A stretch of DNA of 38,426 nt from a virus (IMGVR_UViG_3300043403_000088:1-38426); one strand, 5' to 3'. Positions 1-38,426 are shown, counted from the stretch's first letter. Notes: generated by a model from the sequence alone, not told the origin. Translations and numbers: made by a program.

Positions 1-40
1 GTAGGGCGGCCCCCCGGCTCGTTCTCCACCACCCCCCTCC

Positions 41-340
41 CATGCGTCGCCAGCAGCCCCCATGCACTCAACGCATAGCTGTAGCCATGCGTCGCACGCT
101 CCGGCCATGTCCGCCTCGCATACCGCCAGCTATGCGTCGCCCGCATACCCACCGCACGGCTCGCATGGCTGCCGACCCATGCGTCGCACGCATACCCACC
201 ACCCGATCCGCATACCTCCAGCCATGCGCCGCACAGCCCACCTATGCCCATGGCGCATGGGTGCCCGACCCCGGCCTCAGCCCGGCCCGTCCCTAGCTTA
301 GGGGGCCTTCAGCGCCCAGCCATGCGCCGCACGCATACCC
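41..340. repeat. Degenerate 45-bp periodic repeat array
   Basis: The word CATGCGTCGC or a near variant starts at 41, 86, 131, 178, 223 and 321, so the spacing is 45, 45, 47, 45 and 98 (about two units) bp. The best units (about 179-193 and 322-336) extend to the near-perfect dyad ATGCGTCGCACGCAT or ATGCGCCGCACGCAT, followed by ACCCA. The others keep one half or a degenerate second half. Evenly spaced dyads of this kind resemble protein-binding arrays such as iterons or partition sites. No CRISPR-like unique spacers are present. Confidence 0.6.
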
Positions 341-353
341 ATGCACGCAACGC

Positions 354-500
354 ATGGCTAAGAATATTGCGTCAACAGCCTCAGAACTTTGCATTTCAGC
401 GGACCAGCACGACCCCTCGAAGGCGAGTCACATACCGAGATACGCCCCTAGCTTAGGGGCCTTCATTCGGCCTCTTTCGCGCTCTTTCGCACTCTTTCTG
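354..500 (-). repeat. Large spacer repeat, copy A (reversed)
   Basis: Read on the minus strand, this stretch carries the same ordered blocks as the copies near 1.1, 2.5 and 3.7 kb. The order is GCGAAAGAG words (here three), a GGTATNNNGGTATGT block, TCCGCTGAAATGCAAAG, GGCTGTTGACGC (369-380) and CAATATTCTT. A CCCCTAGCTTAGGGG stem-loop (445-459) is embedded. It is the only inverted copy. Confidence 0.65.
445..459. terminator. CCCCTAGCTTAGGGG stem-loop
   Basis: This is a perfect 6-bp inverted repeat (CCCCTA, loop GCT, TAGGGG). It belongs to the same family as the CCCCGCTTAGGGG hairpins between the genes at 4.2-6.6 kb. It is symmetrical and could act on transcripts from either strand. No T-run follows, so calling it a terminator is tentative. 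Confidence 0.35.
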
Positions 501-631
501 CAATCGCGCCCCGGTCGCTGCACGCCAAGCCCCACCAAGCCCCACCATGCAGCAGGGGAAGCGAGCGCGTTCGCAAGCGCGGCACGGGCAGCACAGCACG
601 TGGCTGGGGTGAGGCTGCACCCAGCATGAAG

Positions 632-646
632 CCCCTAGCTTAGGGG
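632..646. terminator. Stem-loop after the 687-995 gene
   Basis: A perfect CCCCTA-GCT-TAGGGG stem lies 40 bp past the stop codon of the minus-strand gene at 687-995. It is followed by more G-rich repeats. Its position fits a 3' end for that gene. The lack of a clear T-run leaves intrinsic termination unproven. Confidence 0.4.
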
Positions 647-686
647 CTAGGGGCAGGGGGCTAGAGCAAGCGCGGCACGGGCTGTT

Positions 687-995
687 TCAGGCGGGGTGTG
701 CTTCCGGATATGCTTCCGGGTGGAGGTCGGCGAGGTAGGCGACGAAGTCGGAGGTGTCGAAGAACACCCTCATCTCCGGATCATTGTCCTCGAGCGTCGA
801 AGTGCCTTCGAACACCATCCCCGATTGTGGCTCAATAGCGACAGTGATGAAGAACGTTTCGAGCTCCACCACCGTGTAGGCGATGCTGTAAGCTGAGGTG
901 ACTTGGAGGCGGCCAGTGAAGCCGGGTTGGCGCTGTGCGTGCAGCTTGAGGAATTGGATCGGGTTGACCGGGATGGAAGGATGGATCGTAAGCAT
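687..995 (-). CDS. Hypothetical protein, 102 aa
   Basis: This is an unrecognised small soluble protein. The start at 995 is supported by the leader ACAGGAGACAGC just upstream on the minus strand, the same leader used by most non-structural genes in the window. The C-terminal half is acidic (DNDPEMRVFF) and the end is rich in His, Pro and Glu. There are no transmembrane segments or metal-binding motifs. A matching promoter lies at 1042-1070 and a stem-loop follows the stop, so the gene looks like a single-gene transcription unit. The function is unknown. Confidence 0.75.
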   Translation of the reverse strand: MLTIHPSIPVNPIQFLKLHAQRQPGFTGRLQVTSAYSIAYTVVELETFFITVAIEPQSGMVFEGTSTLEDNDPEMRVFFDTSDFVAYLADLHPEAYPEAHPA

Positions 996-1041
996 GTGCT
1001 GTCTCCTGTTTGAGCCGGGGCAACCGCGCCCCGGTCATCAG

Positions 1042-1070
1042 TATCTAAGCATTCTGCTGGCGGATTGCAA
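1042..1070 (-). promoter_or_regulatory. Promoter for the 687-995 gene
   Basis: On the minus strand the -35 is TTGCAA (1065-1070) and the -10 is TAGATA (1042-1047), with a 17-bp spacer. The spacer carries GCCAGCA at positions 4-10, the word shared with the other promoters here. The expected start of transcription near 1035 gives a leader of about 40 nt. Confidence 0.75.
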
Positions 1071-1084
1071 GTCCCTCGGGCCAT

Positions 1085-1353
1085 TTCTTTAGCTGTTTGA
1101 AGCGGAATTCCGTCGAAACCACGAACAGCGCGAAAGAGGCTGTTAGAAGGCCCTGAGGCCTCTCCGGTATCAGGGTATGTGCCGGGGCGCCACAGCCCTT
1201 CGTTCGTCCGCTGAAATGCAAAGATTTGAAGCGCCTGACGCAATATTCTTGCCCGCTGGAATCCACCTAGTTTCTGCCCCCGCCGCTCCGGATCGGGGAA
1301 GCGCACAAACCGAAGCCCCTGGCTTGTGGCCGGGGGCTGTCCGCAAGCGCGGC
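1085..1353 (+). repeat. Large spacer repeat, copy B
   Basis: Ordered blocks shared with copies C and D are TTCTTTAGCTGTTTGAAGC (1086-1103), GCGAAAGAGGCTGTT (from 1130), CCGGTATCAGGGTATGT, CCCTTCGTTCGTCCGCTGAAA (ending near 1216), a short AAAT/ATTT stem, CAATATTCTTGCCCGCTGGAA, GGGGAAGCGCACAA and the GGCTTGTGGCCGGGGGCT hairpin. Copies B and C stay similar through the final hairpin and GCAAGCGCGG word. It carries no gene. Confidence 0.65.
1314..1338 (-). terminator. Hairpin downstream of the 1376-1606 gene
   Basis: AGCCCCTGGC pairs with GCCGGGGGCT across the loop TTGTG, with one G-T pair, giving a 10-bp stem. It lies about 40 bp past the stop of the minus-strand membrane-protein gene. A near-identical hairpin sits at 2719-2743 after another minus-strand gene, so the position is reproduced. 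The T-run is short, so termination is likely but not certain. Confidence 0.5.
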
Positions 1354-1375
1354 ACGGGGCTAGGTGGGCGGCAGC

Positions 1376-1606
1376 TTAGGGGCCGGTGTAGCCCCACAGC
1401 TGGATGGCGTAGGCGGCCCGGTCCAACAGCCACAGCGCCCAGTCATAGCCGTAGAGGAAGGCGACGGCGGCGAGAGGGAAGGCGAGCAGGCTTGCTACTC
1501 CGAGCGCGACACGGAGTGTCGCACAGGACCCCCAACGCGCCACCGTCAGGAGGAAGGGTCTCTGCTCCTCCCCAGGAGCAGAGTGTTCGGTGTGCAGGGG
1601 CCTCAT
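1376..1606 (-). CDS. Small membrane protein, 76 aa
   Basis: The ATG at 1606 overlaps the stop of the upstream 1603-2223 gene in an ATGA arrangement, so translation is probably coupled. A longer frame to 1684 exists but would overlap the upstream gene by 80 bp. The product has a soluble N-terminus of about 28 residues and then a hydrophobic segment at about residues 31-54 (LRVALGVASLLAFPLAAVAF), followed by an amphipathic, Trp- and Tyr-rich end. One membrane span is likely. Co-transcription with a winged-helix protein suggests a shared role, but the family is not recognised. Confidence 0.65.
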   Translation of the reverse strand: MRPLHTEHSAPGEEQRPFLLTVARWGSCATLRVALGVASLLAFPLAAVAFLYGYDWALWLLDRAAYAIQLWGYTGP

Positions 1607-2223
1607 TTGGTGTAGCCCGTCTTCAGCATCGTCCACAGCTTGCGGTCGTCCGACCCGAACCACCCGGCGCAGAAGGTGTCGCACGCATCGCGCTCGCCCC
1701 GGAAGACCTTCCGGCCCGCGCAGTAGAGCGTCCAGCTGCCGTCCTTGTTGCTCCAGAGCAGAAGGCCCAGTGCGGGTTTTGCCTCCGGCTGCTCCGGCTG
1801 CTCGTCCGCAAGCGCGGCATCCGCTTCCTGCTCGAAGCCTTCGACAACACCGCTGCCGACGACATAAGCCGGGTTGAGGGGCGACGTCTGATACGCCACC
1901 GCGTCCTGCTCGGCTTGCGCGACATGCAGGGCGTAGCTGACGTCAATGCCGCGGGGCTTGAGGATTTGCTGCTCGCCAGGCGCGCCGTTCGGAGCCTCAT
2001 GGCCGCATTCGATCAGCCCGCGCTTCTCGAGGGAACCCATAACCGACCGGACCTGCTTCCGGTTCAGCCCGGTCGCCTTCGCCATGTCGGCGACGTCCGT
2101 CCAGGTCGCATTGTCGCCCTTCTCGTATTCGGGGGCGTCGTAGTTCAGCGGCCAAGCGCGGAGCACGGCGGCTTGCATCGGGGTCAGCTCTTCACCAGCT
2201 GCGATGATCGTGAGGGTTTTCAT
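1603..2223 (-). CDS. Putative winged-helix regulatory protein, 206 aa
   Basis: Residues about 12-75 look like a winged helix: an N-terminal helix, then WTDVADMAKATGLNRKQVRS as helix-turn-helix, then VMGSLEKRGLIE leading into a wing. Winged-helix domains of this MarR-like form usually bind DNA. The middle is Glu-, Ala- and Pro-rich (about 125-150) and may be a flexible linker. The C-terminal 55 residues have several Trp and Cys residues and no known motif. The start at 2223 has the leader GACAGGAGACAGAAGCT, and a promoter lies at 2269-2297. It is a candidate for the factor that reads the shared promoter word, but nothing proves this. Confidence 0.7.
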   Translation of the reverse strand: MKTLTIIAAGEELTPMQAAVLRAWPLNYDAPEYEKGDNATWTDVADMAKATGLNRKQVRSVMGSLEKRGLIECGHEAPNGAPGEQQILKPRGIDVSYALHVAQAEQDAVAYQTSPLNPAYVVGSGVVEGFEQEADAALADEQPEQPEAKPALGLLLWSNKDGSWTLYCAGRKVFRGERDACDTFCAGWFGSDDRKLWTMLKTGYTK

Positions 2224-2268
2224 AGCTTCTGTCTCCTGTCAAGCGGGGCACCGCGCCCCGACCCGCAT

Positions 2269-2297
2269 GATGTAAGCATTACGCCAGCACTTTGCAA
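2269..2297 (-). promoter_or_regulatory. Promoter for the 1603-2223 gene pair
   Basis: On the minus strand the -35 is TTGCAA (2292-2297), the spacer is 17 bp and the -10 is TACATC (2269-2274). The spacer holds TGCTGGC at positions 3-9. A second copy of the same word lies upstream of the -35 (plus-strand GCCAGCA at 2304), 21 bp or about two helical turns from the first (2283), so both would face the same side of the helix. Confidence 0.7.
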
Positions 2298-2356
2298 GCC
2301 CCCGCCAGCATTTTCCTTGACTTCTTTTGCCACCCGGCTGCTCGACCCAGGAGTGC

Positions 2357-2760
2357 CCTTTCTACAGCTGTTTGGGCAGGGATTTGGGTTTCGCGCTTGC
2401 TCGCCCCGGCTTCAACAGCCCATCGGCCGAACGAGTGCGAAAGAGGCTGTTTGAGCGCCCGCCCCACCACCCCTGTATGCCTATGCGTAAAACAGCTTCA
2501 TGGGCATTCAGAAGCCACCGGCATTCAGAGCGCGAAAGAGGCTGTTTGAGCGCCCGCCCCACCACCCCTGCATCAGCATATGTGCCGGACCTCCATAGCC
2601 CTTCGTTCGTCCGCTGAAAATTAAAGATTTTCGGCTGTTTGGGCAATATTCTTACCCGCTGGAAGTGCCTTCATCGCTCCGACCCGGCTCGCCTGCTGCG
2701 GGGAAGCGCACAAGCCAAAGCCCCCGGCTTGTGGCCGGGGGCTAGAGCAAGCGCGGCAGC
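2357..2760 (+). repeat. Large spacer repeat, copy C (partly duplicated)
   Basis: Blocks in order are TTTCTACAGCTGTTTGGGCA (from 2359), GCGAAAGAGGCTGTTTGAGC with CCCGCCCCACCACCCCTG (from 2437), and a second copy of that pair (from 2532). Then come CATATGTGCCGGAC, TTCGTCCGCTGAAAA, a hairpin GAAAAT-TAAAG-ATTTTC (2616-2632), GGCTGTTTGGGC (2633-2644) and ATATTCTTACCCGCTGGAA. GGGGAAGCGCACAA, the 2719 hairpin and GCAAGCGCGGC (2747-2757) close it. The internal duplication of about 40 bp shows the repeat is recombinationally active. Confidence 0.7.
2719..2743 (-). terminator. Hairpin downstream of the 2765-3481 gene
   Basis: AGCCCCCGGC pairs perfectly with GCCGGGGGCT over the 5-nt loop TTGTG. On the minus strand it comes 21 bp after the stop codon and is followed by TTGG, so it is a plausible but T-poor intrinsic terminator. 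It is the counterpart of the hairpin at 1314-1338. Confidence 0.55.
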
Positions 2761-2764
2761 TGGA

Positions 2765-3481
2765 TCAGAAGCGGCCGAGCAGCCACTCCGTCGCCTCAGC
2801 CCAGGCGCGGCCCGTCTCCTGCTCCAAGAGGTTGGACGTGACGGACGTGCTCCGCGACGGGCTGCGGGCCTTGCGGAGCGCCTCATCCTGGAAGTGCTTC
2901 AGCATCCCTTCAAAGCTGCACCCGGCGTCGAACCAGCTCAGCAGCTCACCACACACCCGCCGGTCAGCAGCGGCGGCGAAGGCGTTCATGCTCCAGCTGA
3001 GGGCGTGCTCCGGATCCTTCTCCACCTTGGCAGCGAAGTCGGCGAGCGTATCCTCGGCGCGGCGCTTGCCGCGGAGCGCATGGCTAACGGCATTGGCGAG
3101 CATCCGGTCCTCCCGGCTGAGCTCCTTGCTCCAGACGCCCTGCGCGAAGTCCTCCGCCGTTCCGCGGGCCGACTTGCGCGCCTCGCGTTCCGCAAGCTGC
3201 GCGGCGCGCTCGGCGTCAGCCTCGGCTTGCCGGAGCGCCAACTTCTCCATCTCCACCATCGCGAAGTACTGCCCCTCCGCCGTCTTCAGGATCGTCACAT
3301 CCTGCTCGAAGCCCACCACCACCGTGGGGCGGCGACGGTCAGCCCACATGGGCTTGTAATGCTCGCCGCTCACGGGGCAAGTGTCGGGGGCTTCCGCAAG
3401 CGCGGCTTTCAGCTTGGCATCCACCTTCTGCATAGCTTGCGCGCGGGTGTCCGTCGGCGTCATTTGGGTCTGGGCGTTCAT
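2765..3481 (-). CDS. Hypothetical protein, 238 aa, coiled-coil centre
   Basis: The start at 3481 is fixed by the leader GACAGGAGACAGAG immediately before it. The N-terminal 75 residues include a CPVSGEHYKPMW segment and a beta-rich stretch. Residues about 75-120 are Ala-, Glu- and Arg-rich (EMEKLALRQAEADAERAAQL and onward) and predict as one long helix or coiled coil. The C-terminal part has conserved-looking Trp and Phe residues but no known catalytic motif. A GCAAGCGCGGC repeat word lies inside the coding region (3396-3406). The gene has its own promoter (3549-3577) and 3' hairpin. The family is not recognised. Confidence 0.75.
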   Translation of the reverse strand: MNAQTQMTPTDTRAQAMQKVDAKLKAALAEAPDTCPVSGEHYKPMWADRRRPTVVVGFEQDVTILKTAEGQYFAMVEMEKLALRQAEADAERAAQLAEREARKSARGTAEDFAQGVWSKELSREDRMLANAVSHALRGKRRAEDTLADFAAKVEKDPEHALSWSMNAFAAAADRRVCGELLSWFDAGCSFEGMLKHFQDEALRKARSPSRSTSVTSNLLEQETGRAWAEATEWLLGRF

Positions 3482-3548
3482 CTCTGTCTCCTGTCTGGGG
3501 TGCCGTGGCTCCATGCCTCCGGCCGGGTCACTATCGACCCATACAAGC

Positions 3549-3577
3549 TATCTAAGCCTTCCGCCAGCACTTTGCAA
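3549..3577 (-). promoter_or_regulatory. Promoter for the 2765-3481 gene
   Basis: On the minus strand the -35 is TTGCAA (3572-3577), the spacer is 17 bp and the -10 is TAGATA (3549-3554). TGCTGGC sits at spacer positions 3-9, and a second copy lies upstream (plus-strand GCCAGCA at 3585), 22 bp from the first at 3563. This repeats the paired arrangement seen at 2269-2310. Confidence 0.75.
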
Positions 3578-3628
3578 GCCCCCGGCCAGCATTTTCCTTG
3601 GATGAATTGCTCGGAGCAGGGATGTTCC

Positions 3629-3863
3629 GTTTCTACAGCTGTTTGAGCAGGGGATCCGTCTGAGCAGCCCCGACCCCGGCCTCGACAGCCCAGAATTGCG
3701 AAAGAGTGCGAAAGAGGCTGTTTGAGCGCACGACTACCCTCTCCGGTATCAGGGTATGTAAAAGTCCGCCAAGGGGCCGAGACGGTCCGCTGAAAATTAA
3801 AGATTTTCGGCCGTTGACGCAATAAAATTGCGGACCCGTTCTTTAGCTGTTGAAGCGGAATTC
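3629..3863 (+). repeat. Large spacer repeat, copy D
   Basis: Shared blocks are TTTCTACAGCTGTTTGAGCA (from 3630), two GCGAAAGAG words, GGCTGTTTGAGC (3716-3727), CCGGTATCAGGGTATGT, GGTCCGCTGAAAA, a perfect hairpin GAAAAT-TAAAG-ATTTTC (3792-3808) and GGCCGTTGACGC (3809-3820). CAATAAAATTG and TTCTTTAGCTGTTGAAGCGG (from 3839), as in copy B, complete it. The copy ends just before the -35 at 3878, so it is the upstream region of a promoter. Confidence 0.65.
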
Positions 3864-3877
3864 CTGCTCGGAGCCCC

Positions 3878-3906
3878 TTGCAATCCGCCAGCAGAATGCT
3901 TAGATA
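3878..3906 (+). promoter_or_regulatory. Rightward promoter for the 3956-6576 genes
   Basis: The -35 is TTGCAA (3878-3883), the spacer is 17 bp and the -10 is TAGATA (3901-3906). The spacer sequence, including GCCAGCA, is identical to that of the leftward promoter at 1042-1070. It is the only good promoter seen ahead of the plus-strand small-gene series. Confidence 0.75.
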
Positions 3907-3955
3907 GCTTGTATCCCGGGTGCATGGGCAGCCGGAGGCATAGGAGACAGAGACG

Positions 3956-4189
3956 ATGATGACGGCATATTATGGCGGCGGCGCGGCTAGCATGAGCAGC
4001 AAAAAGGGCGCTGAGGAAGTGGCGGCGGCGGGTGAGGCGCTGGCGGCGGCGCGCGATCAGTTGGTGGAAGCCTTTGTAGTCCTGCGTGGCAAGAAGAAGG
4101 ATGAAGCAAGCGAGCTGCTGGACGCGGTGATGGTGTTGCTTGACCGGTGTGTGGCGCTGGAAAGCCGGATTGACCCTAGCGCGGGTTGA
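3956..4189 (+). CDS. Hypothetical small helical protein, 77 aa
   Basis: This is the first gene of the rightward series. It has the leader ATAGGAGACAGAGACG before ATG 3956; a second ATG follows directly at 3959. After a glycine-rich N-terminus (YYGGGAA), residues about 18-70 form an Ala-, Glu- and Leu-rich amphipathic helix region (GEALAAARDQLVEAF, then ASELLDAVMVLLDRCVALES), likely a helical hairpin or coiled coil. No family is recognised. A structured intergenic module begins at its stop. Confidence 0.7.
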   Translation: MMTAYYGGGAASMSSKKGAEEVAAAGEALAAARDQLVEAFVVLRGKKKDEASELLDAVMVLLDRCVALESRIDPSAG

Positions 4190-4328
4190 GCAAGCGCGGA
4201 TCCGGTGTAGGCCGGATCCCCTTCCTGGGCGCTCCTCCTGGAGCCTCCTGGAGGTGGATCCCCACCAGCGCGGTGCCCCGCTTAGGGCCCAAACAATGCC
4301 CCGCTTAGGGGCTTGACAGGAGACAGAG
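4187..4328 (+). repeat. Structured intergenic module I
   Basis: In order: GAGCAAGCGCGG (4188-4199), stem GGATCCGG-TGTAGG-CCGGATCC (4198-4219), stem GCTCC-TCCT-GGAGC inside CCTGGGC..CTCCTGG, a GGTGGATCCCCACC stem, a broken and then a perfect CCCCGCTTAGGGG stem (4299-4311), and the GACAGGAGACAGAG leader of the next gene. The whole spacer is built of inverted repeats. Confidence 0.75.
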
Positions 4329-4685
4329 ATGATGAAGATGGCGATGCAGCATGAGGCTGAGGTGCAGACGCTGAAGGCGGCGATGCTGGGCTGCTGGATT
4401 CCGACGGTGATCCCGGTGGGGCCGGCGGCGGTGGTGATGGCAGCTTGGAACGGACATGGGCCGAGCTGCTGGTCGGTGGTGACGGTGGCAGGCGGTGCGG
4501 CGACGGTGTGGTCGGAGTGCGAAGGCGAATGGACGCAGATGACGCTGGAGCGCGCGGTGGCGCTGCTGGGTGCAGAGCGCGGCGGGGACGAGCAAGACAT
4601 GGGGCTGGACACGGTGGTGCAGCGGACGGCGGTGCCGGAGGCAGTGCGCGCGGCGGTGAAGGAGGCGCGGATGCAGTGGCGCTGA
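4329..4685 (+). CDS. Hypothetical protein, 118 aa
   Basis: The leader GACAGGAGACAGAG runs directly into ATG 4329. The N-terminal half is hydrophobic in places (AAMLGCWIPTVIPVGPAAVVMAAW) without a clean membrane span. The middle is Gly-, Ala- and Val-rich with Trp and Cys (SCWSVVTVAGGAATVW). The last 50 residues are charged and helical. Enclosed between two copies of the same intergenic module, it looks like one cassette of a series. The family is not recognised. Confidence 0.7.
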   Translation: MMKMAMQHEAEVQTLKAAMLGCWIPTVIPVGPAAVVMAAWNGHGPSCWSVVTVAGGAATVWSECEGEWTQMTLERAVALLGAERGGDEQDMGLDTVVQRTAVPEAVRAAVKEARMQWR

Positions 4686-4827
4686 GCAAGCGCGGATCCG
4701 GTGTAAGCCGGATCCTCCTCCTGGGCGCTCCAGCCGGAGCCCCCTGGCGGTGGATCCCCACCAGCGCGGTGCCCCGCTTAGGGACCAAACAATGCCCCGC
4801 TTAGGGGCCTGACAGGAGACAGATACG
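4683..4827 (+). repeat. Structured intergenic module II
   Basis: This is nearly identical to module I: GAGCAAGCGCGG (4685-4695), stem GGATCCGG-TGTAAG-CCGGATCC, stem GCTCC-AGCC-GGAGC, GGTGGATCCCCACC, two CTTAGGG elements and the leader GACAGGAGACAGAT. Only the loop of the second stem and a few other bases differ from module I. Confidence 0.75.
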
Positions 4828-5076
4828 ATGACGACTCACAGCTTCCGCTTCCGCGTCCAGGTGAACTTCCACCCAATGGACGACGTGATCCCCAACCAGG
4901 AACGCATCGAGGGATCCATCCTCAGCACAGACGACCGCGTGGTCGGGCTGCGCCGTGCAGCGAACGGCGAGCAGGTGCTGGAGGTGCTGACAGACAATGC
5001 GGCGTCCATCCTGAGCGCGCTCGAGGACGACGGCTTCGAGTATCTGGAGTGCAAGGTGGTGCGCATCCGGCTTTGA
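4828..5076 (+). CDS. Hypothetical protein, 82 aa
   Basis: ATG 4828 follows the leader GACAGGAGACAGATACG. The sequence alternates hydrophobic and charged residues (HSFRFRVQVNFHPMDDVIPN, EYLECKVVRIRL), suggesting a small beta-rich fold. A helix is likely near residues 48-70 (GEQVLEVLTDNAASILSALE). There is no known motif and no membrane segment. It sits between intergenic modules II and III as another cassette. Confidence 0.75.
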   Translation: MTTHSFRFRVQVNFHPMDDVIPNQERIEGSILSTDDRVVGLRRAANGEQVLEVLTDNAASILSALEDDGFEYLECKVVRIRL

Positions 5077-5192
5077 GCAAGCGCGGCACCCGGCTCCGGC
5101 CGGGTCCACTCCGCCGCCGCCCCACGGGACGGCGCCGCGGTGGACCCCCACCGACCATGCCCCGCTTAGGGGCCAGACAGGAGACAGAGACG
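5074..5192 (+). repeat. Structured intergenic module III (variant)
   Basis: Here the first stem is ACCCGGC-TCC-GGCCGGGT instead of GGATCCGG..CCGGATCC: the bases changed on both sides and pairing was kept. The second stem is replaced by a longer one, GTCCAC..GTGGAC enclosing CGCCG..CGGCG. CCCCGCTTAGGGG and the GACAGGAGACAGAG leader close the module. The shared order with different bases supports selection on RNA or DNA structure. Confidence 0.7.
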
Positions 5193-5354
5193 ATGCGCAA
5201 CTATGACACCCTGCCCCCGGCAGACGACTTGAACGCCCTGGCGGACGCCGCCTACTATGTGGATCCGGACTTCGACGACGAGCCGCTGCTCTTCATGAGC
5301 CGGTCGGCGGGCTACTTCCCGGCTCCGGCCATCCTCCTGCAGAAGGAGTGGTGA
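5193..5354 (+). CDS. Hypothetical small acidic protein, 53 aa
   Basis: ATG 5193 follows GACAGGAGACAGAGACG. The 53-residue product is acidic in the middle (YVDPDFDDEPLL) and ends in a hydrophobic, Pro-rich segment (YFPAPAILLQKEW). No family is recognised. It is followed after one base by a second very small open frame, so it probably starts a three-gene run of microproteins. Confidence 0.65.
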   Translation: MRNYDTLPPADDLNALADAAYYVDPDFDDEPLLFMSRSAGYFPAPAILLQKEW

Positions 5355-5355
5355 C

Positions 5356-5487
5356 GTGCTGTTGACACTCGCACTGATCGCGTGGATGTGCGGCGAGGCT
5401 GAGGCTGCACAGTTCCTTTGGAAGCTGTGGCTCCTCGAGCTCTGCGCCACCCTTATTCTGGTCGGGCTACTGGCGGTGTCGGGATGA
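5356..5487 (+). CDS. Membrane microprotein, 43 aa
   Basis: This is a GTG-started frame beginning one base after the previous stop. An AGGAG sequence (5343-5347) at about 8 nt spacing supports the start. The product is almost entirely hydrophobic: a first segment (LLTLALIAWMC) and a second (LWLLELCATLILVGLLAVSG) separated by a short acidic turn (GEAEA). One or two membrane passes are likely. Its 3' end overlaps the next microgene (ATGA). The function is unknown; a role in the envelope or lysis is only a guess. Confidence 0.55.
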   Translation: MLLTLALIAWMCGEAEAAQFLWKLWLLELCATLILVGLLAVSG

Positions 5488-5552
5488 TCGAGCAGCTGAT
5501 CCTCGTCCCCGCCGCCTTGGGCCTCCTGCTCATCGCGATCGGCTTCCAGTGA
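5484..5552 (+). CDS. Membrane micropeptide, 22 aa
   Basis: ATG 5484 overlaps the preceding stop as ATGA, a translational-coupling arrangement. The peptide starts MIEQLILVPAALGLLLIAIG and is one short hydrophobic helix. Its length is below what gene finders call. The overlap and the clean hydrophobic character support it, and an intergenic module begins right after its stop. Confidence 0.45.
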   Translation: MIEQLILVPAALGLLLIAIGFQ

Positions 5553-5686
5553 CCCGGCTCCGGCCGGGTTCACCCCCTGGGCGCTCCAAGCGGAGCCTCC
5601 TGGCGGTGGACCCCACCGAACACGACCAACCGCCCCGCTTAGGGGTCAGCACCCGCCCCGCTTAGGGGCTTGACAGGAGACAGAGA
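5553..5686 (+). repeat. Structured intergenic module IV
   Basis: It lacks the GAGCAAGCGCGG start. The stems are ACCCGGC-TCC-GGCCGGGT, GCTCC-AAGC-GGAGC inside CCTGGGC..CTCCTGG, GGTGGACCCCACC and two CCCCGCTTAGGGG elements (one followed by TCAGCACC), then GACAGGAGACAGAG. Confidence 0.75.
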
Positions 5687-6124
5687 ATGGCACTTTACTG
5701 GGACGTAACTAAGGTCGCCGACCATGCGACGATCACCACACATCCAGAGGACCTGGCCCCCAATTCCGAGACCACGCGTTGGTCGCCGATCACGGAATCC
5801 ATCGTCTGGATGACAGTGGCGGTGGGCATCAACAAGATCACTTCCGAGAACGCAGAATTGTTCTTCACCCGGACGATCCAGGTGGAGCACATCACGGGCG
5901 CGAGCTTGCTCTCAAAGGATGGTCCGATGTTCCTCACGCTGGGCGACATCCGCGAACACATCGGGCTTACGACGAACGCGAGCACGAAGACGGCGGCGCA
6001 GTTCAACGCCTATCTCCTGCGTATCATCGCCTCGGAGGCCAAGGACAGGGCTGCGAGACGCGACCGCCTCGACCCGCGCTCGCTGCGCGAGGCAATGGTG
6101 GAGCGTATCAAGGCTGCACAGTGA
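5687..6124 (+). CDS. Hypothetical protein, 145 aa
   Basis: ATG 5687 directly follows the leader GACAGGAGACAGAG. The protein appears to have a beta-rich N-terminal half (TTRWSPITESIVWMTVAVGI, ELFFTRTIQVEHITG) and a helical C-terminal half (TKTAAQFNAYLLRIIASEAK) ending in a basic helix (RSLREAMVERIKAAQ). No catalytic motif is visible. It is soluble and not recognised. It is a cassette between modules IV and V. Confidence 0.8.
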   Translation: MALYWDVTKVADHATITTHPEDLAPNSETTRWSPITESIVWMTVAVGINKITSENAELFFTRTIQVEHITGASLLSKDGPMFLTLGDIREHIGLTTNASTKTAAQFNAYLLRIIASEAKDRAARRDRLDPRSLREAMVERIKAAQ

Positions 6125-6252
6125 CACTGCGACCCGGCTCCGGCCGGGTCCACCTCCTGGGCGCTCCGGCTGGAGCCTCCTGGTGGTGGACCCCACCACC
6201 CCGCTTAGGGGCCAACACGACCCCCGCTTAGGGGCCAAATAGGAGATAGAAG
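6122..6252 (+). repeat. Structured intergenic module V
   Basis: The stems are GACCCGGC-TCC-GGCCGGGTC, an outer GGTCCACC..GGTGGACC stem enclosing GCTCC-GGCT-GGAGC, and two CCCCGCTTAGGGG elements (near 6199 and 6226). The leader is AATAGGAGATAGAAG, slightly changed from the usual form. The outer stem makes the nested structure clearest in this copy. Confidence 0.75.
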
Positions 6253-6576
6253 ATGAGCTACCGACTGGACGAACCGAGCCGCAGGACCCTCTGCGTCCAC
6301 AACCTGGCGATCATCCGTGAAGTGACCGACCACGCCGCCTCGATCAGCGAGGATGAGCGCCCGCTCGCCATTACGGACATCCGCCGCTTGGATGACTACG
6401 AGGGCGACCAGATGTTCGCCGTGGATGCCATCTATTGGCTGAACACCATGGGGCAGAAGCGTTTCTACTTGGTGCGCGTCTACCCGAACGCGACCTCGAT
6501 CGGTGTGAAGGAGTGCCTCAGCGAGGGCGACCGCGACCGCCAGGTGGGCTTCCTGGTCGGGTCGACCCCCGCTTAG
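6253..6576 (+). CDS. Hypothetical protein, 107 aa
   Basis: ATG 6253 follows AATAGGAGATAGAAG. The protein is acidic, predicted alpha-beta, with segments such as RRLDDYEGDQMFAVDAIYWL and QKRFYLVRVYPNATSIGVKE. Its stop codon TAG and the codons just before it (ACC CCC GCT TAG) lie inside the first CCCCGCTTAGGGG repeat of the triple at 6566-6625, so the repeat supplies the C-terminus. Whether an older, longer form existed cannot be told. No family is recognised. Confidence 0.75.
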   Translation: MSYRLDEPSRRTLCVHNLAIIREVTDHAASISEDERPLAITDIRRLDDYEGDQMFAVDAIYWLNTMGQKRFYLVRVYPNATSIGVKECLSEGDRDRQVGFLVGSTPA

Positions 6577-6625
6577 GGGCCACCACGACCCCCGCTTAGG
6601 GGCCACCACGACCCCCGCTTAGGGG
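6566..6625. terminator. Triple CCCCGCTTAGGGG hairpin between convergent genes
   Basis: Three copies of CCCC-GCTTA-GGGG (6567-6579, 6590-6602 and 6613-6625) are separated by CCACCACGA. They separate the rightward 6253-6576 gene from the leftward 6619-6897 gene. The first copy provides the TAG stop of the former and the third provides the TAA stop of the latter (read as CCCCTAAGC on the minus strand). A bidirectional transcription terminator or RNA end-protecting element is the simplest reading. Confidence 0.6.
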
Positions 6626-6897
6626 TTGGTGGCGCCGTCAATCGCCATGTCAACCACCTTGTGGAGATGGGCGCGGACCGCGGTGAGATCGCGGCCCGCG
6701 CCTTCTACTGACACGGCGCGGAAGATGAGCGCCGCGGCGACAGCCATCACCGAACAGAACTCGCACTGACCGTTGATGCGGGCACTGGCGCCAACAGAGA
6801 ACACCGTGGCGTTGATCAGCATCTTGGTGAACTCCGGCTCATGGCGGTTGTCCGGTCCACCACCTTCGCCGTCCCCGCTATGATGATCGAAAGCCAT
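6619..6897 (-). CDS. Hypothetical protein, 92 aa
   Basis: This is the last gene of the leftward operon. The start at 6897 has GAGGAGACTGCC before it and lies 10 bp past the previous gene's stop. The N-terminus is Gly-, His- and Asp-rich and probably disordered. The rest is helical with a Cys pair (GQCEFCSVM) and a hydrophobic helix (AVAAALIFRAVSV). C-terminal residues and the stop derive from a CCCCGCTTAGGGG repeat. No family is recognised. Confidence 0.7.
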   Translation of the reverse strand: MAFDHHSGDGEGGGPDNRHEPEFTKMLINATVFSVGASARINGQCEFCSVMAVAAALIFRAVSVEGAGRDLTAVRAHLHKVVDMAIDGATNP

Positions 6898-6907
6898 GGC
6901 AGTCTCC

Positions 6908-7987
6908 TCAGATGTGGCAGTCCACGATAGAGATCATTGCATCGTTGGGCAATGCGTCGATGCGGCGGCTGAACTCGCGGGCCCAGTCAGCTTTGCTCAC
7001 CTCGTTGATCGAGATGCCCCACCAGCCCATCTCGCCACGCTCGACCCAATTCCGCTCCATGCAGAAGGCGAAGGTGGTGATCGCGGATGCACGTGCCGTC
7101 GCAACATACTCTTCACGGGACACGAGGTAGTCGTCCAGGCGTTCCATGAAGGAGTCCTTGGCCTTGCTCATGCGCTCGATCGCCGGCTGCTCGTGGTAGG
7201 CCTTGCGGACGTCGTCGAGCGTGAGACCGCGCGCCAGGTAGGCTTCACGCATGGCGTCCCAACTGACCCACGCATCTTCGCCGTCCCGGGCTTCGGCCAT
7301 CTTGTCCCAACGATCACCGGCCACCTTACCGCCTTCGTCACGCATCCCGTCGAAGTCGATATCTTCCTTGTAAGCCCAGTCGGCGCGCTTCCCGTTCTTC
7401 AGCAGAAGGAAGTCCTTCCACCGGCCACCGATGACATACCAGTCCCACTTCTTGTTCGGGTTGGTGCGGCGGATAACGTCGATCACCACACCTTCTGCAT
7501 CCAGCAGGCCGTAGCCATACTTGTGAGCGCCGGCAATATGCGGCTGCTCGCCATGCGGAACGAACTCCACACTGTCCCAGTATTTGCAGAACTCCTTGAA
7601 CGTCTTCGACTGCTTGACCGGCACCTTGTCCTCGCGCCACCCATCCGGCGTGTAGTGGATCCTGGTGCTGTAGCCCTTACCGTCGCCCCAGTCCCTGGAC
7701 GTGAAGCTGTAGCCCTTAGCGAAGCCAGTCCCACCCATGGACCCAATCGCCGCACGTTCCTCTGACGTCGGTTCGCGGTAGAAGCAGTTGTCGTAGGCAT
7801 CGAGGGCCTCACCGGTCGCGTCGTTCACCATGACCGTGGACGTGTTTGTCTCGTAGCCCGACTTGAGTTCGTCCAGCTTCGAGATATTCTGGATGAAGTC
7901 GTCATCCTTCCCAGTGCACTCGAACTCATGGAACGGGGCCAGGTTGTGATCGACGTCGCCGACCACCATGACAGTGAAGTGACTCAT
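6908..7987 (-). CDS. MSHFTV-type phage protein of unknown function, 359 aa
   Basis: The N-terminus MSHFTVMVVGDVDHNLAPFH followed by EFECTGKDDDF, and the internal GGRWKDFLLLKNG and KKWDWYVIG segments, match a protein type I recall from many phages and actinobacterial genomes. No function has been assigned to it that I know of. It is soluble, rich in Trp and acidic residues, and full length by appearance. The start at 7987 follows AGGAGAAAGAA, which overlaps the stop (TAG) of the gene upstream. It is the largest gene of the leftward 8722-6619 operon. Confidence 0.85.
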   Translation of the reverse strand: MSHFTVMVVGDVDHNLAPFHEFECTGKDDDFIQNISKLDELKSGYETNTSTVMVNDATGEALDAYDNCFYREPTSEERAAIGSMGGTGFAKGYSFTSRDWGDGKGYSTRIHYTPDGWREDKVPVKQSKTFKEFCKYWDSVEFVPHGEQPHIAGAHKYGYGLLDAEGVVIDVIRRTNPNKKWDWYVIGGRWKDFLLLKNGKRADWAYKEDIDFDGMRDEGGKVAGDRWDKMAEARDGEDAWVSWDAMREAYLARGLTLDDVRKAYHEQPAIERMSKAKDSFMERLDDYLVSREEYVATARASAITTFAFCMERNWVERGEMGWWGISINEVSKADWAREFSRRIDALPNDAMISIVDCHI

Positions 7988-7996
7988 TTCTTTCTC

Positions 7997-8155
7997 CTAG
8001 AAGGGCGGTTCTTCGCCAAGGTATGATGGCTTCCATCCCGCAGCGGGGATGGCCTCGCTGCGTGGCTTGTCGTCTTTGGGCAGAGGGCGGACACCGATCT
8101 GCTCCAGCAATAGGTCGAGGTGCGGCGGCGCCTCAGGGCTCAGAACGCCCACCAC
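7997..8155 (-). CDS. Hypothetical small protein, 52 aa
   Basis: The frame runs to a TAG at 7997. I place the start at GTG 8155, inside the end of the 34-aa gene upstream. A longer frame to ATG 8206 would overlap that gene almost completely. The product is soluble, with a helix (HLDLLLEQIGV) followed by a Pro- and Lys-rich tail. Support comes from the tight packing with genes on both sides; the start is uncertain. Confidence 0.45.
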   Translation of the reverse strand: MVGVLSPEAPPHLDLLLEQIGVRPLPKDDKPRSEAIPAAGWKPSYLGEEPPF

Positions 8156-8244
8156 AGGAGCAGGCCCCAGATGATGACACCCAGCACAATGCTTGGGAGG
8201 ATCCACCAGCCTTCGGGCAGTTTGGGATCACGGTCGTCCATCAT
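8140..8244 (-). CDS. Membrane microprotein, 34 aa
   Basis: ATG 8244 overlaps the stop of the upstream 8241-8453 gene (ATGA) and has a full AAGGAGG at the right distance. A second ATG follows at 8241. The product has a charged N-terminus (MMDDRDPKLPEG) and then one membrane span (LPSIVLGVIIWGLLLWWAF) reaching the C-terminus, a layout typical of small tail-anchored phage proteins. The function is unknown. Confidence 0.65.
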   Translation of the reverse strand: MMDDRDPKLPEGWWILPSIVLGVIIWGLLLWWAF

Positions 8245-8453
8245 GCCGCCTCCTTCTTCGTGCGTGCTTCAACCCGTTCCGCGAGGAACTTCATCGAAGC
8301 GCGGTCGAACCGGTTACCATCGTGGATGAGCCAGATGGCTGACGCAAGTTCACCTTGCGCCGCCAGGTCGATGACCATCTCCGCCGTCCGGTCAATCTCG
8401 CGCTCCTTCGAGCCGTAGCGCCCAACCGCCTTGTGGTCGTAAGGCGTGGTCAC
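8241..8453 (-). CDS. Hypothetical protein, 70 aa
   Basis: ATG 8453 overlaps the preceding stop (8450) as ATGA, so it is coupled to the coiled-coil gene upstream. The product is a short helical protein (DRTAEMVIDLAAQGELASAI, RASMKFLAERVEARTKKE) with a basic C-terminus. No motif is recognised. It is the second gene of the leftward operon. Confidence 0.7.
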   Translation of the reverse strand: MTTPYDHKAVGRYGSKEREIDRTAEMVIDLAAQGELASAIWLIHDGNRFDRASMKFLAERVEARTKKEAA

Positions 8454-8722
8454 TGCATCGCCTCTTCAAGGCTAGAAACGACTTCGTCGAGGTTCCCGAC
8501 AGCTTCCTCGAGAGCGCCCAGAGCCTGGTCCATCGCAGAGACGGCGGCTTCCATCGACTGCCCGCGTTCAGCCTGCTGAAGGCCTTCGGGAAGGTTGTCA
8601 AAGGATTCCTGCTCCTCATCGCGAGCGGTCTCGAGGTCGCCTGACAGCCCGTCGAGCTTGGACAGGGCTTCCTGGACCGAAGCCACGACGGCTCCAAGGG
8701 CTTTGCGGCGTTCGTTGTTCAT
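8450..8722 (-). CDS. Coiled-coil protein, 90 aa
   Basis: The start at 8722 is fixed by the leader ACAGGAGACAGAC. Nearly the whole sequence is an acidic heptad-like helix (ALGAVVASVQEALSKLDGLS, then MDQALGALEEAVGNLDEVVS), with a break near residues 38-50 that could make a helical hairpin. It is the first gene of the six-gene leftward operon, driven by the promoter at 8758-8786. Such small coiled coils are common among phage accessory proteins; no function is assigned. Confidence 0.75.
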   Translation of the reverse strand: MNNERRKALGAVVASVQEALSKLDGLSGDLETARDEEQESFDNLPEGLQQAERGQSMEAAVSAMDQALGALEEAVGNLDEVVSSLEEAMQ

Positions 8723-8757
8723 GTCTGTCTCCTGTATGTTTGACATCTACTACGCTA

Positions 8758-8786
8758 CTGATAGCATAACTGCCAGCAGATTGCAA
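8758..8786 (-). promoter_or_regulatory. Leftward promoter for the 8722-6619 operon
   Basis: On the minus strand the -35 is TTGCAA (8781-8786), the spacer is 17 bp with TGCTGGC at positions 3-9, and the -10 is TATCAG (8758-8763) preceded by an extended TGC. It is one half of a divergent pair with 8806-8834. Confidence 0.75.
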
Positions 8787-8805
8787 GGGCAACATGCTGA
8801 AGGGC

Positions 8806-8834
8806 TTGCAGAATGCTGGCATCGGGGCTATGCT
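8806..8834 (+). promoter_or_regulatory. Rightward promoter for the 8860-10097 operon
   Basis: The -35 is TTGCAG (8806-8811), the spacer is 17 bp with TGCTGGC at positions 3-9, and the -10 is TATGCT (8829-8834). The expected RNA start near 8841 gives a leader of only about 19 nt before ATG 8860. Confidence 0.75.
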
Positions 8835-8859
8835 GCTGGGACTAGAACAGGAGACAGTA

Positions 8860-9150
8860 ATGGAACTCAGGATCAACATGAACGGTGACTCAGCTGAAGA
8901 GCTCAGTAACCAGGCCATTGGCCTTCACGAGTCGCTCCAGGGCGTTCGCAAGGCGTTGCGTTCAGCTTGGCCGCATGGGCGCAACTATCAGACTTGCGAA
9001 GACCCGCGGGCTGCACTAAGGTCGGATCACATCAGGTTCGTCGTGGCCGTGAAGCACCTTGAAGCATTGGAGGAGTTGGGATTTGACCTTGCCGAGACGA
9101 TCGTCGATCAAATTGAACGCAAAGGATCGCGTGATGCCGTCGTCGTTTGA
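8860..9150 (+). CDS. Hypothetical protein, 96 aa
   Basis: ATG 8860 follows AACAGGAGACAGTA. The product begins MELRINMNGDSAEELSNQAI, then shows a helix-rich stretch (HESLQGVRKALRSAW) and a C-terminal helix (VAVKHLEALEELGFDLAETI). It is soluble with no known motif. It is the first gene of a four-gene rightward operon in which each gene overlaps the next. Confidence 0.75.
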   Translation: MELRINMNGDSAEELSNQAIGLHESLQGVRKALRSAWPHGRNYQTCEDPRAALRSDHIRFVVAVKHLEALEELGFDLAETIVDQIERKGSRDAVVV

Positions 9151-9505
9151 ACTCGCCGACAGGCGCACCATGGCTGACATCCGCCAGGCAGCTGACTGGT
9201 CGGCCTCAAACAAGCGTCACGCCTTCCTGCTGGTGCGTAGCGCCCATGACTGCGAGCGCATTTACAATCTGGCGAAGAACCACGCTGGTGACACCAAGGT
9301 CGAGATCAGCCGCGTCCGTCGGTGCATCAAGTTTGGTCAGGCAGAGATCTTCCTGCTGAACGCGATGGAGAACCCCGACCAACAGTTGGCCGGGCGTCGT
9401 GGCAAGCTCTTCATCGCGCATGATGCCTTCACCGATGGGGCCTCGCTTGCGGCAGCTATCTGGCGGAAGGCGGCTGTGTTCCTCGACGTGAGTGCCTCAA
9501 GATGA
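9134..9505 (+). CDS. Hypothetical protein, 123 aa
   Basis: I chose ATG 9134, preceded by AAAGGATCGCGTG and overlapping the previous gene by 17 bp; ATG 9171 is an alternative. Segments such as RHAFLLVRSAHDCERIYNLA, RGKLFIAHDAF and WRKAAVFLDV suggest alternating strands and helices. That would fit a nucleotide-binding-like alpha/beta domain without a P-loop. No family is recognised. Confidence 0.7.
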   Translation: MPSSFELADRRTMADIRQAADWSASNKRHAFLLVRSAHDCERIYNLAKNHAGDTKVEISRVRRCIKFGQAEIFLLNAMENPDQQLAGRRGKLFIAHDAFTDGASLAAAIWRKAAVFLDVSASR

Positions 9506-9750
9506 ACCGCTTCCGCTTCTACGTTCCGGGCCAAGATGGCAGCCCGATCGGGTTCCCGCCGGAGGGGCCGTTCTGGATCACCGGCTACAGCGATACCCAC
9601 GTAGTGGTTGTTGCCTATTCGCCCGACTTGGCAACATTGACACGTGAGGACAGATGGCCGGACGCAGAGAACATCGACGATGGTGGGCCTCAGCCCCTTT
9701 CGTTCTCGGGCCGGTTCCCGAAACCAGAGTGGTGGAAGGGTCTGGAATGA
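9502..9750 (+). CDS. Hypothetical protein, 82 aa
   Basis: ATG 9502 overlaps the preceding stop as ATGA, and its own stop overlaps the ATG at 9747, so it is locked into the operon. The product is rich in aromatic and Pro residues (MNRFRFYVPGQDGSPIGFPP, then EGPFWITGYSDTHVVVVAYS) and is probably a small beta fold. The function is unknown. Confidence 0.7.
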   Translation: MNRFRFYVPGQDGSPIGFPPEGPFWITGYSDTHVVVVAYSPDLATLTREDRWPDAENIDDGGPQPLSFSGRFPKPEWWKGLE

Positions 9751-10097
9751 AAGTACTTGTCTGCGGTGGCCGTGATTACTCCGACTACGCACGCCTGCGC
9801 TCGATCTTGAACGAGCTGCACGAAGCCAAGTCGATCACGCGCGTCATCCACGGTGCGGCCAATGGGGCGGACATGCTCGCTGGTGTCTGGGCCTCTGCCC
9901 GCAACATTGCCTGCTCGACCTATCCGGCTGACTGGGGGCGGCATGGTCGGGCTGCTGGGGCGATCCGTAACTCCCAGATGCTCGCTGCCAGCCGTCCCGA
10001 CTTGGTGGTGGCCTTCCCAGGCGGGCGCGGGACGGCAGATATGGTCGCGAAGGCCCGCGTGGCGAGGGTCCGCATCATCGTGGTTCCACAGGAGTAG
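9747..10097 (+). CDS. SLOG-superfamily protein, DUF2493/YspA-like, 116 aa
   Basis: The Rossmann-like SLOG signature is clear: MKVLVCGGRDYSD at the N-terminus, HGAANGADMLAGVWA (35-49), GRAAGAIRNSQML (67-79) and VVAFPGGRGTADM (87-99). In this superfamily these loops bind nucleotides or nucleotide-derived ligands. Small stand-alone members of the DUF2493 type are common in phages, with unproven roles. The length is usual for the domain alone and no effector domain is fused. The ATG overlaps the stop of 9502-9750. It is the last gene of the operon and a strong hairpin follows at once. Confidence 0.85.
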   Translation: MKVLVCGGRDYSDYARLRSILNELHEAKSITRVIHGAANGADMLAGVWASARNIACSTYPADWGRHGRAAGAIRNSQMLAASRPDLVVAFPGGRGTADMVAKARVARVRIIVVPQE

Positions 10098-10122
10098 CAG
10101 GGGCTACGCGAGCAGCCCCTGC
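10097..10122. terminator. Hairpin ending the 8860-10097 operon
   Basis: GCAGGGGCT pairs perfectly with AGCCCCTGC across an 8-nt loop, starting on the last base of the stop codon. It lies between convergent genes (10097 and 10175) and may serve both. AAGTT follows, without a long T-run. Confidence 0.6.
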
Positions 10123-10174
10123 AAGTTGGTGTCAGGAAGCGCCGAGTCACCCCGGCGCCGCCTTGCTCCGACGC

Positions 10175-10417
10175 TTACGCGTCAACCGGACCATCAGGCC
10201 CATGCTGCAACGCTTCGGCAATGAATGCCGCCAAGTGCGCCGCTTCTTCCACGTGGATCCGCCATTGCACCAGCCCGTTTTCGTCCCGGAAAGTGAACCA
10301 GTCCGCTTCACCAGCACCAATCCGAATCCGAAACTCATCGCCACCGGCATTGCAGAAGAGGAACTTCCGCGCAGGTGCGTCCAGAGCCGCCGTTTCTTCA
10401 AGGTCTTTAGCCTTCAT
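10175..10417 (-). CDS. Hypothetical protein, 80 aa
   Basis: The start at 10417 follows the leader GACAGGAGACAGAC. The protein has charged N-terminal residues (MKAKDLEETAALDAPAR), beta-like segments (KFLFCNAGGDEFRIRIGAGE, ADWFTFRDENGLVQWRIHVE) and a C-terminal helix (AAHLAAFIAEALQHG). It forms a one-gene leftward unit with its own promoter (10457-10485). No family is recognised. Confidence 0.75.
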   Translation of the reverse strand: MKAKDLEETAALDAPARKFLFCNAGGDEFRIRIGAGEADWFTFRDENGLVQWRIHVEEAAHLAAFIAEALQHGPDGPVDA

Positions 10418-10456
10418 GTCTGTCTCCTGTCTACGCAGCACCACCGCTGCACAGCT

Positions 10457-10485
10457 TTGATAGCATAAATGCTGGCAAACCGCAA
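10457..10485 (-). promoter_or_regulatory. Leftward promoter for the 10175-10417 gene
   Basis: On the minus strand the -35 is TTGCGG (10480-10485), the spacer is 17 bp carrying GCCAGCA at 4-10 and ending in TGC, and the -10 is TATCAA (10457-10462). The -35 and spacer are identical to the leftward promoter at 14371-14399. Confidence 0.75.
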
Positions 10486-10501
10486 GCCCTATCCTAGTCC
10501 C

Positions 10502-10530
10502 TTGCAAGGTGCTGGCGCGCACGCTATCTT
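10502..10530 (+). promoter_or_regulatory. Rightward promoter ahead of the terminase genes
   Basis: The -35 is TTGCAA (10502-10507), the spacer is 17 bp with TGCTGGC at 3-9, and the -10 is TATCTT (10525-10530). It is divergent with 10457-10485. It is probably the start of the late transcript, or of its packaging part. Confidence 0.7.
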
Positions 10531-10562
10531 TGCGATGACAAGCACTGGCGCTGGAGGCTTCA

Positions 10563-11069
10563 ATGATACGTCGCGACCCAAAGACAGGAGAGCTCATGAT
10601 GCCAATGCCTCCCGACAGCTTGGCTTCACGCGAAGTCGTGGTGATGTGGGCTGAGCTCTACGCGCCTTACCCATACATGTGGGGCGACCGTATCGCCTAT
10701 GAGCAGGCGTGCATCTGGGTGACAGCACATTACCGCTGCACCCAGGCGGCAGCCATCATCGAGAACGAAGGCATCACGACAATCTCAGCCCAAGGCATGA
10801 TCGTCCAACACCCCGCGGTGGCTACCGAACAACGTTACGCTGGGCAGTGCATGGTCGCGCTGGACAAGTTCATGGCGCGGTGCGAGCTCCTTGCACCACG
10901 GGACGGCAAGGACCACAAGCGGCCTTGGATGGGTGTCGAGGGTGCGTTCGTGGTCCCTGGGCTCATGGCACGCACGGTCAACGGTGACGAGAAGCCAGAC
11001 AAGAAGAAGTCGAACGTCACCGTGATCCCCAAGGCGTCCCTCCTGCTCGGTGGTAAGGGAGTAGCCTGA
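10563..11069 (+). CDS. Terminase small subunit, P27-like, 168 aa
   Basis: This protein should bind viral DNA and direct the large terminase to the packaging start. The central part (IENEGITTISAQGMIVQHPA, then a helix with ALDKFMARCELLAP) matches the P27 type of small terminase, in which the phrase N-EG-..-NLVPHPA and a C-terminal helix are typical. ATG 10563 has GGAGG at 6 nt. An internal ATG at 10596 has GACAGGAGAGCTC, like the leader of the accessory genes, and could be the true start. The stop overlaps the ATG of the large subunit. Confidence 0.8.
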   Translation: MIRRDPKTGELMMPMPPDSLASREVVVMWAELYAPYPYMWGDRIAYEQACIWVTAHYRCTQAAAIIENEGITTISAQGMIVQHPAVATEQRYAGQCMVALDKFMARCELLAPRDGKDHKRPWMGVEGAFVVPGLMARTVNGDEKPDKKKSNVTVIPKASLLLGGKGVA

Positions 11070-12604
11070 TGCTTGACAGCACACCAGTTGCGCCCAGCCG
11101 CGCCGACCTGGTGATTGCCTTCATCGAGGAATACCTCTTCATCCCTGAGGGCAAGGATGTTGGCAAGCCGGTCCGCCTCCGGCCATGGCAGAAGGATATC
11201 ATCCGGCAAATCTATGAGGACGGTGTAACACTGGTCATCATCTCGATGGCCAGGAAGAACGCCAAGACGGCGTTGATCGCCATGCTCCTGGCGGCGCATA
11301 TCTGTGGCCCCGTCGCCGTCCCCAACTCACAGCTGTATTCGGCGGCGCAGTCGCGTGACCAGGCATCGGTGGTATTCAACCTGCTACGTCGCATGATCCT
11401 CTTCAGCCCACAGCTGAACGACCTCTGCCGCATCGTCGTCTCCACCAAGCAGGTCATCTGCGAGCGCATGGGCACTGAATACCGCGCTCTGTCGGCTGAT
11501 GCCACCACGGCTCACGGCTTGAGCCCCGTGTTCGTCGTCCATGACGAGCTGGGTCAGGTGGTCGGCCCGACCTCGCTGCTCTACGAGGCGTTGGAGACAG
11601 CGATGGGCGCCCAAGTGAACCCGTTGTCGCTTGTCATATCGACCCAGGCGCGCACCAACGAGGACCTCCTGTCTGTGTTGATCGACGATGCTGTCAAAGG
11701 CGTGGATCCAAGCGTCCGTTTGGTTCTGTACTCGTCCGATCCGGTTGACGACGACCCGTGGTCGGAGGAGACCTGGCGTAAGGCGAACCCCGCACTTGGT
11801 GACTTCCGCAGCCTAGATGACGTACGCCGCCTGTCGGCGAGGGCCAAGCGGATGCCGTCGCAGGAGCCGGGGTTCAGGAACCTCATACTTAACCAGCGGG
11901 TGGCAGCACACTCGTTGCTTTTCAGCCCGTCAGTATGGGGTCAAGGATCGAGGCCCATCGACAACAACCTATTCATGACCGAGCCGGTGTATGGTGGACT
12001 TGACCTGTCGTCACGTCAGGACCTCACCTGTCTCTGCCTCTGTGCCATCGACCCCATGAACGGCGAGCACCACTTCCGGCTTTACACTTGGACGCCTGGA
12101 ATGACGCTGCGGGACCGCGAGGCTACCGACCGGCAACCATATAGCCTGTGGGTGAAGCAGGGACACATGACGGTGACAGCTGGGAACTCGATCGACTACG
12201 ACGACGTCGCTGAATTCACCGCCAGCCTGACGCAGATCATGGACCTACGCGTCATCAACTTCGACCGGTGGCGCATCGACGTCATGAAGAAGGCGCTAGA
12301 GCGCGTGCCGCATGGCAGCGATGTCTACATGGAGCCATTCGGGCAGGGGTATGCGTCGATGAGCCCCGCGATCGACTCGCTGGAGACACTCGGGCTGAAC
12401 GGAAAGCTCGTTCATGGTGACAATCCAGTGCTCACCATGTGCATGTCCAACGCCGTGGTAGTCGGTGACCCGTCGGGCAACCGGAAGTTTGACAAGTCCA
12501 AGTCCACGTCGCGCATCGACGGCGTGGTGGCGATGGTCATGGCATTGGCGGCGGCTCAGGTGGATGTCTCGGACAGCTTCGACGTGTCCGCGCTGATCGG
12601 TTAA
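11069..12604 (+). CDS. terL: Terminase large subunit, 511 aa
   Basis: This is the ATPase and nuclease of the DNA packaging motor. A Walker-A-like SMARKNAKT is at residues 59-67, with the deviant basic form usual in terminases. Walker B VFVVHDE is at 154-160 with the catalytic Glu at 160. The nuclease part has YGGLDLSSRQDLT (Asp 312), VINFDRW (Asp 399) and a late STSRIDGVVAMVMAL with its Asp. The length is normal for the Terminase_1 family. It starts in a TGATG overlap with the small subunit. Its stop codon overlaps the stop of the opposite-strand 12601-13365 gene by three bases. Confidence 0.95.
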   Translation: MLDSTPVAPSRADLVIAFIEEYLFIPEGKDVGKPVRLRPWQKDIIRQIYEDGVTLVIISMARKNAKTALIAMLLAAHICGPVAVPNSQLYSAAQSRDQASVVFNLLRRMILFSPQLNDLCRIVVSTKQVICERMGTEYRALSADATTAHGLSPVFVVHDELGQVVGPTSLLYEALETAMGAQVNPLSLVISTQARTNEDLLSVLIDDAVKGVDPSVRLVLYSSDPVDDDPWSEETWRKANPALGDFRSLDDVRRLSARAKRMPSQEPGFRNLILNQRVAAHSLLFSPSVWGQGSRPIDNNLFMTEPVYGGLDLSSRQDLTCLCLCAIDPMNGEHHFRLYTWTPGMTLRDREATDRQPYSLWVKQGHMTVTAGNSIDYDDVAEFTASLTQIMDLRVINFDRWRIDVMKKALERVPHGSDVYMEPFGQGYASMSPAIDSLETLGLNGKLVHGDNPVLTMCMSNAVVVGDPSGNRKFDKSKSTSRIDGVVAMVMALAAAQVDVSDSFDVSALIG

Positions 12605-13365
12605 CGGTCAGCCAAGGACTTGAGCACATCGGGTGTGTTGAACAATCCCTGCCTCGCGTCCAGGTAAAGGTGGCCGTCGTGCGGACCGGTCTCAATCCAG
12701 GTGATGATGTCTGGCAGCCAGGTCCGCTCCAGCCCGAAGTGGTTGGCCCAGTCCAGGAGGCGCTTGAACTTCCGCAGGGACTCAGCCCCGCCGGTGCGGT
12801 CACGGACGATCGGACAGTCAGCCCCGCCGCCGGTGTCTACGCGCTTCATCGCCCAGGAGCGGCCGAACTTCTTGAACATGATGTGCGCGCGTCCTGTCGC
12901 CCCATGGCGTGGGTGGAACTCCAACATAGGGAGGTCACAGGTCATCGGGTGCGGGGCTTGGTGTATACCGCAGAAGCCAGTGGTTGGGCTTCGGTGTTGG
13001 CACGGGCTTAACTTGTCACGCCCCTTCTGCCAATCCGTCATGATGTAGACTTCCTTGCCGCCGGCGTCGAAGTCGATGAGCCGCTTCTCGGTCTCGTAAG
13101 GCTCTTCGCCTGGCAGCCAGTCCAACGTCCAGGACTTGCTACAGCAGGCCCCGCAGCCCGACGGGCAGTAGGCACGGTTGAAGACGCCGTCGCTCACGCA
13201 GAGCATGGTGACAGGCTGGAAGTCTGCACCCTTGTATTGGAACGGCACCCGTGTCACGGTGCTGAGCATCATCACGGCTTTGTCGATGGAGTCCAGGAAT
13301 ACCGACTGCCGGCCATTGACGACCTTACCGCTCTTGGTCACGTGTGACTTTGGTTGGATACGCAT
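12601..13365 (-). CDS. YkgJ/UPF0153-like cysteine-cluster protein, 254 aa
   Basis: The cluster CPSGCGACC (Cys 67, 71, 74 and 75) with later Cys 122, 132 and 143 (PCQHRSPTTGFCGIHQAPHP, then MTC) matches the CxxCxxCC family, thought to bind zinc or an iron-sulfur cluster. The biochemical role is not established. The start at 13365 has GGAGGG at 5 nt. It lies on the minus strand between terminase and capsid genes, so it looks like an added cargo gene. No promoter of the shared type was found directly upstream; read-through from the 13459-14310 gene is possible. Confidence 0.8.
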   Translation of the reverse strand: MRIQPKSHVTKSGKVVNGRQSVFLDSIDKAVMMLSTVTRVPFQYKGADFQPVTMLCVSDGVFNRAYCPSGCGACCSKSWTLDWLPGEEPYETEKRLIDFDAGGKEVYIMTDWQKGRDKLSPCQHRSPTTGFCGIHQAPHPMTCDLPMLEFHPRHGATGRAHIMFKKFGRSWAMKRVDTGGGADCPIVRDRTGGAESLRKFKRLLDWANHFGLERTWLPDIITWIETGPHDGHLYLDARQGLFNTPDVLKSLADR

Positions 13366-13424
13366 GGAGCCCTCCGCTGTTCGACAGCATGGTTGCAGGA
13401 AATGGGGCGTAGGGCAAGTAGCAA

Positions 13425-13448
13425 GGGCCGCCCGTCACCAGGCGGCCC
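13425..13448 (-). terminator. Hairpin after the 13459-14310 gene
   Basis: GGGCCGCC pairs perfectly with GGCGGCCC across an 8-nt loop, 10 bp past the stop on the minus strand, followed there by TTGCT. It would separate this gene from the cysteine-cluster gene further on. The T-run is weak. Confidence 0.5.
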
Positions 13449-13458
13449 AGAGTTGGTG

Positions 13459-14310
13459 TCACGACAACAGGTTGTCCACCATGACAGCCAGCCTGTTCAT
13501 CTCCGACGTGACGGCACGAAGCTGGGCGCGGAGCCCTTCCTGCACCGACTGGCGGCGTTCCAGCGACTCTGCCACATAGGTCCCGTCAAGTGTGAACCAA
13601 GTGAGGTCCAGCGGGTTGATGTTGTTCGTCTCCAAGCTGGTGTAGAGCGCGGGATTGCGGAGCCCTTCCTGCCGCGCGTCGCGCATCGAGACATGTGCCA
13701 CGAATCCGAACCGGAAGAACGTGCGGCGGGACTTGGAGTCGTAGTCCAGCCCGGAAACGCGCCCGATCAAGAATGCCTCGTTGTGCTCGTGTTCGTCAGT
13801 CGTGCCGTCGCTCGCATGGCGGTTACGGACCATGATGACATACTTGACATTGGCCGCGTTGGCACGATTCAAGCGCCACCAGCCGCTGCCGCCTTCGCGC
13901 TTGACATCCTCGAACGTCTTGCGTGTCAACACCGAGAGGGCAGAGCTGATGTGCGGCGGGAGGGTCGGCTCGTCGTAGTCGTCAAGCGGCGTCGTCCCGT
14001 CACCATTCGCCGCACCTTCGTCCGGCCGGTCAACGATCGTCCCTGCGCCGTAGTCAAAGCTGGAAAGCGATGCCTCGTAATGCCTCGCCAGGGCCGCAGC
14101 CGGAGCCGCCGTCATGGCAGAGAAGGCACCGACGAAGCCTTCGACTGATCCGTAGGCCTGAACGACATGCTCGCGCACTGTTGCCGCCATGAGGTTCCCG
14201 CGTTCAGCCCACTCGTGCTGGACAAACATCTCCAGCAACCCACCGAAGCAACGGTCCGCCACCTCAACGATGGCCGCCACGCCGGCGCTCACGTTATCTA
14301 CTGCCGTCAT
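13459..14310 (-). CDS. Hypothetical protein, 283 aa
   Basis: The start at 14310 has AACAGGAGAAAGAAT before it, close to the shared leader. Residues about 1-85 are helical. A low-complexity acidic stretch follows (DEGAANGDGTTPLDDYDEPT). The middle is mixed alpha-beta with GWWRLNRANAANVKYVIMVR and DEHEHNEAFLIGRVSGLDYD, and the end is a long helix (LERRQSVQEGLRAQLRAVTS). No catalytic site is recognised. It is a separate leftward unit with its own promoter (14371-14399), inserted in the late block. Confidence 0.75.
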   Translation of the reverse strand: MTAVDNVSAGVAAIVEVADRCFGGLLEMFVQHEWAERGNLMAATVREHVVQAYGSVEGFVGAFSAMTAAPAAALARHYEASLSSFDYGAGTIVDRPDEGAANGDGTTPLDDYDEPTLPPHISSALSVLTRKTFEDVKREGGSGWWRLNRANAANVKYVIMVRNRHASDGTTDEHEHNEAFLIGRVSGLDYDSKSRRTFFRFGFVAHVSMRDARQEGLRNPALYTSLETNNINPLDLTWFTLDGTYVAESLERRQSVQEGLRAQLRAVTSEMNRLAVMVDNLLS

Positions 14311-14370
14311 ATTCTTTCTCCTGTTCGAAGCACTTGGCCTCTTCGTCCGCGGCGACATTGCCACCCGATA

Positions 14371-14399
14371 CTGATAGCATAAATGCTGGCAAACCGCAA
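14371..14399 (-). promoter_or_regulatory. Leftward promoter for the 13459-14310 gene
   Basis: On the minus strand the -35 is TTGCGG (14394-14399), the 17-bp spacer has GCCAGCA at 4-10 and ends in TGC, and the -10 is TATCAG (14371-14376). About 30 bp around it match the promoter at 10457-10485 base for base. Confidence 0.75.
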
Positions 14400-14412
14400 G
14401 CGGAAAACAGGC

Positions 14413-14441
14413 TTGCGTGCGATGATGTTTGCCATTATGAT
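14413..14441 (+). promoter_or_regulatory. Rightward promoter ahead of the capsid genes
   Basis: The -35 is TTGCGT (14413-14418), the spacer is 17 bp and the -10 is TATGAT (14436-14441). It is the only one of the ten without the TGCTGGC/GCCAGCA word. The expected RNA start falls on about 14448, the A of an ATG. It would feed the capsid block. Confidence 0.6.
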
Positions 14442-14447
14442 GATTTC

Positions 14448-14531
14448 ATGGCAGAGGACACCAAACCTTCCACACGGCGGCGCCCGCCGCAGCACATCCG
14501 CAAAGGCGGAACGGAGAAGGACGGAAAGTAA
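14448..14531 (+). CDS. Possible leaderless basic microprotein, 27 aa
   Basis: The ATG lies 7 bp after the -10 of the promoter at 14413-14441, where transcription would start, so the message would be leaderless. The peptide is very basic and polar (MAEDTKPSTRRRPPQHIRKG at the N-terminus). No ribosome binding site is visible. It may be a real small protein or a chance frame; an extension upstream to 14334 would cross both promoters and is unlikely. Confidence 0.35.
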   Translation: MAEDTKPSTRRRPPQHIRKGGTEKDGK

Positions 14532-14596
14532 CCCTGCGACGGGTCGCCGCTTTGGGCAAGCGGTGGTAATACCGGCATCACCCTAGGACACTGTTG

Positions 14597-16612
14597 ATGC
14601 CAACCCCCACCACACGCCGCGCCTATTCCACGATGAGCATCAAGGCGCTGGACATTTCCGGCGACAAAGGCATCATCACCGGGATCGCGACGACCCCCAG
14701 CACCGACCGCTACGGCGAGATTGTTGAGCCGAAGGGTGCCGTGATGAAGCTGCCGCTGCCGCTTCTGTGGCAGCACGCGCACGACGACCCCATCGGTCAA
14801 GTCACCAAAGCAAAGATCACCGACGATGGCATCGAGATCGAGGCCGAGGTGATGCTTGGCTCCATCCAGCGCATCGACGCTTACTGGACGATGATCAAAG
14901 CTGGTCTCGTCCGTGGCTTGTCCATCGGGTTCCGTGTGCTGGACGACGGCATCCGGTTCGTCGATGACACGCTGGTGTTCACCAAGTGGGAGTGGCTTGA
15001 GCTTTCTGCCGTCACCATCCCTGCGAACGCAGACGCAACGATCAACGTCGTGAAGTCCTACGACGACCACCCATCAACGCAGTTGTCGGTAATCCGTGCA
15101 GCCGCCGCGACGGCCCCTGAACTGAAAGCCTTGGTGTCCAAGCCTGGACCAGCAGCGAGGCAGAAGTCGGTGGCCAAGACTACCCAGCCAAGACCGGCTG
15201 TCACCCCTCCGAACAACCCCAATCCAGGAGTACGGTCCATGAAGATCGGTGAACGGATCGAGGCAGCCGAGAAGCGCGCTTCCGAGATCAAGGACGAAAT
15301 CTCGACCATCGTGAAAGCGGTCGAAGATGATGGGCGCTCGTTCCTGCCCGAAGAGACCGCGCAGATCGAGGCCCTCGAGGCTGAAGCTGCCGAGGTCGAC
15401 AACAACCTCAAGACCTATCGCACCGCGGAGAAGGCGATGATGCGCCGTGCCGCAGCGGCAGAGGATACCAAAGGACGTGATGGCCGCGTCTACGCTGCCG
15501 CCAAGTCCGACAAGCCGTCCGACCTGATCGTGAAAGCCGCCTCGGTGGCCTTCGTTGCCAAGGTCAAGGGCATCAGCCAGGAACAGGCTGCGAAGCAGAT
15601 GTACGCCAACGACCCGCGCATGGAAGTCATCGCCAAAGCCGCTGTTCCCCATGCTGACACGCTGACTGTCGGCTGGGCAGCTGAACTCGTCGAAACGGCC
15701 ATCCGTGGCTTCATGGACGAGCTGGTTCCGCTTTCCGTCTGGGGCCGCTTGACCCAGCTGGGAACGACGCTGGTGTTCGACGGCTACGGTGGTGTGACCA
15801 TCCCGGGATGGGACATTGGCGACACGCTTGCTGGTTCGTTCGTCCGTGAGGGCGCTCCGATCCCGGTGAAGCGCGGCACCTTCATGTCGCAGACGCTGAC
15901 CCCGCACAAGATGGCGGTCATCAGCTCGTTCACCTCTGAGCTGGCTGAACGGTCCACGCCGTCCATCGAGGCGCTGATCCGCACCAAGATGCTGCGTGAC
16001 ACCGGCAAGGCCATCGACACCGCGGTCCTTGACGCCCTCCCGGGCGTCCCGGGTCTGCGTCCGCCGTCGCTGGTCAATGGTGTGGTTGGTATCCCGGCCT
16101 CGGGCACCACGTCCACGGACATCATTGCAGACTTCCGCAAGCTGTTCGACACGATCCACCCGGATGCCGGCAACAACCTGGTCCTGATGATGCACCCGCG
16201 TCGGGCGCAGGGTATCTCGCTTGCAGAGAATGCGGTCGGTGAGTTCATCTTCCGCGCGGAGATCGACGCTGGGCGCTTCTGGCGGGCAACCCTGGTGGTG
16301 TCGTCCAATGTGCCGGAAGACAAGATCGTTCTGATGGAGGCGTCCGACTTCGTGACCGCCGCCGGACAGCCGGTCTACGACGTGTCCAACCAGGCCACGC
16401 TGGTCATGCTGGACGACAACGGTGTCAACCCGACGATGAACATGGACCAGGCTACCGTCCGTGTTGACCAGGCTGCTGGTGTGGCAGGTGGCCCTGCTCG
16501 TGTCCAGTCGCTGTTCCAGCAGGACACGATCGGCATCCGGATGAAGATGTCGCTCAGCTGGGGCCTCATGCGCCAGGGCATGATCGGGATGATCACCGGC
16601 GCCGCCTACTGA
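14597..16612 (+). CDS. Fused prohead protease and HK97-type major capsid protein, 671 aa
   Basis: Residues about 13-150 are an S78-type prohead protease. LLWQHAHDDPIG gives the catalytic His (60 or 62), VRGLSIGF gives Ser 109 and WEWLELSAVTIPAN gives the acidic residue near 135. A Pro-rich linker follows. From Met 215 there is a charged coiled-coil delta-like region (ERIEAAEKRASEIKDEISTI) and then the HK97 capsid fold (LVPLSVWGRLTQLG, GGVTIPGWDIGDTLAGSFVR, LTPHKMAVISSFTSELAERS). An in-frame ATG at 15239 has AGGAG (15226-15230) 8 nt upstream, so free capsid protein (457 aa) may also be made. The start ATG 14597 has AGGA upstream; TTG 14594 and ATG 14633 are alternatives. Confidence 0.93.
   Translation: MPTPTTRRAYSTMSIKALDISGDKGIITGIATTPSTDRYGEIVEPKGAVMKLPLPLLWQHAHDDPIGQVTKAKITDDGIEIEAEVMLGSIQRIDAYWTMIKAGLVRGLSIGFRVLDDGIRFVDDTLVFTKWEWLELSAVTIPANADATINVVKSYDDHPSTQLSVIRAAAATAPELKALVSKPGPAARQKSVAKTTQPRPAVTPPNNPNPGVRSMKIGERIEAAEKRASEIKDEISTIVKAVEDDGRSFLPEETAQIEALEAEAAEVDNNLKTYRTAEKAMMRRAAAAEDTKGRDGRVYAAAKSDKPSDLIVKAASVAFVAKVKGISQEQAAKQMYANDPRMEVIAKAAVPHADTLTVGWAAELVETAIRGFMDELVPLSVWGRLTQLGTTLVFDGYGGVTIPGWDIGDTLAGSFVREGAPIPVKRGTFMSQTLTPHKMAVISSFTSELAERSTPSIEALIRTKMLRDTGKAIDTAVLDALPGVPGLRPPSLVNGVVGIPASGTTSTDIIADFRKLFDTIHPDAGNNLVLMMHPRRAQGISLAENAVGEFIFRAEIDAGRFWRATLVVSSNVPEDKIVLMEASDFVTAAGQPVYDVSNQATLVMLDDNGVNPTMNMDQATVRVDQAAGVAGGPARVQSLFQQDTIGIRMKMSLSWGLMRQGMIGMITGAAY
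15226..15241 (+). promoter_or_regulatory. Internal ribosome binding site and start for the capsid part
   Basis: AGGAG at 15226-15230, 8 nt and then ATG 15239, in frame with the fusion gene. It lies in the linker between the protease and capsid domains, exactly where an independent capsid start would be expected. Confidence 0.6.
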
Positions 16613-16617
16613 TACCT

Positions 16618-16647
16618 GTGTGCCCTGGCAGCGATGCTGGGGCACAC
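16618..16647 (+). terminator. Strong stem-loop after the capsid gene
   Basis: GTGTGCCC pairs with GGGCACAC, with an inner CAGC..GCTG stem. It starts six bases after the capsid stop and ends just before the ribosome binding site of the next gene. No T-run follows, so it may be an RNA-stabilising or attenuating element that keeps capsid message high relative to portal. Confidence 0.5.
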
Positions 16648-16665
16648 TCCACACAGGAGGCACAT

Positions 16666-17013
16666 TTGATTCTCAGCACGCACAACAGCACCCTCTGCGC
16701 CACTCGCCGTGGCTGGATTCGTGTTCCCAATGAGATGTTGGAGGACTTGGTGGCACAAGGCAAGGCACAGGTCATCAAGGGATCAGGAAAGATACAGCAC
16801 GCAGGCAAGTTTCCCCCGCTGTCAGCTTCTGAGGCGACAGCGATCCGCAACATGGACTTCCGGGTGGCATCCTACAATAACCGTGCGATGGCAACCAAGG
16901 TTGGTGGGCCGGTCGAGCCGGTTCTGAAACCAGCGCCCGACCCGGAACCTGTCACCGAAGCGGTGAAGCCCGACACGAAACCGAAGGCGAAACCCAAGCC
17001 GCAGGAGGACTGA
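16666..17013 (+). CDS. Hypothetical protein between capsid and portal, 115 aa
   Basis: I take TTG 16666 as start because AGGAGG (16655-16660) sits 5 nt upstream. The ATG at 16618 in the same frame lies in the stem-loop and lacks a site. The product begins with a small beta-rich domain (STHNSTLCATRRGWIRVPNE) and ends in a Pro- and Lys-rich tail (PDTKPKAKPKPQED). Its position suggests a head accessory protein. The family is not recognised. Confidence 0.7.
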   Translation: MILSTHNSTLCATRRGWIRVPNEMLEDLVAQGKAQVIKGSGKIQHAGKFPPLSASEATAIRNMDFRVASYNNRAMATKVGGPVEPVLKPAPDPEPVTEAVKPDTKPKAKPKPQED

Positions 17014-17017
17014 CATC

Positions 17018-18379
17018 GTGGGCGCTCTGACGCGTGTCAGGAACTTCGCTGCAACCGTGGCCCGCAGCGTTGGCATTCGCGACCCAAAGCCACCACGTGA
17101 CTGGTCGATTGGCTGGTGGCAGGAGGGGCGTGACATACCGCGCCACAACTCCGCCTGTGCCGCGGTGGAAGCCTGCGTGGCTGCCCATGTCCATACCGTC
17201 GCCCAGCTGTGGCCCGACCATTGGCGCTACACCGATGACGGCGGCCGTAAGCGCATCACTGACTCCAACCTGGCGCGCATCTTGCGACGCCCGAACAGCT
17301 ACGAGACGCGCACCGACTTCATGGCACGTCTCGTCCGCAGCCTTCTGCTGGACGGCAACGTCTACGCGCTGGCTATTCGTGATGGACAAGCCATCAACGA
17401 GATGCACATCATGGACCCGCGGGTATCATACCCCGTGGTTGACCCTGAGACGCGTGACCTGTTCTACGTCTTGGCAGGGAACCCAGCTGTTGATGACATG
17501 AACCGCGCCTTCATGGTCCCGGCCCGCGATGTCATGCACATCCGCATCAACAACCTGCGGAACACGCTCAAAGGCGAGAGCCCGATCTACGCAGCGGCGG
17601 CAGCGGTAGCGGCCAACCAAGCCATCAGCAACGCACAGGCGACGTTCTTCACGAACATGTCGCGTCCATCAGGTGTGCTCACCACAGACCAGAAGTTGAC
17701 CGGCCCACAGGTGGCTGAACTGCGCGATCGTTGGAACGACATGTCCGCCGGGTTGAACACCGGCCGCGTCCCGATCCTGACGGCTGGCCTCACCTGGGCC
17801 CCAATGTCGATCAGCAACCAGGACGCCCAGCTGGTCGATGCTTTCAAGATGACCGTGGTGGACATCGCCCGGGCGTTCAGCGTCCCATTGCCGCTGGTGA
17901 ACTCGGCAGAAGGGTCGTCCTACGCAAACACCGAACAGCTGATGAGCTTCTGGTTGTCGTCCAGCCTCGGGTTCTACTTGGATCTCATCGAAACCGCGTT
18001 CGACCAGACCTTCCGCCTCGGGATGGACGACCACATGGAGTTGGACCCTGACTCGCTCCTGCGTGTGAACTTCAAGGAGCGCATTGAAGCCTTCGGTGAT
18101 GCTGTTACCAAGGGGCTGTTCAGCCCGAACGAAGCCCGCCGACGTCTTGGCTATGGTGCGGTGGAGAACGGCGATGAGCCACGCGTCCAGCAGCAGATGG
18201 TCCCGTTGTCCTTCGGCGTGAACCAACCTGGCCCTGTGCCTGCTCCGGCTGTCGTCCCGGCCCTACCAGCCCCGGCTGACCCAGCCCCGGCTGACCCAGC
18301 CCCGCCGGAACCGCGCGGGTTCGACGAAAGCAATGTTGTGATGTTTCTCAAGCAGAAGAGGGCACGCAATGTTGCCTAA
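17018..18379 (+). CDS. Portal protein, HK97 family, 453 aa
   Basis: This forms the ring at the capsid vertex through which DNA enters and leaves. Typical portal features are SACAAVEACVAAHVHTVAQL near the N-terminus, LLLDGNVYALAIRDG (about 110-125), VMHIRINNLRNTLKGESPIY and ISNQDAQLVDAFKMTVVDIA followed by FSVPLPLVNSAEGSSYANTE, which are characteristic of the family. The start is GTG 17018 with AGGAGG at 9 nt. The C-terminus has a short Pro-Ala-Asp repeat (APADPAPADPAPPEP). It overlaps the next gene by 11 bp. Confidence 0.93.
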   Translation: MGALTRVRNFAATVARSVGIRDPKPPRDWSIGWWQEGRDIPRHNSACAAVEACVAAHVHTVAQLWPDHWRYTDDGGRKRITDSNLARILRRPNSYETRTDFMARLVRSLLLDGNVYALAIRDGQAINEMHIMDPRVSYPVVDPETRDLFYVLAGNPAVDDMNRAFMVPARDVMHIRINNLRNTLKGESPIYAAAAAVAANQAISNAQATFFTNMSRPSGVLTTDQKLTGPQVAELRDRWNDMSAGLNTGRVPILTAGLTWAPMSISNQDAQLVDAFKMTVVDIARAFSVPLPLVNSAEGSSYANTEQLMSFWLSSSLGFYLDLIETAFDQTFRLGMDDHMELDPDSLLRVNFKERIEAFGDAVTKGLFSPNEARRRLGYGAVENGDEPRVQQQMVPLSFGVNQPGPVPAPAVVPALPAPADPAPADPAPPEPRGFDESNVVMFLKQKRARNVA

Positions 18380-20168
18380 GGACATCGAGACGCTTCTCAA
18401 CGGCATCAGCCAATTCCTAAACGATGAACTCGCGCTGAGGGACACCTCCTTGGCATCTCTGCGCGAGCGCGTTGATGCTGCGGTGAAGGTGGTCGAGGCC
18501 CAGAGCGAACTCCAGAACACAGTCCTTGCGACTGCCACATCGCTTGAACAGGTGACGAAGGACCTCTTTGCCACCCTGGAAGAAGAGCTCGCCAAAGAGC
18601 TTGAGGCCCATCGGGTCACGCTGGAGAACAACACCTTCAAGGCTGTGCTTACGCAGATGAGTGAAGTCAGCACCTTGATGGATCAGACGCGTAGCACCCA
18701 ATCAGACACCACACAGATCCGGCAAGGACTGACGGCTTTCCAAGAGATGATGACCGTCAAGTTCGCTGAGCTCACCAGCAGCTTGGAGGACCGGGTTGAG
18801 CAGTTGAAGGGCAAGGACGGCACCGACGGCAAGGACGGTGAAGCAACACCGCTGGAAGTGCTGAAGGGCCTTGTGGACGAGGCCATCGCCGCCTCGAATA
18901 TCAAAGAGACGATGGCCGCCTTCGTGGCCGAGTGGCCATCCAAGATGGTCAGCTGGGAGGAGCGCGTCAACAACCTGGTCCCGCCTTCTGCAGAAGAGGT
19001 GGCGACGAAGCTGTTGGCATCGGACGTCATCCAAGTCGTCCTGACGGAAGCCCAGGGCACCCTGGCGGCGGTTGAGCAACGTTTGGCTGAGGTGAAGGAT
19101 GGCAAGGACGCGGAGCCCATATCCGATGATGCGATTCTGGCGGCGGTTGAGGCATCGGCTGTTCTAAAGGCGCTTGATGCGGCGATGACCGCGCAACGCG
19201 AAGAGCTTGCTAGTGCGCTGAAAGAACTGCGGGAAGGTCTTACCGCTACCCTACCCACGGTGGAGGATGTCACCGCGCTCGTTCGCTCTACATGCGAGCA
19301 GTCTGGCCTAGTCGAAGCCGTAGCGAAGGTGGACGCCGCGCACGCGACCGTCCTAGAGCTGGCTGTGACTGTTGAGAAGCGCCTGGCGGGAGTCAAAGAT
19401 GGCGAGAAGGGTGACAAAGGCGACCGTGGTGAGTCCGGTGAGAAGGGCGACCGTGGTGGCCCTGGCGAGTCCATCAAAGGCGACGTAGGGGATCGCGGCG
19501 AGAAGGGCGACAAGGGCGACCGTGGTGAAGACGGCCTTGACCGCCCCGTCGCCACAGTTCTCGACTACCATGACGGCGAGTCCTACGAGCGCAACGCCCT
19601 GGTGTCCTACGCTGGGGCCTTGTGGCAAGTGCTGCGGACGACGAAGCAATCGCCTGACGCCTCACCGGCTTCTTACCGCGTGGTGGTGCCGCACTGCTAC
19701 ACTGACGTCAAGTTCTTGGACGATGGCCTTGGGCTTGTCATCACACAGCATGAGACCGGCAAGGAGCCAGTGGTTGAGCGGCGCTCGTTGGTCCAGTTGA
19801 CTGGCGTCTACGATCGTGGGAGGTCTTACAGCCCCGGCGACATCTTCTGCGTTGGGCACAGCCTCCGCTTCGCCCTCAAGCACATTGAGCCCGGTGAGCC
19901 CTTCACCGACCAGAACCAGCGCCTGGTGCTTGATGCCCAGCGTGGCCCGAAGGGGACACCAGGCGTCCGTGGGCAGAAGGGTCGGTCTATCATTGGGGCA
20001 ACCTTGGCAAATGGCGTGCTCATCCTCAAGTATGACGACGGTGGCGAGGACGCCATTAAAATCGAGGGTGCGCCGACGGACGAAGAGATGCTAGAAGAGA
20101 TCAAGATGCTGCGGGAACAGATCGCAGTAATGGCGAAAGCGATGCGCGACCGCGGCATGATGCTATAA
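18369..20168 (+). CDS. Collagen-like fibre protein next to the portal, 599 aa
   Basis: Residues about 1-330 are mostly long helices with heptad-like patterns (LRERVDAAVKVVEAQSEL) and short KDGTDGKDGE insertions. A Gly-X-Y collagen-like run covers about 342-390 (GEKGDKGDRGESGEKGDRGG). A carbohydrate-binding-like module follows (DYHDGESYERNALVSYAGAL, then WQVLRTTKQSPDASPASYRV). A second short GPKGTPGVRGQKG and a helical tail end the protein. A trimeric fibre on the head or neck is the likely form. The gene overlaps the portal gene, so it is probably a neck or head fibre; this is inference from position. Confidence 0.75.
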   Translation: MLPKDIETLLNGISQFLNDELALRDTSLASLRERVDAAVKVVEAQSELQNTVLATATSLEQVTKDLFATLEEELAKELEAHRVTLENNTFKAVLTQMSEVSTLMDQTRSTQSDTTQIRQGLTAFQEMMTVKFAELTSSLEDRVEQLKGKDGTDGKDGEATPLEVLKGLVDEAIAASNIKETMAAFVAEWPSKMVSWEERVNNLVPPSAEEVATKLLASDVIQVVLTEAQGTLAAVEQRLAEVKDGKDAEPISDDAILAAVEASAVLKALDAAMTAQREELASALKELREGLTATLPTVEDVTALVRSTCEQSGLVEAVAKVDAAHATVLELAVTVEKRLAGVKDGEKGDKGDRGESGEKGDRGGPGESIKGDVGDRGEKGDKGDRGEDGLDRPVATVLDYHDGESYERNALVSYAGALWQVLRTTKQSPDASPASYRVVVPHCYTDVKFLDDGLGLVITQHETGKEPVVERRSLVQLTGVYDRGRSYSPGDIFCVGHSLRFALKHIEPGEPFTDQNQRLVLDAQRGPKGTPGVRGQKGRSIIGATLANGVLILKYDDGGEDAIKIEGAPTDEEMLEEIKMLREQIAVMAKAMRDRGMML

Positions 20169-20179
20169 CGGAGGGTGAG

Positions 20180-21319
20180 ATGGCACCGACGAACGACACC
20201 ACGGCCGAGAAGTCAACCGTTGACGGCCGCCTCATGAACCGGCCCCCGCTGCGGTTTGTCGATCTCAAGAGTGCGGTGGGGCTGCTCTACGACATCCAAC
20301 TGGGACGCCTTGTCTCTGCAGAAGGCATCACGTCGTATGACATTGGTGTGCCCGACGAGGCCTTCCTGCGCCGGACGTTCATCGACGGCATGAGCCTCTA
20401 TGACATGTTGAACGGTGGAGGCGGTCCAGGTCCGGGTCCGGGTCTTGATCCCCTGAAACCCGAGGACCTCCCATACGAGATCATCCCTGGGCTTTTGTCT
20501 GTCACCGCCTACGTTGGTGAATGGGCCGACGGTGTTGGTCCCGTCGTGATGTTTGGTGGCCTGGAGGTCGGTCCACACTTTCAGATCGAGGTCCTTGACG
20601 CGAACGGAAGTGTCGTCAGCACGTCGCTGTTGCTCGAGCCCCTGGATCAAGATTTTTGGCGGCTCGGTCGTGGATACTACGGGTTCCTATCCGAGGTTGG
20701 AGTTGCCCGTCGCATTCGCATCACGCACCTTCCAACAGGTTCGATTGGTGAGGCTGTCGTGATGATCCCTTTGACTCTTGGACCATACGACGCTTTTCCT
20801 ACTTGGCCGCAGGATGTCTTCATCGTAGATTTGCGTGATGCGAGCTTGTTCCCGGCTGTAGGTATGCGGTTCTTGGCGAAGTCCTATGAGAGCATCGACG
20901 TTGGCGGCATCTTCGTTCCGCACATCCGTGTCATGGGTCAGGCAGCTGACATGTCTGGCGAGCGTTTTATCAACGCCGCAGGAGAGGATACCGGAGGTCT
21001 TGTTGATGGTCAAGACTTGGTCTCGACGCTTGGAACCATCGGACGCGGCCTCGTCTCGACGATAAGGAACGGAACCACCCAGAACTTCCTCGTTGAGTGG
21101 CCAGCTGGGATGGCAGACGGTGAAGTTCGGCCGGTGGTGGCGGAAGTCGTTGCCACCTACCCGTGGAACGCCATGAGCACTCACGCCCAAATCAACGATT
21201 GGGCCGAGGTGAACTTCGTCGCCTACGGACCGGACTGGAACGGAATGACACTAGCCCAGAAGCGCGCCTGGCTGGTGGGATACTTTGATGGCGCACGTCC
21301 TTGGGAAGCAGGAGAGTAA
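20180..21319 (+). CDS. Neck-region protein, 379 aa, paralogue 1
   Basis: The start has GGAGGGTGAG upstream. Residues about 14-90 (VDGRLMNRPPLRFVDLKSAV, VPDEAFLRRTFIDGMSLYDM) form a domain repeated in the next gene. A Gly- and Pro-rich linker follows (GGGGPGPGPG). The larger C-terminal part is beta-rich with no recognised family. The segment FLVEWPAGMADGEVRPVVAE near residue 320 corresponds to the last residues of the paralogue, after which this protein continues for about 50 residues. A structural role at the neck or as a decoration is likely from position. Confidence 0.7.
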   Translation: MAPTNDTTAEKSTVDGRLMNRPPLRFVDLKSAVGLLYDIQLGRLVSAEGITSYDIGVPDEAFLRRTFIDGMSLYDMLNGGGGPGPGPGLDPLKPEDLPYEIIPGLLSVTAYVGEWADGVGPVVMFGGLEVGPHFQIEVLDANGSVVSTSLLLEPLDQDFWRLGRGYYGFLSEVGVARRIRITHLPTGSIGEAVVMIPLTLGPYDAFPTWPQDVFIVDLRDASLFPAVGMRFLAKSYESIDVGGIFVPHIRVMGQAADMSGERFINAAGEDTGGLVDGQDLVSTLGTIGRGLVSTIRNGTTQNFLVEWPAGMADGEVRPVVAEVVATYPWNAMSTHAQINDWAEVNFVAYGPDWNGMTLAQKRAWLVGYFDGARPWEAGE

Positions 21320-21321
21320 AG

Positions 21322-21906
21322 ATGTCTGACAGTGGGGCCTTCAATTCTTCAGTGGACGGCCGCGTCATGAACAGGCCACCGAACCGATTCGTCGATTTGC
21401 GCAGCGCCGTGGGGCTGCTCTACGATGTTCAACTGGGGCGGCTGTTGTCTGGTGATGGCATTCCGGCCAACGAGATTGGTGTTCCGGATGACGACTTCCT
21501 GCGGCGCACCTTCCTTGACGGCATGAGCCTTTACGACGTGCTGAACGGTGGCGGCGGGCCTATCCCGGAATATGACGCCCGCAACCCAGCAGACCTACCG
21601 ACCGGGCCGAGTTGGTTCAGGGTGAACGCCTACGAAAGGCCTGGAAGTCCTCCGGGAGTTGGCATCTCGGTGGATTACAACGCCAAGCCACCGGGCACAG
21701 CGGGTTCTTTCCGACTTTCGTCAACGCTTGGGCTGGATGTTCAGATGATTGGACCGCCCGGAATTGAGATGATACACATGGTCACCGGATTTGGCCCCGA
21801 TGTAGCAACTGTTACCGAGATAGACACAGGGAAGGTTCTTGTTCGTTTCCTTCTCGACTTCCCGTCGGACATGGATGAAGGCGAGCGTCGTCCGGCTCAG
21901 GCTTAA
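21322..21906 (+). CDS. Neck-region protein, 194 aa, shorter paralogue 2
   Basis: ATG 21322 has AGGAGAGTAAAG upstream. The N-terminal 85 residues (VDGRVMNRPPNRFVDLRSAV, VPDDDFLRRTFLDGMSLYDV) are very close to those of the upstream gene, including the GGGGP linker. The middle is shorter and different. The end FLLDFPSDMDEGERRPAQA aligns with residues near 320-340 of paralogue 1. A tandem duplication followed by loss of about half the C-terminal part explains it. The shared N-terminal domain is probably the anchoring part. Confidence 0.7.
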   Translation: MSDSGAFNSSVDGRVMNRPPNRFVDLRSAVGLLYDVQLGRLLSGDGIPANEIGVPDDDFLRRTFLDGMSLYDVLNGGGGPIPEYDARNPADLPTGPSWFRVNAYERPGSPPGVGISVDYNAKPPGTAGSFRLSSTLGLDVQMIGPPGIEMIHMVTGFGPDVATVTEIDTGKVLVRFLLDFPSDMDEGERRPAQA

Positions 21907-21916
21907 GGAGTTCGTG

Positions 21917-22549
21917 ATGGCGTTCGACCTGGACGAAGCAAGGCGCAGGCTCGGTATTGCAGACGGCGATACCAGCCAGGACGCTCTCATCACCTTGACG
22001 CTAGCCACAGCGTTGAGCGTGGCTGAAACCTACTGCAACAGGAAGTTCGCCTACGCGGCAGAAGAAGATCAGACCTTCCTGCGTCACAGCGGGCGGTCAC
22101 TTCCGCTCTGGCGGTATCCGGTCGAGAAGGTCGATTGGCTGGAGCGCATCGCCGCCGGGATGGACAGCCAGACGGCCCCTGGAACATCGCTGCCGCAGAC
22201 GACACGGTTCGACCTCGACCGACGCCTCGGTTACATCTTCCTGCTGGAGCAGGGATGGGAGGCAACGTATCGCATCCGCTACTCCGGTGGCTTCAAGGAA
22301 CTGCCCTTCGACCTCGAGCTCGCACTTTGGGGAATCTTCACGGCGCTGTGGCCTACCATGAGCAGCACCATTGGAAGCGGCGCCACCGTCGGTTCCGGCG
22401 AGGTCGCGTCAATCTCCGTGCCTGACGTTGGCACCATCCGTTTCAACACCTCCAACGGCGATGTGTCGGGAGGCGTCGGTAGCGGAGCCGGTGGCATGTA
22501 TGGCCCGTTCTACACCGTCCTTGACCAATACAAGAGGCTCCACGTCTGA
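21917..22549 (+). CDS. Head-tail connector protein, gp6-like, 210 aa
   Basis: ATG 21917 has AAGGAG at 6 nt. The N-terminal FDLDEARRRLGIADGDTSQD, then ALITLTLATALSVAETYCNR, is the helical pattern of HK97 gp6-like adaptors that assemble a ring below the portal. The remainder is beta-rich (LPLWRYPVEKVDWLERI, TRFDLDRRLGYIFLLEQGWE) with a Gly- and Ser-rich section. It is longer than the minimal family, about 100 residues, and so carries an added domain. It overlaps the next gene in TGATG. Confidence 0.75.
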   Translation: MAFDLDEARRRLGIADGDTSQDALITLTLATALSVAETYCNRKFAYAAEEDQTFLRHSGRSLPLWRYPVEKVDWLERIAAGMDSQTAPGTSLPQTTRFDLDRRLGYIFLLEQGWEATYRIRYSGGFKELPFDLELALWGIFTALWPTMSSTIGSGATVGSGEVASISVPDVGTIRFNTSNGDVSGGVGSGAGGMYGPFYTVLDQYKRLHV

Positions 22550-22887
22550 TGCTGAGCTCCTCACTCCACGCAAAGATGGCCGCCGGGTTCAACACCGCGA
22601 TCGACTCGCTTGGTGTCCCCATGCTCTGGACGCAGGCGGCAGAAGGCGGGCAGTCTGCTTCCATCGTGGCTGGCTTCCGGGCCGTGGGTAAGGACGACGA
22701 GGTCATCATCAACAGCTATGGCATCGAGACCAAGGTCATCACAGTAAAGGTGGACTCGCTTCCCGTTCCGCCTCAGAAGTTCGACCGCTTCGTCGTGCAA
22801 GGTGAAACCTACGTGGCGCAGTCATCGCATCAGATTTATCTGAACGGTGTGCTGATCGGCCACAAATGCTACTGCAAGGGGCGGTAA
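22549..22887 (+). CDS. Probable head-tail joining protein, 112 aa
   Basis: ATG 22549 overlaps the previous stop. The pattern of an N-terminal helix (HAKMAAGFNTAIDSLG) followed by beta strands (SASIVAGFRAVG, FDRFVVQGETYVAQSSHQIY) fits stopper or head-completion proteins in this position of the late operon. No motif is decisive; the assignment rests on length and gene order. Confidence 0.55.
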   Translation: MLSSSLHAKMAAGFNTAIDSLGVPMLWTQAAEGGQSASIVAGFRAVGKDDEVIINSYGIETKVITVKVDSLPVPPQKFDRFVVQGETYVAQSSHQIYLNGVLIGHKCYCKGR

Positions 22888-23292
22888 ATGAGCGCGCTTG
22901 GTGTCCGCAAGTTGAGCCGCGCCTGGGCACGCCAGGTATCGCCAGTTGACGCGCCGTTCTACGACACGGTGAACACGGAGACCAACCCGACGGACGACGT
23001 TTGGTGGACGATCGAGTTCTTCACGAGCACGCACAACGGTGAGACCTTCTGCCGCGGCGGCTACATCGAAGGTGGGCAGCTTGACCTAGTCTTCTGCGGT
23101 CGGGCAGGGATCGGAGACGAGGCTCTGCTCACTGCCGCTGAGGCGGTGGTGGCTGCCTTCACGCAGAAGATCGACCCAGACGCCAGGCTGGTCCTGGAAA
23201 ATTATGAACCCATCGCAGAAGTGCTAGGCGGCGATGCGGATCTGTGGTATAGAATAGCTTGCACGGTCAACTACACTTGGCGAGCAACATGA
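22888..23292 (+). CDS. Probable tail terminator protein, 134 aa
   Basis: It starts on the base after the preceding TAA. The layout, beta strands (VWWTIEFFTSTHNGETFCRG), a helix (EALLTAAEAVVAAFTQKID) and a strand ending near VNYTWRAT, is usual for gpU-like tail terminators, which cap the tube and join it to the head. Its place just before the tail tube gene agrees. The sequence similarity is too weak for a firm call. Confidence 0.55.
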   Translation: MSALGVRKLSRAWARQVSPVDAPFYDTVNTETNPTDDVWWTIEFFTSTHNGETFCRGGYIEGGQLDLVFCGRAGIGDEALLTAAEAVVAAFTQKIDPDARLVLENYEPIAEVLGGDADLWYRIACTVNYTWRAT

Positions 23293-23326
23293 TGGCGAGC
23301 ACCATCGCGCATAGGAGAAGCAACAC

Positions 23327-24007
23327 ATGAGCACCGCGCGTTCAACTCGGGGGACCAACTTCTGGATGAGCGTCGGTGGCGCTGTTCCCGTCCCACTTAC
23401 CCCCATCGACGTGACCAAAGCCAAACCGGCGGAGATGGAGTTCGCCAGTGTGGCCAGCCTGAGGGTTGGCGACATCATCGCACTCGCAGCCGCCGCAACA
23501 GGGCTCCCTGAACTCGACGGCCGTGACTGGATCGTCGGCAGCATTGACGGTGTCAACAACACTGTCGAGCTCCTCGGCTCGGATACGGCGGCATCGCAAG
23601 GGACGTTCACCGCTGGGGCGGCCGGGACCACGACGGTCCTCAGTTCGTTCACGCAAGGCCAGATGGTCAACCTGTGCCCCGACCAGTTCACCACCAACCC
23701 GGGTGAAGCCGAGGTCATCGCGACCCCGACCTTCTGCGACCCGACTGCCTCGGTGCCTGGCGCCGGTGCAGCCGCAGGGACGGTGGAATTCCGTGGCTTC
23801 GTTGATGTCACTTCGCCGGAATATCCCGAGCTCATCAATGCGCGGGATGATGGCGAGGTGCGCACATTCCGCATCGCGCTCGCGCAGAACGGATACATGG
23901 TGTTCCGGGGCGTCGTCTCGACGCTGACCCTGGACATTCCGCTGAACGGCGCGACGGCCTGGAATGCGACGGTGGTGCTGAGCTCGGCTCCGCGCCATCT
24001 GTTCTGA
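23327..24007 (+). CDS. Major tail tube protein, 226 aa
   Basis: The start has AGGAGAAGCAACAC. The beta-rich sequence (GTNFWMSVGGAVPVPLTPID, VEFRGFVDVTSPEYPELINA, VFRGVVSTLTLDIPLNGATA) and the ending WNATVVLSSAPRHLF fit siphovirus tail-tube subunits. So do its position before the tail chaperones and the strong stem-loop just after it, as expected for a highly made structural protein. Confidence 0.8.
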   Translation: MSTARSTRGTNFWMSVGGAVPVPLTPIDVTKAKPAEMEFASVASLRVGDIIALAAAATGLPELDGRDWIVGSIDGVNNTVELLGSDTAASQGTFTAGAAGTTTVLSSFTQGQMVNLCPDQFTTNPGEAEVIATPTFCDPTASVPGAGAAAGTVEFRGFVDVTSPEYPELINARDDGEVRTFRIALAQNGYMVFRGVVSTLTLDIPLNGATAWNATVVLSSAPRHLF

Positions 24008-24011
24008 CGAG

Positions 24012-24043
24012 CTTCGCAGCCCACCACCTCCCGGGCTGCGAAG
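24012..24043 (+). terminator. Perfect 11-bp stem-loop after the tail tube gene
   Basis: CTTCGCAGCCC pairs perfectly with GGGCTGCGAAG over a 10-nt loop, four bases past the stop. No T-run follows. It may be a partial terminator or message-end protector that raises tube protein over downstream tail genes. Confidence 0.55.
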
Positions 24044-24045
24044 GT

Positions 24046-24102
24046 AACGGGGGCTGTGCTTGAGCTCGCCTGTGCGGTCCCCGTTCACACAAACAGGCGA
24101 GC
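24046..24102 (+). promoter_or_regulatory. Second stem-loop with alternative pairing
   Basis: GCTCGCCTGT (24064-24073) pairs with ACAGGCGAGC (24093-24102). The loop contains CCCCGTT (24079-24085), which can pair with AACGGGG just upstream (24046-24052). The two pairings are crossed, so a pseudoknot or a switch between forms is possible. The stem ends just before the ribosome binding region of the tail chaperone gene. Confidence 0.4.
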
Positions 24103-24116
24103 ATAAGGTGAGCACC

Positions 24117-24362
24117 ATGTCAACTGAAGATACGATCGAGATCAACGGCGATACCTACACCGTCAGGGAACTGACAATGGAGGAGGGCCTTCCCTTGTTT
24201 GAGAAGAAGGAGAACGCCAAAAGCTTCAACGCGATGATCATCCGCGCCGCAACCCACAAGAACGGGAAGCAGATGGACGAGGATGAGCCTGTGACCTTCG
24301 GGGTCGCGATGAAGCTGATGCCGATCGTGTTCCGCATCAACGGATTGTCGGGAAACGCATGA
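24117..24362 (+). CDS. Tail assembly chaperone, gpG-like, 81 aa
   Basis: ATG 24117 has AAGGTGAG upstream. The product is small and acidic with MSTEDTIEINGDTYTVRELT and a helical remainder. In lambda-type tails the equivalent protein binds the tape measure and is absent from the finished tail. Three codons before its stop (gca, then TGA) lies the slippery heptamer G GGA AAC in the correct phase, the same kind of site that joins lambda G to T. The stop overlaps the next ATG. Confidence 0.75.
   Translation: MSTEDTIEINGDTYTVRELTMEEGLPLFEKKENAKSFNAMIIRAATHKNGKQMDEDEPVTFGVAMKLMPIVFRINGLSGNA
24350..24356 (+). other. Probable -1 ribosomal frameshift site, GGGAAAC
   Basis: The heptamer G GGA AAC lies in the zero frame of the 24117-24362 gene as X XXY YYZ. 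A -1 slip continues as cgc and then ATG 24359, in the frame of the next gene, without a stop. The fusion would have 80 plus 70 residues. Lambda uses GGGAAAG at the same place between its tail chaperone genes. Confidence 0.7.
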
Positions 24363-24568
24363 CGCCGCACCTCCGCTCCATGTATCACCTTGCAGAGCAT
24401 CTCCATATGCCAGTGTCACAACTGAGCAAGGTCATGACTGTGAGCGAGTACATGGGGTGGCTGACCTTCTTTTCAGAGAAGGCTGTCAATCCGGAGGACC
24501 GTGGCAACGCAGTAGCAGCAGACGCACCTGACGAAGACATCCTCCAAGCCTTTGGGAGGATCATGTGA
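24359..24568 (+). CDS. Tail chaperone extension, gpT/DUF4035-like, 69 aa
   Basis: It is in the -1 frame relative to the chaperone and begins in an ATGA overlap. The sequence HLHMPVSQLSKVMTVSEYMG followed by WLTFF resembles the short DUF4035-type second chaperone part of siphophages. It is probably made mainly as the C-terminal part of a frameshift fusion of 150 aa rather than from its own ATG, which has no clear ribosome binding site. Confidence 0.65.
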   Translation: MTPHLRSMYHLAEHLHMPVSQLSKVMTVSEYMGWLTFFSEKAVNPEDRGNAVAADAPDEDILQAFGRIM

Positions 24569-25314
24569 CCCTGACGTTCAAGAATCCGACGAGCTCTGCA
24601 CCCGGGATCGCGGCGACAGTCCAGATGATCCAGGACCACCACCTTCTGCGCGCCAAGCAGTTGCTGAGTCTCTACCAGCAGAAAGGGGCCTTCCCTGCTG
24701 ACCCTGAGCAGTATGTCACCTTCGTCGGAAAGACCAAGAGGAACTTCGCCACCGTCCAGGCGAGGTTCCTCAAAGTGCCATCAACCATCAGCTTCATCCG
24801 CAAGGGCGAGAGCAAGTATCTGCTCGAAGCCTTGAAGATGTTCATCCAGTTGTTTAACGCTCGCGCGCCACGGGGGCAGAAGTCTAAGCCGCACCCGTTC
24901 AAGTATGCCAACAGCCTCGTCTACTACCTGAACGACAGCAACGCCGGGCCTGGCCTCCTGCTGAACAAGAACGACTACCTACTGACCGACTCGATCAAGA
25001 TCATCAACGTGGCACCGCACGCGTCTACATTGGAATGGCGCATGGTTGCGCGGAGCATGTATAAGATTGCTGGTGAGATCAGGGCGCGGTTTGGCCTCAA
25101 GGTGTCCGTTCGCTACGACTACATCTCTTCGGACTCAGTGGGCTTCACCTACTTTGGCACGGAGCAAGGTGGCCCAGCTGGTGTTGCCGGTATCTACGCC
25201 CTGCCCGTCGTGTGGCTTGGCGTTGCCGGTGCCTTCACCTCCACGCTACGCACACCTGGTGCCAACGAACGTCAACGTCGTGGGCGTAAGGCCCGCCGTC
25301 GCAGGAGGATCTGA
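24565..25314 (+). CDS. Unknown basic protein before the tape measure, 249 aa
   Basis: GTG 24565 overlaps the previous stop and has GGGAGGA upstream. The protein is basic and mixed alpha-beta (QYVTFVGKTKRNFATVQARF, GLLLNKNDYLLTDSIKIINV). Its C-terminal tail is very rich in Arg (ERQRRGRKARRRRRI), suggesting contact with nucleic acid or acidic partners. Most siphophages go directly from chaperones to tape measure, so this gene is an extra. No family is recognised. Confidence 0.75.
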   Translation: MTLTFKNPTSSAPGIAATVQMIQDHHLLRAKQLLSLYQQKGAFPADPEQYVTFVGKTKRNFATVQARFLKVPSTISFIRKGESKYLLEALKMFIQLFNARAPRGQKSKPHPFKYANSLVYYLNDSNAGPGLLLNKNDYLLTDSIKIINVAPHASTLEWRMVARSMYKIAGEIRARFGLKVSVRYDYISSDSVGFTYFGTEQGGPAGVAGIYALPVVWLGVAGAFTSTLRTPGANERQRRGRKARRRRRI

Positions 25315-28124
25315 TGGACCCCGCAATCCGCGAGATATACGAGATTGCCATTCAGACGACGGGCGGCGAGGAACTCCAGCGCGCCGCTGCCAACCTCAGG
25401 CTGGCGAACCGTGAACTCCAGAACACGAGGAAGGGCGCGGACGCCTTCAACACCGCTACGGCGTCCATTGGCAAAGGGACACGGAACACAGCCTTCCAGA
25501 TCCAGAACATGGGCTACCAGGTTTCGGACTTCTTCGTCCAGATCAGCGGCGGCCAGAACGCAATGCGTGCCTTCAGCCAACAGCTGCCTCAGATACTGAC
25601 CGGTTTCAGGGGCATGACCGCCGGGATGGCGCTTGGCATCGCTGGTATCTCGACCTTGGTTGCTGCCCTTCCTGCTTTGATAACGCTCTACGAAAGCTGG
25701 ACCAATGCAACGATGTCTTCCAAGGATGCCTTGGAAGGGTTGAACACGGCCATCTCGCGACAGAAGGCTGCCGCAGAGATGGCGAACGACTTCCAGAAAC
25801 TCACCGACGGGCTTGGTGCAGCTACGCTGGAAACACAGAAGCTCGCTGACCAGCAAGAGAGGCTCGCCAAGGTTCAAACAGCCTCTGCTGTTGAGGCGAG
25901 CATCAAGGCGGCCCGCGGCGACATTGAGGCCATCGCGAGGACGGACACAATTGGGTCCATCATTGCCACTATCACACCGCTTGGTGACTTTGCTGATACC
26001 TACGCCCAGACCGTCCTGCAAATTCAACTGTCAGAGTCGGCTTGGCTGACCACAACGGCGGAGAAGGCTCGTCAGGTTACTGCCGCCATGGCGGACTTTG
26101 AGAGCAAGATGGGCATCACATTCGCGACTGCCCAGAAGCTGGACAACAGCTTGGCACAACTCGAGGATGCCAAGGGGCTGCGGGCCCAATCTGACGCTGC
26201 CGAGAAGCTTCTGAACACGCTCATCGAGATGTCGTCCCAGACAGCCGATCCTGGTGCCGCGACCTTCGCCAAATCCGTCCTCGCGTCCGAGGACTACATT
26301 GCCAACCTGAATGAGATCATCAGGCTCGGTAACGCGTTCGGGCAGTCTGACCTCTTGGCGGGCTTGGCGGGAAGCGGTCAGGCATCCATTGACAAGCTGA
26401 AGGGGTCGTTCTCCGGCCTGCAGGAGACCTTCCGCCAGACCGCCTCTGACTACGCGGACATGCAAGAGCGCATCGCGTCTGGTGAGGTCGGTGCTCCAAC
26501 AGATTCCGCTGCCGCTGCCTTGAAGCAAGGCATCGCGGACATGAGCGTTGAGCTCTTCAAAGCTTCGCCGCTCTTCGACAGGATCACCGCCCAAGCAGCC
26601 GCCACTGGCGAGCAGTTGCAGAAGTGGCAAGACGCCATCGCCAAGGCGAACATCGAGGCAGCACGCATCGCGGAGTCAGCAGAGCGCCAGACGCAGAGCT
26701 ACCGTGACCGTGAAGAGCAATCCCGTGCCATCCTACAGAACCTGAACAACGAGCTTGGCCTTCTGCAAGCCCAGCAAGAGATCGAGCTCAGGAAGCTTCA
26801 GACCTCGGAAGCCTTCGTCAAAGCTACACGTGCCCAGCAGGACGCGATGCTCAAAGCAGCCAAGGCGGCGCAACAGAGCGAGATGGCACTGGCCCGCGTC
26901 AAGAAGAGCATCGAAGACAGCGGTCGTCTGGCAACAGCCTTGGCTGGAATTGCCGGTGGGCAGTTGGTTGGTGCATTCAACCAAGCCGCCGCGGCAGCTG
27001 GACGCATCTCCGGCGCGATCGGAGCCGCGATCAACGCGATGAGCCGATTGGCCTCGACCTCAGCTGGTATCGAGCTGGAGACAAAGCTCGCCAATGTTGA
27101 GAAGGCTGGCCTGGCGGCTGGCGAGTCCATGGAGAAGATCCGCGCCTCGCAGGCTGGCGTGCGGGCAGAGATGGAGATGGTGAACGCGCTCGCGCCGAAG
27201 CTGCCCAAGTGGATGGCCGATGCGGCGGGCAACATGGCGCGCCTGACCGTAGAGACCCAGACCTACAACTTGGAGCTCATCAAGACATCAAACGCCGCCG
27301 CCATCGCCGCGCGTGACGCCGCCGGTGGTGCGGGCGGTGGTGGTGGCATCTCCGACCAGGCAGAGAACATCAAGGCGGCGATGCAGGTCATCAACCAGGC
27401 GCTACAAGACAGCCTGACCCCGGCCGAAGAGGCTCGCCAGAAGCAACAGGAACTGGCGGCGGCGATGGAACTCGCTTCGCAAGCCGGCCTACTTTCTGCT
27501 GATCAGATCGAACGCCTTGGCCGCTACATGAGCGACCTGGCCTCCAACTCTGAAGAGGTCGTCAAACAGCTGAAGGACATCACCGAGTCTGGGCTGAACG
27601 AGATGTTTGACTCGCTGGTGGATGGTGCGAAGTCTGTCGAGCAGGCATTCGCTGATATGGTCGTGAGCATCCTGCGGGACATCGCGAAGATGCTACTGAG
27701 CCGCCAAGTCCAGAGCCTCATCAACCTCTTGAGCGGCAGCTTTGGTAGCATCGGTGGCCTCTTCAACACTCCCGTCGCCCCTAGCGTCGCCGCTTTCAAC
27801 TCCATGCAGGCGGCGATGCCAAAGGCGGCGAACACTAACGCGGATGCCATCAACTCAGCCTTCTACGGTCGTGTCCGTGTGGTTCAGCCGCAGCAGTCGA
27901 TAGGCGCAAATGGGTTGTCTGCAAGCCGCCAGTCGGAGAGCATCACAGTGAACGTGAACAACACGGTCTCCGACGTAGCAGAGGTGCGGGTGGAGGAGAC
28001 CAATCAAGGCGGTGAAAAGCAGTTGGACATCTTCATCGAACGCAAGGTTCGCGAAGTGATCGGGCGCGGCTCCGTTGACCGCGTCATGGCACAAAGCTAC
28101 GGTCTGAGAAGGAGGCCCGGCTGA
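25314..28124 (+). CDS. Tail tape measure protein, 936 aa
   Basis: This protein sets tail length and helps DNA enter the host. AGGAGG and a TGATG overlap mark the start. The sequence is long and helical, with an early hydrophobic segment (MTAGMALGIAGISTLVAALP, about 100-120) and many Ala- and Gln-rich helices. The C-terminal domain (ESGLNEMFDSLVDGAKSVEQ, then AFADMVVSILRDIAKMLL) is typical of the lambda H family. Tails are usually about 1.5 angstrom per residue, so roughly 140 nm is expected. It is by far the longest helical protein in the window. Confidence 0.92.
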   Translation: MDPAIREIYEIAIQTTGGEELQRAAANLRLANRELQNTRKGADAFNTATASIGKGTRNTAFQIQNMGYQVSDFFVQISGGQNAMRAFSQQLPQILTGFRGMTAGMALGIAGISTLVAALPALITLYESWTNATMSSKDALEGLNTAISRQKAAAEMANDFQKLTDGLGAATLETQKLADQQERLAKVQTASAVEASIKAARGDIEAIARTDTIGSIIATITPLGDFADTYAQTVLQIQLSESAWLTTTAEKARQVTAAMADFESKMGITFATAQKLDNSLAQLEDAKGLRAQSDAAEKLLNTLIEMSSQTADPGAATFAKSVLASEDYIANLNEIIRLGNAFGQSDLLAGLAGSGQASIDKLKGSFSGLQETFRQTASDYADMQERIASGEVGAPTDSAAAALKQGIADMSVELFKASPLFDRITAQAAATGEQLQKWQDAIAKANIEAARIAESAERQTQSYRDREEQSRAILQNLNNELGLLQAQQEIELRKLQTSEAFVKATRAQQDAMLKAAKAAQQSEMALARVKKSIEDSGRLATALAGIAGGQLVGAFNQAAAAAGRISGAIGAAINAMSRLASTSAGIELETKLANVEKAGLAAGESMEKIRASQAGVRAEMEMVNALAPKLPKWMADAAGNMARLTVETQTYNLELIKTSNAAAIAARDAAGGAGGGGGISDQAENIKAAMQVINQALQDSLTPAEEARQKQQELAAAMELASQAGLLSADQIERLGRYMSDLASNSEEVVKQLKDITESGLNEMFDSLVDGAKSVEQAFADMVVSILRDIAKMLLSRQVQSLINLLSGSFGSIGGLFNTPVAPSVAAFNSMQAAMPKAANTNADAINSAFYGRVRVVQPQQSIGANGLSASRQSESITVNVNNTVSDVAEVRVEETNQGGEKQLDIFIERKVREVIGRGSVDRVMAQSYGLRRRPG

Positions 28125-28495
28125 TGGTTGACTACGCAGCACGTCCAAGCACAGTGTCCGGTTGCTGGGGAACCTGGACAGAACAAGACCAGCCGGTGAC
28201 GGTTCGGACGCAGATGGAGTCAGGCACACCCAAGGTGCGGCGCCGGTTCACAGGCGTCTACCGTCTGGCGCAAGTCAGCGTTGTGATGACAGCGGCGGAG
28301 CTCAGGGAGTTCATGAACTGGTTCCGTATCTTCTGCCAACAAGGCGTCCGGCCAACCAACATGTTTGAGCCGGATGGGCAGGAGTCAGTGTGGCGGTTTG
28401 TCGAAGCCCCTACCGTTGAGTGGGGCCAGCCTGGCTCTGACGTCGCCAAGGTATCCGTGAAGATCGAGAAGCTTCCAGGGTGGCAGGACCTCTGA
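28124..28495 (+). CDS. Probable distal minor tail protein, 123 aa
   Basis: ATG 28124 overlaps the tape measure stop (TGATG). The product is beta-rich with several Trp (GCWGTWTEQDQ, RFTGVYRLAQVSVVMTAAEL, EFMNWFRIF). Length and place, directly after the tape measure and before a DUF1833-like gene, fit a gpM-like distal tail protein. Sequence evidence alone is weak. Confidence 0.6.
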   Translation: MVDYAARPSTVSGCWGTWTEQDQPVTVRTQMESGTPKVRRRFTGVYRLAQVSVVMTAAELREFMNWFRIFCQQGVRPTNMFEPDGQESVWRFVEAPTVEWGQPGSDVAKVSVKIEKLPGWQDL

Positions 28496-28956
28496 TGGCA
28501 CTGGTTCCGGCAGTCAACCGCTCCACCACCGACGAAGCCTTCTTCGTCTTGCTCACCATTATGCCTGCTGATGGACAAGGCACAATCTTCGTGGTGAACA
28601 ACCTGGAACCAATCACCAGCCGTGGCCAGGTGTTTGAGGCCTACCCGTTCGCCATCAGCTTGCCGCAGGACACTGGCGAATCCCAGCCTAGCGTCACCAT
28701 TTCGATCGACGCGGTGGACCAGCGCATCATCGAAATCATGCGGGCGTTGCAGGAGCCGCCGACGGTGAAGATCGAGGTGGTCATGCTGAGCACGCTGGAC
28801 GTCGTGGACAAGACCATCGACTTCCTCGAACTGACCAACGTCCAGTACAACGCTCTGACGGTGACCGGGACCTTGCGCCCCGTGAACTTCCTGTCCATGC
28901 CAGCCATCGACGCCATCTACAGCGGGGTGGAGTTTCCCGATCTGGTATGGAGGTGA
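28495..28956 (+). CDS. DUF1833-like tail tip protein, 153 aa
   Basis: ATG 28495 overlaps the previous stop. The sequence runs NRSTTDEAFFVLLTI, then FVVNNLEPITSRGQVFEAYP, QPSVTISIDAVDQRIIEIMR, and ends near IDAIYSGVEFPDLVWR. It matches the DUF1833 family found in this position of siphophage tail clusters, in the place of lambda L. A hub role at the tail tip is inferred. Confidence 0.75.
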   Translation: MALVPAVNRSTTDEAFFVLLTIMPADGQGTIFVVNNLEPITSRGQVFEAYPFAISLPQDTGESQPSVTISIDAVDQRIIEIMRALQEPPTVKIEVVMLSTLDVVDKTIDFLELTNVQYNALTVTGTLRPVNFLSMPAIDAIYSGVEFPDLVWR

Positions 28957-29339
28957 ACCGCTTCATTGGCATCCCCTACATCGACAAGGGGCGCACGTTT
29001 GCGGGCTGCGATTGCTGGGGGCTGGTTGACCTCTTCTACCGTGAGCAGCTCAGTATACAGCTACCAGACTACACCGCCGTCTACGCCGGCGCCGCTGATG
29101 TGTCTGGAAATGAGGTCCTGTTGATGGTTGGCAGGTCGGCTTGGAAGCCAGTTGACGAACCAGCAATTGGGGACCTTTTCCTATTCAGGATTTTGGGCTA
29201 TGCTTGCCATGTCGGCATCGCGTTGGGTGATGGCGACTTCCTGCATGTCCTGCGTGGTAGGAATTCAACAGCCGAGCCGTTGGATTCGTTCACCTGGAGA
29301 AACGCCAAGGAAGGGGCCTACCGATGGACGGGGACCTGA
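28947..29339 (+). CDS. NlpC/P60-like tail tip peptidase, 130 aa
   Basis: FAGCDCWGLVDLFY contains the expected catalytic Cys (23), and YACHVGIALGDGDFLHVLRG gives the His (88) and a further His (100). These are the usual positions in NlpC/P60 domains, which cut cell-wall peptides. In lambda the matching domain is in gpK. The length is that of the bare domain, without an added JAB-type domain. The gene overlaps DUF1833 by 10 bp and the tip protein by 16 bp. Confidence 0.82.
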   Translation: MEVNRFIGIPYIDKGRTFAGCDCWGLVDLFYREQLSIQLPDYTAVYAGAADVSGNEVLLMVGRSAWKPVDEPAIGDLFLFRILGYACHVGIALGDGDFLHVLRGRNSTAEPLDSFTWRNAKEGAYRWTGT

Positions 29340-32300
29340 GCACCTCAATCCCTAGCCTTCTGCAGGAGCCGCTGTATATCAGCGTCAAGCCTGGCCTCAC
29401 CATTACTGAACTGCTGAAGGCCACGGGCGCTCCTGACTTCATTCTGACGCGAACCATCGTCACACTGAACGGCAGCGTGGTGAACGACTGGGACCACGTG
29501 ATGACCATGGACGGCGACATGGTCGGCATCTTCGCGGTCCCGGCTGGTGGTAACGGCGGCGGCAAGGCTATACTATCCTCCATCGCGATGATTGCTATCT
29601 CCATCTTCGCACCCTACGTCGCAGCTGGGTTAACTGGGTTTGGGTTCAGCTCGGCTGGTGTCCTCGCAGCCAAGGCGGCAGGATCGCTTGGCTTCTACGC
29701 ACTGACGGCTGGGATCACGCTGGTTGGCGCGATGCTGGTGTCAGCACTCATCCCACCTCCTGCATTGGCGAACGCAGGGTCGGACTCGAGGTCGCCGATT
29801 GCAGAAGGTCAGGTGTTCCGCATCACGGGGCAATCCAACGAGGCGAAGCTGTATGGCACCATACCGCGCATCTTCGGACGCCATCGCTTCTTCCCTTACC
29901 TTGCGGCGACGCCGCTGGTCGATAACGTTGGCAAGACCAGTCAGATCACCGCACTCTACGACTTTGGGATTGGTGACTTGAGTATCAGCGACGTCCGTGT
30001 TGGCAACGTCGGTATTGGTTTCCTGGATCCCAACATGCGGATCCTCGAGAACACAATGGGCAAGGACCTTGAGCTCGTCACCAAGTCGGTTGCTTACGAC
30101 CAGTTCAGCTTCCAGCTGGAGCAGAACGTCCCACTTGTTCTCCAGACCAAAGCTGGGTCGAGTCGTGCAACGCTGGACCTTTACTTCCCGCAAGGCCTGG
30201 TGTCGTTTGACCGCAACGGAGACCGCAGCCTGCACTCAGTCGGATTTGTCGTTGAGTGGCGTGAACAGGGCTCAACTGATGCTTGGGTAACTGTCCCTTC
30301 TGCGGACTTCGTAGGGGCGAAGACTGACCCGCAAGCCTGGATCTTCACCTCGAAGTTTGAAGGCAGCCTGACGGAGCCGCCTAAGTTCGCCTGGTATGAG
30401 TTCAGCTATCCGCGTGATGAAGAGACCTACTACGGCTTCCAGGTGATTGAGACTGTGAACGGGGTCACACGTGTCATCGCTGAGGCACGGCGGCGCGGCA
30501 GCGAGATACTCCAAAACTCAATCACCGTGAATGGTCGTCCTTACCGCCGCGGTGTCGCGCGTGAGTCAGGGCAGCCGGGCTGGAGCGGCGTGCGTGGACT
30601 GAGTGCCGTCCTGAGCGAGCTCCTTGTTCCTTCTGCTCCACCTGGCAGAAGTGTTATCGTTTCGGAGTCCACAGGGCAGCCGTTCACAGTGAGTGTCAGG
30701 ATGAACTTCCCTGCCCCTGCTGTATACGAAGTCCGCACCACACGCACGACGCCCGTCAACATCGGTGAGACTTCCTCCAACTCACTACGCGACCAAGCCT
30801 ACGCTGTGCTGCTGAAGTCTCACCGGGCAGGCAAGGTGCTGAATCTGAAACGCCCGCACTCCATGATTGAGCTCTCCTTCGTCGCCAACGACAAGGTGAA
30901 CGGAGTTGTTGACAACCTGAATGCCATCGCGTGGTCCCGGCTGCGGTCGTGCACGGCTTCCGGCTGGGGGCCGATACGTGAATCGTGCAATCCGGCACAC
31001 ATTGCCTTGGAGATACTCACCGGCAAAGCATCGCGTAAGCCTCTGCTCGACAGCCAGATCGACTTTCCGTCCTTCTACCGCCTGGCGCAGAAATGTGACC
31101 AGATCATCACCCAAGTAGTCGGCGGTGTCACCTTCACCTCTGCCCGGTTTGAGTGGAACGGGGTGATCGAGTCGAACATGACCACGCAGGAGGCTGTTTC
31201 GACGGTCCTTGGTGTTGCACGGGCCCAGCTGACGTTCACCGCATCAGGCAAGGTCGGTGTGCTGATCGACGAAGAGAAGACCCAGCGTCGCCAGATGATC
31301 ACACCGGCCAACAGCTGGAACTTTGAAGGTGTGAGGACCTTCACCCCGTTGCCTGATGCTTTCCGCGTCTCCTTCCTGGACGAGGGCAATGACTGGCAGC
31401 CTACCGAGGTAATGGTTTATCGCGATGGCTTCTCGGAACTGACGGCAGAGAGTATCGAAGACCTGCGGACCTACGGCATCACGTCCTTCCCCGAAGCCTT
31501 CCGCTACGGCCGCTACATGATGGCGCAAGGCATCATGCGGAACGAGATCTTCCATGTGAACATGGACGTCGAGAACCTCGCTGTGCAGCGTGGCGACCTC
31601 GTGGCGGTCCAGCATGACATTCCGCGGTTCGGCGGCATGGCTTTCCGCATCCAGGAAGTGAACGGCGATGAGATTGTGCTCGACCGACCGATTGAGCTCT
31701 ACGCTGGGCGCTACACGGTCCGCACATCGCTTGGGACGATCCGGCAAGGGGCTATCGTCAGGCAGGTCGATGCCTACACCTTTGCCCTGGATGACACATC
31801 CAACCTCGCGCCTGACGATCTGATCGCCCTTGGGACCGGTGCGTCTGTGACCCGTGACTACATTGTGCAGGCGATTGAGCCAGATGTTGAACTCGCTGCA
31901 CGCCTGACACTGGCCCCCTACGTTCCAGGTGTTTATACAGCTGACACCGGACCGCTTCCGCCGTGGGACCCAGGTTTCGGCGAGCAGCTTGGCGGTGCCA
32001 CTGACCTGTCAGTGGACGTAACCGAGGTGACAAGTAGCTGGGTCTACATCAACCGCATACCGCACCTTCGCATCACAGTCAGGTGGGACATCTCGAATGT
32101 TGGTGTCTACAACAGCTCTACGCTACAGGTCCGCATCTTGGATGACCTCGAGCGCACTGTCACCACCAGCCAGGCGGTCACAGGCCAATACACTTATGAC
32201 GTCCCATACAACACTCCGCAGTACTTCAACACCCCTGTCGTCTACACGGTGACGCCGTTGAGTGTCCTCGGGATCACAGGCGCTGGTGACAGCATTCAGA

Positions 32301-33493
32301 CGACCTTCGCCGCCTACGCTGGAAGGCCTCTGCCGCCGCGCAATGTCCTCCTGGATGTGCGCTCGCAGGAGGTTACGATGTTCTGGGATCTGCCGGACAG
32401 CCCTGACGTCGTCAGGTATGTGATCCGCTACACACCAGAGATACTGGCTCCTGATTGGCTGTCCTCGCAGCACTTGGCACGGCTGCCTTGGGACGCCACC
32501 AAGTTCTCCACAGGGGCGCGGACCGGCACCTACATGATCTTGTCCGAGGACGTGGCAGGGAATGTAAGCGATGTTGTGACGGTCCGCACCACCGTGGAGA
32601 AGCTTCCAGATGTGAACGTCGTCGAAGAGGTCCTCGAGTCTCTGACTTGGCCGGGCGATATCTTCAACATGACTCGCGGCTACGCCCCGCCAACTGTTGG
32701 CATCAGTATCCGCAGGGTATCCGGTCAGCTGGTCCCGGTTACTCTGCCGCCTGGCGTTACGCTGCCCACCGTTCGGCTCCTAGACGGATCCAGCGTAGTG
32801 GTGGGTGGCGGGTTCGGCGTCAGCAGCGAATACCTCGTGTCGGATGTTGTAGGCGGACCGTCAAGCAATGACCTCGCCGTCTACGTGTTTGAGGAGGTGG
32901 TGGATGTTGGTGACGTCTACGAGATCCGCATCTCCAATCTGATGAAGTTTGGGGCGATCGACACGGACAACAACGAGTTCATCGCAGACAAGGACGATGC
33001 CTGGAATGCCTGGCTGGAATACCGCGCCATCACCGAGGTGTCGATGATCAGCACCTGGCCCAGCTTATCGGAGTTGGGCGACATGAGCCTTGGGCTTTCA
33101 CCATGGGGTCCATGGCGCAAGGTCAACGTTGGCGATGCCACCGGGCGTGCATTCCAATTCCGCGCCGTTGCACAGGCGTTCCAGAAGGGCATCCAAGTGG
33201 TGTTCTTCGAGGGGCATCTGGTGATTGACATGCCCGACCGGCAATGGCGTTCCAATGACATTGAGGTTCCTGCAGAGGGTGGTGTAGAAGTTTTGTTCGA
33301 CCCACCGTTCCGTGCTAAGCCAATCCTAGCGGTGAACATCGAAGGGTCTACAACGGCTGTGCGCTACGTGGCAGAGGATCATGACAACCTCAAGGTGAGG
33401 ATACGGCTCTACGACGGGGAAAACCAAGAAGTGTCCGGGCGCATTGATGTCGCGGCGCTGGGCTATGGCAGACAAAGGAGCGTGGCAATCTGA
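29324..33493 (+). CDS. Tail tip host-specificity protein, gpI-gpJ fusion, 1389 aa
   Basis: The N-terminal 160 residues resemble lambda gpI: a small beta domain (EPLYISVKPGLTITELLKAT) followed by hydrophobic helices (ILSSIAMIAISIFAPYVAAG, and FYALTAGITLVGAMLVSALI). The rest is TipJ/gpJ-like, with GQVFRITGQSNEAKLYGTIP and then RIFGRHRFFPY near residue 180. A hub section with VEFRIQEVNGDEIVLDRPI-type repeats and fibronectin-like modules (LPPRNVLLDVRSQEVTMFWD, about 1000-1090) follow. The C-terminal region should contact the receptor. AAGGAAGGGG precedes the ATG. Confidence 0.9.
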   Translation: MDGDLSTSIPSLLQEPLYISVKPGLTITELLKATGAPDFILTRTIVTLNGSVVNDWDHVMTMDGDMVGIFAVPAGGNGGGKAILSSIAMIAISIFAPYVAAGLTGFGFSSAGVLAAKAAGSLGFYALTAGITLVGAMLVSALIPPPALANAGSDSRSPIAEGQVFRITGQSNEAKLYGTIPRIFGRHRFFPYLAATPLVDNVGKTSQITALYDFGIGDLSISDVRVGNVGIGFLDPNMRILENTMGKDLELVTKSVAYDQFSFQLEQNVPLVLQTKAGSSRATLDLYFPQGLVSFDRNGDRSLHSVGFVVEWREQGSTDAWVTVPSADFVGAKTDPQAWIFTSKFEGSLTEPPKFAWYEFSYPRDEETYYGFQVIETVNGVTRVIAEARRRGSEILQNSITVNGRPYRRGVARESGQPGWSGVRGLSAVLSELLVPSAPPGRSVIVSESTGQPFTVSVRMNFPAPAVYEVRTTRTTPVNIGETSSNSLRDQAYAVLLKSHRAGKVLNLKRPHSMIELSFVANDKVNGVVDNLNAIAWSRLRSCTASGWGPIRESCNPAHIALEILTGKASRKPLLDSQIDFPSFYRLAQKCDQIITQVVGGVTFTSARFEWNGVIESNMTTQEAVSTVLGVARAQLTFTASGKVGVLIDEEKTQRRQMITPANSWNFEGVRTFTPLPDAFRVSFLDEGNDWQPTEVMVYRDGFSELTAESIEDLRTYGITSFPEAFRYGRYMMAQGIMRNEIFHVNMDVENLAVQRGDLVAVQHDIPRFGGMAFRIQEVNGDEIVLDRPIELYAGRYTVRTSLGTIRQGAIVRQVDAYTFALDDTSNLAPDDLIALGTGASVTRDYIVQAIEPDVELAARLTLAPYVPGVYTADTGPLPPWDPGFGEQLGGATDLSVDVTEVTSSWVYINRIPHLRITVRWDISNVGVYNSSTLQVRILDDLERTVTTSQAVTGQYTYDVPYNTPQYFNTPVVYTVTPLSVLGITGAGDSIQTTFAAYAGRPLPPRNVLLDVRSQEVTMFWDLPDSPDVVRYVIRYTPEILAPDWLSSQHLARLPWDATKFSTGARTGTYMILSEDVAGNVSDVVTVRTTVEKLPDVNVVEEVLESLTWPGDIFNMTRGYAPPTVGISIRRVSGQLVPVTLPPGVTLPTVRLLDGSSVVVGGGFGVSSEYLVSDVVGGPSSNDLAVYVFEEVVDVGDVYEIRISNLMKFGAIDTDNNEFIADKDDAWNAWLEYRAITEVSMISTWPSLSELGDMSLGLSPWGPWRKVNVGDATGRAFQFRAVAQAFQKGIQVVFFEGHLVIDMPDRQWRSNDIEVPAEGGVEVLFDPPFRAKPILAVNIEGSTTAVRYVAEDHDNLKVRIRLYDGENQEVSGRIDVAALGYGRQRSVAI

Positions 33494-34320
33494 TGACCCA
33501 AGTCCAACCAGGCGACTGGCCCATCAACCCGACGTCTACTGACGGAAACGAGCTCGCGGAGATCTTGAACCGGCTCTTTGGTGCTGTCAGTAGCGGCAGC
33601 CTTGGGACTGGGAGACCGCCTGGTGCTGCGGCAGGCATGGTTTGGACACGCGAGCGCCCGGACGGCGGCAAGGAAGTGCTCCTGTTCGACGGAACCGTTG
33701 ACAGGCTCCTGTTCACCTTGACCAGCGCCGGCGTCGTCGCCCCCGCAAACGCGGTATCGCCACAGGCGTTCAACGATGCCATCACCGCGTTGCAAGCTGC
33801 GGTGGCGGCAGTCCCTGTAATACCTTCCGGGGTCATCGTGCAGTGGTCGGGTTCCATCCTTGCCATCCCAGACGGCTGGAGCCTCTGCAACGGGGCCAAC
33901 GGGACGCCAGACCTGCGCGACAAGTTTGTGATCGGTGCCGGCGGCAAGTATCCCGTCGCCAACCAGGGTGGCAGGGAGTCATTTTCGGAGGTCATACAAC
34001 ACACGCACGGTGTGGGGACACTGAACATTGGCGTTGGCGGGCGGCACAACCACGGTGTGAACGACCCAGGACACACGCACTCTTTCAACGAGACCGGCAT
34101 CGACCGCGGCGACCCTTACGACTTTGAGACGGGCCGCCGGACTGGTGTGAACCCATCGGTGGTTCCGCGGACGACCGGTGCGCGTGCTACCGGCATCACG
34201 CTGGTCGATGCCCCAGACCACGGCCACGCAATCACCGGTCAGGCAGCACAAGCTGGGACGGTCGCGAGCATCAACATCTTGCCCCCATACTACGCAATGG
34301 CATTCATCATGAAACTCTAG
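33493..34320 (+). CDS. Tail fibre protein with collar-type tip, 275 aa
   Basis: GTIV-like GVIVQWSGSILAIPDGWSLC, then NGANGTPDLRDKFVIGAG, several paired His motifs (HTHGVG, HNHGVNDPGHTHS, DHGHAI) and the ending INILPPYYAMAFIMKL are the hallmarks of short-fibre/collar tips, in which His pairs bind metal in the trimer. The N-terminal 110 residues should attach to the tail. AAGGAGCGTGG lies upstream and it overlaps the tip-protein stop. Confidence 0.85.
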   Translation: MTQVQPGDWPINPTSTDGNELAEILNRLFGAVSSGSLGTGRPPGAAAGMVWTRERPDGGKEVLLFDGTVDRLLFTLTSAGVVAPANAVSPQAFNDAITALQAAVAAVPVIPSGVIVQWSGSILAIPDGWSLCNGANGTPDLRDKFVIGAGGKYPVANQGGRESFSEVIQHTHGVGTLNIGVGGRHNHGVNDPGHTHSFNETGIDRGDPYDFETGRRTGVNPSVVPRTTGARATGITLVDAPDHGHAITGQAAQAGTVASINILPPYYAMAFIMKL

Positions 34321-34379
34321 CCCACGGAGCCAAGTGGGTTTAGCATGGCGTCAACAGCGCCAGGAAAGACGAGGTCACC

Positions 34380-35606
34380 GTGTCGCAGTTACTTTTCCTC
34401 GACGGGACACAGATGGCAGAATCGTTGGTTGCAACCGACGAAGATGGCCGCGTCACCGTCCCTGCCGCTGCACAGACTCCCGTCGATGATGGCGAGCTGG
34501 CATCGAAACTCTACGTGGACAAGTCCGTATCGACAGGTGGTGGGCAGAAGCTGTCATTGTCGGGTGGCACGCTCACCGGGTTCTTGAACCTCCACGCCGA
34601 CCCTACTGCCCCGTCCCATGCTGCCACGAAGGGTTACGTTGACGACGTTGATGCGTACATCCGTGACGACTTCAGCGCCGCAGACGCAGCCCTGCAAGCC
34701 GCCATCAACGCAAGGCTACCGCTTGCTGGTGGCACGCTCACGGGGTTCCTGCTCCTCCATGCCGCCCCGACGGCGCTACTCCATGCCGCCACCAAGGGCT
34801 ATGTGGACAGCATCGACGCCGCTATCCGAACCGCGTTCGCTGCCGCAGATGCTGCGTTGCAGACGAGCATCAACGCCAAGCTGCCTTTGGCCGGTGGCAC
34901 GCTCACAGGGTTCCTAACGCTGCACGCAAAGCCGACTGCGGCGCTTCATGCTGCGAGCAAAGGGTATGTCGATGATGCACTTGCTGCACTCCCACCCGGA
35001 AGCGGTGTGATCATCAGTGCTGCCGCCCCTGCCAACCCGGTGCCGGGCCAGCTTTGGTATCGCACGGTCGCTCCGGTCGGACTGTTCGTGTGGTTCAATG
35101 ATGGCGACAGTAGCCAGTGGGTGCAGACAGCAGGCGGCAGTGTCGGCCTGTCCGGTGAGCAGGCTGTCAACACGGCTGGGTTGACACAAGCTGTCTTCGA
35201 TCAGGTGCCGGAAGAAGCGACTAGCTTGACCTTCTCGTTCTCGAACGTGACATTCAGCGGTGGCAACGCGCTGTTCGACTTCTTTGGTGCAACAGGGCAG
35301 GCGCATGGAACAGTCCGGCAGATCAACGCCGCAGCATATGGAGCGCCGACGGCGTTGAACGCCGCAGAGATCGAACTCGACAACATTGGCGGGACTGGTG
35401 GTATCATGGGCACCTATTTCCTTGAGCGCATTCAGGTATCCGGCAACCGGGTATGGAGCATGACGGGTTCGCATCGTCGAGGCAACTCGCTCATCACACA
35501 CGCGGGTCGCCTGATCCTGAACCAGACTGGATGGGCACCGCCGCGTTTCCGGGTGTCCGCAGGCACGTTCGCGTCGAACCCTATCGTCTGCCGGTGGCGC
35601 ACCTGA
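34380..35606 (+). CDS. Tail fibre with 55-residue repeats, 408 aa
   Basis: GTG 34380 has ACGAGGTCACC upstream. Residues about 60-205 hold three copies of a 55-residue unit (LPLAGGTLTGFLxLHAxPTA, then LHAATKGYVD) at 165-bp intervals. This motif is widespread in phage fibres and probably forms trimeric shafts. A beta-rich head domain follows (LWYRTVAPVGLFVWFNDGDS, SQWV), then a variable end that may bind receptor. A weak CCCAC..GTGGG stem with TTT lies upstream at 34321-34341. Confidence 0.8.
   Translation: MSQLLFLDGTQMAESLVATDEDGRVTVPAAAQTPVDDGELASKLYVDKSVSTGGGQKLSLSGGTLTGFLNLHADPTAPSHAATKGYVDDVDAYIRDDFSAADAALQAAINARLPLAGGTLTGFLLLHAAPTALLHAATKGYVDSIDAAIRTAFAAADAALQTSINAKLPLAGGTLTGFLTLHAKPTAALHAASKGYVDDALAALPPGSGVIISAAAPANPVPGQLWYRTVAPVGLFVWFNDGDSSQWVQTAGGSVGLSGEQAVNTAGLTQAVFDQVPEEATSLTFSFSNVTFSGGNALFDFFGATGQAHGTVRQINAAAYGAPTALNAAEIELDNIGGTGGIMGTYFLERIQVSGNRVWSMTGSHRRGNSLITHAGRLILNQTGWAPPRFRVSAGTFASNPIVCRWRT
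34563..34980 (+). repeat. 165-bp coding repeats in the fibre gene
   Basis: GGTGGCACGCTCAC starts at 34563, 34728 and 34893, exactly 165 bp apart. The units share strings such as GGCACGCTCAC and CATGCTGC while differing at synonymous sites, so they have diverged since duplication. Confidence 0.8.
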
Positions 35607-35607
35607 C

Positions 35608-36105
35608 GTGGCTCTTAACTTCCCTTCCAGCCCCATCGTCGGGCAGGTCTTCTCTGCCGAAGGCGCGGACTTCGTGTGGTCTGGTGCCGTCTGGGTGCCG
35701 CTCGACGGGTCAAACTTCCCTTACGCCACACAGGCCGAGGCATTGGCAGGGACACGCACGGATCGGGCCATGTCGCCGCTGACGACGCAGCAGGCCATCG
35801 CTGCACGCAACTTCCAGCCAAGCGAAGGCTACGGCGTTCCGGTGGATGTCGCTGCACAACGCACCGTGGCAACGAACTTTCGGAACAACACCGGGCGTAA
35901 CATGTTCTGGGCGGTGGATATCAACAACGACGTAAGCGGCATCATGCGTATCGGCCCGACTGGAACTCTCGCGGATTTCGACATTGCGAGGCTACTCGGT
36001 GCATCTGGCCGGATTAACAGGGGTGGCTTGCTCGTCGTCCCTGATACGTGGTTCTACCGACTGGACGGCGCGGGCATAACACTCGCAGCTTGGTGGGAGT
36101 GGTAG
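35608..36105 (+). CDS. Small fibre-like protein, 165 aa, paralogue 1
   Basis: GTG 35608 begins one base after the fibre stop. The N-terminus MALNFPSSPIVGQVFSAEGA followed by DFVWSGAVWVPL is a domain often seen at the end of phage fibres and repeated in the next two genes. The centre has TRTDRAMSPLTTQQAIAARN, and the end (VVPDTWFYRLDGAGITLAAW) is Trp-rich. It is probably an accessory fibre subunit; the function is otherwise unknown. Confidence 0.7.
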   Translation: MALNFPSSPIVGQVFSAEGADFVWSGAVWVPLDGSNFPYATQAEALAGTRTDRAMSPLTTQQAIAARNFQPSEGYGVPVDVAAQRTVATNFRNNTGRNMFWAVDINNDVSGIMRIGPTGTLADFDIARLLGASGRINRGGLLVVPDTWFYRLDGAGITLAAWWEW

Positions 36106-36106
36106 C

Positions 36107-36601
36107 ATGGCGCTGAACTTCCCGAACAATCCAGTCGTCAATCAGGTCTTCCAGAGCGAGGGCATGACCTTTGTCTGGACCGGCGCGGTCTGGCGCGTCA
36201 TCGACACCTTCCCGTGGGCGTCGGCTGGCGGGGCAAGTGGAGTTATGACGCCAGCGGCGACCAGAGCGGCCTTGGACGCCGTGCCAGCTAGTCGAGTTTG
36301 GGGGCTAGGCGTGCCGCAAACTTTTGCTCGCGCGGCAGGCGTCAACTACCAGTGGACCGGAAGCCGTCCGTTGCTCATTGCCATCACCTTCTGGGATCGT
36401 GACGCCGTGTCGCGTGCCGAACTCCGCACAGGCCCGACGAACGTGGTCCCACCGGACATCAACCTTGGCAGGATCGAAGCTCTGCGCGGGAACGAGAACT
36501 CGATCATCGGCGTCATTCCGGCAGGCTGGTGGTATCGTCTGCATGTCATCGCGAACCGCGTCAGCGCAACGCAATGGTGGGAGTGGAGGAACGCACCATG
36601 A
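36107..36601 (+). CDS. Small fibre-like protein, 164 aa, paralogue 2
   Basis: ATG 36107 follows the preceding stop by one base. The N-terminal MALNFPNNPVVNQVFQSEGM then TFVWTGAVW, and the C-terminal PAGWWYRLHVIAN with WWEW, match paralogue 1. The middle differs (ASAGGASGVMTPAATRAALD). Its stop overlaps the next ATG (ATGA). Confidence 0.7.
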   Translation: MALNFPNNPVVNQVFQSEGMTFVWTGAVWRVIDTFPWASAGGASGVMTPAATRAALDAVPASRVWGLGVPQTFARAAGVNYQWTGSRPLLIAITFWDRDAVSRAELRTGPTNVVPPDINLGRIEALRGNENSIIGVIPAGWWYRLHVIANRVSATQWWEWRNAP

Positions 36602-37092
36602 GCCTCAACTTCCCTGCCAGCCCTGCACCCGGACAGGTATTCACCGCCGAGGGTCGCAGCTTTGCGTGGAACGGCGCTGTCTGGCTGATGCAACCGACAG
36701 TGATCCCGTGGGCCACCAATGCAGAGGCGCTTGAGGGAACGCGGGCGGACCGCGCCATGTCTCCGGCCCTGACGAGGTTGAGGACGGATGCCATACAGAC
36801 GGGCGGTACGGAGAACCCGCTCTCGGGAACGCCTGTAGATGTGCTCGCGCAGCGGGCGGTGAGCATCGCTTACCAGAACCCTTTCGACCGTCCGATGGTT
36901 CTGAGCGTGTGGGCTGAGGCGCAGATTGTCATCAACATCGGTGCAACGGCAGGCACTCTTGCCCGCTTTCTCCAGTCGCAGAGGATGCAGGCTGCGGCGG
37001 CGTCGGCGACCTATGTCTTTGGCCTGATCCCACCGCGATGGTGGTATAGTGTCGGCGGCGGAAGCCTCTTTGGTTGGGTGGAGTATCGTTGA
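36598..37092 (+). CDS. Small fibre-like protein, 164 aa, paralogue 3
   Basis: ATG 36598 has GGAGGAACGCACC upstream and overlaps the previous stop. MSLNFPASPAPGQVFTAEGR then SFAWNGAVW repeats the N-terminal domain. The middle has TRADRAMSPALTRLRTDA, as in paralogue 1, and the end PPRWWYSVGGGSLFGWVEYR has the Trp-Trp-Tyr motif. Three tandem copies of similar length suggest duplication with diversification of surface parts. Confidence 0.7.
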   Translation: MSLNFPASPAPGQVFTAEGRSFAWNGAVWLMQPTVIPWATNAEALEGTRADRAMSPALTRLRTDAIQTGGTENPLSGTPVDVLAQRAVSIAYQNPFDRPMVLSVWAEAQIVINIGATAGTLARFLQSQRMQAAAASATYVFGLIPPRWWYSVGGGSLFGWVEYR

Positions 37093-37400
37093 TGGACAAG
37101 CAGAACGCAGCATGGTTCCTGATGACGCTGATGCTCCTCCTGAGTGTCCTGATGATCTTCCACCTCGTGACCCTGTGGGTCGGGGTGGCGGTCTGCCGCG
37201 ACTATTCCGCCGCCCTCTTGCAGCGGGTCATGTCGGACCCGACCTACCGCATCGCGGAGGCATCAACCTCCTGCGCCCGTCTTGAGGTGACCCTCTCGGA
37301 AGCTGTTGACAAATATCTGTCGGTGATCCTCTCACTCATCGGCGGAGCCGCTATCTCCGGCGGAGTTGCCGCCACCAGCAAAAAGGATGATGAGCCATGA
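37092..37400 (+). CDS. Holin-like membrane protein, 102 aa
   Basis: ATG 37092 overlaps the previous stop (TGATG). A first membrane span is clear at about residues 8-34 (WFLMTLMLLLSVLMIFHLVT). A second is likely near 77-97 (YLSVILSLIGGAAISGGVAA), followed by a charged tail (SKKDDEP). Two spans, a charged C-terminus and the position just before the endolysin gene fit a class II holin that opens the inner membrane. A regulatory or spanin-like role is the alternative. Confidence 0.65.
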   Translation: MDKQNAAWFLMTLMLLLSVLMIFHLVTLWVGVAVCRDYSAALLQRVMSDPTYRIAEASTSCARLEVTLSEAVDKYLSVILSLIGGAAISGGVAATSKKDDEP

Positions 37401-37885
37401 CTGACACCCTTCTGCAGAACCTCGCCGCATGGGCCGAAGGCGAGGGCTTCATCCCGTCCAAGGACTACACCGCCCCGATCAGCGAGGGCGACGAGCCGGA
37501 GGCGGTCACACCGACACCACCGCCTGCACTCGCACCCGGCCAACTCTCGCCCAACTTCTCCGAGCGGGAGTTCTTCTGCCGGCACTGCAACACCCTGCCA
37601 CCTGGCGGCATGAACCCCCGCCTCATCGAAGTCCTCCAGCGCATCCGCGACCACTACGGCGTGCCAGTGACGATCAACTCGGGCTACCGCTGCCCTGTAC
37701 ACAACGCCAACGTGGGAGGTGCGCGGAACTCCCAGCACCTCCTGGGCACGGCGGCCGACTTCACGGTGCGCGGGATCAGCCCGGCGCAGGTCTTCCGCGA
37801 CATCGACCCGCTATGGTCGGGTGGCCTCGGCCGCTACAACAGCTTCACGCACATCGACGTCCGCGCCACCCGGACCCGGTGGTGA
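37397..37885 (+). CDS. Endolysin, M15 family peptidase, 162 aa
   Basis: The Peptidase_M15_3 signature is present: NSGYRCPVHNANVGGARNSQ, then HLLGTAADF (zinc ligands His 114 and Asp 121) and SFTHIDV (His 152). Enzymes of this group cut peptide links in the cell wall. A Pro-rich linker (about 38-48) separates a short N-terminal segment. There is no signal peptide, so release through the holin is expected. It overlaps the holin gene by 4 bp. Confidence 0.88.
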   Translation: MTDTLLQNLAAWAEGEGFIPSKDYTAPISEGDEPEAVTPTPPPALAPGQLSPNFSEREFFCRHCNTLPPGGMNPRLIEVLQRIRDHYGVPVTINSGYRCPVHNANVGGARNSQHLLGTAADFTVRGISPAQVFRDIDPLWSGGLGRYNSFTHIDVRATRTRW

Positions 37886-37891
37886 CAGCCG

Positions 37892-38293
37892 TCAAGCGAA
37901 TCCAGCAGCCTTCAACAGTTGCTGGATCGCCGCGCGCTCGCGGAGGAAACGAGACTTGGTGATGACGACGTAAGCATCATCCTCGTCCTCGCCCAACGTC
38001 TTGTAGAGCGACGCTGACATGATGGCTGCGATGACCTCCTGCGGAACGGTGTGAAGCGGCGCGGCGGGCTTGGCCGGCTTCGGGACGACCGGGGACGTCT
38101 CACGCGGTGGTGCGACTTCCAGGACATGGAAGCCCATCGACTTCAGGAAGCCTGACACCTCTGCTCGTGTGAGGTGGTGACGGTTGCAGAGAGTTTGCAC
38201 CATCTCTGGTGCCACCGCACCCTGGTAGTATGACATCTCACGCGCCATCGCCTTTCGTTTGGTGATGGTGATACCCTTCTTCTCAGCTTCCAT
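37892..38293 (-). CDS. Hypothetical protein, 133 aa
   Basis: The start at 38293 is fixed by the leader ACAGGAGACAGC, the accessory-gene type. The N-terminus is basic (MEAEKKGITITKRKAMAREM). A possible helix-turn-helix follows at about 28-60 (PEMVQTLCNRHHLTRAEVSG, FLKSMGF), then a Pro-rich linker (ETSPVVPKPAKPAAP) and a helical C-terminus. It could bind DNA. It is convergent with the lysis genes. No family is assigned. Confidence 0.7.
   Translation of the reverse strand: MEAEKKGITITKRKAMAREMSYYQGAVAPEMVQTLCNRHHLTRAEVSGFLKSMGFHVLEVAPPRETSPVVPKPAKPAAPLHTVPQEVIAAIMSASLYKTLGEDEDDAYVVITKSRFLRERAAIQQLLKAAGFA
37900..37927. terminator. Stem-loop between the endolysin and the minus gene
   Basis: ATCCAGCA pairs perfectly with TGCTGGAT over a 12-nt loop. 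It lies in the last codons of the 37892-38293 gene, 15 bp past the endolysin stop, and could end late transcription. No T-run is present. The stem contains the CCAGCA word seen in the promoters. Confidence 0.35.
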
Positions 38294-38307
38294 GCTGTCT
38301 CCTGTTG

Positions 38308-38424
38308 TCAGCCTAGCCCACCTTGTATGATGAACCGTTGTGTTTCTCCGTCGAACAACCATCCTTCTGGCGGTATTGCCATCATCTGCGGGTCGAGCGG
38401 CTCTAACTTGATCTGCTCCTTCAT
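38308..38424 (-). CDS. Small protein at the window edge, 38 aa or longer
   Basis: This minus-strand frame begins at ATG 38424, two bases from the window end, and may begin further upstream outside it. Its stop lies 14 bp before the ATG at 38293, so the two genes are probably co-transcribed. The product starts MKEQIKLEPLDPQMMAIPPE and is soluble. The ribosome binding site cannot be judged. Confidence 0.45.
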   Translation of the reverse strand: MKEQIKLEPLDPQMMAIPPEGWLFDGETQRFIIQGGLG

Positions 38425-38426
38425 GT

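Follow-up and report, generated by a model that had tools for sequence, protein, structure and literature searches.

Why should the gaps between small phage genes be copies of one another, and what might such copies do for the genes that they separate? The question is raised by a 38,426-base IMG/VR virus record (the window) from an uncultured tailed phage with structural genes of HK97-type siphovirus, among which the large terminase, a protease-fused major head protein, the portal, the tape measure and the central tail fibre J were found. None of the other IMG/VR contigs found has a terminase more than 55% identical to this one, and no near DNA relative is present in the phage collection. Further long intergenic repeats were observed in the left 4 kb of the phage. 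The genes at issue form an operon on the + strand (3956-6625), with leftward genes on either side:

3956..4189, + strand: gene A, 77 aa, unknown function
4329..4685, + strand: gene B, 118 aa, unknown function
4828..5076, + strand: gene C, 82 aa, unknown function
5193..5354, + strand: gene D1, 53 aa
5356-5487 and 5484-5552, + strand: D2 (GTG start) and D3, small overlapping ORFs that follow D1 without a module between
5687..6124, + strand: gene E, 145 aa
6253..6576, + strand: gene F, 107 aa, ending at a stop codon within the first M6 hairpin

A repeated module between unrelated genes

Five intergenic spacers of the operon are copies of one GC-rich module of 115-145 nt, with pairwise identities of 73-92% (M1-M2 92%, M4-M5 81%, other pairs 73-77%). 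On one strand, each lies exactly between a stop codon and the leader of an unrelated gene, and the upstream coding region stops before or at the module start. The genes between the modules are mutually unrelated and show coding composition. The repeated module that the sequence-only reading had described between small genes is borne out at the positions where it had been placed, and whole modules are more folded than dinucleotide shuffles (z -2.2 to -3.1, the module being GC-rich). Other particulars of that reading stood in part: i) a module was said to follow most genes, and one occupies 5 of the 7 internal junctions, plus a reduced M6 at the operon end, with none between D1, D2 and D3; ii) the proposed order of elements is right overall, except that GCAAGCGCGG opens M1-M3 only, not M4 or M5; iii) the two versions of the first stem do pair through sequence changes, but align column for column; and iv) the second stem is present, but only as the inner part of a 22-nt-arm hairpin (the core hairpin), whose arms are partly used by the first and third stems as well. 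The features are as follows:

3878..3906, + strand: promoter-like TTGCAA-N17-TAGATA at the operon head, a regular-expression match of a type common to seven others before leader-bearing genes
3939..3952, + strand: leader of gene A (CATAGGAGACAGAG), without a module
4187..4328, + strand: module M1, with stop codon, GCAAGCGCGG, H1 4198-4219, core hairpin 4214-4261, H3 4253-4266, H4 4276-4288, H5 4299-4311, leader 4315-4328
4683..4827, + strand: module M2, with H1 4694-4715, core hairpin 4710-4757, H3 4749-4762, H4 4772-4784, H5 4795-4807, leader 4811-4824
5074..5192, + strand: module M3, with H1 5088-5105, core hairpin 5102-5147 (inner stem sequence differs), H3 5139-5152, single H5 5160-5172, leader 5176-5189
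5550..5686, + strand: module M4, with H1 5552-5569 overlapped by the upstream stop codon, core hairpin 5566-5613, H3 5605-5617, H4 5633-5645, H5 5656-5668, leader 5672-5685
6122..6252, + strand: module M5, with H1 6132-6149, core hairpin 6146-6193, H3 6182-6200, H4 6199-6211, H5 6222-6234, degenerate leader AATAGGAGATAGAA 6238-6251
6567..6625, + strand: reduced module M6, three CCCCGCTTAGGGG hairpins with a 23-bp period, closing the operon

The short-hairpin sequence is over-represented; CCCCGCTTAGGGG occurs 15 times with at most 2 mismatches against 1.06 expected, ten copies are exact with loop and stem invariant, and cousins (CCTAGCTTAGGGG) lie at 292, 447 and 634. In M6, the first copy takes in the stop codon of gene F (TAG, 6574-6576) and the last copy the stop codon (TAA, 6621-6619) of a convergent gene on the - strand (6619-6897). 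Because the M6 hairpins have no + strand gene downstream, the role of the short hairpins would not be limited to control of the following start.

The leader (GACAGGAGACAGAG) is over-represented as well, with 19 occurrences observed and 4.45 expected. It had been counted among the module's components, which does not hold: the leader also precedes promoter-headed genes on both strands, and is the phage's general early ribosome-binding leader. A leader scan found GACAGGAGACAGA ahead of ATG in many phages, which marks it as ribosome-binding context and not as a mark of the module. Eight leader-bearing genes, gene A included, carry promoter-like sites of TTGCRR-N17 type 43-85 nt upstream of the leader (1070-, 2297-, 3577-, 3878+, 8786-, 8806+, 10485- and 14399-), the spacers of which hold a TGCTGGC or GCCAGCA element. 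The modules themselves were rejected as promoters, no promoter-like TTGCRR being present within them; within the operon, they thus stand where promoters stand elsewhere. Nor are they intrinsic terminators, since no module contains TTTT and no terminator was called within them on the + strand. With neither a promoter nor a U-run terminator, the modules are intra-operon spacers.

Pairing and alternative folds

The core hairpin is a quasi-palindrome of 46-48 nt (MFE -31 to -36 kcal/mol), its 22-nt arms flanking a loop of 2-4 nt; in each copy, 18-19 of the 22 positions pair, leaving three or four mismatches. RNAalifold selected this hairpin unguided, and its folding z-scores ran from -3.8 to -6.1 against mononucleotide shuffles. 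Five core pairs have changed in both partners without loss of pairing, where 1.5 were expected and none of 500 shuffles reached five, as counted on an alignment made from sequence without adjustment to structure and among five paralogous copies from one genome, in which one event may be counted several times; slid versions gave 0-1 such changes. Four of the five come from M3, the inner stem of which has another sequence and is still paired (p = 0.02 for this stem alone). The core loops of M1, M2, M4 and M5 all differ (UCCU, AGCC, AAGC and GGCU), and the H1 versions are set apart by a single compensatory change (U-A to C-G), a U-G/C-G change and divergent outer pairs. On the + strand, G-U pairs outnumber A-C mismatches by 8 cells in 4 columns to 1, which, small as the numbers are, is expected if the + strand transcript is the folding molecule. 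Taken together, there is moderate evidence that the core hairpin is under selection on pairing. The earlier claim that selection acts on pairing and not on sequence accordingly survives for the core only, given how little the sequences of the CCCCGCTTAGGGG hairpins (H4/H5) and of the leader vary.

A repeat maintained at the DNA level might give the same picture. The modules would then be junctions of shared homology, multiplied through duplication or gene conversion, that serve or merely allow small-gene insertion and loss through recombination between copies, and their pairing would follow secondarily from palindrome templating or from the ancestral element. That the closest copies are neighbours (M1-M2, then M4-M5), that the flanking genes are unrelated and that other long intergenic repeats lie in the left 4 kb all fit such an origin. 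However, fixed pyrimidine mismatches between the arms are kept in four copies, where templating would mend them; the bias toward G-U over A-C points to a strand acting as RNA or single-stranded DNA; and no relative with swapped genes was found in the collections searched. We regard the DNA-level origin as rather unlikely.

In all five modules, the 5′ arm of the core overlaps the 3′ arm of H1, and the 3′ arm of the core overlaps the 5′ arm of H3. The shared arms imply that H1+H3 and the long hairpin exclude each other, four strands pairing as either 1:2+3:4 or 2:3. In computed ensembles, H1+H3 is favoured in M1, M2 and M3, and the long hairpin has a probability of 0.71 in M4 and 0.10 in M5 (mixed); as the thermodynamics favour H1+H3 in M1-M3 and give the long hairpin only 0.1 in M5, it may not be the predominant form. 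In M1, M2, M3 and M5, where the long hairpin had a probability of at most 0.1, blocking the first 18 nt from the upstream stop codon raised this probability above 0.96. With 15 nt blocked, the closest to a real ribosome footprint, it rose from 0.71 to 0.99 in M4, and the shift in the other modules was partial (0.07-0.63).

Attenuator leaders such as that of trp alternate between 1:2+3:4 and 2:3 pairing. The modules share with them the mutually exclusive stems and an upstream strand within ribosome reach, H1 starting 0-11 nt past the upstream stop codon; they differ in lying between genes, in having no leader peptide and no terminator U-run, and in being repeated five times. The lack of a U-run after 3:4 makes a classical attenuator untenable. 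A ribosome at the upstream stop codon might nevertheless cover strand 1 and convert 1:2+3:4 into 2:3, altering processing or access to the next leader. The shared topology, the proximity of H1 to the stop codon and the response of the predicted ensembles to blocking argue for such gating, as does an A/G change in strand 2 (M1/M2 versus M3-M5) that is matched in both strand 1 and strand 3. Yet the three-way match is one event, the 15-nt block acts only partially outside M4, and predicted leader accessibility did not change consistently on blocking; sequestration of the leader by CTCCTG was rejected on this inconsistency and on the absence of CTCCTG from M3 (it occurs in M1, M2, M4 and M5). We consider ribosome gating quite improbable, and still less probable the fuller proposal that each module is a bistable RNA flipped by the terminating ribosome, the five being translation-coupling copies that set the processing or translation of the next gene, with a core whose structure is better conserved than its sequence.

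Relatives and described elements

Near and distant DNA searches of phages gave no match, nor did a distant search of plasmids. Exact-pattern scans of IMG/VR (hairpin with leader, H1, H2) returned nothing, or isolated H2-like stretches without module context, and no Rfam family scored above its gathering score in the window. Patterns, proteins, BLAST and a covariance model, at the sensitivities used, found no relative in the IMG/VR, phage, plasmid and genome collections; the model also gave no match in 274 genomes from a single class, to which a Pseudomonadota MAG belongs, a result of low weight because this may not be the class of the host. Some candidates were set aside: tandem CCGCTTAGGGG units in genomes and IMG/VR are unrelated minisatellites; two CGCTTAGGGG-containing hairpins in one intergenic gap (L223) were taken as chance; and the best outside match of covariance model R1 (L162, E 0.0002) has just one ordinary hairpin ahead of the same leader. 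Among the module-flanked genes, a relative was found for gene E only: a Brevundimonas phage BabaJaga protein, distant at 34% identity over 77%, the gene of which sits in a tight array without modules. Another distant phage (L139) has the common leader and a homologue of the gene at 6908-7987 (38%), and its own repeated spacers are unrelated to the modules.

Literature searches for similar phage elements gave the SAS/ESAS repeats of cluster K mycobacteriophages as the relevant match, and theirs is the closest architecture. The statement in the sequence-only reading that no described phage element is like this one was too strong, SAS/ESAS being described with a similar layout (PMC3203893). They consist of a conserved, RBS-containing leader before the start codon and an upstream inverted repeat with 17-nt arms and a variable spacer, and they lie upstream of a subset of small, non-structural, unrelated genes (PMC3203893, PMC12699233). 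Roughly half the SAS sites have an ESAS beside them, and these are distributed over the genome's non-structural half (PMC3203893, PMC12699233). The likeness lies in a repeated element at unrelated genes that has a leader and, in looser correspondence, an inverted repeat upstream of it, here with 22-nt arms as opposed to 17-nt ones. The sequences and the phage group are different: the 13-bp SAS (GGGATAGGAGCCC) was not found beside the start codon, and it has only AGGAG in common with the GACAGGAGACAGAG leader. Where ESAS is one inverted repeat, the long hairpin here, different from it in length and sequence, is followed by short GC hairpins before the leader; pairing is kept through changes, and the modules are confined to one operon.

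The resemblance raises the prospect that the modules are likewise DNA or RNA sites bound by a phage regulator, with the invariant CCCCGCTTAGGGG hairpin as the recognised part. The ten exact copies, the CCTAGCTTAGGGG cousins and the shared layout of inverted repeat and RBS-like leader are consistent with such sites, but the core varies in sequence while keeping its pairing, the opposite of a site read by sequence, and departures in ESAS do not, according to its authors, generally support RNA pairing (PMC3203893). We find protein-binding sites hard to credit as the explanation.

Folded repeats also stand 3′ of each small gene in integron arrays, where the attC sites are more conserved in structure than in sequence and carry R′ (GTTRRRY) and R″ (RYYYAAC) cores. 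The modules are alike in being folded repeats after small genes, and unlike in lying on one strand in one operon. We rejected them as attC sites: GTTRRRY is absent from M1-M5 on either strand, no module has a RYYYAAC core, and the only attC-core match in the region (6001-6007) is inside gene E.

That the modules have no present function, being remnants of GC-rich spacer duplication that chance has preserved in a sparsely sampled phage, appears very improbable: they occur in a single record, and short tandem CCGCTTAGGGG units are minisatellites in unrelated genomes, but length, order and pairing are kept at 73-81% identity (M1-M2 apart) amid unrelated genes.

A candidate role between cistrons

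In the early region of T7, RNase III hairpins occupy the gaps between early genes on one polycistronic transcript (PMC4858673). The modules resemble these spacers in placing a hairpin of about two helical turns in intercistronic gaps, here a predicted hairpin (22-nt arms with 18-19 of 22 positions paired, in five gaps between presumably early cistrons). They differ in having extra short GC hairpins and no sequence relationship to the T7 sites. To our knowledge, the T7 sites, for their part, are not repeats of a single unit that carries a common RBS leader.

We tentatively favour, as possible though short of probable, the interpretation that the modules are RNA-level intercistronic elements that process, protect or insulate cistrons in the manner of the T7 spacers, an analogy of working and not a claim that they belong to that group. 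One early-type mRNA would run from the promoter-like site at 3878 through genes A-F, and would present between its cistrons either the 22-nt-arm hairpin or the local stems that compete with it, followed by one or two short GC hairpins and the leader. The long hairpin could be the site at which a double-strand-specific nuclease or an RNA-binding protein cuts or marks the junction; the short GC hairpins might shield the RNA ends, so that each cistron would be separately stable and separately translated, and the three short hairpins of M6 may protect the 3′ end. In whichever of these ways, the module probably shapes the cutting, protection or translation of the shared mRNA.

If the modules do process or insulate cistrons, the phage would place a recurring structured RNA cassette at the positions that promoters take before its other early genes, and would thereby run unrelated genes compactly from one promoter. 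Five diverged natural copies would offer a test set for how intercistronic structure affects transcript ends, mRNA stability and translation, and might furnish parts for operon design. A similar layout is already known from SAS/ESAS, and pairing kept through sequence changes is a difference here; the module gives sharper form to the question of the role that SAS/ESAS-like repeats have in phages.

One-strand motifs and composition of the left end

GCAAGCGCGG recurs in the window as follows:

573, 666, 1343, 1808, 2747, 3396, 4190, 4686 and 5077, + strand: GCAAGCGCGG (n = 9)

All nine copies lie on the + strand irrespective of gene orientation, with two falling within leftward genes, and the motif is confined to the left 5.1 kb of the window; this one-strand, left-end-only spread suggests that GCAAGCGCGG is a polar DNA motif. 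The strand count of CTTAGGGG is 14:0, all +. The left end, which is apparently non-coding, also carries alternating repeats and three relatives of the GC-rich short hairpin of the module (the hairpin spacer repeated between operon genes), two of these relatives sitting within GCCCCTAGCTTAGGGGC:

292-304, 447-459 and 634-646: CCTAGCTTAGGGG, cousins of the short hairpin
1-360: abundant alternating ATGCGTCGC and GCATACC repeats

Longer repeats and spacers of other phages

Three long repeat pairs (71-75% identity) connect intergenic regions of leftward genes, and direct repeats are internal to right-end genes:

1127-1354 / 2529-2758: long repeat pair
2270-2461 / 3550-3732: long repeat pair
365-491 (inverted) / 3697-3824: long inverted repeat pair
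34548-34972 and 35614-36775: direct repeats, units of 88-245 bp, 68-75% identical

Two other phages possess repeated intergenic elements. L139 (5090-7829), which shares the leader of the window phage, has its own repeated spacers ahead of genes, AT-richer than the module and unrelated to it. In L097 (60-2460), repeated intergenic hairpins ahead of gene starts are based on GTTTCACGTGAAAC, which resembles bacterial parS sites.

Promoter-like sites

Eight promoter-like sites are each followed, at a distance of 43-85 nt, by the leader, the phage's general early ribosome-binding leader:

1070, 2297, 3577, 8786, 10485 and 14399, - strand; 3878 and 8806, + strand: promoter-like sites

With TGCTGGC/GCCAGCA present within the spacer of all eight, the set looks like a regulon with a common operator.
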